Assembly: GCF_028737205.1 (NCBI RefSeq)
Contig: NZ_JAQZAL010000004.1
Coordinates: forward strand, 186,001-250,000
Reading direction: 5' to 3'
DNA: 64,000 bases
Source: Actinomycetospora lutea
GTDB taxonomy: Bacteria > Actinomycetota > Actinomycetes > Mycobacteriales > Pseudonocardiaceae
Part shown: piece by piece, positions 1-64,000 of the stretch
Layout of the letters: each line of letters starts with the position of its first letter
Position numbering within the stretch: the stretch's first letter is position 1
The notes under the pieces: model-generated
Database searches by the model: none
What the model was told of the DNA's origin: nothing
Seen by the model: the letters and a program-made list of their open reading frames with translations, nothing else
Program-made: the position numbers and the translations under genes

Positions 1-12
1 GGGGGTGGCGGT

Positions 13-528
13 GTGAGCACGCGCGAGTCCTCGCCCGACCTCGACGAGCTGGAGAAGGTGCTGGTCGCTGCGCTCGACGAGCGCGAGCTGACCTACCTGC
101 GCCGCGGGCCGGGGCGGCTGTTCGTCACCCTGCCCGGGACGAAGAAGCTCGCGACGCACTGCTGGCTGGTGCTCACGCCGCACGCGTTGCTGGTCGAGGC
201 GTTCGTCTGCCGGCACGCGGACGAGAACCTCGAGGAGGTCTACCGCTTCCTGCTCACGCGCAACGCCCGGCTCTACGGCGTGCACTACACGATCGACCGG
301 GCCGGCGACATCCACCTCGTCGGCCGGGTGCCGCTCGTCGCCGTGGTCGACGAGGAGATCGACAAGATCCTCGGCCAGGTGCTCGAGGCCGCGGACGGCG
401 ACTTCAACACCCTGCTCGAGCTCGGCTTCGCCACCTCGATCCGCCGCGAGTGGGCCTGGCGGGAGTCGCGCGGCGAGTCGCTGGCGAACCTCTCGGCGTT
501 CGCGCACCTGGTGGAGGACGACCGCTGA
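13..528 (+). CDS. YbjN domain-containing protein (Rv0487-like)
   Basis: A 171-residue soluble protein of the YbjN family, a fold related to type III secretion chaperones, with no established enzymatic role. The ELTYLRRGPGRLFVTLPG segment (about residues 25-42) and the helix near VEAFVCRHADENLEEVYRFL are typical of the actinobacterial members. In M. tuberculosis the homologue Rv0487 lies between mshA and gpm1. Here gpmA is about 12 kb away, so this gene marks the left edge of an expanded region. The GTG at 13 is the first in-frame start inside the window, but the true start could lie upstream of the window. The family call is good; the function is unknown. Confidence 0.8.
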   Translation: MSTRESSPDLDELEKVLVAALDERELTYLRRGPGRLFVTLPGTKKLATHCWLVLTPHALLVEAFVCRHADENLEEVYRFLLTRNARLYGVHYTIDRAGDIHLVGRVPLVAVVDEEIDKILGQVLEAADGDFNTLLELGFATSIRREWAWRESRGESLANLSAFAHLVEDDR

Positions 529-814
529 GAAGCCGCGCCGCCGGCGTGGGACGGGGGGCATCCGACGCCGGCGACGGGCGTAAGGGAGCCGCGCGAGGCG
601 GCCGACTCGGACCGATCACGAATCTGGATCGGCGTCCGGTTACGGAGCCTCCCACCACGCAAAGCGCAGGACAAGCATTCCCCATGCGGCCGAACGGGTG
701 ACCTGACACTCCTCGGGTGCCGCCGTGATCACGGTTCGGAGTGCGCGCCACGCCGTACCGGGGGGTAGTTTGACCGCGACCTGCGCCGCCCGCCCGACGA
801 GGAGCCCGCACCGC

Positions 815-2404
815 ATGATCGTTCGCAGCCCGTACGACGACATCGACGTCCCCGACATGGGCCTGCCCGAGTTCCTCTTCGGCGACCTGGGCGACGCGGC
901 CGACCGGGTGGCCATCATCGACGGGCCGTCCGGCGCCCGGACGACCTTCGGCGAGCTGGCCGGCGCCGTCGACCGCTTCGCCGCCGGCATGGGCGAGCGG
1001 GGCCTGCGTCAGGGCGACGTCATCGCGCTGTTCGCGCCGAACAACCCCTACTACCCGGTCGTCTTCCACGGCGCGCTCGCCGCCGGGCTCGCGGTCTCCA
1101 CGGTCAACGCGCTCTACACGCCCGACGAGCTGGCGTACCAGCTGCGCGACTCCGGGTCGAAGGTGCTCGTCACCGTGTCCGCGTTCCTCGACCGGGCGCG
1201 GGCCGCGCTGCGCGAGGAGGGCCTGGCCGTCACCGAGGTCATCGTCATCGACGGTGCGCGGGACGAGGCGAGCACACCGCTGCCCGAGACCGCGCTGGCC
1301 GACATCCTGTCGACCACCGCCGAGCGCCCGTCGGTGGCGCTGTCCGGCGACGACGTCGCCGCGCTGCCGTACTCGTCGGGAACCACCGGGCGGGCCAAGG
1401 GCGTGGTGCTGACCCACCGCAACCTGCTCGCCAACCTGCTGCAGATCGAGAAGATGGGCACGCACGTCTCGCCGGACACGACGATCCTGGCGGTGCTGCC
1501 GTTCTTCCACATCTACGGCATGACCGTGATGATGAACCAGGGCCTGCACGCGCGGGCCGCGGTCGTGACGATGCCGAAGTTCGACCTCGCCGAGTTCCTC
1601 CGGGTGATCTCCGAGCACCGGGTCGACCGCGTCTACATCGCGCCGCCGATCGCCGTCGCGCTGGCCAAGCACCCGATGGTCGACCAGTACGACATCGACT
1701 GCGTCGACATCGTGTTCTCCGGCGCCGCGGCCCTCGACGCCGAGCTGGGCGCCGCCGTCGGGCGGCGGCTGAACTGCACGGTGCTGCAGGGCTACGGCAT
1801 GACCGAGCTCAGCCCCGTCAGCCACTGCATGCCCGACGACGGCACCGAGATGGACCTCGGCTCGATCGGCGTGGCGCTGCCCAGCGTGGAGTGCAAGCTC
1901 GTCGACCCGGACACCGGGCAGGAGGGCGTCGAGCGCGGCGAGCTGTGGGTGCGCGGGCCCAACGTCATGCGGGAGTACCTCAACAACCCCGAGGCCACCG
2001 CCGCGACCCTGGACGCCGATGGCTTCCTGCACACCGGCGACGTCGCCACCGTCACCGACGAGGGCGTCTTCTACATCGTCGACCGGGTCAAGGAGCTGAT
2101 CAAGTACAAGGGCTACCAGGTCCCGCCGGCCGAGCTCGAGGCGCTGCTGCTGACCCACGAGGGCATCGCCGACGCGGCGGTGATCGGGGTCAAGGACGCC
2201 GAGGGTGAGGAGATCCCGAAGGCGTTCGTCGTGCTCCAGCAGGGGGCCGAGCTCTCCGACGACGACGTCATGGCGTTCGTGGGCGAACGCATCGCCCCGC
2301 ACAAGAAGGTCCGCGTGGTCGAGTTCATCGAGCAGATCCCGAAGTCCGCGTCGGGGAAGATCCTGCGCAAGGACCTCCGCGCTCGTGAGCAGGCTCCTGC
2401 GTAG
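815..2404 (+). CDS. Acyl-CoA synthetase, 4-coumarate-CoA-ligase type
   Basis: An adenylate-forming ligase (ANL superfamily) of 529 residues that would activate a carboxylic acid with ATP and join it to CoA. The phosphate-binding motif YSSGTTGRAKG is at about residues 186-196. YGMTE follows, then HTGD and the hinge region with DRVKELIKYKGYQV, and the C-terminal PKSASGK carries the catalytic lysine near residue 514. Layout and length match 4CL/FadD enzymes, but the substrate cannot be read from sequence. The ATG at 815 is chosen over an earlier GTG because GAGGAG sits about 10 bases upstream and the family N-terminus begins there. It stands alone between the YbjN gene and the decayed region. 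Confidence 0.88.
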   Translation: MIVRSPYDDIDVPDMGLPEFLFGDLGDAADRVAIIDGPSGARTTFGELAGAVDRFAAGMGERGLRQGDVIALFAPNNPYYPVVFHGALAAGLAVSTVNALYTPDELAYQLRDSGSKVLVTVSAFLDRARAALREEGLAVTEVIVIDGARDEASTPLPETALADILSTTAERPSVALSGDDVAALPYSSGTTGRAKGVVLTHRNLLANLLQIEKMGTHVSPDTTILAVLPFFHIYGMTVMMNQGLHARAAVVTMPKFDLAEFLRVISEHRVDRVYIAPPIAVALAKHPMVDQYDIDCVDIVFSGAAALDAELGAAVGRRLNCTVLQGYGMTELSPVSHCMPDDGTEMDLGSIGVALPSVECKLVDPDTGQEGVERGELWVRGPNVMREYLNNPEATAATLDADGFLHTGDVATVTDEGVFYIVDRVKELIKYKGYQVPPAELEALLLTHEGIADAAVIGVKDAEGEEIPKAFVVLQQGAELSDDDVMAFVGERIAPHKKVRVVEFIEQIPKSASGKILRKDLRAREQAPA

Positions 2405-3142
2405 GGTCGCTGACCCGCTATTTCGGGCCTCTGACCTGCGCGAACGCCGAATGACCGATGTGAAGTCTCTGTGAGGCTCCGCAGCGGTGCGGCGTTGTGT
2501 CCGGGTTTCCACGGAACAGTCACGGAACGGATCTTGCACAGTCGATCAAGCCTCTCCGTCGAGTAGATCTTGGTGGCTTACCACTCGGAGTGCTCCCGAC
2601 CGGCGGTCCGCCAGCGCACCCGCCACGGCCGGCTGCGACCCGTGCGCGTGGTCAGCTTTCAGAACTGCACGGGAGTGAGGGTGGTCGGGGCGGCGCCCCA
2701 CCCACGACGACGCGCCCGAGGGCTGCCAGACCGCCGGCACAGCCGCAAGCGCCACCAGGCACGAAGGGGCCCGTCATCGAGGAACGGAGCGCTTGCACCC
2801 GCACGAGCGGCCCGGCAGGGCAGAGCCCGCGCCGCCGAGGGAGAGGCCCCGAGCGCAGGCCGCGCGCGGGACGGGCCTGCGCGAGGCCGCGACCCTGCGG
2901 GGTGAACAACAAGGCGAGAATCCGCCAGATGCACCTAGGTGGGTAGATGATTCCGACGCTACGGTACGTCCGTTACCGGACGAGTTTCTGCCGTCCGGAA
3001 CGCTCGACGATGACGCGGGAACGGTCTGACGACCGCTGGGTCCTGTTAGGACAGCTGCGCTCCGGGCGCCTTGCGTGCGCTCGTTGTTAGCGAGGCGTGC
3101 CCGGCTGTTCTTGTCTCCCTGGTGTGGCGGTGCGGTTGCTGT
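2405..3142 (+). other. Gene-free decayed interval after the acyl-CoA ligase
   Basis: About 740 bases in which I find no convincing gene on either strand. Open frames here have poor composition, no ribosome-binding sites and no recognisable domains. The stretch contains copy 1 of the ~52-bp repeat (2681-2733) and a block at about 2798-2830 that resembles the sequence just right of copy 2. Composition is less GC-biased than in flanking genes, consistent with relics of accessory DNA. A promoter for the ANTAR-like ORF could lie near its right end, but none was convincing. Confidence 0.5.
2681..2733. repeat. Accessory-region repeat, copy 1
   Basis: First of three imperfect copies (others at 4438-4489 and 4912-4965). 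All share the start GTGGTCG, a GACGCG segment and the ending CGAGGGCTGC..GACCG. This copy contains a perfect inverted pair, GGGGCG/CGCCCC (2687-2692 and 2694-2699), separated by one base. Confidence 0.65.
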
Positions 3143-3841
3143 ATGCCCGTCCCGGATGTTCCCACTCCCGCGTACCCCCCAGCTGGAGCAGGGACATCCC
3201 GAGCGTTCTTGATCGGAAGTGCCGTGCCAGACGCAGTGGGAAACGACCTCAGTTACGTCATTCACCGAGCAGAGCGAGTGTTGTGCGCTCGCTCGAATGT
3301 CCCGAACCACCACGCGCCGGTGCTGTTGGCCGTGGCGGCCCAGCACGCCGGGGTCTCGCCTCGCGCGATGGCCGATCAAGTCCTCAGCGGGCGGGGCCCG
3401 TATGAGGTTGGCTGTCGTCCCGTCCGTGAGCGTCAGCAGCTGTCCGCGGAGGCCGTCGGCGTGACCTCGGCGACCAGGACCACCCTGCACGACACCGATC
3501 ACCCAGCGGCTGTTGACGGAAACGGCGCCGCCAACCGCCCGCATACGCGGTTGTTGCCTACGCGGGTCCGGTTCCAGTGTCCTTGGGGAACACCACCGGA
3601 CGGGTACTCGGTGGGTCTCGAGCTCCCCGACCGTGAGCAGGCGTGCACGACCCCCGAGGTGCAGCGCGCCGAGGGCATGCTTGCGACCCAGTTCAACCTC
3701 ACGGTCGACGGTGCTACCCGACTGCTGCAAGACCGTGCAGCGTCCCGCTGCGTCAGCGTGCACGTCGCCGCTTCTCACGTCCTCGAGGAGCACGCGCGGC
3801 GCCTCACCGGCGAGGTTCTCGATCCCTGGGGCACCTGCTAG
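3143..3841 (+). CDS. Putative protein with two diverged ANTAR-like segments
   Basis: An open frame of 232 codons from the ATG at 3143 (the frame is open from a TTG at 3071). Two segments resemble ANTAR RNA-binding domains. The first starts at IHRAERVL and runs to AMADQVLS; the second starts at VQRAEGMLATQFNL and runs to VSVHVAASHVLEE. Both keep the family pattern of A-x-G/R-V/M-L, a middle helix and a C-terminal valine/leucine helix. ANTAR proteins normally bind paired hexaloop hairpins in mRNA to prevent termination. No GAF or receiver domain is visible, and no good ribosome-binding site was found for any start. It may be a decayed gene or a small orphan ANTAR protein. The domain call rests on pattern recognition. 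Confidence 0.5.
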   Translation: MPVPDVPTPAYPPAGAGTSRAFLIGSAVPDAVGNDLSYVIHRAERVLCARSNVPNHHAPVLLAVAAQHAGVSPRAMADQVLSGRGPYEVGCRPVRERQQLSAEAVGVTSATRTTLHDTDHPAAVDGNGAANRPHTRLLPTRVRFQCPWGTPPDGYSVGLELPDREQACTTPEVQRAEGMLATQFNLTVDGATRLLQDRAASRCVSVHVAASHVLEEHARRLTGEVLDPWGTC

Positions 3842-4052
3842 CGGTTTCGGGCGGACTCGGCACCCTGGTCCGCACCACCAGCGAGCGCGGGCCGCGCGGT
3901 GCCCGGCTCCCTTCGGGCCGACACGCTCCCGCTCCTGTCCTCGACCCGCGGCGCGCGCCCGACCCGGGCCGGGGCGAGGGCACAATGGAGAAGGCCTCCA
4001 CCACGGCGGGTTACGACGCAGGACGCATCCACCATCGCCAGGGGGAGAGCTC

Positions 4053-4388
4053 ATGAGTACCTCGCAGACAACCAGCGCCCACACCGCACTGCGCGAAGCC
4101 ACCCAGGCGCTGAGCGTGCGCCGCGGTGGCGGCGACACCGAGCTGTCCGTCACCGACCACCACGTGTTGGCCGCCGATCTCGCCGACACCCTCGACGCGG
4201 TCGCCGGCCTCCTGCGCTCGGTCGGTGTCGGCGTCGAAGCCGGCACCTCCGGTCGCGGCTTGCCCGCTGTTGCCGAATCCGTGGACCGAAGTGCGTTGAT
4301 GGCCCGTCGTGCCAGCGGTCACGGCGACGGAGACGTCCCCGAAGCGGCGCATCTCGAACCCGAACGCTGCGGTACTGCCGACGACTGA
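4053..4388 (+). CDS. Small orphan protein of unknown function
   Basis: A 111-residue frame not recognised as a known family. The start is well supported: ATG at 4053 preceded by GGGGGAGAG (4041-4049). Around residues 37-60 lies a hydrophobic helix-like segment with LAADLADTLDAVAGLL. The tail is hydrophilic and rich in His, Asp and Glu. It has no signal peptide and no clear membrane segment. It sits 211 bases after the ANTAR-like ORF and 50 bases before repeat copy 2, inside a region of small remnants. Probably expressed, but function cannot be inferred. Confidence 0.6.
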   Translation: MSTSQTTSAHTALREATQALSVRRGGGDTELSVTDHHVLAADLADTLDAVAGLLRSVGVGVEAGTSGRGLPAVAESVDRSALMARRASGHGDGDVPEAAHLEPERCGTADD

Positions 4389-4437
4389 CCGGTCATCGGC
4401 CGTATCGACCCCGCGAACCGGCCCCCGGAGAGCGGTC

Positions 4438-4489
4438 GTGGTCGGTGCGGGGCCGCACCATGGCGACGCGCCCGAGGGCTGCCGGACCG
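4438..4489. repeat. Accessory-region repeat, copy 2
   Basis: Second copy of the repeat. Its inverted pair is GGTGCGG/CCGCACC (4444-4450 and 4453-4459), in the same place as the pair in copy 1 but with different bases on both arms. Just right of it, CTGCCGG and CCGGCAG (about 4479-4508) could form another stem. It begins 50 bases after the stop of the small gene at 4053-4388, so it could act as a 3' hairpin. Confidence 0.65.
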
Positions 4490-4602
4490 CCCGCACGAAC
4501 GCCCGGCAGGGCGGAGCCCGCACCGAGAGACCCGGACCCGAGATGCGATGTTTGGGGGAACCAACCACGAGGGCACACCGGGCGAGACCGGCGGCCTCGA
4601 GG

Positions 4603-4830
4603 AGTGCTCTCACTGAGTACGCGGGCCTGTTGTGCGTCATCGCCGACGCGGTGCTGCTCAACCTCGACCAGCTAGCCACCGAGGGCCTCGACCGCGAGGG
4701 GATCGAGCAGGTCACCGCCCACGCCCCGACGCACCCACGGCCACGGCTTGTGGGAACTGCTGCACGTCCTGCTTGACGGTCCCACGGATCTCCGCGCCCG
4801 GGAGAACGCTCTCGGCCCAAGGTCCTCGAC
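4603..4830 (+). pseudogene. Frameshifted remnant of a small helical protein
   Basis: One frame reads a coding-like helical segment (ADAVLLNLDQLATEGLDREG) and then turns to proline/arginine-rich sequence near 4725. The +1 frame then becomes coding-like with LWELLHVLLDGPTDLRAR. Joining the two gives a continuous helical protein, which suggests an old gene broken by a frameshift. There is no ribosome-binding site or clear start. I do not recognise the family. Confidence 0.3.
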
Positions 4831-4911
4831 CCGCTGGGACGGGTCTCTCCACGGCGACGACGTGGTATCGGCGTCGTGGAGTATGTGCGGAACGCCGTGC
4901 GCGGAGTGGTG

Positions 4912-4965
4912 GTGGTCGAGGCGGGAGCGTCATCCACGACGACGCGCGCGAGGGCTGCGAGACCG
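4912..4965. repeat. Accessory-region repeat, copy 3
   Basis: Third and most diverged copy. It keeps GTGGTCG at the left and CGAGGGCTGC plus GACCG at the right, but the inverted pair of copies 1 and 2 is eroded. It lies after the frameshifted remnant, as copy 2 lies after a small gene. Confidence 0.6.
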
Positions 4966-5080
4966 TCCGCGTCGACTGGGGAAGACCCCGAGCGCGAACC
5001 GTTTGCAGGTGTCGGACCGACGGCAATCCTCCGAGGTCTACCCTCCGAGCCACGGAGGGTGAGCTCGACCCGGGGAGGCG

Positions 5081-5266
5081 ATCTCCATCGCCACCGACGC
5101 GCAGGCACTGATCGACGAGGCTCGCGAGGCGGCGGCCAGAGCGCAACACGCACACTCGATCGCGGTCGCCCATGGGAACCACGCCAGGGCCGCGGCGCGA
5201 GACGCCGAGCGACGAAGACTGCGCGCGTCTCGCGCACGGTCTCGGAGGGACGGCAGCCACAGCTGA
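5081..5266 (+). pseudogene. Start-less alanine-rich helical ORF
   Basis: A 61-codon open stretch with clear coding character: DAQALIDEAREAAARAQHAH, then an Arg/Ala-rich helix ending DGSHS. A stop at 5060 closes the frame upstream, and between that stop and the coding-like part there is no ATG, GTG or TTG. A GGGGAGG motif lies just before an ATC at 5081 and about 8 bases before an ATC at 5087, where an ATG would be expected. The simplest reading is a gene that lost its start codon. Use of a rare ATC start cannot be excluded. Confidence 0.35.
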
Positions 5267-5803
5267 CTGCTCCCGACGAGGACGCGAGGGAGTCCTCGTG
5301 CCCACGAAGGTCGGCCGACGACGGTGCCCCCGAGGGTCAGGGCCGGGTGACGACGAGCTCGTCCCGCCTGCGCTCGGCGGAGGACCAGCCCGAGGAGCGG
5401 CGACGCGACCGAAGTCGTCACCCAGCGTCAGACTTCGTCGTCGACCGGAGGGATGCCATGCGGATACCAGTCCGCGATCGAGCCGACGCCGACGGCTCGC
5501 GGCCGCCGAGGCCTCCGGGCGAGACCCGTCGCCGCTGCCGGCGTCGCACTCGCCTGTTGCGTGCCCGGGACCGACCTCCCCGGGGCGGGTGACTCCCACC
5601 GGTGCGCGAACGGCAGGACGGAGGTCGTCCGGAGTATGTTCAGGGCAGGTGCCGGGACGCTGCGTCATCCGGGGGCGGGACCGCCGCACCGGCCGGGACG
5701 TCGAACCAGGGCGCCCCGGTGCTCGTGCCCGCCGGGTCGGACGACGGTCGACCCCGACCCACACCCGGGAGCGGCGGGTTCGCTCCCCGAGGTTGGTGGA
5801 GAC
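5267..5803. other. Intergenic interval without recognisable genes
   Basis: Apart from the hairpin at 5276-5299, these ~540 bases show no supported gene. The open frames on both strands are arginine/proline/glycine-rich and lack domain patterns. The ATG at about 5458 that opens a longer frame into the coiled-coil gene has no good ribosome-binding site, and its extension looks non-coding. Confidence 0.45.
5276..5299 (+). terminator. Putative hairpin terminator
   Basis: A perfect 8-bp inverted repeat, ACGAGGAC and GTCCTCGT, with an 8-base loop starts 10 bases after the stop of the start-less helical ORF. It has no T-tract, as is common for actinobacterial terminators. Confidence 0.45.
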
Positions 5804-6259
5804 ATGGACGAGCCACTGGAGGTCCCGGCAGTACCCGAGTCGTCGGCGCAGGACCGCGACCGGGCCGTCGGCGAACGGGAGGACGCCGCAGACGCCCGGG
5901 ACCGGGCGGCCGACGAGCGGGATGACGCCGCCGACCGGAGGGAGGCCGAGGCCGACCGTCGGGAGCGGCACGCCGACGCGCGCGAGCGACGGGCCGACGC
6001 ACGTGAGGCCGCCCTGGACGATCTGGCGCGAGCCAGCGGACTGGCGACCGTCGGGCGGTTCGGGCGCTCCGACGAGGCGCTGGCCCGCGCCGAGGACACG
6101 GTATCCCGGGCCCGGGAGCACATCGAACGGTCGCGCGAGGCGCTGCGCGCCGAGCGCCGGCGTGCCGACCGCGAGCAGGACGAGATCGAACGCGAGAGAC
6201 GGGCCTCGGAGCGCGAGATCGGCGCGCGCGACGTCGGGACCGTTGACGACCTCGCGTGA
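5804..6259 (+). CDS. Charged coiled-coil protein with RD-A-AD heptad repeats
   Basis: A 151-residue protein. The first half is an almost uninterrupted 7-residue repeat of the type RDRAADERDDAADRR (about residues 18-75). A short interruption (ASGLATVGRFGRSDEAL) and a second charged helix to about residue 140 follow. Such Arg/Asp/Ala repeats often precede GAF, ANTAR or GGDEF domains in actinobacteria, but here they stand alone. No membrane segment is present. ATG 5804 is preceded by GGTGGA. The role is unknown; it may be a long helical spacer or binding protein, or a detached N-terminus of a signalling protein from the ANTAR-rich region to its left. Confidence 0.55.
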   Translation: MDEPLEVPAVPESSAQDRDRAVGEREDAADARDRAADERDDAADRREAEADRRERHADARERRADAREAALDDLARASGLATVGRFGRSDEALARAEDTVSRAREHIERSREALRAERRRADREQDEIERERRASEREIGARDVGTVDDLA

Positions 6260-6427
6260 GGAGTCGGCCGCGCGCGGCCGCCCGAGATCCGGACGAGGCC
6301 AGGGTCGTTCCGCTGCGCGGGCTTGACTCCTCGGGCGCGTCGGCCCGCTGGTGTCCGACGTCCGAATGGAGGACACTGTGCGCACGTCTTGTTCAGCGAC
6401 GGGCACAGCGGTGTCGGGAGGCGTCAC

Positions 6428-7417
6428 GTGACGGTCGTGCGCGCCGACGTCACCACCGATGACCCGGCACAGGCCGAGGACCTCATCCGCCGGGTCTACG
6501 TCGCCCAGCGTCTGACGCTCCCGTCGGGGGTCGAGGGCTTCGCGTTCGCGCACGAGACCCGGGCCGTGACCGGCCCGCACTCCGTGGCGGTCAACCGCGT
6601 GCGGCACACCCTGCGCCTGGACCTCGACGCCGAGCCCGTGGACGGCCTGCTCGTCACCGACGCCGTCGATCGCGGGGCGGTCCACGTGCACGGGAGTCCC
6701 GACTTCGACGACGTGGCCGCCCGTCCGGGCGAGGTCCTGCTCGTCCCGCCGACCGGGACGTTCCGTGCCACGGTGGATCGGGCCGATGTCGCGGTCACCG
6801 TGCTGGGTCGCCGCGAGGTCGCCGCCCACGCCGCGGCGCGGACCGGGATCCAGGCGGGCGCCGTGCGGTTCACCGGGCTCGTGCCGGTCAGCCGCCACAT
6901 CGGCTCGCTGTGGATCCGCACCGTCGCGCACGTGCGCGACAGTGTCCTCGCCCACGACGACCTGGCCGCCGAGGTCCTGGTGCGGGACAGCGTCCACCGG
7001 CTGCTCGCCACCGCCGTGCTGGCGACGTTCCCGAACACCGCGCTCGACGCCCTGCGCGACCCGCTCGCGGCGGGACCCGGTGGCGTCGGCGGGGCGGCCA
7101 CCGACCGGGCCGTGGACCTCCTGCACGCCCGGGCCGGCGAGCCCGTCGGTCCGGCCGAGGTGGCGGAGCTCGTGGGCGCGCCGACCCGGGACGTGGACGC
7201 GGCGCTGCGGCGACGGCGCAACACCACGCTGGCCCGGGAGCTGTGGCGGGCGCGGCTGCGGGGCGCCGAGCGGGACCTGCGGGCCGGCGACCCGGCGGCG
7301 GGGGACACGGTCGCGGAGATCGCCGCCCGCTGGGGCTTCGTCAGTGCCCGGACGTTCGCGGCCGCCTACACGATGAGCACCGGCGGGGAGGCCCCGGAGG
7401 AGACGCTGCGGGGCTGA
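6428..7417 (+). CDS. AraC/XylS-family transcriptional regulator
   Basis: A 329-residue regulator. The N-terminal ~170 residues resemble the AraC-binding-like domain of benzoate/catechol-type activators. The C-terminus carries the paired helix-turn-helix, with VAELVGAPTRDVDAAL in the first and DTVAEIAARWGFVSARTFAA in the second. The second matches the conserved AraC signature closely. The GTG at 6428 is chosen because GGGAGG lies 6 bases upstream; the frame is open further upstream but looks non-coding. It probably controls neighbouring or distant catabolic genes; no target is obvious nearby. Confidence 0.8.
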   Translation: MTVVRADVTTDDPAQAEDLIRRVYVAQRLTLPSGVEGFAFAHETRAVTGPHSVAVNRVRHTLRLDLDAEPVDGLLVTDAVDRGAVHVHGSPDFDDVAARPGEVLLVPPTGTFRATVDRADVAVTVLGRREVAAHAAARTGIQAGAVRFTGLVPVSRHIGSLWIRTVAHVRDSVLAHDDLAAEVLVRDSVHRLLATAVLATFPNTALDALRDPLAAGPGGVGGAATDRAVDLLHARAGEPVGPAEVAELVGAPTRDVDAALRRRRNTTLARELWRARLRGAERDLRAGDPAAGDTVAEIAARWGFVSARTFAAAYTMSTGGEAPEETLRG

Positions 7418-7441
7418 GCGGACGAGAATGGCGGTGAGGGG

Positions 7442-7633
7442 GTGCGGCGCGAACGCGATCTCATGGACAGTCTCGCCGACGACCCGCCCGAGACGGACAC
7501 CTTCTCGGCGTGGCTCGGGGACCAGGATCTCGAGCGGCTCGCGGCGGTCGCGCGCGCCGCGCGCTCCGCGGGCGACTCGTTCGGTCGCTGTCTCCGGGTC
7601 GACGGGCGGCGGCAGGATCTCCTGGACGATTAA
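7442..7633 (+). CDS. Small acidic protein of unknown function
   Basis: A possible 63-residue protein with many Asp and Glu residues and a helical centre (TFSAWLGDQDLERLAAVARA). The GTG at 7442 directly follows GAGGG, which is closer than usual; the alternative ATG at 7463 has no ribosome-binding site. It begins 24 bases after the AraC-type gene and could be co-transcribed. Codon use fits a real gene, but no family is recognised. Confidence 0.4.
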   Translation: MRRERDLMDSLADDPPETDTFSAWLGDQDLERLAAVARAARSAGDSFGRCLRVDGRRQDLLDD

Positions 7634-7800
7634 CGCACGTGGTGCTCACTTGACGAGAACCTTCCGAGGGAGGACCGTCACCACCGGCGGCGAGCGTGTC
7701 TCGCAGCCGGCGCGGCCGGTGGCGGTCGATGCCCGGGCCCCGTCGGCCGCCCTCCCCCCGCGTGGCCGACGGGGCATCGCCGCGCTCGTACCGTGGGGAC

Positions 7801-8211
7801 GTGGAGCCGCACCGGACGCCCGCCGCGACCGTCGCCACCGTGGCGGCGGCCGCGCTCGCCGCCGCCGGCATCGTCGCCACGATGCTCCTGGTGAGCCCGG
7901 GCGGGATCGCGGCGGCGTCCGTCGTCGTGCTGACGGCCGTGCAGGTGGTGCTGCTGCTCGCCGTCCGCGAGGGGGTCGTGGGGGTCCGCCGGTTCCTGCT
8001 CGCGTGGACCGGGCAGGCCGGTCTGACCCACCTCGTCGCCGGCGGCCCCGGCGTCACGTCCGCCCTGGTCTACCTGGGCGTCGGTCTGGTGTTCGCCGCC
8101 GTGGTCGTGGCCGGCCTGGCCCTGTGGCGAGCGGAGCCCGAGCACGACCCCGACGGCGAGGGGCGCACCGGCGACACCCGGCCCCTGCCCGTGCCGGACG
8201 GGGACGGGTGA
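7801..8211 (+). CDS. Small integral membrane protein
   Basis: A 136-residue protein with three to four hydrophobic helices (VATVAAAALAAAGIVATMLL, then AAASVVVLTAVQVVLLLAV, a third around LVYLGVGLVFAAVVVAGLAL). The soluble C-terminus is acidic. The GTG at 7801 is used: coding quality falls sharply upstream, and a TACCGTGGGGAC context suggests a leaderless transcript. It converges on the osmC gene with only 3 bases between stops. Function unknown. Confidence 0.6.
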   Translation: MEPHRTPAATVATVAAAALAAAGIVATMLLVSPGGIAAASVVVLTAVQVVLLLAVREGVVGVRRFLLAWTGQAGLTHLVAGGPGVTSALVYLGVGLVFAAVVVAGLALWRAEPEHDPDGEGRTGDTRPLPVPDGDG

Positions 8212-8214
8212 CCC

Positions 8215-8652
8215 TCAGCGCCCGAGCGCGGCGTCGAGCGTGATCGTCGTCCCCGCGAGCGCCTTCGAGACGGGGCAGGTCTTCTCGGCGGTCGACGCCA
8301 GCTCCTGGAACCGCGCCTCGTCGACGCCGTCGACGTCGGCGCGCAGCGTCACCGCGATCCCGCTGATCTCGAAGCCACCGCCCGTGGCCGGCGAGAGCGT
8401 CACCTCGGCGCTGACGTCGATCGAGTTCGCGGTGAGGCCCTCGCCGCCGAGCACGCCGGAGAGGTTCATGGCGAGGCACGAGGAGTGCGCCGCGGCGATG
8501 AGCTCCTCGGGGCTGGTCTGGCCGTTCGGGTCCTCGGCGCGGGTCGGGAACGAGACGTTGAACTGGCCCGCGTTCGAGGAGTCCAGGGTCACGTGACCCT
8601 TCCCGTCCTGCAGACCGCCCTCCCAGTGGGTGGTCGCGTCGCGGCTCGGCAT
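8215..8652 (-). CDS. osmC: OsmC-family peroxiredoxin
   Basis: A 145-residue OsmC/Ohr-family enzyme that reduces organic hydroperoxides with a pair of cysteines. The two catalytic cysteines are visible at 59 (AAAHSSCLAM) and 126 (EKTCPVSKAL), with the preceding SPEEL motif. The N-terminal ATTHWEGGL pattern places it in the OsmC branch rather than Ohr. The ATG at 8652 follows a strong AGGAGG. It lies 28 bases downstream of the OhrR-type repressor gene on the same strand, so the two form a peroxide-inducible unit. Confidence 0.88.
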   Translation of the reverse strand: MPSRDATTHWEGGLQDGKGHVTLDSSNAGQFNVSFPTRAEDPNGQTSPEELIAAAHSSCLAMNLSGVLGGEGLTANSIDVSAEVTLSPATGGGFEISGIAVTLRADVDGVDEARFQELASTAEKTCPVSKALAGTTITLDAALGR

Positions 8653-8680
8653 CGTCGCCTCCTGGTGGCGTTCGGTGGGT

Positions 8681-9160
8681 TCAGCTGGCGGTCGACTCCC
8701 CGTCGACGTCGCGGAAGGCGATCGTCGACGCGGTGATCCTCCGGAGGAGCACGATGAGCTCGCGGCGCGCGCGGTCGTCGAGGCCGAGCGCGCAGCCGAT
8801 CGTGGCGGGCACGTGGGCGACCCGGCCCCGCAGCGCGCGACCGGCGTCGGTCAGGTGCACCGTGACGGTGCGCTCGTCGCGGGCCTCCCGGCGCCGCTCG
8901 ACGAAGCCGGTGCCCTCCAGCCGCTTGAGCAGCGGCGAGACGGTGCCGTAGTCGAGCGCCAGCGCGGCACCGACGTCCCGCACCGTCCGCGGCTCGGACT
9001 CCCACAGGATCAGGAGGACGAGGTACTGCGGGTAGGTCAGGCCCAGCTCGGCGAGCAGGGGCCGGTAGACGTCGGTGACCGCGCGGGACGCCGAGTAGAG
9101 CGCGAAGCACGCCTGCTCGGACAGCAGCAGGTCGTCCTCCGCGCCCTCGTCGGTGCTCAT
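8681..9160 (-). CDS. ohrR: MarR-family organic-peroxide sensor (OhrR type)
   Basis: A 159-residue winged-helix repressor. The N-terminal LLLSEQACFALYSASRAVTD carries the conserved reactive cysteine (Cys18) of OhrR, which is oxidised by organic hydroperoxides and releases DNA. The helix-turn-helix and wing are seen in TVRDVGAALALDYGTVSPLL and REARDERTVTVHLTDAGRAL. Gene order ohrR-osmC and a palindrome just upstream (9183-9200) support autoregulation. The pairing is with an OsmC-branch enzyme rather than a classical Ohr. Confidence 0.85.
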   Translation of the reverse strand: MSTDEGAEDDLLLSEQACFALYSASRAVTDVYRPLLAELGLTYPQYLVLLILWESEPRTVRDVGAALALDYGTVSPLLKRLEGTGFVERRREARDERTVTVHLTDAGRALRGRVAHVPATIGCALGLDDRARRELIVLLRRITASTIAFRDVDGESTAS

Positions 9161-9182
9161 CGCGACGAACCTAGCGCACGAC

Positions 9183-9200
9183 TACATCGTGCACAATTTA
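9183..9200. promoter_or_regulatory. Candidate OhrR operator
   Basis: An 18-bp imperfect palindrome, TACATCGTGCACAATTTA, 23 bases upstream of the ohrR start. Seven of nine symmetrical base pairs match around a GTGCAC core. AT-rich arms in such GC-rich DNA and the location fit an OhrR/MarR operator. It overlaps the last codon of the upstream GlsB gene. Confidence 0.5.
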
Positions 9201-9467
9201 TCGGCCGACCCGCTTGCGGCCGGTCACCTTGTTGTAGACCACCAGCAGGATGATCGCGAAGATGATCGAGCCGATCCAGCCGAGCGGGTTGGAGAGCTCG
9301 ATGCGGCCGCTGAAGAGCGAGAACACCAGGCCGCCGACGACCGAGCCGAGGATGCCGAGCCCGATCGTCGCGAGGACGCCGATGTTGTCCTTGCCGGGGA
9401 CCAGGGCCCGGGCGATGAAGCCGACGATCAGTCCGAAGACGATCCAGCCGAGGATGGTGAGGATCAT
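9198..9467 (-). CDS. GlsB/YeaQ/YmgE-family stress membrane protein
   Basis: An 89-residue membrane protein with three helices: ILGWIVFGLIVGFIARALVP, then the glycine-rich ATIGLGILGSVVGGLVFSLF, then a C-terminal helix near IIFAIILLVVYN. This is the transglycosylase-associated (GlsB/YeaQ) pattern. Members are induced in general stress or stationary phase; the molecular role is unknown. ATG 9467 follows GGAGCGGG. It is the gene immediately upstream of ohrR on the same strand, with 37 bases between. Confidence 0.82.
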   Translation of the reverse strand: MILTILGWIVFGLIVGFIARALVPGKDNIGVLATIGLGILGSVVGGLVFSLFSGRIELSNPLGWIGSIIFAIILLVVYNKVTGRKRVGR

Positions 9468-9573
9468 GGGTCCCGCTCCGTTCCAGGGGTATCTGCCGTG
9501 CAGCCGCCACGTTCCCGCGTTCGGACGGGCTCAACCAGTACCTCGTCGGCGTTTTCCTGCGTTCGCCTGACCG

Positions 9574-10533
9574 TCACCCGGCGACGCCGGTGACCGGGAC
9601 ACCCGCCGGGGCCCCGAGCTCGGGCTCGAGATCGACGAGGTCGAACACGCGCATCGAGGCCGCCCGCGCGGCCGAGCAGGTCAGGGGCGTCGGTGAGGCC
9701 TCCCAGCGCTCGCGCACCACGACCCGCACCGGGCCGCGCTCCGGCCCGCCGTCGAGACGGACCGCCGTCGCGCCGTCCTCGCCCGCCACGACCCCGAGCA
9801 CGTGCAGCGCGTCCACGCGCGGTTCCTGGAGGATCAGCCGTGCGTGGTGCTGGGCGGCCTGCGCGGGCGCGGTGAGGAACGAGCGGCCGCGCACCCACAC
9901 CGTGTCCACCTCGCCCGCGGCGTAGCGCTCGGCCACCGCGACCGCCTCCGTGGCCGGCACGCGCCCGAGCACCAGCCCGTGGGGGAGCAGCACCACGTTG
10001 GCCGCGAAGCGGTCGCCGCCGGTGTGCGTGGTCTCCCAGGTGCGCTCCGGGTACGCGATCGCGAGCTCCGCGGCCACGGGGCGCCCGCGCATCGCGCAGC
10101 ACGCGTCGTGGCGGCCGTGCGCGCACACGAGGTAGACCGGCTCGGGCGACGGGGTCGTCACGGCCTCGACGTCGGCCAGCGCGGCCGGCAGGTCGTCGGG
10201 GGAAGCGACCCGGCCCCAGCGCACCGACTCGGCCCCCGGCGTCGTGTCGACGACGGCGAAGCGCCCGCGGTCGGCGAGGGGCTCCCCGCGCATCCGCGGG
10301 CGGCGGATCAGCTGGAAGCGCGCGCCGCGGGCACGGCAGAAGGCGTCGACGGCGTCGACGACCTCGGGCGCGTAGCCCGCGCCGCCGAGCGCCTGGTGCC
10401 CCCACGGCCCGGGGTGCTCGACGAGCAGCCAGCAGCGGGCGGGCGGCGCGGTCGCGACGAACGGGTCGTCGCGGTCCCGGGCGGCGTCCGAGCAGCGGAA
10501 GCTGGCCGCCCCGTCCGACTCGCTGGAGGTCAT
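9574..10533 (-). CDS. Sucrase/ferredoxin-like (Suc-Fer) family protein
   Basis: A 319-residue protein of the sucrase/ferredoxin-like family, a thioredoxin-fold relative of [2Fe-2S] ferredoxins. Visible marks are the N-terminal FRCSDAARDRDDP, the HPGPWG motif, the cysteine cluster CAHGRHDACCAMRG, and ETTHTGGDRFAAN. The ATG at 10533 is used because it sits directly after a TATGAC-like -10 element and the longer frame upstream adds nothing conserved. It begins 64 bases after the stop of the cupin-4 gene on the same strand. The biochemical role of the family is not established; a redox role is inferred from the cysteines. Confidence 0.8.
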   Translation of the reverse strand: MTSSESDGAASFRCSDAARDRDDPFVATAPPARCWLLVEHPGPWGHQALGGAGYAPEVVDAVDAFCRARGARFQLIRRPRMRGEPLADRGRFAVVDTTPGAESVRWGRVASPDDLPAALADVEAVTTPSPEPVYLVCAHGRHDACCAMRGRPVAAELAIAYPERTWETTHTGGDRFAANVVLLPHGLVLGRVPATEAVAVAERYAAGEVDTVWVRGRSFLTAPAQAAQHHARLILQEPRVDALHVLGVVAGEDGATAVRLDGGPERGPVRVVVRERWEASPTPLTCSAARAASMRVFDLVDLEPELGAPAGVPVTGVAG

Positions 10534-10597
10534 CCCCAAGTCATACCCCGCCCGGGCGCCGGTGGACACCCGCGGCGGGGGCGAGGTGAGGGTGACC

Positions 10598-11902
10598 TCA
10601 CTCCGGGACGAGCACGCCCTCCTTGAGCAGCCGCCGGACGACGACCGCGCCGTCCTCCGGGGCGAGCCCGGGCAGGTCCCCGGCGGTCGCCGGCCGCCCG
10701 TCGAGCAGCCGCGCGCAGGCGTCCCGCGTGCCGGCCGGGAGGGTGAGGGTGCGGTCGGCGAGCTCGAGGACGACGGCCTCGTCGGTCGTGCCGGCGCCGG
10801 TGCTCGGACGCAGCCGGTGGTGCAGGCCGCGCCGGAGCCGGACGACGGTCGTCGCGTCGGCGGAGGTCGCCGCGGCGGCCTGCACCAGCGGGGCGATCGC
10901 CTCGGGCCGGTTGCCCGTCCAGGCGCGGCGCCGCAGGCGCCGGGCGACCCGGTCGGCGCGCCCGGGGTCGGGCGCGGCGAGGGCCTCGGCGACCCGGGCG
11001 GCGACCGCCTCCACGTGCGGGGCGAGCGCTGCGGGGTCGGAGGCGTCGATGCCCAGCGGCAGCGAGCCGCGCAGCTCGGGGTCGGCGGTGAGCGCGTTGA
11101 CCAGCGCGTCCACGACCGCCCAGCGGGTGAGGACGTGCACGCCGATCGTGAGGTGCGCGCTGACCTCGCCCTGCGCCGTGGCGGAGTGCAGGTAGCCGCG
11201 CGGGAGGTAGAGGGCGTCGCCGGGCTCGAGGACCTCGTCGATCAGCGGCTCCTCGGCGGCCCGCGCGGCCACGGCCTCGGCGTGGTCGTTCCAGGGCTGG
11301 GAGCGCAGCGGGTCGGCGTGGACGGGCGCGTGGACGTGCCAGCGCTTGGTGCCCGCGACCTGCAGAACGAAGACGTCGTGGACGTCGTAGTGGGCGGAGA
11401 AGCCCTGCGAGGACGCCGGCGTGACGTAGGCGTTGGTCTGCGCGGGGTGCCCCAGCTCGGCCGCGAGGGCGGTGACGAGATCGGCGACCGGCGCCCAGGT
11501 GCGGTGCACGCCCTGCAGCACGACGGTGTGGCCCTCGGCGAACAGCGCGGCGACGCGGTCGTCCTGCACCTGGTCGGCCACCTCGGCGCCGACCCCGCCC
11601 TCACCGGTGAAGTGCCGGGAGTCGACGACGGTGCCCTGCTTGGCGATCCGCAGGAACGGGGTGCGCAGCCCGCGCCGGGAGAGCAGCTCGTCGACGGCGC
11701 CGAGGTCGAACAGGTCGCCGAACGCCGGCGGGTGGTCGGCGTGCTCGGGGTCGGTGTGCTTCGCCAGGTCCGCGGCGCGCGAGAGGCGGGCCTCCCGCCC
11801 CCAGGCGGCCGCGGCGAACTCGTCGAGGTCCCCGGCGACGAGACGCCGCAGCGCCGGGCGGTCCCGGGACCGCCCGGCGCCGGGGGACGACTCGGTCGTC
11901 AC
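10598..11902 (-). CDS. JmjC/cupin-4 family Fe(II)/2-oxoglutarate oxygenase
   Basis: A 434-residue cupin-4 protein, the family of RoxA (YcfD), MINA53 and NO66 that hydroxylate arginine or histidine in proteins. The metal ligands are readable: H171-x-D173 in SAHYDVHDVFVLQ and H239 in LPRGYLHSA, with the strand GTKRWHVH between. The C-terminal ~170 residues would form the helical dimerisation and winged-helix parts typical of these enzymes. The GTG at 11902 is chosen; GAGG lies 6 bases upstream, and the open frame further upstream is only the out-of-frame image of the repeat gene. It starts 7 bases after the stop of the repeat-peptide gene, so the two are almost certainly co-expressed. Confidence 0.85.
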   Translation of the reverse strand: MTTESSPGAGRSRDRPALRRLVAGDLDEFAAAAWGREARLSRAADLAKHTDPEHADHPPAFGDLFDLGAVDELLSRRGLRTPFLRIAKQGTVVDSRHFTGEGGVGAEVADQVQDDRVAALFAEGHTVVLQGVHRTWAPVADLVTALAAELGHPAQTNAYVTPASSQGFSAHYDVHDVFVLQVAGTKRWHVHAPVHADPLRSQPWNDHAEAVAARAAEEPLIDEVLEPGDALYLPRGYLHSATAQGEVSAHLTIGVHVLTRWAVVDALVNALTADPELRGSLPLGIDASDPAALAPHVEAVAARVAEALAAPDPGRADRVARRLRRRAWTGNRPEAIAPLVQAAAATSADATTVVRLRRGLHHRLRPSTGAGTTDEAVVLELADRTLTLPAGTRDACARLLDGRPATAGDLPGLAPEDGAVVVRRLLKEGVLVPE

Positions 11903-11909
11903 GATCGCC

Positions 11910-12212
11910 TCAGGCCCCGCCGTCGGCGCCACCGTCGGAGCCGCCGCCGCGGGCGCCACCGTCGGCCGGACCGTGCCCGGCAGCCCCGTCGGCACCGCCG
12001 TCCGCACCGCCGTCGGCGCCGCCGTCCGCACCGCCGTCCGCGCCCCCGTCGGCGCCGCCGTCCGCACCGCCGCCGGCGGCTCCGCCGTCGGCCGGGCCGT
12101 GACCCGCGCCGCCGTCCGCGCCCCCGTCGGCACCGCCGTCGGCGCCGCCGTCCGCACCGCCACCGGCGGCTCCGCCGTCGGCCGGGCCGTGGGTGATGTC
12201 GTCGTCGTTCAC
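11910..12212 (-). CDS. Gly-Ala-Asp repeat peptide, candidate substrate of cupin-4 enzyme
   Basis: A 100-residue peptide made almost entirely of ADGG tetrapeptides. After a short acidic head (MNDDDIT) there are three blocks of 30, 42 and 21 residues. Each block opens with HGPADGGA(A/R)GGG and continues as ADGG repeats. The GTG at 12212 is chosen over a GTG at 12269 because GGGAG lies 5 bases upstream and the block structure starts just after it. It has no signal peptide and no cysteine. It is immediately upstream of the cupin-4 oxygenase. Asp and His residues in repeated contexts are plausible hydroxylation targets, so I infer a modified repeat peptide. Alternatives are a structural glycine-rich protein or a calcium binder. 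Confidence 0.7.
   Translation of the reverse strand: MNDDDITHGPADGGAAGGGADGGADGGADGGADGGAGHGPADGGAAGGGADGGADGGADGGADGGADGGADGGADGAAGHGPADGGARGGGSDGGADGGA
11913..12191. repeat. Nested in-frame tandem repeat (12-bp units)
   Basis: The coding DNA of the repeat peptide is built from 12-base units encoding ADGG, grouped in three larger blocks that each begin with the codons for HGPADGG. The near-identity of units at DNA level suggests expansion by slippage, so copy number may differ between strains. Confidence 0.85.
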
Positions 12213-12396
12213 GTCGTCTCCCTGGAGATCGTCGTCGATCCCGGAGGTCCCGCGAGGTGTGCGGGCCACCCGGGAGGTGGTGGGTCGCGAGCACGCAGCT
12301 CCGACGACGCCAGCCGTACCCGGCGCGGCGTGATCTCACGCGCGGGGCCCCCGGTGGCGTGGTGCCGTCGCCGAGCCGCTGGCATGGTCTCTCGCC

Positions 12397-13167
12397 ATGA
12401 CCTCGGAGGGAACCGTCGGCACGCTCGTGCTCCTGCGCCACGGCCAGAGCGACTGGAACGAGAAGAACCTGTTCACCGGCTGGGTGGACGTCGCGCTCTC
12501 GGCCACGGGCGAGCAGGAGGCCCGCCGCGGCGGCGAGCTGCTCGCCGACGCCGGACTCCTGCCCGACCTGCTGCACACCTCGCTGCTGCGCCGCGCCATC
12601 AGCACGGCGAACATCGCCCTCGACGCCTGCGACCGCCACTGGATCCCGGTCCGGCGCGACTGGCGCCTGAACGAGCGGCACTACGGAGCCCTCCAGGGCA
12701 AGGACAAGAAGCAGACGATGGAGGAGTACGGCGAGGAGCAGTTCCAGATCTGGCGTCGCTCCTACGACACCCCGCCGCCACCGATCGACCCCGACGACCC
12801 GTACGCCCAGACCGGCGACCCCCGCTACGCCGACCTCGGCGACGCGATGCCGCGCACCGAGTGCCTCGCCGACGTGCTCGAGCGCCTGCTGCCCTACTGG
12901 CGGTCGGCGGTCGTGCCGGACCTGCGCGCCGGGCACACCGTGCTGGTCGCCGCGCACGGCAACTCGCTGCGCGCGGTGGTCAAGCACCTCGACGGCGTCG
13001 ACGACGCGACGATCGCCGGGCTCAACATCCCGACCGGTATCCCGCTGCGCTACGACCTCGAGGCCGGCGCCGACGGCGACCTGCGCCCGACCAACCCGGG
13101 CGGCACCTACCTCGATCCCGAGGCCGCGAAGGACGCCATCGCGGCGGTCGCGAACCAGGGTCGCTGA
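12397..13167 (+). CDS. gpmA: 2,3-bisphosphoglycerate-dependent phosphoglycerate mutase
   Basis: A 256-residue glycolytic enzyme interconverting 3- and 2-phosphoglycerate. The phosphohistidine motif [14 protein letters not shown] places catalytic His15, followed by [25 protein letters not shown] and the second histidine in [13 protein letters not shown]. Length and motifs match the dPGM family closely. It precedes senX3-regX3, as in mycobacteria, and is divergent from the repeat-peptide gene, leaving a 184-base shared promoter region. Confidence 0.95.
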
Positions 13168-13279
13168 CGCTGATCGGTGAACGGGGGCCGAACAGCAGGC
13201 CAACCCTGTCCCCCGGTGGCGTTGGACAGCTCACGAGCAGCGCACGGTCGGGGCCACGACGGCCCTACCATCGGAAGAT

Positions 13280-14566
13280 GTGACCGTCCCCGTGCTGGTG
13301 GCCGTCGTCGCGACGCTCGCGGCCGCGGCGATCGGCGCCGTCGCCGGGGCCGCCCTCGTGCGCTGGAAGCGGGACGAGCCGGCGCGCGATCGGGCCCGGG
13401 GCACCCGCGGCCCGACGGTGGCCGAGCTGCTCGCCCGGCTGGTGCGCCGCTCCCAGTCGGGCATCGCCGTCATCAACCGCTTCGGCGACGTCGTGCTCGC
13501 GAACGAGCGGGCGGAGGGCCTCGGCGCCGTGGTCGACGGCCGGCCCGACCCCCGGGTCGCGGCAGCGGCGGAGCGCGTCGCCGCCGGCGCGGAGCCCGCC
13601 GAGGTGGACCTCTCGCCCGCGACCCACCCGCCGGGCTCGACACCGCAGACGATCGTCGCCCACGTCCGCCCGCTCGGGGACGGCTTCGCGGTGGTCGACG
13701 CCACCGACACCTCCGCGGCGGTGCGGCTCGAGGCCGTGCGGCGCGACTTCGTCGCCAACGTCGGCCACGAGCTCAAGACGCCGGTCGGCGCGCTCGCCGT
13801 GCTCGCCGAGGCCGTGCTCGACGCCGACGACCCCGACGAGGTCGCCCACTTCGCCACCCGCATCCTCAACGAGTCCCACCGCCTGGGCGCCCTGGTCACC
13901 GAGCTCATCGCGCTGTCCCGCCTGCAGGGCGCGGAGAAGCTGCCCGAGCTCGTGCGGGTCGACGTCGACGAGGTGCTCGCCGAGGCGCTCAAGCGCGTGC
14001 GCGTGCCGGCCGAGGCGGCCAGCGCCGCGGGCACTGAGGAGTCCCCGGACCCGCGGGAGCGCTTCCTGCTCGACGCGCCGAGCGGCCTCGAGGTCGCCGG
14101 GGACCGCACGCTGCTCGTCACCGCGCTGTCCAACCTGCTCGAGAACGCCGTGGCGTACTCGCCCGAGGGCGGGTCGGTGTCGGTCCGCCGCCGCCGGCAG
14201 GGCGACCGGATCGAGATCTCGGTGACCGACCGGGGCATCGGCATCGCCCCGGAGCACCAGCAGCGCGTGTTCGAGCGCTTCTTCCGCGTCGATCCGGCCC
14301 GCTCCCGCGCCACGGGCGGCACCGGCCTCGGTCTCGCCATCGTCAAGCACGTCGCCGCCAACCACGGCGGCGAGGTGCGGCTGTGGAGCCAGCCCGGCGT
14401 CGGGTCGACGTTCACGCTGCGGGTCCCGGCGGCGCCCCCCGACGACGCCGACGACGACCTCGACGGCGACCTCGAGGGCGACACCGACCTCGCGGCCGAC
14501 CTGGCCCTCACCACGGCGGGGTCCGGACCGGACCCGGCCCCGTCCGCCCCCGGAGGTTCCCCATGA
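13280..14566 (+). CDS. senX3: Sensor histidine kinase SenX3
   Basis: A 428-residue histidine kinase with an N-terminal membrane helix (VLVAVVATLAAAAIGAVAGA), a PAS-like segment (SGIAVINRFGDVVLANE), the phosphoacceptor in FVANVGHELKTPVG (His163) and an ATPase domain with NLLENAVAYSPEGG and GTGLGLAIVKH. This matches SenX3, which controls the phosphate-starvation response with RegX3. The Asp-rich C-terminal tail is longer than usual. It starts with GTG at 13280, probably leaderless, and its stop overlaps the regX3 start in ATGA. Confidence 0.93.
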   Translation: MTVPVLVAVVATLAAAAIGAVAGAALVRWKRDEPARDRARGTRGPTVAELLARLVRRSQSGIAVINRFGDVVLANERAEGLGAVVDGRPDPRVAAAAERVAAGAEPAEVDLSPATHPPGSTPQTIVAHVRPLGDGFAVVDATDTSAAVRLEAVRRDFVANVGHELKTPVGALAVLAEAVLDADDPDEVAHFATRILNESHRLGALVTELIALSRLQGAEKLPELVRVDVDEVLAEALKRVRVPAEAASAAGTEESPDPRERFLLDAPSGLEVAGDRTLLVTALSNLLENAVAYSPEGGSVSVRRRRQGDRIEISVTDRGIGIAPEHQQRVFERFFRVDPARSRATGGTGLGLAIVKHVAANHGGEVRLWSQPGVGSTFTLRVPAAPPDDADDDLDGDLEGDTDLAADLALTTAGSGPDPAPSAPGGSP

Positions 14567-15279
14567 CCCGCGTGCTCATCGTCGAGGACGAGGAGTCCTT
14601 CGCCGACCCGCTGGCCTACCTGCTGCGCAAGGAGGGCTTCGAGACCTCGGTCGCGGGCACCGGCGCGGCGGCCCTCGACGACTTCGAGCGCCACGGCGCG
14701 GACATCGTCCTGCTCGACCTCATGCTGCCCGGCATGAGCGGCACGGACGTGTGCAAGGCGCTGCGCCAGCGCTCCACCGTACCGGTGATCATGGTGACGG
14801 CCCGCGACGCGGAGATCGACAAGGTGGTCGGCCTCGAGCTCGGCGCCGACGACTACGTCACCAAGCCGTACTCGGCCCGCGAGCTCATCGCCCGGGTGCG
14901 CGCCGTGCTGCGCCGCGGCCAGGACGGCGAGGGCGAGGGGGCGGCGCCGGGCGCGGGCGGCGAGCGCCAGCTGCTCGAGGCCGGCCCGATCCGCATGGAC
15001 GTCGACCGCCACGTGGTGACGCTCGAGTCCGACGGCCGCGGCGTCGAGGTCCCGCTGCCGCTCAAGGAGTTCGACCTCCTCGAGTACCTGCTGCGCAACG
15101 TCGGGCGGGTGCTCACCCGCGCCCAGCTCATCGACCGGGTCTGGGGCGCCGACTACGTCGGCGACACCAAGACCCTCGACGTCCACGTCAAGCGCCTGCG
15201 GGCCAAGCTCGAGCCCGAGCCGTCGGCGCCGCGGCACCTGGTCACGGTGCGGGGGCTGGGCTACAAGCTGGACGCCTGA
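14563..15279 (+). CDS. regX3: Response regulator RegX3
   Basis: A 238-residue OmpR/PhoB-type response regulator. The receiver carries the acidic cluster VEDEES, the phosphoacceptor Asp52 in DIVLLDLMLPGMSG and the conserved lysine in DDYVTKPYS. The winged-helix domain contains LTRAQLIDRVWG and GDTKTLDVHVKRLRAKLE. It pairs with SenX3 through a 4-bp overlap and would bind phosphate-regulon promoters. A short Gly/Ala/Glu linker (GEGEGAAPGAGGERQ) joins the domains. Confidence 0.94.
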   Translation: MTRVLIVEDEESFADPLAYLLRKEGFETSVAGTGAAALDDFERHGADIVLLDLMLPGMSGTDVCKALRQRSTVPVIMVTARDAEIDKVVGLELGADDYVTKPYSARELIARVRAVLRRGQDGEGEGAAPGAGGERQLLEAGPIRMDVDRHVVTLESDGRGVEVPLPLKEFDLLEYLLRNVGRVLTRAQLIDRVWGADYVGDTKTLDVHVKRLRAKLEPEPSAPRHLVTVRGLGYKLDA

Positions 15280-15302
15280 GCCCCACCGTTAGGGTGGGGG
15301 CC

Positions 15303-16295
15303 GTGCGACTCGGGGTGCTGGACGTGGGGTCGAACACCGTCCATCTGCTGGTGGTCGACGCCCACAGCGGCGGCCACCCGACGCCGACCCACTCCACCAA
15401 GACAGCGCTGCGCCTCGCCGAGCACCTCAGCGACGGCCGGCTCGGGGACGCGGGGGCGGACGCGCTGGTGGCCGCGACGGCCGACGCGCGACGCCAGGCC
15501 ATCGAGCTGGGCTGCGAGGATCTGCTGGCCTTCGCGACCTCCGCGGTGCGCGACGCGTCCAACTCGCCCGCCGTGCTCGAGCGGGTGCGCGAGGAGGCCG
15601 GGGTCGACCTGCAGGTGCTGTCGGGCCCGGACGAGGCGGCGCTGACCTTCCTCGCCGTGCGCCGCTGGCTGGGCTGGTCGGCGGGCCACCTGCTGGTGCT
15701 CGACATCGGCGGCGGCTCGCTGGAGATGGCGGTCGGGCGCGACGAGGCACCGGTGCACGCCATCTCGGTGCCGCTGGGCGCCGGGCGGCTCACCCGCGAC
15801 TGGTTCACCACCGACCCGCCGCAGCGCAGCGAGCTCAAGACGCTCACCGAGTACGCCCACGAGGTGCTGGCCCCGGCCGCGAACACGCTGCTCGGCGAGG
15901 GCCCGCCCGACCGCGCGGTGGTCACCTCCAAGACGTTCCGGTCCCTGGCCCGCCTGACCGGCGCCGCGCCCCGCAGCGCCGGCCCGCGGGTGCGTCGCCT
16001 GCTGACGGCCGCCGGGCTGCGCCAGGTCGTGGCGTTCATCTCACGGATGAGCTCGACGGACCTCGCGGAGCTCGAGGGCGTGTCCGCCAGCCGCAGCCAC
16101 CAGCTCGTCGCCGGCGCGGTCGTCGCCGCCGAGGCCATGAACGCCCTGGGCCTGGAGGAGGTCGAGGTCTGCCCCTGGGCGCTGCGCGAGGGGATCATCC
16201 TCGGTCGTCTCGACCAGCTGCAGCCGGGCGGTGGGATGCTGTCGGTCGGCGGCCCCCTGGCGACTGGACGACCGACACTGCACGAGGCACGGTAG
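15303..16295 (+). CDS. ppx: Exopolyphosphatase, Ppx/GppA family
   Basis: A 330-residue member of the Ppx/GppA phosphatase family, which removes phosphate from polyphosphate or ppGpp. The actin-like ATPase motifs are visible: GVLDVGSNTVHLLVVD at the N-terminus and VLDIGGGSLEMAVG near residue 140. Size matches the short actinobacterial type (Rv0496), lacking the HD extension. The GTG at 15303 comes 23 bases after regX3, suggesting co-regulation with phosphate starvation. Confidence 0.9.
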   Translation: MRLGVLDVGSNTVHLLVVDAHSGGHPTPTHSTKTALRLAEHLSDGRLGDAGADALVAATADARRQAIELGCEDLLAFATSAVRDASNSPAVLERVREEAGVDLQVLSGPDEAALTFLAVRRWLGWSAGHLLVLDIGGGSLEMAVGRDEAPVHAISVPLGAGRLTRDWFTTDPPQRSELKTLTEYAHEVLAPAANTLLGEGPPDRAVVTSKTFRSLARLTGAAPRSAGPRVRRLLTAAGLRQVVAFISRMSSTDLAELEGVSASRSHQLVAGAVVAAEAMNALGLEEVEVCPWALREGIILGRLDQLQPGGGMLSVGGPLATGRPTLHEAR

Positions 16296-16300
16296 GTGTC

Positions 16301-17668
16301 GTGAACAGGGACGACGGGCCCCGACCAGGCACCCAGCGCAGCGTGGCCGAGCTGCTGGCGGCCTACAGCGCGGAGTCCCAGCAGCCCCGCCGTCGCCGCA
16401 CCGAGCCCGACGACGCCGCGGCCGCCGGGATCGCCGGCCAGGAGCCGGGGGGCGGGTACGCCTACCGCGCGCCCGACCCGGCCCCGCCCGCGACCGGTGG
16501 CCACGACACGTCCTACGACACGTCCTACGACACCTCCTACGAGCCCCGCGGCTACGACACCGGGGGCTATGACACCAGGGGCTACGACACCAGGGCCTAC
16601 GACACCGGCGGGTACGACAGCGGCTCCGCGTACGGGGCGGGCCACGGGGCGGGCTACGGGTCCGACCCCGGGGGCGGCCAGGACCCGTACGGCACGGGCT
16701 ACGAGCCCTACGGCGCCGGCTACGACGGCCAGGGCTACGGCAACCCGCAGTACGACGGGCAGGGGTACGGCGGCGGCCAGGGGTACGGGTCACCGGGCTT
16801 CGGTGGCCAGGGGTACGGCGGTCCCGCGCCGCGCAACGGCGGGGCCACCGACTACGCGCCGCGCGACCCGTGGGCGCAGTCGCCCGCCGCGCCGCCGGCC
16901 CCGCCCGCCCCGTCCGGGCCGCCGATGCCGCCGCCCGGGCGCCCGCCCGCACCGCAGGCGCCCCCGGCCGGCCCGCCGGCGACCGGCACCCAGGCCTTCG
17001 GCGCACCGCCGCGGCCGCCGTCGCCCCAGGTGCCCCTGACGCCGCAGGCCCCGCGGGTGGTCCCCGGTTCCGCGGGTCCGGGCGTGCCCGCCGCCCGCGA
17101 CGGCGGCCCGTCGACCGCCGTGTCGCCCGCGACCGTGCCCGGCGAGCACGACGACCGGGGCGGCCCGCCGACCGCGGCGTCCGCCATGGCGCGCCCCGAC
17201 CTCGACGACGACATCCACGACGACCTCGACGAGCGCGATGACGACCGGTTCGACGACGAGCGCTTCGACGACGAGCGTTTCGACGACGAGCGGGACGACG
17301 CCCCGGCCGGGCTCGGGCGCGCGCCCGGGCGGACGCGGTTCTCCGACGACCTCGAGGACGAGGAGTACGACGACCTCGAGGACGACGAGCGCGACGCGCC
17401 CCGCAGCTCGGCGCGCGACTGGGCGGTGATGATCGTCCAGCTGGTGCTCGGGGCCCTGCTCGGCGCCGTGCTGTGGACGGTCTTCTCCTACCTGTGGCAG
17501 GAGCAACCGGTGGTCGCGCTGGTGCTCGCCGCCGCGGCCACCACCGGCCTCGTGTTCGGTGTGCGCGCGCTGCGCAAGTCCGACGACCTGCAGACCACGG
17601 TGCTCGCGGTCGTCGTCGGGCTGGTCGTCACGGTGTCCCCGGCCGCGATCGTGCTGCTGAGCCGCTGA
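16301..17668 (+). CDS. Membrane protein with Tyr/Gly-rich disordered N-terminus (Rv0497-like)
   Basis: A 455-residue protein starting with the conserved TQRSVAELLAAYSAES, then ~300 residues of low complexity. This region has a YDT repeat (SYDTSYDTSYEPRGYDTGGY), Gln-Gly-Tyr repeats, a Pro-rich stretch and FDDERFDDERFDDER repeats. Three C-terminal membrane helices follow (WAVMIVQLVLGALLGAVLW and two more). The ends resemble Rv0497, located at the same place beside ppx in mycobacteria; the long disordered part is specific to this lineage. Function unknown. Confidence 0.75.
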   Translation: MNRDDGPRPGTQRSVAELLAAYSAESQQPRRRRTEPDDAAAAGIAGQEPGGGYAYRAPDPAPPATGGHDTSYDTSYDTSYEPRGYDTGGYDTRGYDTRAYDTGGYDSGSAYGAGHGAGYGSDPGGGQDPYGTGYEPYGAGYDGQGYGNPQYDGQGYGGGQGYGSPGFGGQGYGGPAPRNGGATDYAPRDPWAQSPAAPPAPPAPSGPPMPPPGRPPAPQAPPAGPPATGTQAFGAPPRPPSPQVPLTPQAPRVVPGSAGPGVPAARDGGPSTAVSPATVPGEHDDRGGPPTAASAMARPDLDDDIHDDLDERDDDRFDDERFDDERFDDERDDAPAGLGRAPGRTRFSDDLEDEEYDDLEDDERDAPRSSARDWAVMIVQLVLGALLGAVLWTVFSYLWQEQPVVALVLAAAATTGLVFGVRALRKSDDLQTTVLAVVVGLVVTVSPAAIVLLSR

Positions 17669-17671
17669 TCC

Positions 17672-18496
17672 GTGGTTCCCCGCTCCTCGCCCCGTGGGGG
17701 CCCGCCGGTCGCGCTGTCCACCGCGTCCGTGTTCCCGGAGGACATGGACTCGGCGTTCGAGATCGCCGCCGAGCTGGGCTACGACGGCGTCGAGCTCATG
17801 GTGTGGACCGACCCGGACAGCCAGCGCTTCGCGTCGGTCGCGCGGGCCTCGGAGCGCACCGGGATGCCCGTGCTCGCGGTGCACGCCCCGTGCCTGGCGA
17901 TCACGCAGCGGGTGTGGACGCCGGACCCCGCCGAGCGCCTGCGCCGCAGCGCCGTGCTCGCCGCGAGCCTGGGTGCGCCCACGGTCGTGCTGCACCCGCC
18001 GTTCCGCTGGCAGCGCCGCTACGCGCTCGGGCTCGCGCGCCAGGTCGACGAGCTCGAGCGGGCCCACGGCGTGCGCATCGCGATGGAGAACATGTTCCCG
18101 CTGCGCCGCGGGCGCCTGCGCTGGTCGAGCTACACGCCCGGCCACGACCCCACGAGGCCCGGCTCGCGGTGGTACACGCTCGACCTCTCGCACACCGCGA
18201 CCGCCGCCGACGATGCGCTCGCGCTGCTCGACCGCATGGGCGAGAAGCTGGTGCACCTCCACCTCGCCGACGGCACCGGCCTGGATCGCGACGAGCACCT
18301 CGTCCCCGGGCGGGGCACGCAGCCCTGCGCCGAGGTGTGCCGGCGCCTCGGGGCGTCGGGGTTCGACGGCACGGTGGTCGTCGAGATCAGCACCCGGCGG
18401 GCGCGCTCGCGCAACGAGCGGCTCGACATGCTCGCCGAGTCGCTGCTGTTCGCGCGCCTGCACCTCGGCACCGACCTGCCCCGCTCGCGGGTCTGA
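17672..18496 (+). CDS. Sugar phosphate isomerase/epimerase-like TIM-barrel protein (Rv0498-like)
   Basis: A 274-residue protein of the xylose-isomerase-like TIM-barrel/AP endonuclease 2 family. Typical strands are LGYDGVELMVW, PVLAVHAPCL, APTVVLHPP, GVRIAMENMFP and TVVVEIS, with likely metal ligands in the His/Glu positions of these strands. The substrate is unknown. GTG 17672 begins 3 bases after the upstream stop. The same gene occupies this position between Rv0497 and proC in mycobacteria. Confidence 0.8.
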   Translation: MVPRSSPRGGPPVALSTASVFPEDMDSAFEIAAELGYDGVELMVWTDPDSQRFASVARASERTGMPVLAVHAPCLAITQRVWTPDPAERLRRSAVLAASLGAPTVVLHPPFRWQRRYALGLARQVDELERAHGVRIAMENMFPLRRGRLRWSSYTPGHDPTRPGSRWYTLDLSHTATAADDALALLDRMGEKLVHLHLADGTGLDRDEHLVPGRGTQPCAEVCRRLGASGFDGTVVVEISTRRARSRNERLDMLAESLLFARLHLGTDLPRSRV

Positions 18497-18518
18497 GCGC
18501 TGCGGCAGGATCGCCCCC

Positions 18519-19364
18519 ATGAGCACCTCCACGGTGGCCGTCCTCGGCGGCGGGAAGATCGGCGAGGCGCTGCTCGGCGGGCTGGTGTCCGCCGGCCGCG
18601 CGCCCGGGTCGCTGCTCGTCGTCGAGGCCGTGGCCGCCCGGGCCGCCGAGCTCACCGACCGCTACGGGATCGCCGCGGTCGACGCGCCGGAGGCCGCGCG
18701 CCGCGCCGACGTGCTCGTCGTGGCGGTCAAGCCCGGGGACGTGCCCGCCGCGCTCGACCAGGTCCGCGACGTGCTCGCCGGGCGCGGCGACCGAGCGACC
18801 GTCGTCTCCCTGGCCGCGGGCATCCCGACGGCGGCGATCGAGGCCCGCCTGCCCGAGGGCACCCCCGTCGTCCGCGTCATGCCCAACACCCCGATGCTCG
18901 TCGGCCGCGCGATGTGCGTGCTCTCGCCCAGCACCGCGGCGGGGGAGACGGAGCTCGCGGCCACCGAGGAGCTGCTCTCCGCGGTGGGGCGCACCGTGCG
19001 CGTGCCGGAGACGCAGCAGGACCTCGCGACCGCGCTGTCGGGCTCCGGGCCCGCCTACGTGTTCCTGCTCGCCGAGGCCATGATCGACGCCGGCGTGGCG
19101 CTCGGCCTGCCGCGCCCGGTCGCGACGGAGCTCGTCACGGCCACCGTCGAGGGCGCGGGCGGTCTGCTGACCACCCCGGGCAGCGACGGGCGCGAGGGGG
19201 CGGCGCCGCACCCGGGGCTCCTGCGCGAGGCCGTGACCTCGCCGGGCGGCACCACGGCGGCCGCGCTGGGCTCGCTCGAGGCCGACGGGCTGCGTGCCGC
19301 CCTCGCCCGCGCCGTCACCGCCGCGCGCGACCGTTCCGTGGAGCTCGGGCGCGCCCACGGGTGA
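18519..19364 (+). CDS. proC: Pyrroline-5-carboxylate reductase
   Basis: A 281-residue NAD(P)H-dependent enzyme that performs the last step of proline synthesis. The Rossmann motif VAVLGGGKIGEALLGGL is at the N-terminus, the VMPNTPMLVG signature is central, and the C-terminal dimer region contains SGSGPAYVFLLAEAM and TSPGGTTAAAL. ATG 18519 lies 22 bases after the preceding stop. All expected motifs are intact. Confidence 0.95.
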   Translation: MSTSTVAVLGGGKIGEALLGGLVSAGRAPGSLLVVEAVAARAAELTDRYGIAAVDAPEAARRADVLVVAVKPGDVPAALDQVRDVLAGRGDRATVVSLAAGIPTAAIEARLPEGTPVVRVMPNTPMLVGRAMCVLSPSTAAGETELAATEELLSAVGRTVRVPETQQDLATALSGSGPAYVFLLAEAMIDAGVALGLPRPVATELVTATVEGAGGLLTTPGSDGREGAAPHPGLLREAVTSPGGTTAAALGSLEADGLRAALARAVTAARDRSVELGRAHG

Positions 19365-19599
19365 TGTCGCGGCCGATCGCGCCGGGCGGACCAGGGGTCC
19401 CGTTCGTCGTGACGAGATCGTGTCGGGCGGTCGCGGCGTGGACGCTTGACGCGTCTGCCTGCGCGGCTGCCGCACGAGCGGGTGTACTCGAACCAGACGT
19501 CACACCCGTCCCGCTACCCTCACCCGCACAGCACGGCGTGTCGAACCGCCGGGAGGGGAAGCCCGGCGGCACGGCCTGTGCACGGAAGGCGTGAGACCC

Positions 19600-19833
19600 A
19601 TGCCCAACAACACGACGGGTTCCGGCCCGCGACGGGCGGAAGGGGACAACTTGGCGAGGGTGCAGTTCCTGACCGTCGCCGAGGTCGCCGCCGCCATGCG
19701 CGTGTCGAAGATGACCGTGTACCGGCTGGTGCACAACGGCGAGCTGCCTGCGGTCCGGGTGGGCCGCAGTTTCCGGGTGCCCGAGGACGCGGTCCACGAG
19801 TACCTGCGCGGCTCGTACTTCGACGCCGGCTGA
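19600..19833 (+). CDS. Excisionase-family HTH DNA-binding protein (Rv0500A-like)
   Basis: A 77-residue protein with a MerR/excisionase-type helix-turn-helix, FLTVAEVAAAMRVSKMTVYR, and the wing LPAVRVGRSFRVPEDAV; it ends SYFDAG. It is nearly identical in layout to Rv0500A, found at the same locus in mycobacteria. The ATG at 19600 gives the usual family length; a GTG at 19591 is also possible. It is related to BldC, a second member of which lies at 48871-49074. Probably a transcriptional regulator rather than a phage excisionase. Confidence 0.88.
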   Translation: MPNNTTGSGPRRAEGDNLARVQFLTVAEVAAAMRVSKMTVYRLVHNGELPAVRVGRSFRVPEDAVHEYLRGSYFDAG

Positions 19834-19971
19834 CGGCCGGCGTCGGGGCCGCGGCGAGACGATCGCCGCACCCCTCCACCACCGGTCGTCACAGGGGCGG
19901 CCGGTACGGTGGTGTGTCTGCGACCGGTCGGTCGCCTGCTGACATCACGAGCGGTTCACGAGAGGTTTCCT

Positions 19972-20073
19972 ATGGGCTCGGTCATCAAGAAGCGTCGCAA
20001 GCGGATGTCGAAGAAGAAGCACCGTAAGCTGCTGCGCAAGACCCGCGTGCAGCGTCGCAAGCTCGGCAAGTAG
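19972..20073 (+). CDS. bS22-like ribosomal peptide (AURKAIP1/COX24 domain)
   Basis: A 33-residue, extremely basic peptide beginning [19 protein letters not shown] and ending RVQRRKLGK. It matches the actinobacterial AURKAIP1/COX24 peptide (Rv0500B), known as ribosomal protein bS22 in mycobacterial 30S structures. GAGAGG lies about 6 bases before the ATG. It is too short for most gene callers. A TACGGT motif at 19905-19910 may be its -10 element. Confidence 0.93.
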
Positions 20074-20140
20074 GGGCCGGGGCCCCGGCTCCACGCCGGG
20101 AGGGCCCGCCCGTCCGCGAGACCGCAGGAGATGCCAGCTC

Positions 20141-21193
20141 ATGTCGGAGGCGCCGTCCGTCGTCCTCGTCACCGGGGTCAGCCGCTTCCTCGGCGGCCAC
20201 CTGGCGGCGCGGCTCGCCGCCGACCCGTCGATCGAGCGCGTCCTCGGGGTCGACACGACGCCGCCGTCGCGGGAGATGCGGCGGCGGATGGGGCGTGCCG
20301 AGTTCGTGCGGGTGGACATCCGCAACCCGCTGATCGGCAAGGTCATCTCCACGGCGAAGGTCGACACGGTCGTCCACGCGTCGCTCTCGGGCAACCCCGC
20401 GCAGTCCGGGGGCCGCTCGATGATGATGGAGATGAACGTCATCGGGACGATGCAGCTGCTCGCGGCCTGCCAGCGGTCCGACACGGTGCGCCGCCTGGTG
20501 GTGAAGTCCACGAGCGCGGTCTACGGCGCGAGCCGGCGTGACCCCGCGACGTTCACCGAAACCACCGAGCCCAAGGCGATCCCGCCCGGCGGCTACGCCA
20601 AGGACGCCGTCGAGATCGAGGGCTACGTCCGGAGCTTCTCCCGGCGCCGCCCCGACATCCCGGTGACGACGCTGCGCTTCGTCAACCTCATCGGCCCGCG
20701 GATCGACACGTCGTTCGTGCGGTACTTCTCGCTGCCGGTCGTCCCCGTCGTGCTGGGGTACGACGCGCGCGTGCAGCTGCTGCACGAGGAGGACGCGGTC
20801 GCGGTGCTCGAGCGGGCGGCCGCGGAGGACCTGCCCGGGGTGTTCAACGTCGGCGCGGCCGGGGTGCTGATGCTCTCCCAGGCCATCCGGCGGGCCGGGC
20901 GCATCTCGCTGCCGGTGCCACAGCCTGCGGTGCCGCTGATCGGGCGCTTCACCCGCCGGGCCCGGCTCGTCGACTTCTCGCCCGAGCAGCTGCGCCTGCT
21001 CAACTTCGGCCGGGTCGTCGACACGACGAAGCTGCAGAACGAGTTCGGCTTCACGCCCCGATGGACGACGGTCCAGGCCTTCGACGACTTCGTGGCCGGG
21101 CGCAACCTGCGCCCGGTGATCGACCCGGCGACCTTCGGCCGGGCGCAGGACGTGGCACTCGCCGTGGCCCGCGCCCTGCCCTCCGGCACGTGA
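20141..21193 (+). CDS. NAD-dependent epimerase/dehydratase, SDR (Rv0501/GalE2-like)
   Basis: A 350-residue extended short-chain dehydrogenase with the nucleotide-binding motif VVLVTGVSRFLGG at the N-terminus and the strand VDTVVHASLSG. STSAVYG and LRFVNLIGPR fit the epimerase branch. The usual YxxxK catalytic pair is not clear; the nearest match is GYAKD. The homologue Rv0501 sits at the same place in mycobacteria. The substrate is unknown. GCAGGAG lies 10 bases before ATG 20141. Confidence 0.85.
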   Translation: MSEAPSVVLVTGVSRFLGGHLAARLAADPSIERVLGVDTTPPSREMRRRMGRAEFVRVDIRNPLIGKVISTAKVDTVVHASLSGNPAQSGGRSMMMEMNVIGTMQLLAACQRSDTVRRLVVKSTSAVYGASRRDPATFTETTEPKAIPPGGYAKDAVEIEGYVRSFSRRRPDIPVTTLRFVNLIGPRIDTSFVRYFSLPVVPVVLGYDARVQLLHEEDAVAVLERAAAEDLPGVFNVGAAGVLMLSQAIRRAGRISLPVPQPAVPLIGRFTRRARLVDFSPEQLRLLNFGRVVDTTKLQNEFGFTPRWTTVQAFDDFVAGRNLRPVIDPATFGRAQDVALAVARALPSGT

Positions 21194-21249
21194 CCGGCCC
21201 GCCCGACCCCGACCGCCCGTCCGCTCCTCGCTCCACCAGAGGTGACGTC

Positions 21250-22302
21250 ATGCCCGAGGCCCGGGTGATCCCGCTGCGCTCCGACGGCGGACGCCCCCGA
21301 CCCCGCACGCGCCCCGCGCCGCGGCGGGCGAGCCGGCCGGGTGTCGGGTCGCTGCAGGAGCGCACCGACGCCGCGCGGGGCATCGAGCCCCGGGGCGAGG
21401 TCGTGGACGCCGTCGAGGGCGGCGGCGAGATCGCCGCCCTGCCGACCGCCGAGGGTCCGACCGACCTCGAGGCGCGCGTGGCCGAGGTCGGCGAGTTCCT
21501 GCAGCGCCGCCTCACCGGCCGCTACACCGTCGACGACTTCGGCTTCGACCGCGACCTCACCGAGAACGTGGTGATGCCGCTGCTGCGCCCGCTCTACGAG
21601 CACTGGTTCCGCGTGGAGACGATCGGCACCGAGAACGTGCCGCTCTCCGGCGGCGCGCTGCTGGTGGCCAACCACTCCGGGACGCTGCCCCTCGACGCCC
21701 TCATGACCACGGTCGCGGCGCACGACGACCTCCCCGTGCCCCGGTACCTGCGGATGCTCGCGGCCGACCTCGTCTTCGGGTTGCCGGGCGTCGGCGCCGC
21801 CGCGCGCAAGGCCGGGCACACGCTGGCCTGCAACGCCGACGCCGAGGCGCTGCTGTCCGCCGGCGAGCTCGTCGGCGTGTGGCCCGAGGGGTTCAAGGGC
21901 ATCGGCAAGGACTTCGCCGACCGGTACAAGCTCCAGCGCTTCGGTCGCGGCGGCTTCGTCTCGGCCGCGCTGCGCTCGGGCGTGCCGATCATCCCGTGCT
22001 CGATCGTCGGCGCGGAGGAGACGTACCCGAAGATCGCCGACATCGGGCCCCTGGCCCGTCTGCTCGGCGTCCCGTACTTCCCGGTCACGCCCACCTGGCC
22101 GCTGCTCGGCCCGCTCGGCCTCGTGCCGCTGCCGTCGAAGTGGTACATCGAGTTCGGCGAGCCCATCCACACCGACGCCTACGAGCCCGGCGCCGCGGAC
22201 GACCCGATGCTCGTGTTCAACCTGACCGACCAGGTGCGCGAGACGATCCAGCAGACGCTCTACCGCCTGCTCGCGGGCCGGCGGAACGCGTTCCTGGGGT
22301 AG
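21250..22302 (+). CDS. Lysophospholipid acyltransferase family protein (Rv0502-like)
   Basis: A 350-residue protein. After a ~100-residue variable N-terminus lies a PlsC-type acyltransferase domain, with the motif ANHSGTLPLDAL (His and Asp of the catalytic block) and VWPEGFKGIGKDF as the acceptor-binding block. PIIPCSIVGAEETYP and SKWYIEFGEPI are the later conserved blocks. It would transfer an acyl group to a glycerolipid at the membrane. ATG 21250 follows the epimerase by 56 bases, as in mycobacteria. Confidence 0.85.
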   Translation: MPEARVIPLRSDGGRPRPRTRPAPRRASRPGVGSLQERTDAARGIEPRGEVVDAVEGGGEIAALPTAEGPTDLEARVAEVGEFLQRRLTGRYTVDDFGFDRDLTENVVMPLLRPLYEHWFRVETIGTENVPLSGGALLVANHSGTLPLDALMTTVAAHDDLPVPRYLRMLAADLVFGLPGVGAAARKAGHTLACNADAEALLSAGELVGVWPEGFKGIGKDFADRYKLQRFGRGGFVSAALRSGVPIIPCSIVGAEETYPKIADIGPLARLLGVPYFPVTPTWPLLGPLGLVPLPSKWYIEFGEPIHTDAYEPGAADDPMLVFNLTDQVRETIQQTLYRLLAGRRNAFLG

Positions 22303-22352
22303 AACTCCCGGATCGGCCCCTCGCTGTCGGGGGTCGGAGTTAGTCTCGACCC

Positions 22353-24122
22353 ATGTTCGAACACGTGTTCGCGTCGCTGCCGGAGGGGGTCGCCACGACC
22401 CCGCCCGGCGCGGCGCTGGGCGCGCTGTTGGAACGGGTCGACCCGCGGGCGGTCTCGCCGCACGACGCGGTGACCCTGGCCGCGGCGTGGCGCCGCCAGC
22501 TCTCCCACCACGAGGCCCGCTTCGCCCTGGCCGCCCGCGAGGCCGCCCTGGCCGAACCCGACCGTCCCGGCGGGCGCCGGGAGGGCTACGGCGAGTTCAG
22601 CACCGACGAGCTGCGCGCGGTGCTGGTCGAGTCCCGCACCCGGGTGGCGACCCTGCTCGGGCAGGCCGACACCGCGATCGCCGCCATCCCCGAGCTGTGG
22701 GCGGCGTGGGACGCCGGGCGCATCGACACCGACCGGGTCCGGATCTGTGTCACCTGGACCGCGTCCCTGTCGGGTGAGCACGCCCGCCGGGTCGTGCTGG
22801 CGGTGCTGCCTGAGGCGCCGCGACTCACGCTGTCCGGGCTGATCGAGCGCATCCAGCAGATCGCCACCGCGCTCGACCCCGCCTGGGCCGCCCGGCTCTA
22901 CGCCCGCGCCCGCCGCCAGCGCCGGGTGCGGGCGCGGCACACCGCGGCGGGCACCCTGAACCTCTCGGGGCTCGACCTGCCCCTGGATGCCGGGGCGCTG
23001 TCGGTCGCGCACGTGGAGACCCTGGTGCTGCGCGCGAAGGCCTCGGGGCATCCGGGGCTGCTCGACACCATCCGCGCCGATGTCTACCTCGCGCTGCTGG
23101 GCCCCCACCCGCAGGGGTGGGACGACGACGCCCTCATCGCGCACGTGGTGGCGCACGCCGACCCTGCCGACCCTCCGGGGCGCACCACCCCGCGCCATGT
23201 CGGCGCCCACGGCCCCGGCCCCGGTGGCGGCACCAGCCGCAGCGAGCGCACCTCGAACGACCCCGCACCTGACGGGCCGGCACCGGCCGGGGGGTTGCGG
23301 GCCGGGCGGGTCGAGTTGCGGGTCGGGCTGCTCACGCTGCTGGGCCTGGACGAGAAGCCCGGCACCATGCCCGGCTACGGCGTCGTGCACGCCCCCTTCG
23401 CCCGCCAGTTCGCCCGCCAGCTCTGCGGCGCGCAGTGGCGGGTTGCGATCACCGACGACCACGGGCACCTGCTCGCCGCGCTCACCACCCGACGCCGACC
23501 CCACGGCTACCGCACTACCCCCGGGCAGCCGACCGCCGCGCGCCCGGTCCTCGAGCTGCACATCAGCCGCTCCGAGCTCGACCGCGTCCGCGAGCCCGGC
23601 GCCTGGGGCGAGGTCCTCGCCGACCTGCGCGAGCAGCTCCAGGTGTGGACCGGGCCGCCATCAACACCCCAGGACGCGCGGCGCCGGTTCCCGTCCGCGG
23701 CGCTGGCCCGCTGGACCCGGATGCGCGACCGCACGTGCGTGTTCCCGCCCTGCCGGGCCTCCGCGAAGGGCACCGACATCGACCACACCCGCGCAGTCAC
23801 CCACGGCGGGACCACCGTCGAGCACAACCTCGGCGCGGTGTGTCGCCACGACCACCGACTCAAGCACGACGCCGGCTGGCGCCTCACCCAGCCCACCCCC
23901 GGCCACTTCACCTGGACCAGCCCCACCGGCCACACCTACGACCGCCCCCGCCGCCCGGTCACCCCGCACCTCCCCGACCCCGAGGCCTTCGGCCACCGCT
24001 CGACCACCACCCCCACCGAGTTCGCCACCGACGACCCCGTCTGGACCGCCGACCCCTACCCCGCCGGCCGGTCACCGGGACGGCCACCGCCCGACCCTGC
24101 AGAGGACGAGCCTCCGTTCTGA
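22353..24122 (+). CDS. 13E12/DUF222 HNH endonuclease
   Basis: A 589-residue protein of the 13E12 repeat family. The N-terminal DUF222 domain is recognised by RVRICVTWTASLSGEHAR and surrounding helices. The C-terminal HNH nuclease domain has DRTCVFPPCRASAKGTDIDH, then NLGAVCRHDHRLKH (catalytic and zinc-binding His/Cys, with D477-H478). A Pro/Gly-rich linker lies between. Such genes are scattered multicopy elements of actinobacteria whose role is unsettled. In M. tuberculosis no such gene lies at this place, so it is probably an insertion into the conserved order. Confidence 0.88.
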   Translation: MFEHVFASLPEGVATTPPGAALGALLERVDPRAVSPHDAVTLAAAWRRQLSHHEARFALAAREAALAEPDRPGGRREGYGEFSTDELRAVLVESRTRVATLLGQADTAIAAIPELWAAWDAGRIDTDRVRICVTWTASLSGEHARRVVLAVLPEAPRLTLSGLIERIQQIATALDPAWAARLYARARRQRRVRARHTAAGTLNLSGLDLPLDAGALSVAHVETLVLRAKASGHPGLLDTIRADVYLALLGPHPQGWDDDALIAHVVAHADPADPPGRTTPRHVGAHGPGPGGGTSRSERTSNDPAPDGPAPAGGLRAGRVELRVGLLTLLGLDEKPGTMPGYGVVHAPFARQFARQLCGAQWRVAITDDHGHLLAALTTRRRPHGYRTTPGQPTAARPVLELHISRSELDRVREPGAWGEVLADLREQLQVWTGPPSTPQDARRRFPSAALARWTRMRDRTCVFPPCRASAKGTDIDHTRAVTHGGTTVEHNLGAVCRHDHRLKHDAGWRLTQPTPGHFTWTSPTGHTYDRPRRPVTPHLPDPEAFGHRSTTTPTEFATDDPVWTADPYPAGRSPGRPPPDPAEDEPPF

Positions 24123-24200
24123 GGCTCTGCACGCCTCGCCGCGTCGACGAGCGAGCCCCTGTCGGGGCGCCGTGCGCGGCGGGTCGGGACGCCGCTCGGG

Positions 24201-25352
24201 TCAGCCGACCAGGCGGCGGCGGTAGGCCGCGCCCGCGACCACCGCGCCGGCGACGGCGCCCGCGCCGAGCACGGACGGCACGCCGATCTTCGCGGCCTTG
24301 CGCCCGGACCGGAAGTCGCGGATCTCCCAGCCGCGCCGGCGGGCCATGGCGCGCAGGTCCGAGTCGGGGTTGACGGCCACCGCCGTGCCGACCACCGACA
24401 GCATCGGCGCGTCGTTGACCGAGTCGGAGTAGGCCGCGCAACGCCTTAGGTCGAGGCCTTCGCGGGCGGCGAGCGCGCGCACGGCGTGGGCCTTGGCGGG
24501 CCCGTGGAGGAGCTCGCCGACGAGGCGCCCGGTGAACACGCCGTCCTCGCTCTCGGCGACCGTGCCGAGCGCGCCGGTGAGCCCCAGGCGCCGCGCGATG
24601 ATGCGGGCGAGCTCGAGCGGCGTCGCGGTGACGAGCCAGACCCGCTGGCCGGCGTCGAGGTGCATCTGGGCGAGCGCCCGGGTGCCCTCCCAGATGCGGT
24701 CGGCCATCAGCTCGTCGTAGATCTCCTCGCCGAGCGCGACCAGCTCCGACACCGACTGGCCCGCCACGAACGACAGCGCCTGCTCGCGGTGGGCCCGCAC
24801 GTCGTCGGGGCTGCCCTCGCCGCCGAGGCGGAACTTCAGCTGCTGCCAGACGAAGCCGCGCAGGTCGGAGCCGGAGAAGAAGTTCCGCGCCGCCAGCCCG
24901 CGGGCGAAGTGGAAGATCGACGCGCCCATCATCATCGTGTTGTCGACGTCGAAGAACGCGGCGGCGGTGAGGTCGGGCGGCACCCGCGGCGACGGCGGGA
25001 CCCGGTGGATGTCGGGCGCGTCGGCGGCTGCGGCGGCGGCCGCGGGCCCGCCGCCGGCGAGCTCGCCGTCGGGGGCGCCCTCGATGAATGGTTCGCCGGG
25101 CGCGGTCGGGTCGGTGGTCGGCCCGGCGCTCTCGGGCACCGTCTCGAGGAGCTCGGACGCGGTGGGCTCACCCAGCGCCGGATCCTGCAGCGCGGCCTCG
25201 GCGGACGCCTCACCCGCACGTCGTGCCGCATCCCGCTCCGCCTGCAACCGGCGCTCGCGCCGTCCTGCCACCGCCGGACCCTCCCGTCGTGTCCGTCCCG
25301 GGACCACGCCGCCGGGATCGGGACGGTCTTCGGCCCCGGCGCGGTGCGACAT
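24201..25352 (-). CDS. HAD-family phosphatase, SerB-like (Rv0505c-like)
   Basis: A 383-residue HAD hydrolase of the SerB/IB type. After a ~120-residue disordered N-terminus, the nucleophile motif [14 protein letters not shown] appears. Motif II is in [10 protein letters not shown] and the metal motif in [14 protein letters not shown] Gly/Ala-rich hydrophobic C-terminus ([17 protein letters not shown]) could be a membrane anchor. The ATG at 25352 follows a TAGGGT -10-like element directly, so the transcript is probably leaderless. Likely substrates are phosphoserine or a lipid/sugar phosphate; this is not resolved. Confidence 0.83.
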
Positions 25353-25419
25353 CACCCTAGACGCGACCCCCGACCGCGGGCGCGCCCCGACCGGGCTCAC
25401 ACCCGGCGACGGGTGGTCG

Positions 25420-26745
25420 TCAGCCGAGGCTCAGACCGGGCAGGCCGGGGAGGAGCGGCGGGACGTCGACCTGCGGGAGCAGCGGCACCGGCAGCGGGAC
25501 CCGCACCGGGTCCGGCGAGCCGTCGCTCTCGCCGCCGGGCAGCAGGCCGTCCACCGGCCCGGAGTCGTCGTCGGAGTCACGGCTGCTGCGGCTCGACGAC
25601 TCCTCGGTGGAGCTGCTGCTCCGCGAGGTGGTCGTCGTGGTGGTCGTCGTCGTGCTCGACGTGGCGGTGCTGGCGGCCTCGGTGCGCTCGGGCGACGCGG
25701 TCGCCTGCTCGCGGGAGGTGTCGCACTCGCGTGAGGGCACCGGGCCGAGGTCGTCGGTCTCGGTGCCCGTCTCGCACCGGGTGGGCCCGCTCAGCGCCGT
25801 GGCCCGCTCGCCGAGGCGCTGGAGCATCTGCTGGGAGTCGGTGGCCGCGGCGCGCCCGTCGCCGTCGAGCGAGGGGCTGAGCGTGTCGAGGCGGGACGAC
25901 TGCGAGCGCGCCCACTCCGCGAGCTCGGCGGGCCGCGGGCCCGAGGGCTGCGACGCGAGCGGGAGGATCATCCGCGAGCCGGTGCGGGCCTGCTCGCCGA
26001 ACGCGCGCAGGTTCTCGATCACGAGCGCGGACTCGTCGGGGCCGAGGCCCGCCGCCGCGGGGCCGGTGCCGGCCGCCGTGGTGGTGTCGCGGGCGATGAG
26101 GTCGGAGACCTCCTCGAGGCGGGTGGCCGCGAAGTCGAGGTGCCGCCGGCCCTTGGCCTCCTGGCCGCTGGTCAGCCCGATCTCGGCGCTCTCCGAGGCC
26201 CGCTTGACGCCGTAGAGCATCTCGCCGGGCAGCGAGCCGCGGCTGAGCAGGACGGTCAGGGCCCCGAGGAGCAGGATCGCGCACGCCCCGGTCACGAACG
26301 AGGACAGCACCCGGGAGGACGAGCGCCGGGACGACGCGCGGCCCGCGGGACGCCCGTCGGCCGGGCGCGTGCCCCCGCGGCGGCGGTCGGACGCGGCGCG
26401 GTCCTCGCGCCCGGCCCGGCCGGCCCCCCGACCGCCGGCCGGACCGGTGTCCGGGGTGCGCAGGACGCGCGTGCTCCCGCGGGGGGCCGCCGACGTGGCG
26501 GCACCCCCCGTGATCTCGGCCATCACGGCGGCGCGCATGCGGGCGCTGGTCGCGGGGTCGGGGCCGACGGCGTCGCGCCCGGCGGCGCGCAGCGCGGCGG
26601 TGAGCTCGAGGTCGCGGGCGAGCTCGGGGTCCGCCGGGGCCGCGCGGTCCCCCGCACGATCGGGACGCGCCGGACGCCCGGTGGCGTCGCGCTCCTCCCC
26701 GACGCGAGCGAACCGCTCGTCGTCCCCGTCGTGCCCGCTCGACAT
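25420..26745 (-). CDS. DUF5667 membrane protein, candidate anti-sigma factor
   Basis: A 441-residue protein. The N-terminal ~80 residues hold a short helical domain ([18 protein letters not shown]) like the N-terminus of anti-sigma proteins. One membrane helix is at about 146-167. An external DUF5667 domain starts at [20 protein letters not shown], and a Ser/Thr-rich tail contains nine consecutive Thr and an Asp/Ser cluster. It lies directly downstream of the BldN-like sigma gene, where Streptomyces has the anti-sigma factor RsbN, so an anti-sigma role is likely but inferred. ATG 26745 is preferred to ATG 26760 for its upstream GAGG. Confidence 0.72.
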
Positions 26746-26845
26746 GCCGTCCGTCCTCATCGTCCGCGCGTCACGGTCCGTACGCGCCGTGCTCGTCGCA
26801 GGGGCAAACGAACGGAGGGCCGACCGGTTACGACGATGCGGTGTG

Positions 26846-26861
26846 CGGTTCGAACCACAAC
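26846..26861. promoter_or_regulatory. Palindrome, candidate operator before the DUF5667 gene
   Basis: TGCGGTTCGAACCACA is a 16-bp inverted repeat with one mismatched pair. It lies in the 124-base gap between the sigma gene and the DUF5667 gene, about 100 bases upstream of the latter start. The protein binding it is unknown. Confidence 0.4.
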
Positions 26862-26869
26862 GATGTGAC

Positions 26870-28000
26870 TCACCGCAGCCCCTCGGGCAACAGTTGAGCG
26901 AGACGACGCACCGCACGGTGCTGGAGGGCCTTCACGGCTCCCTCGTTGCGGCCCATGATCTCGGCGGTCTCGGCCACCGAGAGGCCCTGGAGGAAGCGCA
27001 GGGCGATGCACTCCTGCTGGTCGTCACCCAGGCGGGCGACGCATCGCAGCAGCTCGGCGTGGGTCGCGCCGGCGATGACCTCGGACTCGGGGCCGGGACG
27101 GAAGCTGCTGGGCGCCACGTCGGCGACCTCGGCGGTGGAGCTCTCCAGCCGGTAGCGGCTGGACTTCACGTGGTCGAGCACGAGGTTGCGGGCGATGGTG
27201 ACGAACCACGCACCGATGTCGCGGCCCTGGTAGCTCACCGAGGTGATCCGGCGGTACGCGCGGACGAACGTCTCCTGGGTGAGGTCCTCGGCCGCGGGCC
27301 GGTCGCCGAGGCGGAAGAGGACGAACCGGAAGACGGTGTCGTGGTAGCGGTCGAACAGCTGCCCGAACGCCTCGGTGTCGCCGTCCTGCGCAGCGCGGAC
27401 GAGCGCCCAACCCTCGGCTTTCGTGCCGTCGTCGTCGTCGGGCAGGTCGTCGGGCAGGTCGTCGGGCAGGTCGTCGGCGAGGTCCTCGTCGACCCGGTCC
27501 TCGCGGGGCTCCTCGACCGACCCGGCGTCCTCGGGCAGCGGCTGCGGGCCGGCGAGGGTGGCGGTCGGGTCGCCCGGCGGCTGCATCGGCACGGAGGTCG
27601 TGGCGGCGGCGACGTCGGCCGGGGGCGGGACGTCCGGGGGCACCGGGGGGAGCGGACCGGTGCCGTTGCGGCGGGGGGCGGGCGGGGCCTGCGGCTCGGG
27701 CTGGGGGACGCCCATCGGCGGCGTCGGCCGGCCGGGACGCCCGGCGCGCGGATGGCCGTTCGGGGCGCTGGGGGGCTCGGCCGAGGGCGGCGGCCAGGTG
27801 TCCTCGCGTCGCCGCTGCGCCGGGTAGAAGGGCGCGGTCGGCGGAGCGCCGTGCGCGCGCGCGTCGATCACCGGGTCGGGCGGGGTGCCGGTGGCCAGAC
27901 GCGACCGCCCGGTCGTGCCGGTGTGGTGCCCCCGGCCGCCCCGCGCCGGCACGTGGCCGGGCCCGGGCTCGTCGGCGGGATCGGGTGCCGCGCGCCTCAC
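26870..28000 (-). CDS. ECF RNA polymerase sigma factor, BldN (ECF56) type
   Basis: A 376-residue sigma factor. The C-terminal 181 residues carry region 2 (FGQLFDRYHDTVFRFVLFRL, then LTQETFVRAYRR, YQGRDIGAWFVTIARNLV) and region 4 (ECIALRFLQGLSVAETAEIM, then NEGAVKALQHRAVRRL). These match BldN closely. The first ~195 residues are Pro/Gly-rich and disordered, with DDLPDDLPDDLPDD just before the sigma domain; BldN also has an N-terminal extension. I choose GTG 28000 because its first bases overlap the stop of the leader ORF (GTGA). An ATG at 28186 in the same frame would give a longer but poorly coding extension. Confidence 0.85.
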   Translation of the reverse strand: MRRAAPDPADEPGPGHVPARGGRGHHTGTTGRSRLATGTPPDPVIDARAHGAPPTAPFYPAQRRREDTWPPPSAEPPSAPNGHPRAGRPGRPTPPMGVPQPEPQAPPAPRRNGTGPLPPVPPDVPPPADVAAATTSVPMQPPGDPTATLAGPQPLPEDAGSVEEPREDRVDEDLADDLPDDLPDDLPDDDDGTKAEGWALVRAAQDGDTEAFGQLFDRYHDTVFRFVLFRLGDRPAAEDLTQETFVRAYRRITSVSYQGRDIGAWFVTIARNLVLDHVKSSRYRLESSTAEVADVAPSSFRPGPESEVIAGATHAELLRCVARLGDDQQECIALRFLQGLSVAETAEIMGRNEGAVKALQHRAVRRLAQLLPEGLR

Positions 28001-28089
28001 GGCGCTCCGGGCACGGTCGTCGGGTCGGGCGCGGCGGAGGCGGTGTCGCGCGCGCACGTCCGGCCGTGACGGCCGGCTGCGTCGGACAT
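27997..28089 (-). CDS. 30-codon leader ORF coupled to the sigma gene
   Basis: A short frame, MSDAAGRHGRTCARDTASAA plus ten more residues, preceded by a very strong purine-rich site (GAGGGAGAGGGC, 28090-28101). Its stop overlaps the GTG proposed as the sigma-factor start. The sigma gene itself has no ribosome-binding site, so its translation may depend on translation of this leader. No family is recognised. Alternatively it is the real N-terminus joined by frameshifting. Confidence 0.5.
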   Translation of the reverse strand: MSDAAGRHGRTCARDTASAAPDPTTVPGAP

Positions 28090-28345
28090 GCCCTCTCCCT
28101 CGGTCGACGTCTCCCGATCCGGATCGATCCCCCGCGGAGGGGGCGTCGCCGGGGGAGCATACGTGCGGCGTGAGTTCCCCTGACATCGGCGCGCCCCCGA
28201 CCGGGTGGACCCTCTCCGACCTGCACCGACGGTGCGACGAGCGGCCGTTCGGACGTATCCCGGGGCTCCGCGTGGGGCCCCGACGACCGTGCGAGACTGC
28301 CGCCGGGCGGTGCACCGCGGGGGTGCCGGAGGGAGGCGACGAGCC

Positions 28346-28705
28346 GTGGCGGACGAACGGTCCGACGAGCGGGCGACCGCCTCGGTGGGCGGTGCGACGG
28401 GCGGTCGTGCGCGCGGTCTCGCGGGCGCGTCGGCGGTCCCGGACGACGAACCCGTCCGTGTGGTCGTGCTCGTGCGGGCCGACTGCCGAACCTGCGACCG
28501 GGTGGAGGGCGTGGTGCGCGAGATCTGCGGACGCGCCGGCGAGGAGCACACGGTCGTCGACGTCGACGCCCCGGGCACCGACCCGGAGTGGCGCGCCGAG
28601 TACGGCGACCGCATCCCGGTCACGCTCGTCGACGGGGTGGAGATCGCGTCCTGGCGCCTCGAGCCCGCCGACCTCGTCCGCGCCCTCGGCGGGGAGGCCC
28701 CGTGA
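28346..28705 (+). CDS. Glutaredoxin-family protein (Rv0508-like)
   Basis: A 119-residue thioredoxin-fold protein. A ~35-residue charged N-terminus precedes the strand VRVVVLVRADCRTCDRV with the redox CxxC motif, and GDRIPVTLVDGVEI supplies the cis-proline. It matches the DUF836-type small glutaredoxins found upstream of hemA in mycobacteria. GTG 28346 follows GGGAGG by about 10 bases. The next gene overlaps its stop by 4 bp. Confidence 0.85.
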   Translation: MADERSDERATASVGGATGGRARGLAGASAVPDDEPVRVVVLVRADCRTCDRVEGVVREICGRAGEEHTVVDVDAPGTDPEWRAEYGDRIPVTLVDGVEIASWRLEPADLVRALGGEAP

Positions 28706-29289
28706 CCGCGCCGGCGCCCGCGGACGTGCCGATCCTGCAGACCGCCTCGTCGCTCGTGGTGCTCGCCGCCGACACCTACTCCTCCCTGCAGGCGCTGGCG
28801 TTCGGGGGCGGGCCCTCCGCGCCGGCGCCGCTGCGCGACCTCCTCGCCGCCGCGCTCGACGAACTGGCCCGCGCCCGCACCGACCTCGCGACCGCCACGC
28901 GGCAGGCCGGCGGGCGGGCCCAGACGAACGCCGACCCCCGGTACGCCCCCGTGGTCGAGCAGGCGCTGCCCACGGTGCGGGGGCCGGGCGACGTCGTCGG
29001 GCTCGCGCTGACCCTCGAGGACGTCCTCGCCCAGACGCTCGTGAGCGACGTCGTCGACCTCTCCGCGCCCGAGGTGCGGCAGACCGTGGCCGGGCACGCC
29101 GCCGCGGCGGCCCGGCGCAAGGCCCTGCTGCTGACGTTCCAGTCGCTGCTGTCCACCGGGCGGGCCGAGCTGGTCGCCTCCCCGCCGGACCTCGCGGCGC
29201 TGCCGCCCGCCGCCGGCACCGTGGGCTTCCCCGACGTCCTCTTCCCCACCGAGAAGGCGTCGCCGGCGACCGAGGGGGCGGTTCGATGA
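28702..29289 (+). CDS. Helical DUF4439/ferritin-like protein
   Basis: A 195-residue, mainly helical protein of unknown function. Long amphipathic helices (SSLVVLAADTYSSLQALAFG, LALTLEDVLAQTLVSDVVDL, RRKALLLTFQSLL) suggest a four-helix bundle like the ferritin-like domains encoded next to the related lipoprotein gene. I do not see a complete set of metal ligands. It overlaps glutaredoxin upstream (GTGA) and the lipoprotein gene downstream (ATGA), so all three form one operon. Confidence 0.55.
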   Translation: MTAPAPADVPILQTASSLVVLAADTYSSLQALAFGGGPSAPAPLRDLLAAALDELARARTDLATATRQAGGRAQTNADPRYAPVVEQALPTVRGPGDVVGLALTLEDVLAQTLVSDVVDLSAPEVRQTVAGHAAAAARRKALLLTFQSLLSTGRAELVASPPDLAALPPAAGTVGFPDVLFPTEKASPATEGAVR

Positions 29290-29363
29290 AACGCGTCAGC
29301 TCCGCTTCGCTGCGTGCCGCCTCGATGAAACGCATCAGCTCCGAGCCGCGGCGTGCCGCCTCG
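29286..29363 (+). repeat. 39-bp tandem duplication at a gene start
   Basis: Two adjacent 39-base units, 29286-29324 and 29325-29363, both begin ATGAAACGC and end GTGCCGCCTCG. They encode MKRVSSASLRAAS and MKRISSEPRRAAS. Each unit supplies its own start codon. Confidence 0.85.
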
Positions 29364-30020
29364 ATGACGGCCCTGCCCCGGCGGCGGTTCCTGCTCGGCC
29401 TCGGCGCCCTCGCGGGGGCCGGGGCCCTGGCGGCCTGCTCGAACGAGGCGCCCGCCGGCGCGCCGCCCGCCGAGGCGCCGCCGGCACCCCCGGCGACCAC
29501 GACCGCCGCGGCGCCCACCTACACGGGCGAGGCGGCGCTGGTCGCGCTCGGGGCCGCGGTGTCCGCGCTGGCCGGCGAGCTGCTCGGCGAGGCCGCGTCC
29601 GGCGCCGGGCAGGGCCGCTACGGCGCGGTGCCCGGCGCCGTGGCCGCCTACCTGTCCGGCGCCGCGGCCCAGCACGTCGCGCACGCCGAGGCGTGGAACC
29701 GGCTGCTCACCGTCGCCGGGCGGCCCGCGGTCGACGGCGCCCCGCTGACGGTCGAGCCCGCGCTGCGCGGACGCCTGGACGCCGCGCGCGCCCCCGTCGA
29801 CCTCCTGGGTCTCGCCGCCGACCTCACCGGCACGGTCACGGCCACCGTGACCGCCATCACGGGTCAGGTCACCGAGGCGTCGGCCGTCGCGCTCGCGGCG
29901 GGCGTCGGACCGGTCGCGGCGATGCACGGGGCGAGCGCGGACTTCCTGCTCGGACGTCCGCCCACCGCACCGGACGACCCCACCGCCGGAGCGCTGGGTC
30001 CCGACGCGCTCACCGTCTGA
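29286..30020 (+). CDS. Tat-type lipoprotein with DUF4439 ferritin-like domain
   Basis: A 244-residue exported protein. The twin-arginine signal [20 protein letters not shown] is followed by a lipobox cysteine (LAAC). A Pro/Thr/Ala linker and a C-terminal four-helix DUF4439-like domain with AAAQHVAHAEAWNRLL follow. ATG 29286 overlaps the upstream stop, but a second ATG at 29325 and a third at 29364 are equally usable; the last gives a normal signal peptide. The extra codons come from a 39-bp duplication. The function may involve metal or redox chemistry at the membrane; this is inferred. Confidence 0.7.
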   Translation: MKRVSSASLRAASMKRISSEPRRAASMTALPRRRFLLGLGALAGAGALAACSNEAPAGAPPAEAPPAPPATTTAAAPTYTGEAALVALGAAVSALAGELLGEAASGAGQGRYGAVPGAVAAYLSGAAAQHVAHAEAWNRLLTVAGRPAVDGAPLTVEPALRGRLDAARAPVDLLGLAADLTGTVTATVTAITGQVTEASAVALAAGVGPVAAMHGASADFLLGRPPTAPDDPTAGALGPDALTV

Positions 30021-30220
30021 CACCTGCGTCCACCGGACGGCGCACGGGGGACGCCGGGCACCGCGGAGCGACGCCCGCGACACCGCGGGAGCAGGCGTTC
30101 AGCGGTCGGATCGGGCAGACTGGAGGCCTCCGCCGGTCGGCACGACGCCAGCACGACACGGCGCGGTCCGCGTCGGCGCGGCGGGTGTCAGAGCCCACGG
30201 CCCGGCGGCTCGCGGCGATT

Positions 30221-30248
30221 TTGTGCGTGCGTTCACGAGCGCTAGCGT
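30221..30248 (+). promoter_or_regulatory. Rex-box-like operator and promoter of rex-hem operon
   Basis: Bases 30221-30238 read TTGTGCGTGCGTTCACGA, matching 11 of the 14 fixed positions of the Rex site TTGTGAA-N4-TTCACAA. The left arm can serve as a -35 (TTGTGC), and TAGCGT at 30243-30248 lies 16 bases on as a -10. Rex bound here would block RNA polymerase when NADH is low. Confidence 0.65.
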
Positions 30249-30339
30249 TGTCCGGAACAGGGTCCGGGACGTCCGCGTGGTGCAGGCCGCCGGGTGCCGA
30301 CCGCGGCACGCAGCGAGGGATGACAGGAGGCGCCCGGAA

Positions 30340-31179
30340 GTGACGGTCGATCGTGGCACCCGGCCTGCCCGCCGCCCGGTGCCCACGACTCGGGCGCGCG
30401 AGGACGACCTCACGCCGAGCGGGGTCGTCGGCGGCCCGGAGAGCGGCGCCGACGGCGCCGACACCGCCGCCCGCCCCGTCCCCGAGGCGACCGTCGCCCG
30501 CCTGGCCGTCTACCTGCGCGTCCTCACCACCCTGCTGGCCGAGGGCCGCGGCACCGTCTCCAGCGAGGAGCTCGCCGCGGCGGCCGGGGTCAACTCGGCG
30601 AAGCTGCGCAAGGACCTCTCGCACATCGGCTCGTCCGGGGTGCGGGGGGTCGGCTACGACGTCTCCCGGCTGGTCGCCGAGGTCGAGGCCACCCTCGGGC
30701 TGACCCGCCCGCACGCGGTCGCGCTGGTCGGGGTCGGCAACCTCGGGCACGCGCTGGCCGGCTACGGCGGCTTCGCGGCCCGCGGCTTCCCCGTCGCGGC
30801 GCTCTTCGACGTCGACCCCGCGCTGGTCGGCACCACCCTCGACGGCGTCGAGGTCGAGCACGCGGACAGCATCCCGCGGGTGTGCGCCGAGCGGGGCGTC
30901 ACCATCGGCGTGGTCGCGACGCCCGCGGCCGCCGCCCAGCAGGTCTGCGACCACCTCGTGGCCGCGGGTGTGCGCAGCATCCTCAACTTCGCCCCCACCG
31001 TGCTGGTGGTGCCTGCGGGGGTCGAGGTGCGCAAGGTCGACCTGGCGGTGGAGATGCAGGTGCTGTCGTTCCACGTCGCCCGCCGGCACGGCACGGTCCC
31101 GGCCGCCGGACCCGCCGGACCCGCCGCCGGACCCGCCGCCGGCCCGCGACAGACCCCGCGAGAGGCGGTCTCCCGATGA
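30340..31179 (+). CDS. rex: Redox-sensing transcriptional repressor Rex
   Basis: A 279-residue repressor that senses the NADH/NAD+ ratio. After a ~48-residue variable N-terminus, the winged helix is seen in [20 protein letters not shown] and the Rossmann motif in [13 protein letters not shown] (about 127-139). FDVDP and the C-terminal swapped helix follow. The C-terminus ends in an AAGP repeat. GTG 30340 lies 9 bases after AGGAGG. The stop overlaps the hemA start, so heme synthesis is tied to redox state, as in Streptomyces. Confidence 0.93.
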
Positions 31180-32561
31180 GCCTGCTCCTGGTCGGCGTCT
31201 CGCACCGCACCGCCGAGGTGCCGGTGCTCGAGCGCGTCGCCGTGTCCGGAGACGACACCCGCAAGGTCCTCGACGACCTGCTCACCGGCGATCACGTCAC
31301 CGAGGCGATGCTCGTCTCCACGTGCAACCGCGTCGAGATCTACGCGGTGGTCGAGACCTTCCACGGCGGGCTCACCGAGGTGTCCTCGGTGCTCGCCCGC
31401 CACGCCCACGCCGAGGTCTCCGATCTCACCGACCACCTCTACGTGCACTACGCCGGCTCGGCGGTGGAGCACCTCTTCTCCGTGGCCGCCGGGCTCGACT
31501 CGATGGTCGTCGGCGAGGCGCAGATCCTCGGCCAGCTCCGCGCGTCCTACGCCGAGGCCCGCGAGCTCGGGTCGGCCGGCCGGGTGCTGCACGAGCTCGC
31601 CCAGCAGGCGCTGCGCGTCGGCAAGCGCGCCCACGCCGAGACCGGGATCGACGCCGCGGGCGCCTCGGTCGTGTCCGAGGCCCTCGTCGACGCCGACGTC
31701 GCCCTCGGCGGCCTCGGCGGGCGGCGCGCGCTCGTGGTCGGCGCCGGGTCGATGGGCGCGCTGAGCGCCGCCCACCTGCGGCGCAGCGGCGTGGCCGAGA
31801 TCGTGCTGGCCAACCGCTCGGAGGCCAACGCCGAGCGGCTCGCGGTGTCGCTGCGCGCCGAGGGCACGCCCGCCCGCGCGGCGGGCCTCGACGCCCTGCA
31901 CGCCGAGATCGCCGCCGCCGACGTCGTCGTCGCCTGCACGGGCGCGGTCGGCACGGTCGTCGGCGAGGAGGACGTGCGCGCGGCCCTCGCGCTGCGGGGC
32001 CCCGGGCTCGTCGTCTGCGACCTCGGGCTGCCCCGCGACGTCGACCCGCGCGTGGGTGCGCTGCCCGGCGTCACCGTCGTCGACCTCGCCGCCCTCGGCG
32101 AGCGCCTGCGCTCCGCGAGCGCCGGGCGCGCGGTCGAGGAGGCCCGCTCGGTCGTCGCCGAGGAGGTGCGCGCCTACTTCGCCGCGCAGCGCACCGCCGA
32201 GGTCACGCCCACGGTCACCGCGCTGCGCCGCCGCGCCGCGGAGGTCGTCGACGCCGAGCTGCTGCGCCTCGACGGGCGCCTGCCCGACCTCGAGGGGCAG
32301 ACGCGCGACGAGGTCGCCCAGACCGTGCGCCGCGTGGTCGACAAGCTGCTGCACACGCCGACCGTGCAGGTCAAGCGGCTCGCCCAGTCCCCGGGCGGCG
32401 ACACCTACGCCGAGGCGCTGCGCGAGCTGTTCGAGCTCGACCCGCAGACCCCGGCCGCGCTGGCCGCGACCGAGACGATCACCGAGACCACCGCGAGCGT
32501 CGAGCCCGGCGACGGCATGGGCCAGGCGCTGTCGGTCGACCCGAGGCGGGGACGCTCGTGA
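31176..32561 (+). CDS. hemA: Glutamyl-tRNA reductase
   Basis: A 461-residue enzyme that reduces glutamyl-tRNA to glutamate-1-semialdehyde, the first committed step of C5 heme synthesis. The catalytic Cys50 lies in [31 protein letters not shown], the NADPH-binding [16 protein letters not shown] and the C-terminal dimerisation helices are all present. ATG 31176 overlaps the rex stop. The product is consumed by HemL, encoded 7 kb downstream. Confidence 0.95.
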
Positions 32562-33601
32562 CGGCGACCGAGACCACCGCCCCGCTCACCGGCGAGGGCG
32601 CCCGCACGATCCGGATCGGGACGCGCGCGAGCCTGCTCGCCCGCACCCAGACCGACCTCGTCGCCTCCGCGCTCACCGACGCCGGGGCCACCGTCGAGAT
32701 CGTCACGATCGCCACCGACGGCGACCGCAGCCAGGCCGCGAACACGCCGATCCCGCAGACCGGGGTCGGGGTGTTCGTCACCGCGCTGCGCGACGCCGTG
32801 CTCGCCGGCGAGATCGACGTCGCGGTGCACTCGTACAAGGACCTGCCCACGGCCGCCGTGCCCGGGCTGGTCCTCGCGGCCGTCCCGGCGCGCGAGGACC
32901 CGCGCGACGCGCTCGTGGCCCGCGACGGCATGGTGCTCGGCGAGCTGCCGCCGGGGGCGGTGGTCGGCACCGGGTCGCCGCGGCGGATCGCGCAGATCGC
33001 CGCGCTCGGGCTGGGGCTCGAGCTCGTGCCGATCCGCGGCAACGTCGACACCCGCATCGGCAAGGTGGCCCGCGGCGAGCTCGACGCCGTGGTGCTGGCC
33101 CGTGCCGGGCTGGCCCGCCTGGGCCGCGTCGGCGAGGCCACCGAGGTGCTCGACCCCCTGCAGGTGCTGCCGGCCCCCGCCCAGGGGGCGCTCGCCTGCG
33201 AGTGCCGCGCGGACGACGCCCCGCTCGAGGGGCTCCTGCGCGCCACCCTGCACGACGAGTCCGTGGCCACGGCCGTGTCCGCGGAGCGCGCGGTCCTCGG
33301 CGGGCTGGGCTCACCCTGCGGGTCGCCGATCGGGGCGCTCGCCGAGGTCGTCGAGGACCTCGACGACGACGGTCACGTCGTCGAACGGCTGTCGCTGCGC
33401 GCGGTGGCCGCCACGGCGGAGGGCGCACTGGTGCGCGGCTCCGCCACCGGAGAGACCGAGGACGCCGAGCGGATCGGCCGGGAACTGGCCGCGGAACTGC
33501 TCGCCGACGGGGCGGAGCCGAAGGGGCTCGCGGAAGACGAAGCGCAGCGGAGCTCGACCCGATCTGCGCAGGACGATGTGCAGCCCCCGCCCGCCTCCTG
33601 A
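32558..33601 (+). CDS. hemC: Hydroxymethylbilane synthase
   Basis: A 347-residue porphobilinogen deaminase. It begins with [20 protein letters not shown] and contains [24 protein letters not shown] and [12 protein letters not shown]. The dipyrromethane cofactor cysteine is in [18 protein letters not shown] 32558 overlaps the hemA stop (GTGA). A charged C-terminal tail of ~25 residues is atypical but does not affect the core. Confidence 0.95.
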
Positions 33602-33624
33602 ACACCACGATGGGAACGGAAGAC

Positions 33625-35271
33625 ATGACAGCACCCTCGACGACCGCCGGCCGGGTCGCCTTCGTCGGCAGCGGGCCCGGTGACCCCGGCCTGCTGACCG
33701 TGCGGGCCCGCGACGCCCTCGCCGCCGCCACGCTGGTCGTGGCCGATCGCGGCGTGCCCGCGGACGTCCTCGCGCTGCTCCCGTCGTCGGTGACGGTGCG
33801 CCCGGTCGGGCAGGTCGGCGACGACCCCGCGGCCGGCGGCCCCGCGACCGACGCCGTGGTCGCCCCGGGCTTCGCGGCCGACGACCCGGCCGCGACCGGC
33901 GACGGCCCGGCCCCCGCCGATCCGGCCACGCTGGCCGAGACCGTGGTCGCGGCGGCCCGCGGCGGCGACTCGGTGGTGCGCCTGGTCCTGGGCGACCCGC
34001 TGGTCCGCCCCGACGTCGTCACCGAGGTCCGCGCCGTCGCGGCGGCCGCCGTGCCGTTCGACGTCGTCCCGGGCATGCCGGCCGACACCGCGGTCCCGAC
34101 CTACGCCGGCGTCGCGCTCGGCCCGGCCCACACCTCGGTCGACCTCACCGCCGGCGAGGCCGTCGACTACGCGGCTCTGGCCGTCGCGCCGGGCCCGCTG
34201 GTGCTGCAGGCCACCGCCGCCGAGCTCGCCGGCGCCTCGGCGCAGCTCGTCGAGAACGGCTGGAAGCCCGGCACCCCGGCGCTGGTCACCGCGGCCGGCA
34301 CCGGCTCGCGGCAGCGCACGGTGGAGACGAGCCTCGACAAGCTCGCCGCGGACGGCGCGGACCTCGAGGGCACGCTGGTCGTCACCCTCGGCGACGCCGT
34401 CACCGACCGCGCCACGCTCTCCTGGTGGGAGTCGCGCGCGCTCTACGGCTGGCGCGTCCTCGTGCCGCGCACCAAGGACCAGGCCCGCGCGATGAGCGAC
34501 CGCCTGCGCGTCCATGGCGCGGTGCCCGAGGAGGTGCCGACCATCGCGGTCGAGCCGCCGCGCAGCCCGGCGCAGATGGAGCGCGCGGTCAAGGGCCTCG
34601 TCGACGGGCGCTACCAGTGGGTCGTGTTCACCTCGGCCAACGCGGTGCGCGCGGTGTGGGAGAAGTTCGGCGAGTTCGGCCTCGACGCCCGCGCCTTCTC
34701 CGGCGTCAAGATCGCCTGTGTCGGCGAGGCGACGGCCGAGACCGTCCGCGCGTTCGGCGTCCACCCCGAGCTCGTGCCGGACGAGGAGACCGAGCAGTCC
34801 TCCGAGGGCCTGCTCGAGGTCTTCCCGCCGCACGACGACGTGCTCGACCCGGTCGACCGGGTGCTGCTCCCGCGCGCCGACATCGCCACCGAGACCCTCG
34901 CCGAGGGGCTCCAGCAGCGCGGCTGGGAGATCGACGACATCACGGCGTACCGCACGGTGCGCGCGGCCCCGCCGCCCGCGCCGGTGCGCGAGGCGATCAA
35001 GACCGGCGGGTTCGACGCGGTCTGCTTCACCTCGTCGTCGACGGTGCGCAACCTCGTCGGGATCGCCGGCAAGCCGCACGCCCGCACGATCGTCGCCTGC
35101 ATCGGGCCGAAGACCGCCGAGACCGCCGTCGAGTTCGGGCTGCGCGTCGACGTCAAGCCCGACGTGGCCGACGTGCCGTCGCTGGTCGAGGCGCTCGCAT
35201 CGCACGCCACGAAGCTGCGGGCCGAGGGCGCGCTGCCCCCGCCGCGCAAGACGAAGGCCCGCAAGCGCTAA
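33625..35271 (+). CDS. hemD: Uroporphyrinogen-III synthase fused to a methyltransferase-like domain
   Basis: A 548-residue two-domain protein. The N-terminal ~260 residues resemble uroporphyrinogen-III C-methyltransferase (VAFVGSGPGDPGLLTVRARD, then VVRLVLGDPLVRPDVVTEV) with an extra acidic/proline-rich insert of ~50 residues. The C-terminal half is HemD, with VLVPRTKDQARAMSDRL, WVVFTSANAVRAVWEKF and FDAVCFTSSSTVRNLVG. The same fusion exists in Rv0511. HemD cyclises hydroxymethylbilane; whether the first domain is active is uncertain. ATG 33625 is preferred; ATG 33610 is possible. Confidence 0.9.
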   Translation: MTAPSTTAGRVAFVGSGPGDPGLLTVRARDALAAATLVVADRGVPADVLALLPSSVTVRPVGQVGDDPAAGGPATDAVVAPGFAADDPAATGDGPAPADPATLAETVVAAARGGDSVVRLVLGDPLVRPDVVTEVRAVAAAAVPFDVVPGMPADTAVPTYAGVALGPAHTSVDLTAGEAVDYAALAVAPGPLVLQATAAELAGASAQLVENGWKPGTPALVTAAGTGSRQRTVETSLDKLAADGADLEGTLVVTLGDAVTDRATLSWWESRALYGWRVLVPRTKDQARAMSDRLRVHGAVPEEVPTIAVEPPRSPAQMERAVKGLVDGRYQWVVFTSANAVRAVWEKFGEFGLDARAFSGVKIACVGEATAETVRAFGVHPELVPDEETEQSSEGLLEVFPPHDDVLDPVDRVLLPRADIATETLAEGLQQRGWEIDDITAYRTVRAAPPPAPVREAIKTGGFDAVCFTSSSTVRNLVGIAGKPHARTIVACIGPKTAETAVEFGLRVDVKPDVADVPSLVEALASHATKLRAEGALPPPRKTKARKR

Positions 35272-35307
35272 TTTCGGTGCCGACCGGCCCCGGAAGGACG
35301 AAGGCCC

Positions 35308-36297
35308 ATGTTCCCCCCGAGATCGTTTCCGGCTGACCGCCCCCGCCGGCTGCGGGTGAACCCCGGCATCCGCCGTCTCGTCGCCGAGACCGAGGTGCGC
35401 CCGCGGCACCTGGTGCTGCCGGTGTTCGTGGCCGAGGGCCTCGACGCGCCGCGGCCGATCACGTCGATGCCCGGCGTCGTCCAGCACACCCGCGAGTCGC
35501 TGCGCAAGGCGGCCGCGGAGGCGGCGGCGGCCGGGGTCGGCGGGATCATGCTGTTCGGCGTGCCCGCGCGCCGCGACGCGGTGGGGTCCGGGGCGATCGA
35601 TCCGGAGGGCATCCTCAACGTCGCGCTCGCCGACGTCCGGGCCGAGGTCGGTGACGCCCTGCCGGTCATGGCCGACACGTGCCTCGACGAGTTCACCGAC
35701 CACGGCCACTGCGGGGTCCTCGACGCCGACGGTGCCGTCGACAACGACGCGACGCTGCCGATCTACGGCGAGATGGCGGTGGCCCAGGCCCGCGCCGGCG
35801 CCCACGTCGTCGCGCCCAGCGGGATGATGGACGGCCAGGTCGGCGTCATCCGGGCCGCGCTCGACGACGCGGGGTTCGCCGACACCGCGATCCTCGCCTA
35901 CTCGGCCAAGTACGCGAGCGCCTTCTACGGCCCGTTCCGCGAGGCCGTCGACTCCCAGCTCCAGGGCGACCGCCGGACCTACCAGCAGGACCCGGCCAAC
36001 GCCCGCGAGGCCGCCCGGGAGGTGGCGCTGGACCTCGACGAGGGCGCCGACATCGTGATGGTCAAGCCGGCCATGGGCTACCTCGACGTGCTGCGCCGGG
36101 TCGCCGACGGCGCCGACGTCCCGGTCGCCGCCTACCAGGTGTCCGGCGAGTACGCGATGATCTCGGCCGCGGTCGAGCGGGGCTGGCTCGACCGCGAGCG
36201 CACGATCCTCGAGTCGCTGACCTCCATCCGCCGCGCCGGCGCCGACGTCGTCCTCACGTACTGGGCCACCGAGGCCACGGCCTGGCTGGATCGGTGA
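35308..36297 (+). CDS. hemB: Delta-aminolevulinic acid dehydratase
   Basis: A 329-residue porphobilinogen synthase that joins two 5-aminolevulinate molecules. The cysteine metal-site motif is [16 protein letters not shown]. The Schiff-base lysines are in [17 protein letters not shown] and [20 protein letters not shown] 35308 has GGAAGGACGAAGG upstream. It follows hemD by 36 bases as the last heme gene of this operon. Confidence 0.95.
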
Positions 36298-36734
36298 CGG
36301 TGGCCGACCACGCGCCCGTCGACCCCGTCGCGGTCACCCCGCCCGAGGAGGAGCCGGGGCGCCCGGGCCTCGTCACGGCCGCCGTGGTGGTCTGGATCGT
36401 GCTGGGCGTGCTGATGATCGGCACCGCGGTGCTCTTCGCGGTCGGCCTGCTCTTCGGCAGCCTCGACCCGACCACCGAGCCCATCGCCGTGGTCGCCGCG
36501 ATGATCGTGCTCGCCGCGGCGGGCGTCGGCACCGTCGTCGGGGCCCGCCGGCTGCGGGACGGGTCGCGCACCGCCCGGATCGGTCTCACGGTGCTCGGCG
36601 CCGTGCTCGGGGTGGTCGGCCTGGTGCAGGTGACCTTCCTCGGCGTGGGCGGCGTCTGGTTCGTCGCGTTCGTCGTCGGGGCGGTGCTGCTGCACCTGCC
36701 CGCGGCACGGGCGTGGTTCGGCCGGTCGTCGTGA
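36294..36734 (+). CDS. Four-helix membrane protein (Rv0513-like position)
   Basis: A 146-residue membrane protein with four hydrophobic helices: [20 protein letters not shown], one around [40 protein letters not shown] and [18 protein letters not shown]. The N-terminus is Pro/Glu-rich. GTG 36294 overlaps the hemB stop; GTG 36300 is an alternative. It is translationally coupled to hemB and the next gene. Function unknown. Confidence 0.65.
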
Positions 36735-37189
36735 CCGGCACCGAGGCGCCCGTCCTCTTCGAGGAGTCGGGCACCCGGCCCTGGCTCCTGCTGTTCGGCC
36801 CGGTGCTCGCCGCGGTCGGGATCGGGCTCGAGAGCTTCGCGCCCGGCGGCGCCTCGCTGCCGCTGTGGCTCGGGGTGGGCCTGCTCGTCCTCCTCTACAC
36901 GCTGCTGCTCGTGCGCTCGCGGCGCCGCTACCTGCGGGTGCGCCTGACCCCGTCGACGCTCGAGCAGGGCACAACGAGCCTGCCGATGTCGCACGTGACC
37001 TCGCTGCGCCCGGTCGACGAGGAGCACCACGGCGTGCGGGTGCTCGGCGACGGGCCGGTCGTGCCGCGGCGCCTGTCGCCGGTGGTCCTGCGCCTGACCG
37101 ACGGCACGCGCGCGGTGGCGTGGGCCCGCGACGGCGACGGCCTGCGCACGGCGCTCGAGGACCTGTTGCGCACCCGGGCGGCGTCGTGA
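36731..37189 (+). CDS. Two-helix membrane protein, DUF3093-like
   Basis: A 152-residue protein with two adjacent N-terminal membrane helices (PWLLLFGPVLAAVGIGLE and LPLWLGVGLLVLLYTLLLV), then a basic stretch and a small beta-rich cytoplasmic domain ending in an Arg-rich helix. This layout resembles DUF3093 and PH-like membrane proteins of actinobacteria. GTG 36731 overlaps the upstream stop. Coupled to its neighbours; function unknown. Confidence 0.6.
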   Translation: MTGTEAPVLFEESGTRPWLLLFGPVLAAVGIGLESFAPGGASLPLWLGVGLLVLLYTLLLVRSRRRYLRVRLTPSTLEQGTTSLPMSHVTSLRPVDEEHHGVRVLGDGPVVPRRLSPVVLRLTDGTRAVAWARDGDGLRTALEDLLRTRAAS

Positions 37190-37515
37190 GGCGCCCGGTG
37201 CTGCTCGTGATCGTGTCGGGGGTGCTCGCCGTCGCGGCGGTGGCGCTGCTCGTCGCCGGGGTGCAGGTGCGCGAGACCACGGGCGGCCTGCTCGTCACCC
37301 CGATCCGCCAACTGCACCTCGTCGGCGGGTTCCTCGTCGCCGGGACGGTGGTCGGGGTCGCGGCCGTGCTCACCGCCCTCGCCGCGGTCCCCGTCCGGCG
37401 CGCCACGCGCCCGGTGCCGGGGGAGGACGCGGCTCCGGAGAGCGCGCCCGCGCCGAGCGCGTCCACGGGGAGCGCGCCCGCGTCGGTCGCGCCGGGATCC
37501 GGGCGCGACACGTGA
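37186..37515 (+). CDS. Small two-helix membrane protein
   Basis: A 109-residue protein with helices VLLVIVSGVLAVAAVALLVA and LVGGFLVAGTVVGVAAVLTA, separated by a short loop, and a disordered Ala/Pro/Ser tail. GTG 37186 overlaps the previous stop (GTGA), making it the last member of a coupled run from hemB. Function unknown. Confidence 0.55.
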   Translation: MRRPVLLVIVSGVLAVAAVALLVAGVQVRETTGGLLVTPIRQLHLVGGFLVAGTVVGVAAVLTALAAVPVRRATRPVPGEDAAPESAPAPSASTGSAPASVAPGSGRDT

Positions 37516-37595
37516 TCGCCTGAGGGTCCCTCGTCCCTCTATCCTCCGACCGGGCGCCGGGTCGACGACCGTCCGCCCGACCGGGGGGAGGACGA

Positions 37596-39677
37596 ATGAC
37601 GCACCTGTCGGGACCGTCTCCGGACGGGTCCGCTCCGCCGCAGGGAGCACAGGGGTCCTTCGGTCCGTACCGCCTCGAGGGCCGTCTCGGGCGCGGCGGC
37701 ATGGGCGAGGTGCACCGCGCGTACGACACCCGCCGCGACCGGGAGGTCGCGCTCAAGCGCCTGACCCCCGAGCTGGCCGACGACCCGGAGATCCGCGAGC
37801 GCTTCGAGCGCGAGTGCCGCACCGCCGCCCGCCTGTCGTCGCCGCACGTGGTGCCGATCCACGACTTCGGGGTGATCGACGGGCGCCTGTTCCTCGACAT
37901 GCGCCTCGTCGAGGGCCGCGACCTCGCCCGTGTCATCGTCGAGGAGGGCCCGCTCGACCCGGCGCGGGCGGTGGGCATCGTCGAGCAGATCGCCGATGCG
38001 CTCGACGACGCGCACGCCCACGACCTCGTGCACCGCGACGTCAAGCCGGGCAACGTGCTGGTGACCTCGGGGCGCGGGCCGGACTTCGTGCACCTCGTCG
38101 ACTTCGGGATCGTCCGGCTCGCGAGCTCGGGCACGCGCGGGCGCAACCTCACGGGCACCGGCACCACGCTCGGGACGCTCGCCTACATGGCGCCCGAGCA
38201 GTTCGAGGGTGCCGCCGTCGACCGCCGCGCCGACGTCTACGCGCTCGCCGTCGTGCTCTACGAGATGCTCGTCGGGCGCCCGCCGTTCGACGGCGACATG
38301 CCCGCGATGCTCCACCAGCACCTCGCGGTGCCGCCGGCCCCGCCGTCCTCGCGGCGCCCCGGGCTGCCGCCGGCGCTCGACGCCGTGGTGCTGCGCGGGC
38401 TCGCCAAGCGCCCCGGCGACCGGTACGCCGAGGCCGGCGAGCTCGCCGAGGCCGCCCGCGCCGCGGTCGACGGCAGCGCGCCCGTCCCCGCGACCGCCCC
38501 GACCCCGCCGGTCGGCGGGCCGGAGCACGGGCGGGCCACCTGGGTGGGGCCGGCAGGCTACGCGCCCCCGGGGCCGCCGCCCTACGCTCCGGGACCTGCG
38601 CAGGTCCCCGGCCAGGTGCGCTGGGACAGCGGGCCCCACGGCGCATCCTCGGGGCCCTGGTCGCCCGCCGCGCCGGCGGGCACCTGGAGCTCGTCGTCGG
38701 CCCCCTGGGCCACCCCGGGCACGCCCGGGGCTCCCGCCGCGACCCCGCGGCGCCGGGGCCGCACGATCGCGATCGTCGTCGGCGCCCTCGTGCTCGTCGC
38801 CGCGGTGATCGTCACGACGGTGCTGGTGGTGGGCGCGTCGTCGGGGCCCGCGACGGTGGCCGTCGGCAACGCGGCCTCGCTCGCGCAGCTGTTCCCGGAG
38901 ACGGTCTCCGCCGGGTGCGCGCCCGGCGACGTCGCCGCGTACGAGATCAGCGCCGGCGGCGCCCGGCCCGTGGAGGCCGTCCAGTGCACCGGGCCGGCCG
39001 GCGTCGCGATCGCCTACGCGCGGTGGGCCTCGCCGGCCGACGCCACGAACCGCGTGCTCTCGTACTCGACGTCCCCCTCGGTGGACGGCCAGCGGCAGTG
39101 GGCGGCCCAGAACGTGCCCCAGGGCCCGTACTGGCAGACGGTCAGCGGCGCGTCCTGCACCTCGCTCGCGGCGTACACCGGCTTCGCCGTCAACGTCCAG
39201 CTCTACGCCCCGGCGGACCGCTGCGCCGACGTCACCACCGCGTTCCAGGCCTCCGGGCTGCCCGGCGGCGATCAGCTGCGGGCGGTCGATCGCATCCTGC
39301 CCGGGGCGGTCCGCGACGGCTGCGGCCCCGCGACCCCGACCCCGGGCACCTCGGGGATCGTCCCGCTCCAGGTGCGCAGCTGCATCGGCGCCGACGGCAC
39401 CACGACGACCTGGTCGCGGTGGAACGGCCCGGGCGACGTCGCGACCGAGGCCAACGCCCGCGGGTCGCGCACGGGCGAGACGGTGAGCTCGTGGAACGCG
39501 CCGAACGGGCCGCGCCAGGGCCCGTACGTGCAGGCCGAGGACGGCGGCACGTGCCGCGCGCTGCTCGGGTGGGACGCGGCGCCCTACGCCGCCGAGATCG
39601 TCGGGCCGGACTGCGACGCCGTCGACCGCACCGTCGCGGGGCTGGGGCCGCCGCCGGGGGACGCGCTCCCGACCTGA
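37596..39677 (+). CDS. Serine/threonine protein kinase with duplicated extracellular domain
   Basis: A 693-residue transmembrane kinase. The kinase domain (about 22-290) has the glycine loop LGRGGMGEVHRAYD, Lys54, HRDVKPGNVLV, DFGIVRLA and GTLAYMAPEQF. A Pro-rich linker is followed by one membrane helix (about 390-412). The outside part consists of two similar domains (about 425-555 and 562-690), each with four cysteines at matching places (for example AGCAPG, VQCTGP, ASCTSL, DRCADV in the first). GGGGGGAGG precedes the ATG. It resembles PknA/B/D-type sensors, but the sensor domain is unfamiliar. Confidence 0.9.
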   Translation: MTHLSGPSPDGSAPPQGAQGSFGPYRLEGRLGRGGMGEVHRAYDTRRDREVALKRLTPELADDPEIRERFERECRTAARLSSPHVVPIHDFGVIDGRLFLDMRLVEGRDLARVIVEEGPLDPARAVGIVEQIADALDDAHAHDLVHRDVKPGNVLVTSGRGPDFVHLVDFGIVRLASSGTRGRNLTGTGTTLGTLAYMAPEQFEGAAVDRRADVYALAVVLYEMLVGRPPFDGDMPAMLHQHLAVPPAPPSSRRPGLPPALDAVVLRGLAKRPGDRYAEAGELAEAARAAVDGSAPVPATAPTPPVGGPEHGRATWVGPAGYAPPGPPPYAPGPAQVPGQVRWDSGPHGASSGPWSPAAPAGTWSSSSAPWATPGTPGAPAATPRRRGRTIAIVVGALVLVAAVIVTTVLVVGASSGPATVAVGNAASLAQLFPETVSAGCAPGDVAAYEISAGGARPVEAVQCTGPAGVAIAYARWASPADATNRVLSYSTSPSVDGQRQWAAQNVPQGPYWQTVSGASCTSLAAYTGFAVNVQLYAPADRCADVTTAFQASGLPGGDQLRAVDRILPGAVRDGCGPATPTPGTSGIVPLQVRSCIGADGTTTTWSRWNGPGDVATEANARGSRTGETVSSWNAPNGPRQGPYVQAEDGGTCRALLGWDAAPYAAEIVGPDCDAVDRTVAGLGPPPGDALPT

Positions 39678-39722
39678 TCCCGGCCACGGCGCCGTCACGC
39701 AGCGGCTGGGACACTGGCGCCC

Positions 39723-41054
39723 GTGACCAGTACAGCGATGACGGGCTCGGGCACGTCGAGCGTCGGCCACAGCGCCGACCTCTTCGCCCGCGCCGAGCAG
39801 GTGGTCCCGGGCGGGGTGAACTCCCCGGTCCGCGCGTTCCGGTCGGTCGGCGGCACCCCGCGGTTCATGGTGTCCGGCTCCGGGCCCTACCTCACCGACG
39901 CCGACGGCAACCGCTACGTCGACCTGGTCAGCTCCTGGGGCCCGATGATCCTCGGGCACGCCCACCCGGCCGTCGTCGAGGCCGTTCGCGAGGCCGCGAC
40001 CCGCGGGCTGTCGTTCGGGACGCCGACCGGCGGCGAGGTCGAGCTCGCCGAGGAGATCGTGCGCCGCGTCGAGCCCGTCGAGCAGGTGCGCCTGGTCAAC
40101 TCGGGCACCGAGGCGACGATGAGCGCGGTGCGCCTCGCCCGCGGGTTCACCGGGCGCAGCGTCGTCGTGAAGTTCGCCGGCTGCTACCACGGGCACGTCG
40201 ACGCGCTGCTCGCCGAGGCGGGTTCCGGGGTCGCGACCTTCGGGCTGCCGTCCACCCCGGGCGTCACCGGCGCGCAGGCCACCGACACCGTCGTCCTGCC
40301 CTACAACGACCTCGACGCCGTCGCGCAGGTGTTCGCCGAGCGCGGGCCCGAGATCGCGTGCGTGATCACCGAGGCGGCCGCGGGCAACATGGGCGCGGTC
40401 GCCCCCCACGACGGCTTCAACGCCGGCCTCAAGCGGCTCTGCCAGGCCCACGGCGCGCTGCTGGTGATCGACGAGGTGATGACGGGCTTCCGCGTCTCGT
40501 CCGCCGGCTGGTACGGCCTCGAGGGCGTGGCCGGCGACCTCTACTGCTTCGGCAAGGTCATGTCCGGCGGCCTGCCCGCCGCGGCGTTCGGCGGCCGCGC
40601 CGACGTCATGGCCCAGCTCGCTCCGGCCGGGCCCGTCTACCAGGCGGGCACGCTGGCCGGGAACCCCGTCGCCACGGCCGCCGGGCTGACGACGCTGCGC
40701 CACGCGACGCCCGAGGTCTACGCCGCGCTCGACGCCCACGTCGACCGGCTGCACGGGCTCGTCACGGACGCGCTGTCCGGGGCCGGCGTCGTCCACACGA
40801 TCCAGCGGGCCGCCTCGCTGATCTCCGTGCGCTTCGCCGAGGACGAGGGGCGCAACTACGACGACATGCGTGCCGCGGAGACCTGGCGCTTCCCGCCGTT
40901 CTTCCACGCCCTGCTCGACCGGGGCGTCTACTGGCCGCCGAGCGTGTTCGAGGCGTGCTTCGTCTCCGCGGCGCTCGACGACGACGCGTTCTCGGTGCTC
41001 GCCGACGCGCTGCCCCACGCGGCGCGGGCGGCGGCCGGGGCGATGGCCCCGTGA
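39723..41054 (+). CDS. hemL: Glutamate-1-semialdehyde 2,1-aminomutase
   Basis: A 443-residue PLP enzyme forming 5-aminolevulinate from the HemA product. It begins with [20 protein letters not shown]. The PLP-binding aspartate is in [14 protein letters not shown], and the Schiff-base lysine is K278 in [22 protein letters not shown] 39723 is the most upstream sensible start. Together with hemA, C, D and B it completes the early heme pathway in this window. Confidence 0.95.
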
Positions 41055-41686
41055 GCCCGGTCCGGACCACCGTGCACGTCGTGCGCCACGGCGAGGTGCA
41101 CAACCCCGAGGGCATCCTCTACGGGCGCCTGCCCGGCTACGGGCTCTCGGACACCGGTCGCGAGCAGGCCAAACGCGTCGCGGTGCACCTCGCGGGCGCC
41201 GACGTGACCGCGCTGTTCGTCTCGCCGATGCAGCGCGCGCAGGAGACCGCCGAGCCGATCGCCGCGGCGCTCGGGTTGGAGCCGGTGACCGAGGACCGGC
41301 TCATCGAGGCCGCCAACGCGTTCGAGGGCCAGCACGTGTCCGTCGGCGACGGGGCGCTGCGCAAGCCCGAGTACTGGCCGCTGCTGCGCAACCCGTTCCG
41401 CCCGTCGTGGGGCGAGCCGTACCTGGAGATCGCGCACCGCATGCTCGGCGCGGCGCACCGGGCGCGCGCCGCGGCCGCCGGCCACGAGGCCGTGTGCGTC
41501 TCCCACCAGCTGCCGATCTGGACGCTGCGGCGCTTCCTCACCGGGCAGCGGCTCTGGCACAACCCCACGCACCGGCAGTGCTCGCTCGGGTCGGTGACGA
41601 GCTTCGTCTTCGACGACGAGAGCCTCGTCGACATCGCCTACGCCGAGCCGGGCGGCACCTCGGACCCCACCGCCACGGGGGCGTGA
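41051..41686 (+). CDS. Histidine phosphatase family protein (Rv0525-like)
   Basis: A 211-residue member of the histidine phosphatase superfamily. The phosphoacceptor motif is [18 protein letters not shown], with [14 protein letters not shown] and the second histidine in [17 protein letters not shown]. It is annotated as phosphoglycerate mutase-like in mycobacteria, where it also follows hemL. The substrate is unknown. GTG 41051 overlaps the hemL stop. Confidence 0.87.
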
Positions 41687-41687
41687 G

Positions 41688-42263
41688 GTGCGCGTGCTCC
41701 TGCTGGCGCTGGCGGGCCTGCTGCTCGTCGCCGGGTGCTCGTCCGGGGCGGCGGAGGGCGAGTTCGTCTTCAACGGCACCGGCGGGCGCACCACCGTCGT
41801 CTACGACCCGCCGGAGACCCGGGGGTCGCTGACCCCGATCAGCGGCGAGAGCCTCCTCGAGCCGGGCCGGACGCTGTCCACCGACGCCTACCGCGGGCAG
41901 GTGGTCGTGCTCAACGTGTGGGGATCGTGGTGCGGGCCCTGCCGCGGTGAGGCGGACGCGCTCGACGCGGTCGCGACGGCGTCGGCGCCGCGCGGGGTGC
42001 AGTTCCTCGGCATCGACGTCCGCGACCAGCGCGACGCCGCCGCCGACTTCGTGCGCGACCGCGGCGTCGTCTACCCGTCGATCTTCGACCCGCCGGGGCG
42101 CTCGCTGCTCGCGCTGCGCGGCTACCCGCGCAACGCGGTGCCCTCGACGATCGTGCTGGACCGCCGGCACCGCGTCGCGGCGGTCTTCCTCACCGCGATC
42201 CTGGCCGAGGACCTCCAGCCCGTGGTCGACCGCGTCGCGGCGGAGCCGGCGCCGGCCGGCTGA
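41688..42263 (+). CDS. TlpA/ResA-type thioredoxin lipoprotein
   Basis: A 191-residue exported thioredoxin. It has a lipoprotein signal with cysteine at 17 (LLLVAGCSSG), the redox motif WGSWCGPCRGEADAL (Cys82 and Cys85) and the cis-proline region NAVPSTIVLD. ResA-type proteins keep apocytochrome c cysteines reduced for heme attachment, which fits the ccdA-resB-ccsB genes that follow. GTG 41688 lies one base after the previous stop. Confidence 0.9.
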   Translation: MRVLLLALAGLLLVAGCSSGAAEGEFVFNGTGGRTTVVYDPPETRGSLTPISGESLLEPGRTLSTDAYRGQVVVLNVWGSWCGPCRGEADALDAVATASAPRGVQFLGIDVRDQRDAAADFVRDRGVVYPSIFDPPGRSLLALRGYPRNAVPSTIVLDRRHRVAAVFLTAILAEDLQPVVDRVAAEPAPAG

Positions 42264-42316
42264 CTGGTCGCGCGCCATCTGAGAAGCTCACCGGCAGGAC
42301 CGCTCCCCGGGGGTAC

Positions 42317-42730
42317 GTGTTGCTCATCTTCGGCACCCGCCGCACCGTCACGCAGCTGGCGCTGGTCGTCCTGACCTGCGCGAACTGTCACCGCTCGGCC
42401 GCCACCGCGATCCTGCGGGCGGTCACCAGGTTCACGCTCTTCTTCATCCCGCTCTTCCCGGTCCGCGTCCGGTACGCCACGCAGTGCACGGCCTGCGGGT
42501 TCCTGATGTGGATCGACAAGGGGCAGGCCGAGCAGCTCGCGACCGCGCCGTCGGCGCCGCCGGCCGGCCCGCCGCCGCTGCCCGGGCAGTACCAGGGCCC
42601 GTACCAGCAGGGCCCCTACCAGCAGCCCCACCCGCAGCAGGACGCGGCGCCGGGCATGCCCGGCGCCGCGCCCTGGCCGGCGCCGCCGCAGGGCGGCGGC
42701 AACGGCAACGGCCACGCGAGGCACAACTGA
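42317..42730 (+). CDS. Zinc-ribbon protein
   Basis: A 137-residue protein with two CxxC pairs, LTCANCHRS and TQCTACGFLM, flanking a hydrophobic segment (FTLFFIPLFPVRVRY). The rest is a Pro/Gln/Gly-rich tail with repeats of the GPYQQGPYQQP type. The pattern matches the actinobacterial zinc-ribbon membrane-associated proteins. GTG 42317 is used. Function unknown; it separates the thioredoxin gene from the cytochrome maturation genes. Confidence 0.7.
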   Translation: MLLIFGTRRTVTQLALVVLTCANCHRSAATAILRAVTRFTLFFIPLFPVRVRYATQCTACGFLMWIDKGQAEQLATAPSAPPAGPPPLPGQYQGPYQQGPYQQPHPQQDAAPGMPGAAPWPAPPQGGGNGNGHARHN

Positions 42731-42748
42731 CGAGTCGCTCCTCGCCGG

Positions 42749-42922
42749 TCAGCCGCTGCGCCGTGCGGCGAAGTCCGTGCGGTGGTGCACCGGCTTCGTG
42801 CGCTGCCGCGGGCCGGTGACGCGCGGGGCGGCCGGCTGGCCGGTCGACCCGGCCGACCGGCCCTTCGCGGCGGCGCGGCGCGCGGCGCGGTTGGCCGGCG
42901 GCGTGGGATCGGTGGTGCGCAT
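42749..42922 (-). CDS. Small basic protein of unknown function
   Basis: A 57-residue, strongly basic protein beginning MRTTDPTPPANRAARRAAAK and ending HHRTDFAARRSG. The ATG at 42922 is preceded by CCAGGAGGT, one of the best ribosome-binding sites in the window, with good spacing. The longer frame upstream is not supported. It has no domain I recognise. It could bind nucleic acid, judging by charge alone. It is divergent from ccdA and convergent with the zinc-ribbon gene. Confidence 0.6.
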   Translation of the reverse strand: MRTTDPTPPANRAARRAAAKGRSAGSTGQPAAPRVTGPRQRTKPVHHRTDFAARRSG

Positions 42923-43131
42923 ACGGGACCTCCTGGGGGTGCGGACGGACGCCGCCGGCGTCACCCGGGGTGCGCGGGGCACCGCGCCGGGCGGCATGAG
43001 GGGCAGCGGGGTCGGACACGGGGACCGGTGCGGTCCCGGCGTCCTCAGGAGTCGACGAGCACGACGGAGACGCTAGGAGCCCTCCGCGGGCGGCGCGAGC
43101 GAATTTCCGCGGGCCCGCTCGCCCCGCCGTG

Positions 43132-43192
43132 ATCAGCAGGTCGAGAGGCACCTCCGGGGGCCCCTGCGCGGTGCTCCCCAGCCTGCTGATCG
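43132..43192. repeat. Long inverted repeat upstream of ccdA
   Basis: GATCAGCAGG (43132-43141) and CCTGCTGATC (43183-43192) form a perfect 10-bp outer stem. Within it, GGCACC and GGTGC can pair around a GGGGGCCCC core, giving a long branched or extended hairpin. It lies in the intergenic region between the small basic gene and ccdA. Confidence 0.6.
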
Positions 43193-43283
43193 TCGCGCTG
43201 GCCGGTCTTCTACGACACATCGTCGGAGATCGGTCCCCGCGCTCACGCACGCCCGACCGCGGCGTCCTACCCTGGACGGCGCC

Positions 43284-44132
43284 ATGAACCTGACCGAGGT
43301 GGCCACGTCCGGCCCCGTCCTGCTCGCCGTGCTGCTGTCGGTGGCGGCGGGCGTGGTCAGCTTCGCCTCGCCCTGCGTGGTGCCGCTGGTGCCGGGCTAC
43401 CTGGCCTACCTCGCCGGTCTCGTCGGGGCGGACGCGCCGGCGGTCACGCAGGACGAGGTCCGCGTCCAGGACGCCGAGCGCCGCGCGGCGGTCACCGGGG
43501 AGCTCCCCGCCGCCGGTACGGCCACCGCGGCCCCGCGGCGGCTGCGCCGCTTCCGGGTCGCCGGGGCCGCGGCGCTGTTCGTCCTCGGGTTCACCGTCGT
43601 GTTCGTCGTCGGGCTCGGGTCGGTGGTGTGGCTCGCCGACGCGCTGCTCGTCAACGAGGCGCTGCTGCAGCGCATCGGGGGCGTCGTCACCGTTGCCATG
43701 GGGCTGGTCTTCCTCGGCCTCGTGCCCGCGCTGCAGCGCGACACCCGCCCGCACTGGATCCCGCGCACCGGCCTGCTCGGCGCGCCCCTGCTCGGCGCCA
43801 CCTTCGGGCTCGGGTGGACGCCGTGCCTCGGGCCGACGCTCGCCGGGGTCGTCGCCCTGGCCAGCGGCACCGACTCGGGGTCCGCGGGGGTCCGGGGCAT
43901 CGTCCTGCTGCTCGCGTACTGCCTCGGGCTCGGCGTGCCGTTCGTGCTGATCGCGCTCGGCGCCGGGCGCGCGGTCCGGGCCCAGGCCTGGCTGCGCACC
44001 CACAGCCGCCGCATCCAGATCGTCGGCGGCGTCGCGCTCGTCGTCGTCGGCCTGCTGCTCGCCACCGGCCTCTGGGCCGAGATCGTCGCCCTGCTGCGCG
44101 GCCCCGTCGCCGGCTTCACCACCCCCCTGTAG
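43284..44132 (+). CDS. ccdA: Cytochrome c biogenesis protein CcdA
   Basis: A 282-residue membrane protein with six helices. It carries electrons from cytoplasmic thioredoxin across the membrane. The two redox cysteines are in SFASPCVVPLVPGYLAYLAG (Cys31) and FGLGWTPCLGPTLAG. A ~40-residue hydrophilic insert between the first two helices is a common feature of the actinobacterial form. ATG 43284 begins a leaderless-looking gene (TACCCT upstream). It works with the TlpA-type protein at 41688. Confidence 0.92.
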   Translation: MNLTEVATSGPVLLAVLLSVAAGVVSFASPCVVPLVPGYLAYLAGLVGADAPAVTQDEVRVQDAERRAAVTGELPAAGTATAAPRRLRRFRVAGAAALFVLGFTVVFVVGLGSVVWLADALLVNEALLQRIGGVVTVAMGLVFLGLVPALQRDTRPHWIPRTGLLGAPLLGATFGLGWTPCLGPTLAGVVALASGTDSGSAGVRGIVLLLAYCLGLGVPFVLIALGAGRAVRAQAWLRTHSRRIQIVGGVALVVVGLLLATGLWAEIVALLRGPVAGFTTPL

Positions 44133-44137
44133 GCCTG

Positions 44138-45898
44138 ATGACCACCACGCTCCCGGCGCCCCCGGGCGACGCCGGCCCGCCGCCGGCGCGACCGCCCCGG
44201 GTGCGGCAGGCGCTCGCCCTGGCCCGCAACACCTGGCGCGGGCTGACCAGCATGCGCACCGCGCTGATCCTGCTGTTCCTGCTCGCGGTCGCCTCGATGC
44301 CCGGCGCGGTGCTGCCCCAGCGCACGCCCAGCCCGAACGCCGTCGACGACTACCTCACGCAGAACCCCACCCTCGGCCCGATCCTCGACGACCTCGGGTT
44401 CTTCGACGTCTTCGCCACCCCGTGGTTCGCGGCGATCTACCTGCTGCTGTTCATCTCGCTCATCGGCTGCCTGTTGCCCCGCTCGTTCGAGCACGTGCGG
44501 GGCCTGCGCGCCGAGCCGGTGTCGGTGCCGCGCAACCTCGCGCGCCTGCCCCACCACGCGCAGAGCACGTCCGACGACGACCCCGACGCCGTCGTCGAGG
44601 CCGCGCGCCGGCGCCTGCGCGGCTGGAAGGTCGCGGTGCGCTCCGAGCCCGGCGGCGTGCGCACGCTGTCGGCGGAGAAGGGCGCGCTGCGCGAGGTCGG
44701 CAACCTCGTGTTCCACCTCAGCCTCGTCGCCCTGCTCGGCGGCATCGCCGTCGGCAAGCTCTTCGGGTACGAGGGCCAGGTCATCGTCATGGCCGACGGC
44801 AGCGAGTTCTGCAACTCCGGCATCTACGCCTACGACTCGTTCCGCCCCGGCCTCCAGGTCGACGGCACCGGGCTCGATCCGTTCTGCATGATCGTCGACG
44901 ACTTCCGGGCCAGCTTCCGCCCGGACGGCCAGCCCGACTCGTTCGACGCGAACGTCCGCTACCAGGACACCGACGCCGTCGAGCGCGGTGACACCGACTG
45001 GCAGTCGCACGACCTCGCCGTCAACGACCCGCTGCGTGTCGACGGCGAGCGCGTCTACCTGCTCGGGCACGGCTACGCCCCGCGGTTCACGGTCACCTTC
45101 CCGAACGGCGAGCAGCGGGTCGGGCTGATCCAGTGGCGGCCCGTCGACCAGGCGACGCTGCTCTCCGAGGGCGCCACCAAGATCGACCCGCCGGGCGTGA
45201 CCGACGAGTCGGAGCGCCGGCGCTCGCAGCTCGCCATCACCGGCCTGTTCGCGCCCACCTCGTCGGGCGGTGGCCTGGTCACCTCGGTGTTCCCGGCGCT
45301 GAACGACCCCGAGGCGGCCGTCGACGTGATGCGCGGCGACCTGGGCCTCGACTCGGGCCGCGCGCAGTCGATCTTCGAGGTGGACCGGACGATGGTCGAC
45401 CAGGGCCGCCTCGTGCGGGTGGCCCGCGAGAACGTCAAGCCCGGCGGCGAGATCGCGCTCGACGACGGCACCCGCATCCGCTTCGACGGCGTCGAGAACT
45501 GGGTGTCGCTGCAGGTGTCCCACGACCCGGCGCAGACCGCGGTGCTCCTCGCCGCGATCGCCCTCCTGGGCGGGCTGACCCTCTCGCTGACCGTGCGCCG
45601 GCGGCGCTTCTGGCTGCGGGCGAGCCCTGGCGCGCCGTCTACGACAGGAGGTCGTACGGTGGTGAGCCTGGGCGGACTCGCCCGGACCGACCGGGCGGGC
45701 TACGGCGAGGAGTTCGGGCGGCTCGCCGGTGAGCTGGCCCCGCCGCGTGCCGGCGGTGATCCCGGCGGGGACCCGACCGGGCGCACGGAGCCCGACCCGG
45801 ACGTCCCGGACGAGGCCCTCGAGGGGCCCGACGGGCCGGCCGCCGAGCAGCCCCGACCGCAGGACGATGACCGGGAGGACGACGACGATGGTCGTTGA
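44138..45898 (+). CDS. resB: Cytochrome c biogenesis protein ResB
   Basis: A 586-residue System II cytochrome c synthase subunit. N-terminal helices begin at SMRTALILLFLLAVASMPG and FAAIYLLLFISLIGCLLP, with a third near VFHLSLVALLGGIAVGKLFG. A large extracytoplasmic domain follows, and a last helix lies near VLLAAIALLGGLTLSLTV. The C-terminus is acidic and disordered. It forms a heme-handling complex with CcsB. It starts 6 bases after ccdA and overlaps ccsB by 11 bases. Confidence 0.92.
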   Translation: MTTTLPAPPGDAGPPPARPPRVRQALALARNTWRGLTSMRTALILLFLLAVASMPGAVLPQRTPSPNAVDDYLTQNPTLGPILDDLGFFDVFATPWFAAIYLLLFISLIGCLLPRSFEHVRGLRAEPVSVPRNLARLPHHAQSTSDDDPDAVVEAARRRLRGWKVAVRSEPGGVRTLSAEKGALREVGNLVFHLSLVALLGGIAVGKLFGYEGQVIVMADGSEFCNSGIYAYDSFRPGLQVDGTGLDPFCMIVDDFRASFRPDGQPDSFDANVRYQDTDAVERGDTDWQSHDLAVNDPLRVDGERVYLLGHGYAPRFTVTFPNGEQRVGLIQWRPVDQATLLSEGATKIDPPGVTDESERRRSQLAITGLFAPTSSGGGLVTSVFPALNDPEAAVDVMRGDLGLDSGRAQSIFEVDRTMVDQGRLVRVARENVKPGGEIALDDGTRIRFDGVENWVSLQVSHDPAQTAVLLAAIALLGGLTLSLTVRRRRFWLRASPGAPSTTGGRTVVSLGGLARTDRAGYGEEFGRLAGELAPPRAGGDPGGDPTGRTEPDPDVPDEALEGPDGPAAEQPRPQDDDREDDDDGR

Positions 45899-46901
45899 CG
45901 CAGCGTTGGGCCAGTTCGGCGATCTGCTGTTCGAGTCCGCGCTCGCGGTCTACGTGCTCGCCATGATCCTGCACGCCGTCGAGCACGCGCTGCTGCGGCG
46001 CACGGGGGTCGAGCAGGAGGAGGCCCGGGTGCCGGTGGCGGCCGCGGCCACCGCCGGCACGGGCGCGGGGCTCTCGCGCGAGGGTGCGGCCGCGGCCGCC
46101 GATCTCGGCTCCCACGACACGTCCACGCCGACCCGCCCGCCCCGCACGAAGGCCGAGCGTTTCGGGCGCACCGGGGTCTCGCTCACCGTGCTCGGGTTCG
46201 GCCTGCACCTCGCGATGCTGGTGGTGCGCGGGCTGGCCGCCCAGCGCGTGCCCTGGGGCAACATGTACGAGTTCACCGCGGCGATCTGCCTGGTCGCGGT
46301 GGGGGCCTGGCTGGTCGTGCTGCGCCGCCGCCCCGAGCTGCGCCGCCTCGGCGCGTTCGTGCTGCTGCCCGTGGTCGTCCTGATGTTCCTCGCCGGCACG
46401 GTGCTCTACACGCAGACCGCGCCGGTGGTGCCCGCGCTGCGCTCGTACTGGCTCGCCATCCACGTGTCCGCGGCCGTGATCGCCTCCGGCATCCTGCTGC
46501 TCGCCGGCGTCGCGAGCCTGCTCTACCTGCTGCGCCGCGTGCACGAGAACGACCCCACGCGGCTGACCTGGACCGCGCGCCTGCCGTCGGCCGACGTCCT
46601 CGACCGCGTCGCCTACCGCGCCACCGCCATCGCCTTCCCGGTCTGGACGTTCGCGGTGATCACCGGCGCGATCTGGGCCGAGGCGGCGTGGGGCCGGTAC
46701 TGGGGCTGGGACCCCAAGGAGACGACGGCGTTCGTCGCCTGGATCGTCTACGCCTGCTACCTGCACGCCCGCTCGACGGCCGGCTGGCGCGGACCCCGCG
46801 CCGCGGTGATCAACGTCGTCGGGTTCGCGGTCATGGTCTTCAACCTCTTCTTCGTCAACCTCGTCGTCACCGGACTGCACTCCTACGCCGGCGTGGGGTG
46901 A
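45888..46901 (+). CDS. ccsB: Cytochrome c biogenesis protein CcsB (CcsA family)
   Basis: A 337-residue membrane protein that presents heme for attachment to apocytochrome c. The conserved tryptophan-rich motif is WGRYWGWDPKETTAFVAWIV, with WGNMYEFTAAI earlier and conserved histidines in SYWLAIHVSAAVIASG and RSTAGWRG-type loops. ATG 45888 has GGGAGGACGACGACG upstream and overlaps the resB tail. A disordered Ala-rich loop follows the first helix. Confidence 0.93.
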   Translation: MVVDAALGQFGDLLFESALAVYVLAMILHAVEHALLRRTGVEQEEARVPVAAAATAGTGAGLSREGAAAAADLGSHDTSTPTRPPRTKAERFGRTGVSLTVLGFGLHLAMLVVRGLAAQRVPWGNMYEFTAAICLVAVGAWLVVLRRRPELRRLGAFVLLPVVVLMFLAGTVLYTQTAPVVPALRSYWLAIHVSAAVIASGILLLAGVASLLYLLRRVHENDPTRLTWTARLPSADVLDRVAYRATAIAFPVWTFAVITGAIWAEAAWGRYWGWDPKETTAFVAWIVYACYLHARSTAGWRGPRAAVINVVGFAVMVFNLFFVNLVVTGLHSYAGVG

Positions 46902-46990
46902 TCCTCGGAGTCGATCCCGTTCTCCCGTTCGTCCAGGATCTCCCGACGGGATACGGTGCGGCGCGCACGCGACGAGGGAGGACCGTGGGG

Positions 46991-48337
46991 ATGGAAGCCA
47001 GGGACGACACCGGCGCCGAGCGCGGGGCGGGAGACGCCGCGCCCGGTGCGTCCGAGTCGTCGCCGGTCACCACGGCGACCCCCGGGGCTCCCGCCACGGA
47101 CCGGTCGGAGTCCTCCGCGGCCGCCGCGCCCGTGAGCAGCACCGACGAGCCCCCCGGTGCCGCGGCCGCGCCGGACTCGCCGGACACCACCCGGCGCGTC
47201 GACACGGCCGAGGCCGCCCGCGGGGACGCCGCGCAGCCCCGTCCCTTCGCCCCGCGCGTCGGCGCCGCCCCCACCGGCCGGGTCGCCGGCCCGCCCGGGA
47301 GCCCCCCGCCCGCCGACCGCGCCCCCGTCTCGGGGCGCTTCACCACGCCGGGCCGCGGCGCGGGCGTGCCGCCGGCCGGCGGACCGAGCACCGACGACCT
47401 GTCGTCGGCCCACCTCCTGCGGCCCAGCAAGCGCCCGCCGCAGACCGGCTGGCGGCGCGCGCTGTTCGTCGGCTCCGGCGGGCTGATCAACCCGGGGGAG
47501 AGCCTCGGCGACGCCGCCCGCCGCGAGCTCATCGCGCGGGTCAACCAGCCCCTGCACGGCTGCTACAAGATCGCGATGCTGAGCCTCAAGGGCGGCGTCG
47601 GCAAGACCACGATGACCACCACGCTCGGCTCGACGTTCGCGTCCCTGCGCGGCGACCGCGTCATCGCGGTGGACGCCAACCCCGACCGCGGCACGCTCAG
47701 CCAGAAGATCCCGCTCGAGACCACGGCGACGGTGCGCCACCTGCTGCGCGACGCCGACCGGGTGCGGCGCTACTCCGACGTGCGCGCCTACACCTCGCAG
47801 GGCCCGTCCCGCCTGGAGATCCTCGCGAGCGAGCAGGACCCGGCGGTGTCCGAGGCGTTCAGCGAGGTCGACTACCGGCGCACGGTCACGCTGCTCGAGC
47901 ACTTCTACAACGTGGTGCTCACCGACTGCGGCACCGGCCTCATGCACTCGGCCATGAAGGGCGTGCTCGACGTCGCGGACTCGCTGCTGATCGTGTCGTC
48001 GGCGTCGATCGACGGGGCCCGCAGCGCGTCGGCGACCCTGGACTGGCTCGACGCGCACGGCTACCGCGACCTGGTGTCCCGCTCGGTGGCCGTCATCAAC
48101 TACGTGCGGCGCTCGTCGGGCAACGTCGACCTCGACCGCGTCTCCGACCACTTCGCGGCCCGCTGCCGCGCCGTGGTGCGCCTGCCGTTCGACCCGCACC
48201 TCGAGGAGGGCGCGGAGATCGAGCTGGACAAGCTGGCGGCGCGCACCCGCTCGGCGCTGCTGGAGCTCGCGGCGACGGTGGCCGACGACTTCGGCCGCGC
48301 CGGCTCGCGCGTGCGGCGCCCCGTGCTCCCGCGCTGA
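46991..48337 (+). CDS. MinD/ParA-like ATPase with long disordered N-terminus (Rv0530-like)
   Basis: A 448-residue protein. The first ~150 residues are Ala/Pro/Ser-rich and disordered. The ATPase domain has the deviant Walker A LKGGVGKTTMTTTLGS (Lys200 region), VIAVDANPDRGTL and VVLTDCGTGLMHSAM. This resembles MinD-like ATPases linked with type VII secretion and Rv0530. A GTG at 46985 is possible, but ATG 46991 is better spaced from GGAGG. Role uncertain; polar localisation or secretion is inferred from the family. Confidence 0.82.
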   Translation: MEARDDTGAERGAGDAAPGASESSPVTTATPGAPATDRSESSAAAAPVSSTDEPPGAAAAPDSPDTTRRVDTAEAARGDAAQPRPFAPRVGAAPTGRVAGPPGSPPPADRAPVSGRFTTPGRGAGVPPAGGPSTDDLSSAHLLRPSKRPPQTGWRRALFVGSGGLINPGESLGDAARRELIARVNQPLHGCYKIAMLSLKGGVGKTTMTTTLGSTFASLRGDRVIAVDANPDRGTLSQKIPLETTATVRHLLRDADRVRRYSDVRAYTSQGPSRLEILASEQDPAVSEAFSEVDYRRTVTLLEHFYNVVLTDCGTGLMHSAMKGVLDVADSLLIVSSASIDGARSASATLDWLDAHGYRDLVSRSVAVINYVRRSSGNVDLDRVSDHFAARCRAVVRLPFDPHLEEGAEIELDKLAARTRSALLELAATVADDFGRAGSRVRRPVLPR

Positions 48338-48347
48338 TCCGCGCCCG

Positions 48348-48608
48348 CTACGGGGAGGGCGGGTCCTCGCGCTGGATCTTCTCGTCGAGCGCCTTGAGGA
48401 ACTCGGGGTCGTCGTCCGGGGCCACCGGGCGGCGGGGGCGCTGCGGGCGCCGCGGCGTCGCCTGCCGGGTGGGGCCGGTGGGAGCGTCCTGGACCATGCC
48501 GCCGGGGCCGCCGTCGTGGCCGGCCTGGGCCGCCTGGGCGGCCATCACCTTCCACAGCAACGTCCCCACGACGACCAGGACCAGCACGGCCACGAGGAAC
48601 GGGATCAC
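48348..48608 (-). CDS. Small single-helix membrane protein
   Basis: An 86-residue protein with one N-terminal membrane helix (IPFLVAVLVLVVVGTLLWKV) and a Pro/Arg-rich cytoplasmic tail ending DPEFLKALDEKIQREDPPSP. GTG 48608 has GGAGG 8 bases upstream. It is convergent with the MinD-like gene (10 bases between). The tail motif DPEFLKALDEKI occurs in many actinobacterial small membrane proteins. Function unknown. Confidence 0.68.
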   Translation of the reverse strand: MIPFLVAVLVLVVVGTLLWKVMAAQAAQAGHDGGPGGMVQDAPTGPTRQATPRRPQRPRRPVAPDDDPEFLKALDEKIQREDPPSP

Positions 48609-48870
48609 TCGGACGCCTCCAGCATCTCGCCGTCACCGGTCCACGGGTGGGACTGCGGACCGGGCATCCACCACGCTACCGGTCGGACCGGAAGTCCGCG
48701 TGGCGTGCGAGCGGTGGCCGTCGGGTGACGGTCGGGTGCCGGGGACGAGCGGGACGCGCGTCACCGGCGGTGCCGGTGACGCCCCGGGACGGCGCAGCGC
48801 GCGTCGACCGGGAACCGTCGGTGACCGGCGGCAGTGCGGCCGCCGGCCACCCGGCATCGTCGGACGAAGA

Positions 48871-49074
48871 CTAGTGGTGCGCCTCGCTCGTGAGGCCGTC
48901 GAGCAGCGTGCGGACCTCGGACTCGCGGAAGCGGCGGTGCCCACCCGGCGTGCGGATGGAGCCGATGCGGCCGGCCGACGCCCACCGCGTGACGGTCTTG
49001 GGGTCGACGCGGAACATCGCGGCGACCTCACCCGGGGTCATCAGTCGCTCGCTGGCGTCGTGAGTGATGGTCAT
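48871..49074 (-). CDS. bldC: BldC-family developmental regulator
   Basis: A 67-residue MerR-type helix-turn-helix protein containing LMTPGEVAAMFRVDPKTVTR and GSIRTPGGHRRFRESEVR. It matches Streptomyces BldC almost throughout its length; BldC binds DNA cooperatively and controls the timing of differentiation. ATG 49074 follows GGTGGAG with good spacing; an upstream GTG gives an unsupported extension. With the BldN-like sigma factor, this is the second regulator of Streptomyces-type development in the window. Confidence 0.9.
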   Translation of the reverse strand: MTITHDASERLMTPGEVAAMFRVDPKTVTRWASAGRIGSIRTPGGHRRFRESEVRTLLDGLTSEAHH

Positions 49075-49278
49075 GTCACTCCACCTTCCCTGTCCCTCAC
49101 ACCTGGCCCGCACCGGTCCGGCGGGCGGAGCGGACGTAACGCAGCGAATCGTGACACCGGACCCCGTACGTACTCGAACGCTTGTATCCAGGTAAAGGGA
49201 CCATAAAGGGCGAAACCGGACGAGGTGGGCGTCCCACGAGCCCGCACGGTGGCGTCGGCCGGTGCCTACCCTGGGGGT

Positions 49279-49617
49279 GTGACCTCCCAGGAACCCGGGT
49301 CCACCACCACGTCCACCCCGCCCGCCGCCGGCACGCCCGCCAGCGTCGCGCTGGCGGTGGTGCTCTACGTCGGCGCGCGCCTGCTCGTCGTCGCCGTGAT
49401 CGCGGGCGTGCTCGTGGCCGTCGGCCTCCCCCTGCTCGTGGGACTGCTCGTCGCGATCGTCGTGGCCCTGCCCCTGTCGCTCGTGCTCTTCCGTGGCCTG
49501 CGCGCGCGCCTGAACGCCGAGGTGGAGGCCGCGACCGCGACCCGCCGCGACCGCCGCGAGCGCCTGCGAGCGGAACTGCGCGGTGACGTCGGGACCGACG
49601 ACGGCCCGGCTACGTGA
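49279..49617 (+). CDS. DUF4229 membrane protein
   Basis: A 112-residue protein with two closely spaced membrane helices ([20 protein letters not shown] and [20 protein letters not shown]) and a charged C-terminal helix ([13 protein letters not shown]). This is the DUF4229 layout, usually found beside menA in actinobacteria. GTG 49279 follows TACCCTGGGGGT, suggesting a leaderless transcript. Its last 8 bases overlap the end of the convergent menA gene. Confidence 0.75.
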
Positions 49618-50482
49618 GCGCCAGGCCCAGCGCCGTGGCCGCCGACCACACGAGCAGGCCCAGGGCGGTGTCGCGCAGCACCGGGATGAGCTGCGGGCCG
49701 GTCGAGCCGGCGAGCACGCGCCGCAGGCCGGGGCCGAGCAGGATCAGCGCGAGCAGGCCGGCGAGCGCGCCCCAGGCGCGCAGGCTCAGCACGAGCGTCA
49801 TGCCGAGCGGCACCACGACCAGCGCGGCGTAGAGCACGCGGGTGTCGCGGTCGCCGAGGACGACGGCGAGCGTGCGCTTGCCGGTCTCGACGTCGGAGCC
49901 GATGTCGCGCAGGTTGTTGGCGACGAGCACCGCGCACGCGAGCAGCCCGACGCCCACCGAGGCGCCGACGCCGAGCCCGCTGGCCCGACCCGTCTGGGTG
50001 AACTCGGTGCCGAGCACGGCGACGGGGCCGAAGAACACGAACACCGCGACCTCGCCGAGCCCGCGGTAGCCGTAGGGGCGCGAGCCGCCGGTGTAGAACC
50101 ACGCGCCGAGCAGGCACACCGCGCCGACGACGATCAGCCACCAGTGCCCGCTGTAGAGCGAGAGCGCGATCCCCGCGAGCGCCCCGAGCCCGAGGCACAC
50201 GAAGGCCGCCTGCCGCACCTTGTAGGGCTGCGCCAGCCCGGAGCCGACGAGGCGCAGCGGGCCGACCCGGTCGTCGTCGGTGCCGCGCACGCCGTCGGAG
50301 TAGTCGTTGGCGTAGTTCACGCCGATGACGAGCGCCACCGACACGACCAGCGCCAGCACGGCGGCCACCGGGTCGAACCCGGCGACGCCCGCGGCCGCCC
50401 CGGACCCCGCGAGCACCGGCGCGACGGCCGTGGGCAGCGTGCGGGGCCGCGCTCCCTCCACCCACTGCGCGACGGTCGCCAC
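49610..50482 (-). CDS. menA: 1,4-dihydroxy-2-naphthoate polyprenyltransferase
   Basis: A 290-residue UbiA-type membrane prenyltransferase that attaches the polyprenyl tail in menaquinone synthesis. It has about eight helices. The aspartate-rich motif [17 protein letters not shown] and the second motif [17 protein letters not shown] are intact. GTG 50482 gives the standard N-terminus ([18 protein letters not shown]); the long upstream frame is the shadow of the next gene. It works with MenD, encoded at 55440. Confidence 0.94.
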
Positions 50483-50516
50483 GGGCCGCGAGCCTAGTGG
50501 GCCCGGGCCGTCGGTC

Positions 50517-51854
50517 CTACGTGCAGGGAGGGACGGGAGGTGCGCCCTGGATCCACGCCGCCGGGACGTAGTGGTCGGGCCGGGTGCGCAGCCAGAGGTT
50601 GCTCGTGCCCTGGCTGCCCGCCACCGGGGTCCCGGCGACCTGGCACTGGATCTCGACCTGGGCGCCGTCGCCGACCACCCCGCCGTCCGCGGCCGCCGCG
50701 TCCGCGCCGGTGCGCTCGACGACCGGCCCGGCGCCGCCCGTGACGGCCCGGCCGAGCGCGGCCGCCCGGGCCGTCCACAGGTAGTCGACGGTGACGAAGG
50801 CGTTCTCGCGCAGCCCGAGACCCCAGAAGGTGCCGTCGGCGAGGTCGATGCCCGCGGGGTTCCTGACCTGGCGGCCGAACCCGTCCCGCCCGCCGTTGTG
50901 CTCGTTCTCGAACGCGGCCTGCGCCTGCGGGCGGCCCTGCGGCAGGTCCTTCCACTGCTGGCGCTGGTCCGCGGGGTTCCAGTAGTCGTCCTTGGTGTTC
51001 CACGGCCCGACGTCCCACACCGGCACGGTCGCGCAGCGGCCGGCGTCGGTGCAGACGCGCACGCTGTAGTCGCCGCTGCCGTTCGGTGACAGGGCGCGCC
51101 GGGAGGGCAGCGCGACGAACTGGTCATCGGCGACGATCCGGTGCCCGTTCGCGGTCGTCCCGCCGACGAGGCCCTCGCGGGTGGCGAACACCCGGTAGCT
51201 GGCCCGCGGGGTGATGGTGCGGGCGTCGGTCGGCACCTCGTCGGCGCGGATCTCGAGGCTGCGCACCGCCGGCCCCGTCCCGCCGGCGGGCCCGATCAGC
51301 GCGAGGCGCGCGGCCACGGTGCGGGTGGGCTCGGGGAGGATCGCCGGCGTGCCGGGCGCGGCGGGGATCCACTCGGTCCACTGCCCGTCGGGACCCTGCC
51401 CGCGGACGTCGACGGCGACCTGCGTGCCGGGCGGGACGTCGCCGGTGACGGGCGCCTCGATGCGGTTCACCGGCGTCGCGAACTGGTGGGCGCCGAGGTC
51501 GAGCAGGCCCTGGCGCTCGGCGCCGCGCAGCGCGGCAGGCCCGGTCTCGGTGCCGTCGCGGGAGGTGGACAGGCGCGCGGTGCCCGCGGTGACCTCGACG
51601 CCGGTCGTCGCGCCCGCCAGCGGCGGGGCCCAGCGCTGCGGGCCGTCCTCCTCCGGCGTGCCGCGGTCGTCGCGGGGCACGGGCTCAGACGTGCCGGGGC
51701 CGGGTGGCGTCACGGGGTCGGCCACCGCGACGGGCGCGGCGACGGCGAGGGTCAGGGCGGTCGTCAGGACGCCGGCGGCCACGACGAGTCCGGTCCGTCG
51801 CCTCCGCGGCGTCGCGACGACCCGGTCCAGGGAACGGGACGGAGCGATGCGCAC
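50517..51854 (-). CDS. Secreted protein with RlpA-like/double-psi barrel-type domain
   Basis: A 445-residue exported protein. The signal segment is [20 protein letters not shown] with cleavage near AVADP. A beta-rich middle part follows. From about residue 225 lies a segment with [20 protein letters not shown], ending in [16 protein letters not shown], which resembles double-psi beta-barrel domains of cell-wall proteins. No catalytic residues are assigned. GTG 51854 directly follows GGGAG, closer than ideal, but it is the only start before the signal peptide. Likely acts in the envelope. Confidence 0.6.
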
Positions 51855-52043
51855 CTCCCGCCAACGGCGCCGCCCCGGGTCGGGATGACGGTTCCGCCGC
51901 GGGATCCGCTCGATGGGTTGTCATCCGGTCGAGTGGTGTGCCACCCGTTCGGCGTGTCGGCTCGACGGCGACGCGTGCGTGGTGCAGACGTGCGGGGCAT
52001 CCGAGGTCCCTGTGGGTGAAGCTTGGGTGAGGTGTGGGTGCGG

Positions 52044-52691
52044 TCAGCTCGCCCGGCGGAGCCGTAGGGCGACGACGGCGATCCAGGCCATGGCGGCGAT
52101 CGCGCCGATCGCGAGGGTCAGCGTCCCCGCGGCGCCGCCGGTCATGGCCCAGCCCCATCCGGCGACGAGCGCCAGGCCGGCGGCCCGGGAGACGACGGCG
52201 AGATCGCGGCGCCCGCCGCGGCCGACGTGGCGGGCGAGCACGAAGCACGCGGCGATCAGTGACGTGAACGAGATCGTGCCGGCGATCATGTGGCCGTAGG
52301 CGTGCCAGGTGACGAGCGGCAGGTCGGCCGGGGCGCCGACGGGGAAGTTCGCCCCCGGGTCCATGACCATGGCGCCCGCCAGCACGAGCCCGACGCCGGC
52401 GGAGGTGACGAGTCGCGGCGCCCACACGCCGCCCGGTGTCCCCTGCAGCGCGCTCCGCAGGCCGCTCGCCCCGATGATCGTGAGCAGGCCGGCGAGCACG
52501 AAGTTCGTGATCTGCAGCCAGCCCAGGTCCCCCGTGGACAGCAGGCTCAGCGGGTGGACCCGGAGGTCGAAGCCCTCCCGGGTGGCGGCCTGGGCGAGGG
52601 AGACGGCGCTCCAGCCGAGGAGCCCGGCGGCGAGGGCGGCCAGGCGGGTGCGGGTGGTGGTGCTCGTGGCGGTGACGGTCGGTGTGGTCAT
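52044..52691 (-). CDS. DUF998 family membrane protein
   Basis: A 215-residue membrane protein with six helices and the DUF998 pattern: AALAAGLLGWSAVSLAQAAT at the start, VHPLSLLSTGDLGWLQITNF after helix 1, VMDPGANFPVGAP in the loop and HAYGHMIAGTISF. ATG 52691 follows GAGGAGG; the frame upstream is not coding-like. It is divergent from the YCII-ECF42 pair and may be one of its targets. Function unknown. Confidence 0.8.
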   Translation of the reverse strand: MTTPTVTATSTTTRTRLAALAAGLLGWSAVSLAQAATREGFDLRVHPLSLLSTGDLGWLQITNFVLAGLLTIIGASGLRSALQGTPGGVWAPRLVTSAGVGLVLAGAMVMDPGANFPVGAPADLPLVTWHAYGHMIAGTISFTSLIAACFVLARHVGRGGRRDLAVVSRAAGLALVAGWGWAMTGGAAGTLTLAIGAIAAMAWIAVVALRLRRAS

Positions 52692-52839
52692 CCCGGGTGC
52701 CTCCTCGGCGGGGTGGATCGGACTCTCGCCGGGACGTCGCCGGAGCTGGTACGACAGGGAACACTGGCCGTTCCCTGCCACATCGGCGCGATCGACGTGG
52801 AGCCGGAAGCACTCCGCACCACGCACCGAGGAGACCGAG

Positions 52840-53163
52840 ATGCGCTACCTGATGACCACCGGGCAGAACAGCCGCGCGGCCGACGAGGCCCTCTTCGCGG
52901 AGATGGGCGCGTTCATCGAGGAGATGACCGCTGCCGGCATCCTCATCGCGACCGGGGGCCTCGAGCCCGGCGGCGTCGTGATGACCTCGCAGGGCGACGA
53001 GATCACCGTGACCGACGGCCCCTTCGTCGAGGCCAAGGAGGAGATCCTGGGCTTCGCGCTCGTCGAGGTCTCGTCGCACGAGGAGGCCCTCGAGGTCTCG
53101 CGGCGCTTCCGGCGGATCGTCGGTGACGGGTCGAGCGTCCTGCACCGGGTGATGGGTCCGTGA
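52840..53163 (+). CDS. YCII (DGPF) domain protein
   Basis: A 107-residue dimeric alpha-beta protein with the signature VTDGPFVEAKEEILGFALVE. YCII proteins are regularly encoded next to ECF42 sigma factors and may help sense a small molecule or act as an accessory; the biochemical role is not settled. GAGGAG lies about 9 bases before ATG 52840. Its stop overlaps the sigma gene start (GTGA). Confidence 0.9.
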   Translation: MRYLMTTGQNSRAADEALFAEMGAFIEEMTAAGILIATGGLEPGGVVMTSQGDEITVTDGPFVEAKEEILGFALVEVSSHEEALEVSRRFRRIVGDGSSVLHRVMGP

Positions 53164-55112
53164 CCCCCGCGCGTGGGGGCGGCCTGCCGGCGCAGGTGGA
53201 CGCGGTCTGGAAGCTCGAGTCCGCCCGCATCGTCGCCGCCCTCACGCGGATGGTCCACGACGTGGGTCTGGCCGAGGAGCTCGCGCAGGACGCGCTGGTC
53301 GCGGCGCTGGAGCAGTGGCCGGCCGAGGGCGTGCCCGACAACCCCGGCGCCTGGCTGACCTCGGTCGCCAAGCGCCGCGCCGTCGACCACCTACGGCGCG
53401 CCGACCGGGCGGAGCGGGCGCGGACGGCACTCGCGGCGACCCCCGAGGCCGACGACGTCCCGGCCGACGAGGACGCCGACGTCCTGCGGCTGATGTTCCT
53501 GTCGTGCCACCCGGTGCTGCCGACCGCGGCCCGCCTCGCCCTGACCCTGCGGCTGCTCGGCGGCCTGTCCGTCGACGAGATCGCGCGGGCGTTCCTCGTC
53601 GACGCCGCCACCGTCGGGCGCCGCATCGCCGACGCCAAGCGCACCCTCGCGCAGGAGGGCGCCGCGTTCGCGATGCCCGACCGCGAGGAGCTGGCGGCGC
53701 GCCTGTCGTCGGTGCTCGAGGTGGTCTACCTCCTGTTCAACGAGGGCTACGCCGCGACCGCGGGGCACGACCTGCTGCGCCCGGACCTGTGCGGGCAGGC
53801 CCTCCGGCTCGGCCACCGGCTCGCCGCGCTCGCCCCGTCGGAGCCCGAGGTGCACGGGCTGCTCGCGCTGATGGAGCTGCAGGCCTCGCGCGCCGCGGCG
53901 CGGACCGGTCCGGCGGGCGAGCCGGTCCCGCTGCACGAGCAGGACCGCGGCCGCTGGGACCCGGTCCACGTGCGCCGCGGGTTCACCGCGATGCTGCGTG
54001 CGCGGGATCTGGGCGCGCGCGACCTCGGCGGAGCTCCGGGGCCCTACGTCCTGCAGGCCGCCATCGCCGTCTGCCACGCCCAGGCGCGGCGCGCGGAGGA
54101 CACCGACTGGGCCGCGATCGCCGCCCTCTACGACCGCCTCGCCGCCCAGCTGCCCACGCCCGTGGTGGCGCTCAACCGGGCCGTCGCCGTCGCCCGCGCC
54201 CGCGGACCCGCCGAGGGGCTCGCGCTGGTCGAGGCGCTGCGCGACGACCCCCGCCTGCGCGACTACCACCTGCTGCCCGGGGTGCGCGCCGACCTGCTCG
54301 CCCGGCTCGGGCGCGAGGCCGAGGCCCGCCGGGAGTACGCCCGCGCGGCCGCCCTGACGCGCAACGACGCCGAGCGCGCGTTCCTCGACGCGCGGGCGGC
54401 CGACCTGGTCGCCGCGCCGGCCGGACCCACGCTGGAGGAGGTCGCCGCGCGGTTCCTCGACGGGCTCGCCGCTCCCGCGCGCCGGGCCTACGGGCAGACG
54501 CTGCGCCGCCTCGTCCGCGGGCTCGGCGGCACGACGCCGCTCGCCGCGACGACGGCCGCCGACGTCGCCCGGGTGCTCACGACCTCGTGGGGCACCGCCG
54601 CGCCCGCCACGTGGAACCGCCACCGGGCGGCCGTGCGCTCCTTCGCGGCGTGGTGCGGGCGGCCCGAGCTGGCGTCGGACCTCGTCCGCCGGTCCTCCTC
54701 GTCGGTGCCGACGCCGCCCGTCACCCCGGACCGCGTGGCCGCGCTCTGCGACGACCCCGCCGTCCCCGTGCGCGAGCGCGCGCTGTGGTCGTTGCTGCAC
54801 GAGTCCGGCGCGCCGGTGCGGGCAGTGCTGGCGCTCGACGTCGGCGATCTCGACCGCGACGACCGCAGCACCCACGACCGCGCGGTGACGTGGCGCTCGC
54901 GCACCGCCCGCCTGCTCGAGGAGCTCCTCGCGGGCCGCGCGCGGGGACCGGTGTTCCTCGCCGACCGCCGCCCCGGCCCCGCGCGCACCCCGGAGCCGGC
55001 CGACCGCTGTCCCGACACGGGCCGCGCGCGCCTGTCCTACGAGCGCGCCGAGTACCTGTTCAAGCACTCCTCCGGCGGCGCCACCCTGCGCCGGCTGCGC
55101 GCGGGGCGGTGA
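53160..55112 (+). CDS. ECF42 sigma factor fused to a degenerate tyrosine-recombinase segment
   Basis: A 650-residue protein. Residues 1-415 are a complete ECF42 sigma factor: region 2 (AEELAQDALVAALEQWP and AWLTSVAKRRAVDHLRR), region 4 (LTLRLLGGLSVDEIARAFLV) and the DUF6596/TPR-like C-terminal part (LFNEGYAATAG, then DYHLLPGVRADLLARLG). Residues ~422-650 continue in frame with a tyrosine-recombinase core-binding domain (FLDGLAAPARRAYGQTLRRL, TWNRHRAAVRSFAAWCG) and a partial catalytic domain (GPVFLADRRPGPA, ARLSYERAEYLFKHSSGG). The active-site arginine of box I is not preserved, and the HxxR and Tyr boxes are missing. Normal ECF42 proteins end near residue 415. Confidence 0.85.
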   Translation: MTPARGGGLPAQVDAVWKLESARIVAALTRMVHDVGLAEELAQDALVAALEQWPAEGVPDNPGAWLTSVAKRRAVDHLRRADRAERARTALAATPEADDVPADEDADVLRLMFLSCHPVLPTAARLALTLRLLGGLSVDEIARAFLVDAATVGRRIADAKRTLAQEGAAFAMPDREELAARLSSVLEVVYLLFNEGYAATAGHDLLRPDLCGQALRLGHRLAALAPSEPEVHGLLALMELQASRAAARTGPAGEPVPLHEQDRGRWDPVHVRRGFTAMLRARDLGARDLGGAPGPYVLQAAIAVCHAQARRAEDTDWAAIAALYDRLAAQLPTPVVALNRAVAVARARGPAEGLALVEALRDDPRLRDYHLLPGVRADLLARLGREAEARREYARAAALTRNDAERAFLDARAADLVAAPAGPTLEEVAARFLDGLAAPARRAYGQTLRRLVRGLGGTTPLAATTAADVARVLTTSWGTAAPATWNRHRAAVRSFAAWCGRPELASDLVRRSSSSVPTPPVTPDRVAALCDDPAVPVRERALWSLLHESGAPVRAVLALDVGDLDRDDRSTHDRAVTWRSRTARLLEELLAGRARGPVFLADRRPGPARTPEPADRCPDTGRARLSYERAEYLFKHSSGGATLRRLRAGR

Positions 55113-55439
55113 GCCCGGTCCGGCCGCGGCGACGGCCTTCTCCGACCACGGGGCGCCGACGTCCAGCTCGACGTCGGTCGGCGGTTGTCCTGCGCCCGAC
55201 GACGCCCTGGCGGGCCTGCTCGACCCGGAGCTGCCCGACGGCCACCGCTTCGTCCCGACCCCACCCCGCGTCCGCCACTCCGGCGTGTCGTGCCACCGAG
55301 GATGTGGCGATCCTGGCGTCACACGCCAGCGATGCCGCATCGCTCGCACCGCCGAGACGTCCCCTCCGAACCCGATCAAGGGCCGGGATCACCCCCGCCG
55401 GGCGGGTGCGCCGGGCCCGACGCCCCTACCGTGGAGAGC
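55113..55439 (+). other. Intergenic interval between the ECF42 fusion and menD
   Basis: About 330 bases with no supported gene. One frame holds a short coding-like string (DDALAGLLDPELPDGHRFVP, near 55197-55260) without a start or ribosome-binding site, perhaps a gene fragment left with the recombinase remnant. The right end contains a leaderless-type context (CTACCGTGG) that may start the menD transcript. Confidence 0.4.
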
Positions 55440-57167
55440 GTGTTCCCCTCGACCGCGCAGGCCCACGTCGTCGTCGACGAGTGGGTGCGGGCCGGGGTGA
55501 CCGACGCGGTCGCGTGCCCGGGCTCGCGCAACGCGCCGCTGCTCGTCGCCCTCGACGCCGCCGACCGCGACGGGCGCCTGCGCCTCCACGTCCGCATCGA
55601 CGAGCGCGGCGCGGGCTTCCTCGCGGTGGGCCTCGGCGCGGTGTCCGGGCGGGTGGTCCCCGTCGTCGTGACCTCCGGCACGGCCGTCGCGAACCTGCAC
55701 CCCGCCGTCCTCGAGGCCTCGCGGGCCGGTGTCGGGCTCCTCGTGGTCAGCGCCGACCGGCCCGTCGAGCTCGTCGACAGCGGCGCGAACCAGACCATCG
55801 ACCAGGCCGGCCTGTTCGGCGAGGCCGCTCGGGCCTCGATCACCATGCCCGTCGCCGAGGACCGCGCCGGCGCCGCGCGCACCTGGCGCGCGGTCGTGGC
55901 GCGCGCCCTCGACCGCGCCGCCGGCACGAGCGGCGGCGACCCGGGCCCCGTGCAGCTCAACGTGCCCCTGCGCGAGCCGCTGCTCGACCCCGCCGACGAC
56001 GCCCCCGGCGAGCCCGACCCCACGCTCGCGGGCCGCGCCGACGCGGCCCCGTGGACGCGCACGATCGCCGCGCCGCCGACGTCGGTGCTCGCCCCGCTGC
56101 CGCTGCGCGCCGGGGCCCGCACGCTCGTCGTCGCCGGCTACGGCGGCGCCGCGGTGCCCGCCGGGACCCGCCTGCCCGAGGGCGTGCCGGTGATCGCCGA
56201 GCCCACCTCGCCGCTGTGGTCGGACGCGCAGGGCGGGCGGGTGCTGCACGCCGGCACGTGGGTGCTCCCGGCCGCGCTCGACGGGCTGCGCGACGACCTG
56301 CGCCCCGAGCAGGTCGTCGTCCTGGGCCGCCCGACCCTGCACCGCTCGATCTCCCGGCTGCTCGCCGACCCGGGCATCGAGGTCCTCGCGGTGCCCGCGA
56401 TCGCCCCGACCGGCGGGCGACCCCGGCCGGGGTGGACCGATGTGGCCGGCGCCGTCTCCGCCGTCGGCGCGCTGCCCGACCCGGACGACTGGAAGCCCGA
56501 CCTCCACTTCGCCCGCGCCTGGGCCGAGGCGTCGCAGCGGGCCGCCGCGGTGATCGCCGCCGACCCCGGCGAGGACGGCCCCGCGCTCGCCGCGGCCACC
56601 GTCGCCGCGCTCCCCTCCGGTGCCCACCTCGTGGTCGGCTCGTCGGCCCCGATCCGCGACGTCGCGCTGGCCGCCGTCCCGCGCGGCGACGTCACCGTGC
56701 ACTCCGCGCGCGGCGTCTCCGGCATCGACGGCGCGGTCTCGCTGGCCGTCGGCGTCTCGCTCGGGCACCGGGGGCCGACCTACGCGCTGCTCGGCGACCT
56801 CACGTTCCTCCACGACACCAACGGCCTGCTCGTCGGCCCGGAGGAGCCCCGGGGCGAGCTGACCGTCGTGGTGGCCAACGACGACGGCGGCGGGATCTTC
56901 ACCACCCTCGAGCAGGGTGCCCCGCGGTACGCCGCGGCGTTCGAGCGGGTCTTCGGCACCCCGCACGGCACCGACCTCGCCTCGCTCTGCGCCGCCCACC
57001 ACGTGCTCCACCGGCGGGCGACGCCCGCGGAGCTCGCGGACGCGCTGACCCCCACGGGGCGGCCGGGCACCCGGGTGGTGGAGGTGGCCATCGACCGGAG
57101 CACCCGGCGTGCGGCGGGCGAACGCTCCGCCGCCGCCGTCCGCGAGGCCCTCAGCGCCGCGGACTAG
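55440..57167 (+). CDS. menD: 2-succinyl-5-enolpyruvyl-6-hydroxy-3-cyclohexene-1-carboxylate synthase
   Basis: A 575-residue thiamine-diphosphate enzyme of menaquinone synthesis joining 2-oxoglutarate and isochorismate. It begins FPSTAQAHVVVDEWVRAGV and contains VACPGSRNAPL, IDERGAGFLAVGLG and RPVELVDSGANQTIDQ. The ThDP-binding part has GVSGIDGAVSLAVGVSLG, LLGDLTFLHDTNGLL and VVANDDGGGIFTTL. GTG 55440 matches the family N-terminus; GTG 55431 three codons earlier may be the actual leaderless start. MenA is encoded 5 kb away. Confidence 0.94.
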   Translation: MFPSTAQAHVVVDEWVRAGVTDAVACPGSRNAPLLVALDAADRDGRLRLHVRIDERGAGFLAVGLGAVSGRVVPVVVTSGTAVANLHPAVLEASRAGVGLLVVSADRPVELVDSGANQTIDQAGLFGEAARASITMPVAEDRAGAARTWRAVVARALDRAAGTSGGDPGPVQLNVPLREPLLDPADDAPGEPDPTLAGRADAAPWTRTIAAPPTSVLAPLPLRAGARTLVVAGYGGAAVPAGTRLPEGVPVIAEPTSPLWSDAQGGRVLHAGTWVLPAALDGLRDDLRPEQVVVLGRPTLHRSISRLLADPGIEVLAVPAIAPTGGRPRPGWTDVAGAVSAVGALPDPDDWKPDLHFARAWAEASQRAAAVIAADPGEDGPALAAATVAALPSGAHLVVGSSAPIRDVALAAVPRGDVTVHSARGVSGIDGAVSLAVGVSLGHRGPTYALLGDLTFLHDTNGLLVGPEEPRGELTVVVANDDGGGIFTTLEQGAPRYAAAFERVFGTPHGTDLASLCAAHHVLHRRATPAELADALTPTGRPGTRVVEVAIDRSTRRAAGERSAAAVREALSAAD

Positions 57168-57193
57168 CGACCGGGCCGTGTGCGCCACGGGTG

Positions 57194-57214
57194 GACCGGG
57201 ACAGTGACCCGGTC
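57194..57214 (+). terminator. Putative hairpin terminator after menD
   Basis: GACCGGG and CCCGGTC form a perfect 7-bp stem with a 7-base loop, 27 bases after the menD stop and before the Mrp operon. No T-tract follows. Confidence 0.45.
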
Positions 57215-57302
57215 GTCTCCGCACGCGGTCACCACGGACGATCAGGAATGATGCAGCCGCCTCGGGCGGGGCGACCACGGCGACGACGGGAGTGCGGCAG
57301 GC

Positions 57303-60158
57303 GTGCTGGTGCTGGTGGTGGCGCACGCGGTGGCGGCGCTGGCCGCGCCCGCGCTCGTCCGGGTGCTCGACCGGCGCGCGTTCCTCGTGCTCGCGCTCGT
57401 CCCGGCGGCCGCCTTCGCGTGGATCCTCGCCCAGCTCCCCGGGGGGGTCGTCGCCGGGATGCCGGTCGAGGAGCAGGTGTCCTGGATCCCGGCCCTCGGG
57501 ATCGACATCGCGATGCGCCTCGACGCGCTCGCGGCCACGGTGTCGCTGCTGGTCACCGGGGTCGGCGCGCTCGTGCTCCTGTACTGCGCGCGGTACTTCC
57601 CGGCCGGGGCCCGCGGGCTCGGGCGCTTCGCCGGCGTCCTCACGGCCTTCGCCGGCGCGATGCTCGCGCTCGTCTGGTCGAACGACGTGTTCGTGCTCTA
57701 CGTGTGCTGGGAGCTCACGACCGTCTTCTCGTTCCTGCTCGTCGGCCACGACGCGACCAAGCGGGCGAGCCGCGCGGCGGCCGTGCAGGCGCTCGTCGTC
57801 ACCGCCGCGGGCGGGCTGACGATGCTCGTCGGGCTGGTGGTCCTCGCCGAGGCCGCCGGGACGTCCCGGCTCTCCGACCTCGTCGCCTACTTCACCGGCC
57901 CCGCGGCCACCCCCGCGGCGCTGACCGCCGGCGTCGTCTGCGTGCTCGTCGGGGCGATCACCAAGTCCGCGCTCGTCCCGTTCCACTTCTGGCTGCCCTC
58001 GGCGATGGCGGCCCCGACGCCGGTCAGCGCCTACCTGCACGCCGCGGCCATGGTGAAGGCCGGCGTCTACCTCGTGCTGCGCCTCGCCCCGGGGCTCGCC
58101 GACGTCGAGCCCTGGCGCCCGCTGGTCGCCACGCTCGCGGTCACGACCATGCTGCTGGGCGGCATCCAGGCCCTGCGCCAGCACGACCTCAAGCTCGTCC
58201 TCGCGCACGGCACCGTGTCGCAGCTCGGGTTCATGGTGCTGCTCGCCGGGGCCGGCACCCGGGACGCGGCGCTCGCGGCGCTCGGCCTGGTCGTGGCCCA
58301 CGCGCTGTTCAAGGCCTGCCTGTTCCTCGTCGTCGGCGTCATCGACCGCCGTGCCGGCACCCGTGACCTGCGCGAGCTCTCCGGCCTCGGGCGCCGGGCC
58401 CCGGTGCTGGCCACCGCCGGCGTCCTGGGTGCGGCGTCGATGGCGGGGCTGCCGCCGCTGCTGGGGTTCGTCACCAAGGAGGGCGCCTTCGAGGCGTTCC
58501 TGCACGACGCCTACGGGCCGGCGGCCGTGCCGCTGCTCGTGCTCGTGGTGCTCGGGTCGGTGCTCACCGTCGGCTACAGCACGCGGTTCGTCTGGGGCGC
58601 GTTCTGGCGCAAGCCGGGCGTCGAGGAGGTGCGCTGGCAGGCGCCGGGCGTCCTGTTCTCTGCGGCGCCCGTCCTGCTCGGCATCGGCGGGCTCGTCGCG
58701 GGCTTCGGGGTCTCGGGCCTCGCGCCCCTGCTCCTGCCCTACGCCGACACGCTGCCCGTGACCTACCCGGTGCTCTTCGAGCTGGCGCTGATCCCCTCGC
58801 TCGGGCTCGCGCTGGGCCTCTCGGTGCTCGCCGTGGCGCTGGGCTTCGTGGTCGGCCTGCCGCGGGTCAGCGCGCGCCTGACCGCCCGCCACCCGCTGGC
58901 CGGGGTCCGCGCGGAGATCACGTGGCGCGGGGTCGTCCACGCCCTGGAGAACACCTCGCTGCGCGTCACCGCGCTCACCCAGCGCGGGTCGCTGCCGTGG
59001 ATCCTCTCGACCGTCTTCGCGGTCCTGGTGATCGGTCCGGGCCTGGTGCTGCTGGTCGGGCCCGAGCTCGGCGAGGTCCGGATCGACCGGCTCGCGGACT
59101 CGCCGTTCCAGGTGCTCGCGGCCGTCATCGGTGCCGCGTGCGCGATCGTCGCCACCCGCGTGCGCCGGCGGCTCGGAGCCGTCCTCATCGTCGGCGGCGT
59201 CGGGTACGCGACCGCACTGATCTTCGCGCTCGCGGGGGCGCCCGACGTCGCGCTCACCCAGGCCCTGGTCGAGACGGCGACGCTCGTGGTCGTCGTGCTC
59301 GTCCTGCGCACGCTGCCGCGCGACATCGCCGACCGCGACACCCCGCGCCGGCGCGTGCGGCGCCTCATCGTCGCGGTGCCGGTCGGGCTGCTGATGGCCG
59401 GGCTCGGGGCGGTCGCCCTCGCCGCCCGCAACGCGCCCGCCGTGTCGGCGGCGTACCCCGCCCAGGCCTACGGCTTCGGGGCCGGGGCGAACGTCGTCAA
59501 CGTGACCCTGGTCGACATCCGCGCCTGGGACACGATGGGCGAGCTGTCGGTGATCGTCGCCGCCGCCACCGGCGTCGCCAGCCTCGTGTTCCTGCACCGC
59601 CGCTCGGGTGCGCCGCCCCGCGGCGAGCCCCAGCCCGTGGTCACCCCGACCACGCGGGCCGGCGGCTGGCTGCGGTCGGCCCGCCGCGGCGACGACGACC
59701 GCGTACTGCTGCTCGAGGTGGTCACCCGCCTGGTCTTCCCGACGATGATGGTCGTCTCCCTGTACTTCCTGTTCGCCGGCCACAACGCGCCCGGCGGCGG
59801 GTTCGCGGGCGGGCTCGTGGCGGGCCTGTCGCTCGTCGTGCGCTACGTCGCGGGCGGACGCTACGAGCTCGGCGAGGCGGTGCCGGTGGACGCCGGCGTG
59901 CTGCTCGGGCTCGGGCTGCTCTTCGCCGGCGGCACCGGGGTCGGGGCGCTGCTGCTCGGCGGCGAGGTCCTGCAGACCGCGGTCGTCGAGGCGACCCTCC
60001 CGGTGCTCGGGGACGTCAAGTTCGTGACCTCGCTGATCTTCGACATCGGCGTCTACCTGGTCGTCGTCGGGCTCGTGCTCGACGTGCTGCGCAGCCTCGG
60101 CGCGGAGCTCGACCGACGGCGCGCCGCCGCCGTGACACGGCAGGAGGTGCCGTCGTGA
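57303..60158 (+). CDS. mnhA: Na+/H+ antiporter subunit A fused to subunit B (MrpAB)
   Basis: A 951-residue, largely membrane protein, the biggest subunit of the Mrp-type cation/proton antiporter. The first ~500 residues are the NuoL-like ion-pumping part (YVCWELTTVFSFLLVGHD, LVPFHFWLPSAMAAPTPVSA, HGTVSQLGFMVLLAGAGTRD). The next part is the MrpA-specific C-terminus (APDVALTQALVETATLVVVV). From about residue 800 an MrpB domain follows (VVSLYFLFAGHNAPGGGFAG). GTG 57303 is used. The operon therefore needs no separate mnhB gene, and none is found. Confidence 0.93.
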   Translation: MLVLVVAHAVAALAAPALVRVLDRRAFLVLALVPAAAFAWILAQLPGGVVAGMPVEEQVSWIPALGIDIAMRLDALAATVSLLVTGVGALVLLYCARYFPAGARGLGRFAGVLTAFAGAMLALVWSNDVFVLYVCWELTTVFSFLLVGHDATKRASRAAAVQALVVTAAGGLTMLVGLVVLAEAAGTSRLSDLVAYFTGPAATPAALTAGVVCVLVGAITKSALVPFHFWLPSAMAAPTPVSAYLHAAAMVKAGVYLVLRLAPGLADVEPWRPLVATLAVTTMLLGGIQALRQHDLKLVLAHGTVSQLGFMVLLAGAGTRDAALAALGLVVAHALFKACLFLVVGVIDRRAGTRDLRELSGLGRRAPVLATAGVLGAASMAGLPPLLGFVTKEGAFEAFLHDAYGPAAVPLLVLVVLGSVLTVGYSTRFVWGAFWRKPGVEEVRWQAPGVLFSAAPVLLGIGGLVAGFGVSGLAPLLLPYADTLPVTYPVLFELALIPSLGLALGLSVLAVALGFVVGLPRVSARLTARHPLAGVRAEITWRGVVHALENTSLRVTALTQRGSLPWILSTVFAVLVIGPGLVLLVGPELGEVRIDRLADSPFQVLAAVIGAACAIVATRVRRRLGAVLIVGGVGYATALIFALAGAPDVALTQALVETATLVVVVLVLRTLPRDIADRDTPRRRVRRLIVAVPVGLLMAGLGAVALAARNAPAVSAAYPAQAYGFGAGANVVNVTLVDIRAWDTMGELSVIVAAATGVASLVFLHRRSGAPPRGEPQPVVTPTTRAGGWLRSARRGDDDRVLLLEVVTRLVFPTMMVVSLYFLFAGHNAPGGGFAGGLVAGLSLVVRYVAGGRYELGEAVPVDAGVLLGLGLLFAGGTGVGALLLGGEVLQTAVVEATLPVLGDVKFVTSLIFDIGVYLVVVGLVLDVLRSLGAELDRRRAAAVTRQEVPS

Positions 60159-60661
60159 CCTCGCCGATCGTGCTGCTCGCCCTCATCGGGGTGCTCTACG
60201 CCGCGGGCGTCTACCTGATCCTCGAGCGCAGCCTCACGCGCGTCCTGCTGGGCATCCTGGTGCTCGGCAACGCCACCAACGTGCTCGTCATCGTGGCCGG
60301 GGGCCGCGCGGGCGCCCCGCCGCTCGTCGGCACGGCGCCGGAGGCGGAGATGAGCGACGCGCTGGTCCAGGCCCTGGTGCTCACCGCGATCGTCATCACC
60401 CTGGGCGTGACGGCGTTCCTGCTGGCCCTCATTCACCGCACCTGGACCCTCGAGCGCGAGGACGACCTCACCGAGGACGTCGAGGACCGCTCGGTGCGCC
60501 GGCGCCTCGAGCGGGGGGAGCAGGAGGACGAGGAGGAACTCGACACCACCGGGTGCGAGAACACCTCGGACACCGACCCCGAGGACCCCGACGACCAGGA
60601 CGCCGGGTCCGCGCCCGCCCCCGCCCGGGCCACGACCGCCGCCGGGGAGGCCACCCGATGA
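60155..60661 (+). CDS. mnhC: Na+/H+ antiporter subunit C
   Basis: A 168-residue NuoK-like subunit with three helices (LLALIGVLYAAGVYLILERS, LGILVLGNATNVLVIVAG and LVLTAIVITLGVTAFLLALI). The motif DALVQALVLTAIVI is typical of MrpC. An unusually long, very acidic tail of ~60 residues (EQEDEEELD, then DTDPEDPDDQD) follows the last helix. GTG 60155 overlaps the mnhA stop. Confidence 0.92.
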   Translation: MTSPIVLLALIGVLYAAGVYLILERSLTRVLLGILVLGNATNVLVIVAGGRAGAPPLVGTAPEAEMSDALVQALVLTAIVITLGVTAFLLALIHRTWTLEREDDLTEDVEDRSVRRRLERGEQEDEEELDTTGCENTSDTDPEDPDDQDAGSAPAPARATTAAGEATR

Positions 60662-62475
60662 ACCCCGGGTCCAGCCTGCTCGCCACCATCATCCCGCTGC
60701 CGGTGCTGCTGCCGCTGCTCGGTGCGGGCGCGACGCTCGTGCTCTCCCGGCGCCCGACGCTGCAGCGCGCGCTCTCGGTGGTCGTCCTCGCGGTCGTGGT
60801 GGTCATCGCCGCGCTGCTGCTCGTCGCGGCCGTGCAGAACGGGCCGATCGTCGTGACGGTCGGGTCGTGGCCGGTGCCGCTGGGCATCACGCTCGTGGTC
60901 GACCCGCTCTCGGCGCTGATGCTGCTCACGTCGATGACGGTGACGCTCGCCGTGCTCGTCTACGCGATCGGCCAGGGCGTCTACGACCGCGACGAGGCCA
61001 CGCCGATCACGATCTTCCACCCGACCTATCTCGTGCTCGCGGCGGGCGTCGCCAACGCGTTCCTGTCCGGGGACCTGTTCAACCTCTACGTGGGGTTCGA
61101 GGTCCTGCTCATGGCGAGCTACGTGCTGCTGACCCTGGGCGGGAGCCGCTCGCGGGTGCGCGCCGGCATCACCTACGTCGTCGTCAACGTGGTGTCTTCG
61201 CTGGTCTTCCTCGTCGGCATCGCGCTGGTCTACGCCGCGGTCGGGACGCTGAACCTCGCGCAGATCTCCCTGCGCATGGAGCAGGTGCCCCCGGGCACGG
61301 CGCTCGCGATCCACCTCGTGCTGCTCACGGCGTTCGGCATCAAGGCCGCGGTCTTCCCGCTCTCGGCGTGGCTGCCCGACAGCTACCCGACCGCCGCCGC
61401 CCCGGTCACCGCGGTGTTCGCCGGCCTGCTCACCAAGGTCGGCGTCTACTCGATCATCCGCACCGAGACGCTGATCTTCCCGGACTCGGAGGTCACGCAG
61501 ACGATCCTGCTCGTGGCCGCCGGGCTGACCATGGTGATCGGGGCGCTCGGCGCGATCGCGCAGGCCGACATCAAGCGGATCCTGTCGTTCACGCTGGTCA
61601 GCCACATCGGCTACATGATCTTCGGGATCGCGCTCGCGACGCCGCTCGGCGTGGCCGGTGCCGTGTTCTACGTCGTCCACCACATCACCGTGCAGGCCAC
61701 GCTGTTCTGCGTGGTGGGCCTCATCGAGGGGGTCGGCGGCTCGACGTCGGTGACCCGCCTGGGCGGGCTGATGAGGGCCTCGCCGGTGCTCGCCGTGCTG
61801 TGGTTCGTGCCGGCGATCAACCTCGGCGGCATCCCGCCGCTGTCGGGCTTCGTGGGCAAGCTCGGGCTGGTCCAGGCCGGCGTCGTCGACGGCTCCGCGC
61901 TCGCGTGGATCCTCGTGGCCGTCGCGGTGCTGACCAGCCTGCTGACGCTCTACGCGGTCACCAAGGTCTGGGTGCTCGCGTTCTGGCGCCCGGCCGAGCA
62001 GATCCCGGTCCCGGAGGTGCCGGACGAGACCGCCGAGAGCGAGGACGAGTACGGCGACGAGGACGAGGAGGACGGCGCCGGCCGGCCCTCCCGCGACGGC
62101 GGCCTGCCCGGCGCCCCCGCGCCGCGGACGGGCACCCTCACCGGGGTGCGTGCCGGCACGGCGCGCACCATCGCGCGCCAGGAGGCGAACACCGGCGCCG
62201 AGGTCGACTGGCCGGTCGCCCGCCTCGCCCCCGCCGACGGCGCCCCGATGCTCAGCGGCCGGCTCCTGGGCGCCCCGGGCGAGCGGGTGTCGAGCCGGCT
62301 GCCCAAGGTCATGGCCGGCGCCACGGGCGCGCTGGTCGCCCTCGGGCTCTCCCTGACCGTGGTCGCGGGCCCGCTCTACGCGGTCGCCGACCAGGCCGCC
62401 GACGACCTCGTCGCGCGCACCCCATACATCCAGGCCGTGTTCGCCCAGACCGTCGACGACCGGGTGGCGCGATGA
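60658..62475 (+). CDS. mnhD: Na+/H+ antiporter subunit D
   Basis: A 605-residue NuoM/N-like ion-pumping subunit with about fourteen helices. Conserved blocks are SGDLFNLYVGFEVLLMASYV, AAVFPLSAWLPDSYPTAAAP and ADIKRILSFTLVSHIGYMIF, with charged residues in the membrane (Glu in GFEVLL, Lys in DIKRIL). Between the last two helices is a ~100-residue hydrophilic insert with a strongly acidic string (ESEDEYGDEDEEDGAG), absent from most homologues. ATG 60658 overlaps the mnhC stop. Confidence 0.93.
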   Translation: MNPGSSLLATIIPLPVLLPLLGAGATLVLSRRPTLQRALSVVVLAVVVVIAALLLVAAVQNGPIVVTVGSWPVPLGITLVVDPLSALMLLTSMTVTLAVLVYAIGQGVYDRDEATPITIFHPTYLVLAAGVANAFLSGDLFNLYVGFEVLLMASYVLLTLGGSRSRVRAGITYVVVNVVSSLVFLVGIALVYAAVGTLNLAQISLRMEQVPPGTALAIHLVLLTAFGIKAAVFPLSAWLPDSYPTAAAPVTAVFAGLLTKVGVYSIIRTETLIFPDSEVTQTILLVAAGLTMVIGALGAIAQADIKRILSFTLVSHIGYMIFGIALATPLGVAGAVFYVVHHITVQATLFCVVGLIEGVGGSTSVTRLGGLMRASPVLAVLWFVPAINLGGIPPLSGFVGKLGLVQAGVVDGSALAWILVAVAVLTSLLTLYAVTKVWVLAFWRPAEQIPVPEVPDETAESEDEYGDEDEEDGAGRPSRDGGLPGAPAPRTGTLTGVRAGTARTIARQEANTGAEVDWPVARLAPADGAPMLSGRLLGAPGERVSSRLPKVMAGATGALVALGLSLTVVAGPLYAVADQAADDLVARTPYIQAVFAQTVDDRVAR

Positions 62476-63056
62476 CCGACCGGACCCCCGTCCCGCCGCG
62501 GCCCGCCCCGCCCGACAGCGGCGGCCTCCTGCGCCGCGCGGTCCCCGTGGTCTGGCTCGTGCTGGTCTGGGTGCTGCTGTGGGGCACGTTCTCCTGGGCC
62601 AACGTGCTCGGCGGGCTCGTCGTGGCCCTCGTCGTGCTGCTGGTGTTCCCGCTGCCGCCCGCACCCGGGCGGAACTGGCTGCGCCCGGGGGCGACGCTGC
62701 GCACCGTGCGCCGGTTCGTCGCCGACCTCCTCGTGTCGAGCGTCCAGGTGGCCCGGCAGTCGCTGGAGGCGCTGCGCCCCGGCCCGCCGATCCGCAGCTC
62801 GGTCGTCGCGGTCCGCCTCGCGTCGTCGTCGGAGTTCGTCATGGCGATGGCGGTCGGGATGCTCTCGCTGGTGCCCGGCAGCGTCGTCATCGAGGCCCGC
62901 CCGCAGGAGCGCACGATCTACGCGCACGTCCTGGGGGCCGACGACGCCGAGGCCGTCGCCGCCTTCCGGACGCAGGTCGCCGTCCTGGAGACCGACCTGG
63001 TCGAGGCGCTGGGTCGTCCCCCGGCCGCCGGCGCCCCGTCCGAGGAGATCCCGTGA
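62472..63056 (+). CDS. mnhE: Na+/H+ antiporter subunit E
   Basis: A 194-residue subunit with N-terminal helices (VVWLVLVWVLLWGTFSWANV and a following helix) and a cytoplasmic part carrying VAVRLASSSEFVMAMAVGML and VPGSVVIEARPQERTIYAHV, the standard MrpE blocks. ATG 62472 overlaps the mnhD stop. It is required for complex assembly in studied Mrp systems. Confidence 0.92.
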   Translation: MTDRTPVPPRPAPPDSGGLLRRAVPVVWLVLVWVLLWGTFSWANVLGGLVVALVVLLVFPLPPAPGRNWLRPGATLRTVRRFVADLLVSSVQVARQSLEALRPGPPIRSSVVAVRLASSSEFVMAMAVGMLSLVPGSVVIEARPQERTIYAHVLGADDAEAVAAFRTQVAVLETDLVEALGRPPAAGAPSEEIP

Positions 63057-63337
63057 CCGGACTGCCCGCCCTGCTCGACGCCGTGCTCGTCGTCTGCCTC
63101 GTCCTGCTCGGGATCTCGGCGCTCCTCGTGGTCGTGCGCCTGCTGCGCGGCCCCACGGGGCTCGACCGGCTCGTCGCTCTCGACGTGCTGGTCGCGGAGT
63201 TCCTCTGCGGGCTCGTCGTCTACGCCGCGCTGACCGGCGACTCCGCGCTCGTCCCGGTGGTGGTGGCGATCAGCCTGGTCGGGTTCCTCGGCTCGACCAC
63301 CGTGGCGCGCTTCGTGCGCCGGGGGACCGACCGGTGA
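63053..63337 (+). CDS. mnhF: Na+/H+ antiporter subunit F
   Basis: A 94-residue subunit with three helices. It contains RLLRGPTGLDRLVALDVLVA, the MrpF signature, followed by LVPVVVAISLVGFLGSTTVA. GTG 63053 overlaps the mnhE stop and its own stop overlaps mnhG. Confidence 0.92.
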   Translation: MTGLPALLDAVLVVCLVLLGISALLVVVRLLRGPTGLDRLVALDVLVAEFLCGLVVYAALTGDSALVPVVVAISLVGFLGSTTVARFVRRGTDR

Positions 63338-63819
63338 GCGCCGGCAGCCGGGACGGCCTCGCGGTGACGCTGGACGCGATCGGCACGGTCGCGATCGTGC
63401 TCGGGGTGCTGCTGACCCTCGTCGCCTCGATCGGCCTGCTCTCCCTGCCCGACGTGCTCAGCCGCATGCACGCCGCGACGAAGCCGCAGGTCCTCGGGCT
63501 GCTGCTCGTGGTGATCGGGGGCGCGCTGCACCTGCGGACCAGCGTCGACGTCTGGATGCTCGTGCTGGTCGGGGCGTTCCAGCTCGTCACGGCGCCGGTG
63601 ACCGCGCACGTCGTCGGCCGGCTCGCCCACCGCGGTGACGGGGTGCGCCGCGACCTGCTGTACGTCGACGAGCTGGTGGACACCCCGGACACCGCGGACC
63701 CGGGCCCGGACCGCCCCGAGCCCGACGAGCCCGACACCGAGGACCCGGACGCACCCGGGGACGCGGAGGACACCGACGTCCCGGCGCCCCGGGGCGGCGG
63801 GCGGCCGGAGGGGGCGTGA
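63334..63819 (+). CDS. mnhG: Na+/H+ antiporter subunit G
   Basis: A 161-residue subunit, the last of the Mrp operon. Three helices carry the MrpG blocks VLLTLVASIGLLSLPDVLSR, MHAATKPQVLGLLLVVIGGA and LVTAPVTAHVVGRLAHR. The C-terminal ~50 residues are acidic and Pro-rich (DTADPGPDRPEPDEPDTEDP), echoing the acidic extensions of subunits C and D. GTG 63334 overlaps the mnhF stop. Confidence 0.92.
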   Translation: MSAGSRDGLAVTLDAIGTVAIVLGVLLTLVASIGLLSLPDVLSRMHAATKPQVLGLLLVVIGGALHLRTSVDVWMLVLVGAFQLVTAPVTAHVVGRLAHRGDGVRRDLLYVDELVDTPDTADPGPDRPEPDEPDTEDPDAPGDAEDTDVPAPRGGGRPEGA

Positions 63820-63829
63820 GGCGGCTCCC

Positions 63830-63835
63830 TAGAAT
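63830..63835 (+). promoter_or_regulatory. -10 element of the last gene
   Basis: TAGAAT, a near-consensus -10 hexamer, ends 7 bases before the GTG at 63843. The spacing indicates a leaderless transcript starting at or near that GTG. Confidence 0.6.
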
Positions 63836-63842
63836 CGGCGTG

Positions 63843-64000
63843 GTGACCTGGTTGCGCGCGCTCGTGCGGCGGGCCCGTGCGCGGGTCGCGCCGTTCCTCG
63901 CCGACGCCCTGGAGCTGATCCGCCCGGCCGGCCGGCGGGCGCCGGAGATCGTGGTCGTGGTGGGCGTCGTGGTCAGCGTGCTGCTCGCTCTCGTGCTCGT
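63843..64000 (+). CDS. Membrane protein, truncated by window end
   Basis: The first 52 codons of a gene starting at GTG 63843. The visible part is a basic amphipathic N-terminus (TWLRALVRRARARVAPFLAD), a short helix and the beginning of a membrane helix (EIVVVVGVVVSVLLALVL). The rest lies outside the window, so no family can be named. Placement directly after the Mrp operon, with its own -10 element, suggests independent transcription. Confidence 0.5.
   Translation, partial: MTWLRALVRRARARVAPFLADALELIRPAGRRAPEIVVVVGVVVSVLLALVL

What the first reader, a model, noticed from the sequence alone, without database searches (positions are those of the whole stretch)
9574..12212. Repeat peptide, cupin-4 oxygenase and Suc-Fer protein as a candidate peptide-modification system
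Three leftward genes are packed together: a 100-residue peptide of HGPADGG/ADGG repeats, a JmjC/cupin-4 oxygenase with intact H171-x-D173...H239 starting 7 bases after it, and 64 bases on a cysteine-rich sucrase/ferredoxin-like protein. Cupin-4 enzymes are known protein hydroxylases (RoxA on ribosomal L16; MINA53 and NO66 on histidines). A multi-repeat peptide directly upstream of such an enzyme looks like a multi-core substrate, with Asp, His or Arg as targets and the Suc-Fer protein as a possible redox partner. I know of no described system of this composition; the link is inferred from gene order and chemistry.
Basis: partly seen in the sequence, partly recalled or inferred. Interest (0 to 1): 0.85.

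Follow-up and report, generated by a model that had tools for sequence, protein, structure and literature searches.

The report
Repeat-peptide oxygenase cassette of actinobacteria
Three neighbouring genes - an aspartate-rich repeat peptide, an iron oxygenase and an iron-sulphur-type protein - stay together across many actinobacteria, which suggests an undescribed system that hydroxylates a peptide at many sites.

Summary
The window is from Actinomycetospora. In a tree of 103 actinobacterial cupin-4 proteins, all 78 rows with an upstream Asp-rich repeat peptide fall in one clade of 87. That clade's other 9 rows are 4 contig ends and 5 scored without; one of the 5 does have a peptide, found by eye. 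The 16 rows outside have none. A sucrase/ferredoxin-like (Suc-Fer) gene follows the oxygenase in 69 of 80 peptide loci; no other neighbour recurs widely. Two peptides used as queries hit only beside this oxygenase or at a contig end, one chance hit aside. Most peptides share a short leader (L-x-D-[DE]-[DE]-I-x-T); cores vary but always contain Asp, never Cys, and rarely Lys. Third-codon-position changes dominate in 13 sister pairs (74/59/327), so the peptide is translated and constrained. Best reading: a leader-guided, RiPP-like system in which the cupin-4 oxygenase hydroxylates repeated Asp residues. His and Arg are unlikely general targets. The chemistry, the Suc-Fer role and the biological function are inferred, not shown. 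I found no description in the open-licence papers searched.

The parts
11910..12212 (-). Repeat precursor-like peptide, 100 aa (M)NDDDITHGPADGG...ADGGA, GTG start, stop 11912-11910
   Evidence: open frame, aligned Shine-Dalgarno and start in the genus, third-position substitution bias in sister pairs
12192..12212 (-). Leader segment of the peptide (MNDDDIT), resembling the L-x-D-[DE]-[DE]-I-x-T leader of relatives
   Evidence: motif in 69 of 79 peptides by a strict pattern
11913..12191 (-). Repetitive core of the peptide (HGPADGG and ADGG units; 16 of the 19 Asp lie here)
12218..12223 (-). Shine-Dalgarno-like AGGGAG, 5 bases before the GTG
   Evidence: aligned AGGAG-type site in the genus
10598..11902 (-). 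Cupin-4 / JmjC_2 Fe(II)/2-oxoglutarate oxygenase, 434 aa, H171-x-D173...H239
9574..10533 (-). Sucrase/ferredoxin-like (Suc-Fer) protein, 319 aa, invariant C14, C137, C145, C146, H170, C286

Best explanation
A three-gene, RiPP-like system. The small gene makes a precursor with a short acidic leader (L-x-D-[DE]-[DE]-I-x-T) and a long repetitive core of small residues with Asp mostly every 2-4 positions. The cupin-4 (JmjC) oxygenase recognises the leader and, using Fe(II), 2-oxoglutarate and O2, hydroxylates core Asp residues one after another, probably at the beta carbon. The Suc-Fer protein probably supplies electrons or keeps the oxygenase iron ferrous during the many turnovers. The product is a polyhydroxylated acidic peptide. 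With no widely conserved protease or transporter beside it, it more likely acts inside the cell, or after release by general proteases, for example as a hard-metal (Fe or Ca) ligand. Shown: gene set, translation, linkage, leader/core pattern, intact oxygenase site. Inferred: substrate relation, Asp as target, beta-hydroxylation, Suc-Fer role, function.
For: Cupin clade of 87 rows (branch support 97): 78 with peptide, 4 contig ends, 5 scored without, of which L040 has one by eye; 0 of 16 outside. Same criterion upstream of other ORFs: 10 of 668. Reverse searches: 16 of 16 hit genomes beside the cupin; 17 of 19, the others a contig end and a chance antisense hit. Suc-Fer next in 69 of 80 peptide loci. 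No other widely shared neighbour in 36 loci. In-frame constraint 74/59/327 in 13 pairs. Leader motif 69 of 79, core variable. Asp, Gly, Ala in 79 of 79 cores, Cys in 0, Lys in 12. HxD...H and the 2OG-site Lys invariant in 20 of 20. JmjC hydroxylases act on RiPP precursors elsewhere: PbsQ/BipG on ornithine (passages). FIH can hydroxylate Asp (passage).
Against: No modification has been observed. Asp is also what a merely acidic peptide would contain. Known relatives of this enzyme hydroxylate His or Arg of ribosomal proteins. No widely shared leader protease or exporter and no RRE hit was found. The leader motif is missing or altered in a subclade (L038, L054, L055, L057). Suc-Fer was not found in 9 of 78 peptide loci with sequence downstream. 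2OG oxygenases do not strictly need a redox partner.
Confidence: 0.6

Rival explanations
1. The cupin-4 enzyme is a ribosomal oxygenase like YcfD, MINA53 or NO66. The acidic peptide is not a substrate but a partner, inhibitor or translational coupler in the same operon.
Against: A coupler needs no 9-37 Asp per peptide or in-frame constraint. Cupin-4s outside the clade do without the peptide (16 of 16). The leader is mostly conserved while the core sequence changes.
Confidence: 0.12
2. The oxygenase acts on the peptide but the outcome is not simple Asp hydroxylation: for example oxidation to aminomalonate, backbone cleavage after hydroxylation, or hydroxylation of Asn, His or Arg in some cores.
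For: Asp to aminomalonate by an oxygenase pair is mentioned in a passage of PMC13097080. Oxidative backbone cleavage by a HEXXH enzyme in a RiPP pathway is the title of a preprint seen only in a listing (PMC12636437). Some cores are rich in other groups (YGPRD in L076, DENLD and EHSQD in L094).
Against: As far as the passages and listing show, those cases use another enzyme family or two oxygenases; the linked cassette has a single oxygenase and no second one recurs beside it.
Confidence: 0.15
3. The peptide is a stand-alone acidic, disordered protein (metal buffer or protectant). The oxygenase and Suc-Fer are linked only by shared iron or oxygen regulation.
For: Composition is that of a disordered acidic polymer. 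Two of the three genes encode likely iron proteins.
Against: Co-inheritance over 27 family labels with no other widely shared gene, and no orphan peptide gene in the reverse searches.
Confidence: 0.1
4. The repeat is a neutral GC-rich minisatellite and the open frame is a by-product.
For: High-GC DNA with 12-base repeats; repeat length differs between species.
Against: 327 of 460 substitutions at third codon positions in pairs not chosen by peptide identity, and 12 of 13 alignments with every aligned base in the same codon position; aligned start and Shine-Dalgarno; similar leaders with unrelated repeats.
Confidence: 0.02

Closest known systems
Cupin-4 / JmjC_2 ribosomal oxygenases: YcfD (RoxA), Rhodothermus YcfD-like, MINA53, NO66
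   Same: PF08007 domain, HxD...H site, 2OG-site Lys, and a NO66/MINA53-like full-length architecture
   Different: Those act on ribosomal proteins; this clade is tied to a repeat peptide and a Suc-Fer gene. Its substrate is not tested.
Biphenomycin-type RiPP clusters (PbsQ, BpmG, BipG JmjC/cupin hydroxylases)
   Same: A JmjC/cupin oxygenase hydroxylating a side chain (ornithine) of a ribosomal precursor (passages)
   Different: Those clusters hold MNIO, B12-radical SAM, arginase-type and TldD-type enzymes and an aromatic core motif; here there is one oxygenase, an Asp-rich repeat core and no such recurring partners
RiPP systems with Asp hydroxylation: SmaO/SmaX graspetide cluster, PesHI nitrilobacillin cluster
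   Same: Hydroxylation of a precursor Asp, from passages
   Different: PesHI is an MNIO with partner; SmaO/SmaX belong to a graspetide cluster. Here a cupin-4, many Asp per precursor and no recurring ligase.
Cupin-4 genes with an NHLP domain in sponge symbiont clusters
   Same: A cupin-4 enzyme in a predicted RiPP cluster, as noted in one passage
   Different: NHLP precursors are a named domain family; the seven peptides scanned here reach no Pfam or NCBIfam cut-off
Apd1 / Suc_Fer-like thioredoxin-type [2Fe-2S] proteins
   Same: PF06999 match, invariant Cys and His
   Different: Apd1 has a 2Cys2His pocket (passage; its place in this family is recalled); here one His (H170) and five Cys are invariant and the fourth residue after H170 is Asp in 95%

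Membership tests
Cupin-4 / JmjC_2 (PF08007) 2OG oxygenases | Profile match above the curated cut-off | tested here: met
   97.3 bits, cut-off 22
Cupin-4 / JmjC_2 (PF08007) 2OG oxygenases | HxD...H metal triad and 2OG-site Lys | tested here: met
   Invariant in 20 of 20; the Lys aligns with NO66. Its 2OG role is recalled.
Cupin-4 / JmjC_2 (PF08007) 2OG oxygenases | Hydroxylation of a ribosomal protein (known characterised members) | not testable with these tools
   Needs biochemistry
RiPP | Short ribosomal precursor gene beside a modifying enzyme | tested here: met
   that the enzyme modifies it is inferred
RiPP | Conserved leader with a variable core | tested here: met
   Leader motif 69 of 79 by strict pattern; core repeats differ widely. 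A subclade lacks the motif.
RiPP | Post-translational modification of the core | not testable with these tools
   Needs mass spectrometry
RiPP | Dedicated protease and/or exporter (common, not universal) | tested here: not met
   No neighbour besides Suc-Fer shared by more than 4 of 36 loci, antisense frames aside, with about 5-8 kb per side where the contig allowed
RiPP | RiPP recognition element (common, not universal) | tested here: inconclusive
   No Pfam hit for three oxygenase C-terminal parts; C-terminal part of the model at pLDDT 64-90 per ten residues
Graspetides | ATP-grasp ligase in the locus | tested here: not met
   No recurring neighbour besides cupin-4 and Suc-Fer; Lys in only 12 of 79 cores
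Proteusins / Nif11-NHLP RiPPs | NHLP or Nif11 precursor domain | tested here: not met
   No such Pfam or NCBIfam hit for seven precursors
Suc_Fer-like / Apd1 | Profile match above cut-off | tested here: met
   58.4 bits, cut-off 34.9
Suc_Fer-like / Apd1 | Two-Cys two-His [2Fe-2S] ligands | tested here: inconclusive
   Only one His is fully invariant, with five Cys; the cluster itself is not testable here

The most novel reading that the evidence does not exclude
A phylum-wide, undescribed class of leader-guided peptides in which one cupin-4 oxygenase turns a repeat of about 10-35 Asp residues into a poly-hydroxyaspartate ribbon. A dedicated Suc-Fer protein keeps the iron ferrous. The product works as a genetically encoded intracellular chelator of hard metals. 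Repeat number and spacing would set the metal capacity.
Probability: 0.25. Interest if true: 0.9.

Novelty: new variant of a known kind. Interest (0 to 1): 0.78.

Why it matters
If right, it is a new RiPP-like class, widespread in actinobacteria, built from only three genes. The seven peptides scanned reach no Pfam or NCBIfam model, so annotation by family would pass it over. It would give the cupin-4 family a peptide substrate besides ribosomal proteins. It would also offer a simple natural system for multi-site Asp hydroxylation, with cores of many sequences to compare, and a candidate job for a Suc-Fer protein. The prediction (+16 Da steps on Asp) can be tested directly.

Tried and rejected
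His or Arg as the general target: rejected, as they are missing from 33 and 37 of 79 cores. A larger gene cluster: rejected; among 36 neighbourhoods (33 of the clade, plus L142, L143 and L153, which lack the repeat peptide) only cupin-4 (36) and Suc-Fer (27) recur, other groups being antisense frames or shared by 4 loci (groups of fewer than 4 were not printed). A fused peptide-oxygenase: none by the script's criterion. A plasmid-borne system: 135 plasmid records match, none over 80% of the query; the 20 listed are at 36.2% identity or less. An 18-base pattern for DGGADG was too loose: all 61 genomes matched and the list was cut, so I used peptide queries. Rfam gave nothing in the window. A conserved regulatory box upstream: by eye the genus alignment shows mainly the Shine-Dalgarno and start. 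Suc-Fer: no solved structure by sequence. A below-cut-off Pfam hit of one precursor (L067) to PF14406, Bacteroidetes ribosomal peptides (11.7 bits, cut-off 25, E 0.34), I take as chance. The oxygenase model is weak (mean pLDDT 59, pTM 0.44) and its rmsd to the 11 best NO66/MINA53 chains is 13.7-15.9 A over 294-345 residues, so it supports the fold only.

Criteria changed during work. The first peptide test (Asp at least 15%) missed clear peptides. The second (Asp at least 11% and a repeated 4-mer) still missed overlapping ones. The third widened the position limit. Background was rerun each time: 14, 10 and 10 of 668; it includes spurious frames. L040 was scored without a peptide by script and counted as having one after reading its frames. 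A first codon-position count (8/5/90, four pairs) chose pairs by peptide identity, which favours silent changes; I replaced it, where pairs are chosen by oxygenase identity (75% or more) and aligned as DNA. Suc-Fer presence means a tblastn match to the window's protein within 900 bases; more distant relatives could be missed.
Full report
What is there. The window lies in a 6.5 Mb Actinomycetospora genome; the genus is inferred from relatives that the search labels same genus and whose contigs match named Actinomycetospora records in length. On the minus strand, a 100-residue peptide gene (12212-11910) is followed after 7 bases by a cupin-4 oxygenase gene (11902-10598) and after 64 more by a Suc-Fer gene (10533-9574). 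The oxygenase matches PF08007 and the last protein PF06999; the peptide matches nothing in Pfam or NCBIfam.

The peptide is real. Its array is the strongest tandem repeat in the window, and a DGGADGGA codon pattern has 9 hits in the assembly, all in this gene. I paired peptide genes by the identity of their oxygenases alone (13 pairs, 75% or more) and aligned them as DNA: substitutions at codon positions 1, 2 and 3 number 74, 59 and 327, and in 12 of 13 pairs every aligned base keeps its codon position. The window against its nearest relative gives 2, 3 and 19. The start codon and Shine-Dalgarno line up in the 16 genus members aligned. A neutral repeat would not behave so.

The three genes travel together. 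I collected cupin-4 matches of P0002 from three searches: nine loci of named genomes, 61 related genomes (39 with a match) and 396 genomes across the phylum (59 with a match). Nearly all matches were fetched with flanks. Of 105 loci examined, 79 passed a scripted test for an Asp-rich repetitive peptide upstream, 22 failed and 4 were contig ends. The same test upstream of other long ORFs passed in 10 of 668. In a maximum-likelihood tree of 103 of these proteins (quick method, SH-aLRT, midpoint root for drawing), one group of 87 (support 97) has 78 with, 5 without and 4 at contig ends; the 16 outside have none. Of the five, L040 does have a peptide (LRDEDITTTV...) on reading its frames. L059 has an Asp-rich but barely repetitive ORF. 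L103, L111 and L112 have none and, by their long branches (1.2-1.8), their place is unsure. Peptide-bearing loci span 27 family labels by my reading, so this is not a genus feature; but it is patchy, as most of the 396 genomes have no match at all.

The reverse also holds. A Pseudonocardia peptide (L010) used as query hit 16 of 61 genomes, each next to the cupin-4 found. A peptide of another class (L100) hit 19 of 396 genomes: 17 beside a cupin-4, one at a contig end, and one marginal hit (E 1e-3) antisense to other genes. Both searches missed many known peptides, so they test specificity only. A leader-plus-Asp-core pattern over 700 kb (window and 41 fetched loci, all chosen around cupins) gave 20 hits, all at cassettes.

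Suc-Fer follows the oxygenase in 69 of the 80 peptide loci (9 without, 2 contig ends). From the cupin stop to the start of the aligned Suc-Fer stretch is -16 to 153 bases (n = 69). It is also beside 2 of the 16 outside cupins. Clustering of ORFs in 36 neighbourhoods, three of them without the repeat peptide, found cupin-4 in 36 and Suc-Fer in 27; apart from antisense frames the next group reached 4 loci. So the shared unit is three genes, with no widely shared protease, transporter, ligase or regulator.

Leader and core. A strict pattern for the acidic leader matches 69 of 79 peptides. The acidic positions are fixed by the pattern itself; Thr at +2 in 59 of 69 and a bulky aliphatic at -5 are not. 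Six of the ten misses carry variants on reading (such as LTDADIETV, ALDDSDIT, ITDNDIT). L038, L054, L055 and L057 have lost or changed it, which counts against a universal leader; they group together in the tree, with L059. Cores differ strongly: DGGADGGA, DGDATDADGTDA, SADGVDQG-YGPRDAGGG (L076), EDDENLDAPGEHSQDTGDE (L094), DPAG (L039). Asp, Gly and Ala occur in 79 of 79 cores; Cys in none, Lys in 12, Arg in 42, His in 46. Asp is followed by Gly, Ala, Ser or Thr in 92% of cases and lies mostly 2, 3 or 4 residues from the next. Asp is thus the only reactive side chain common to all.

The oxygenase. HxD...H and the Lys of the 2OG site (role recalled) are invariant in 20 of 20. The solved proteins matched by its profile are NO66, MINA53, a Rhodothermus YcfD-like enzyme, YxbC and YcfD. 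A weak AlphaFold model (pLDDT 59, pTM 0.44) still ranks NO66 and MINA53 first over its whole length. An active Fe(II)/2OG hydroxylase is expected.

The Suc-Fer protein. C14, C137, C145, C146, H170 and C286 are invariant in 74 of 74. Apd1, which I recall as a member of this family, has a 2Cys2His [2Fe-2S] pocket (passage of PMC11126956). Here the position four after H170 is Asp in 95%, so the ligands probably differ. An electron-supply role is an inference.

Known systems. JmjC or cupin enzymes do hydroxylate RiPP precursors: PbsQ and BipG act on ornithine in biphenomycin-type clusters (passages of PMC12257519 and PMC12707348). Asp hydroxylation of precursors is known from other enzymes (passages of PMC13097080 and PMC13060819). 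Asp hydroxylation by FIH is reviewed in PMC4543633 (passages). Cupin-4 genes have been seen with an NHLP domain (passage of PMC9426513), and a Nif11/cupin cluster is named in PMC10783134 (passage). No paper describing this three-gene set turned up in searches, which cover only open-licence PMC papers and whose long lists I saw only in part. A decRiPPter paper (PMC7794033) does not mention cupin or JmjC in its main text. PMC12186529 was not held.

Verdict. By build it resembles a RiPP system, and I call it RiPP-like, since modification itself is untested and no shared protease or exporter was found. The most likely chemistry is repeated Asp hydroxylation. My estimate that the peptide is the oxygenase's substrate is about 0.8; that Asp is the hydroxylated residue, about 0.65.

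Noticed in passing
L116 and L117, just upstream of the cupin: A more distant cupin-4 with a Suc-Fer neighbour has a short non-repeat peptide; both share VDRGKANGA, and L117 ends ADNDGND, which an earlier listing also shows for L116: perhaps a second, single-core type of the same system.
   Followed up: partly
L113 (G022, same family as the window): Its cupin and repeat type group with those of other classes in the phylum, which suggests horizontal transfer of the cassette.
   Followed up: no
L059 (G197): Asp- and Gln-rich upstream ORF with little repetition and no Suc-Fer found: a possible decaying or diverged precursor.
   Followed up: no
window 12397-15279: Phosphoglycerate mutase, sensor kinase and response regulator genes (look like the gpm-senX3-regX3 set, names recalled) beside the cassette; the mutase is beside it in the genus loci, except L025 on a short contig.
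   Followed up: partly
window 8215-9160: OsmC/Ohr-like protein next to a MarR/OhrR-like regulator (by eye, recalled), a likely organic peroxide pair.
   Followed up: no
window 5854-6007 and 16503-16660: Other tandem repeats of 12-42 bases in this GC-rich window.
   Followed up: no
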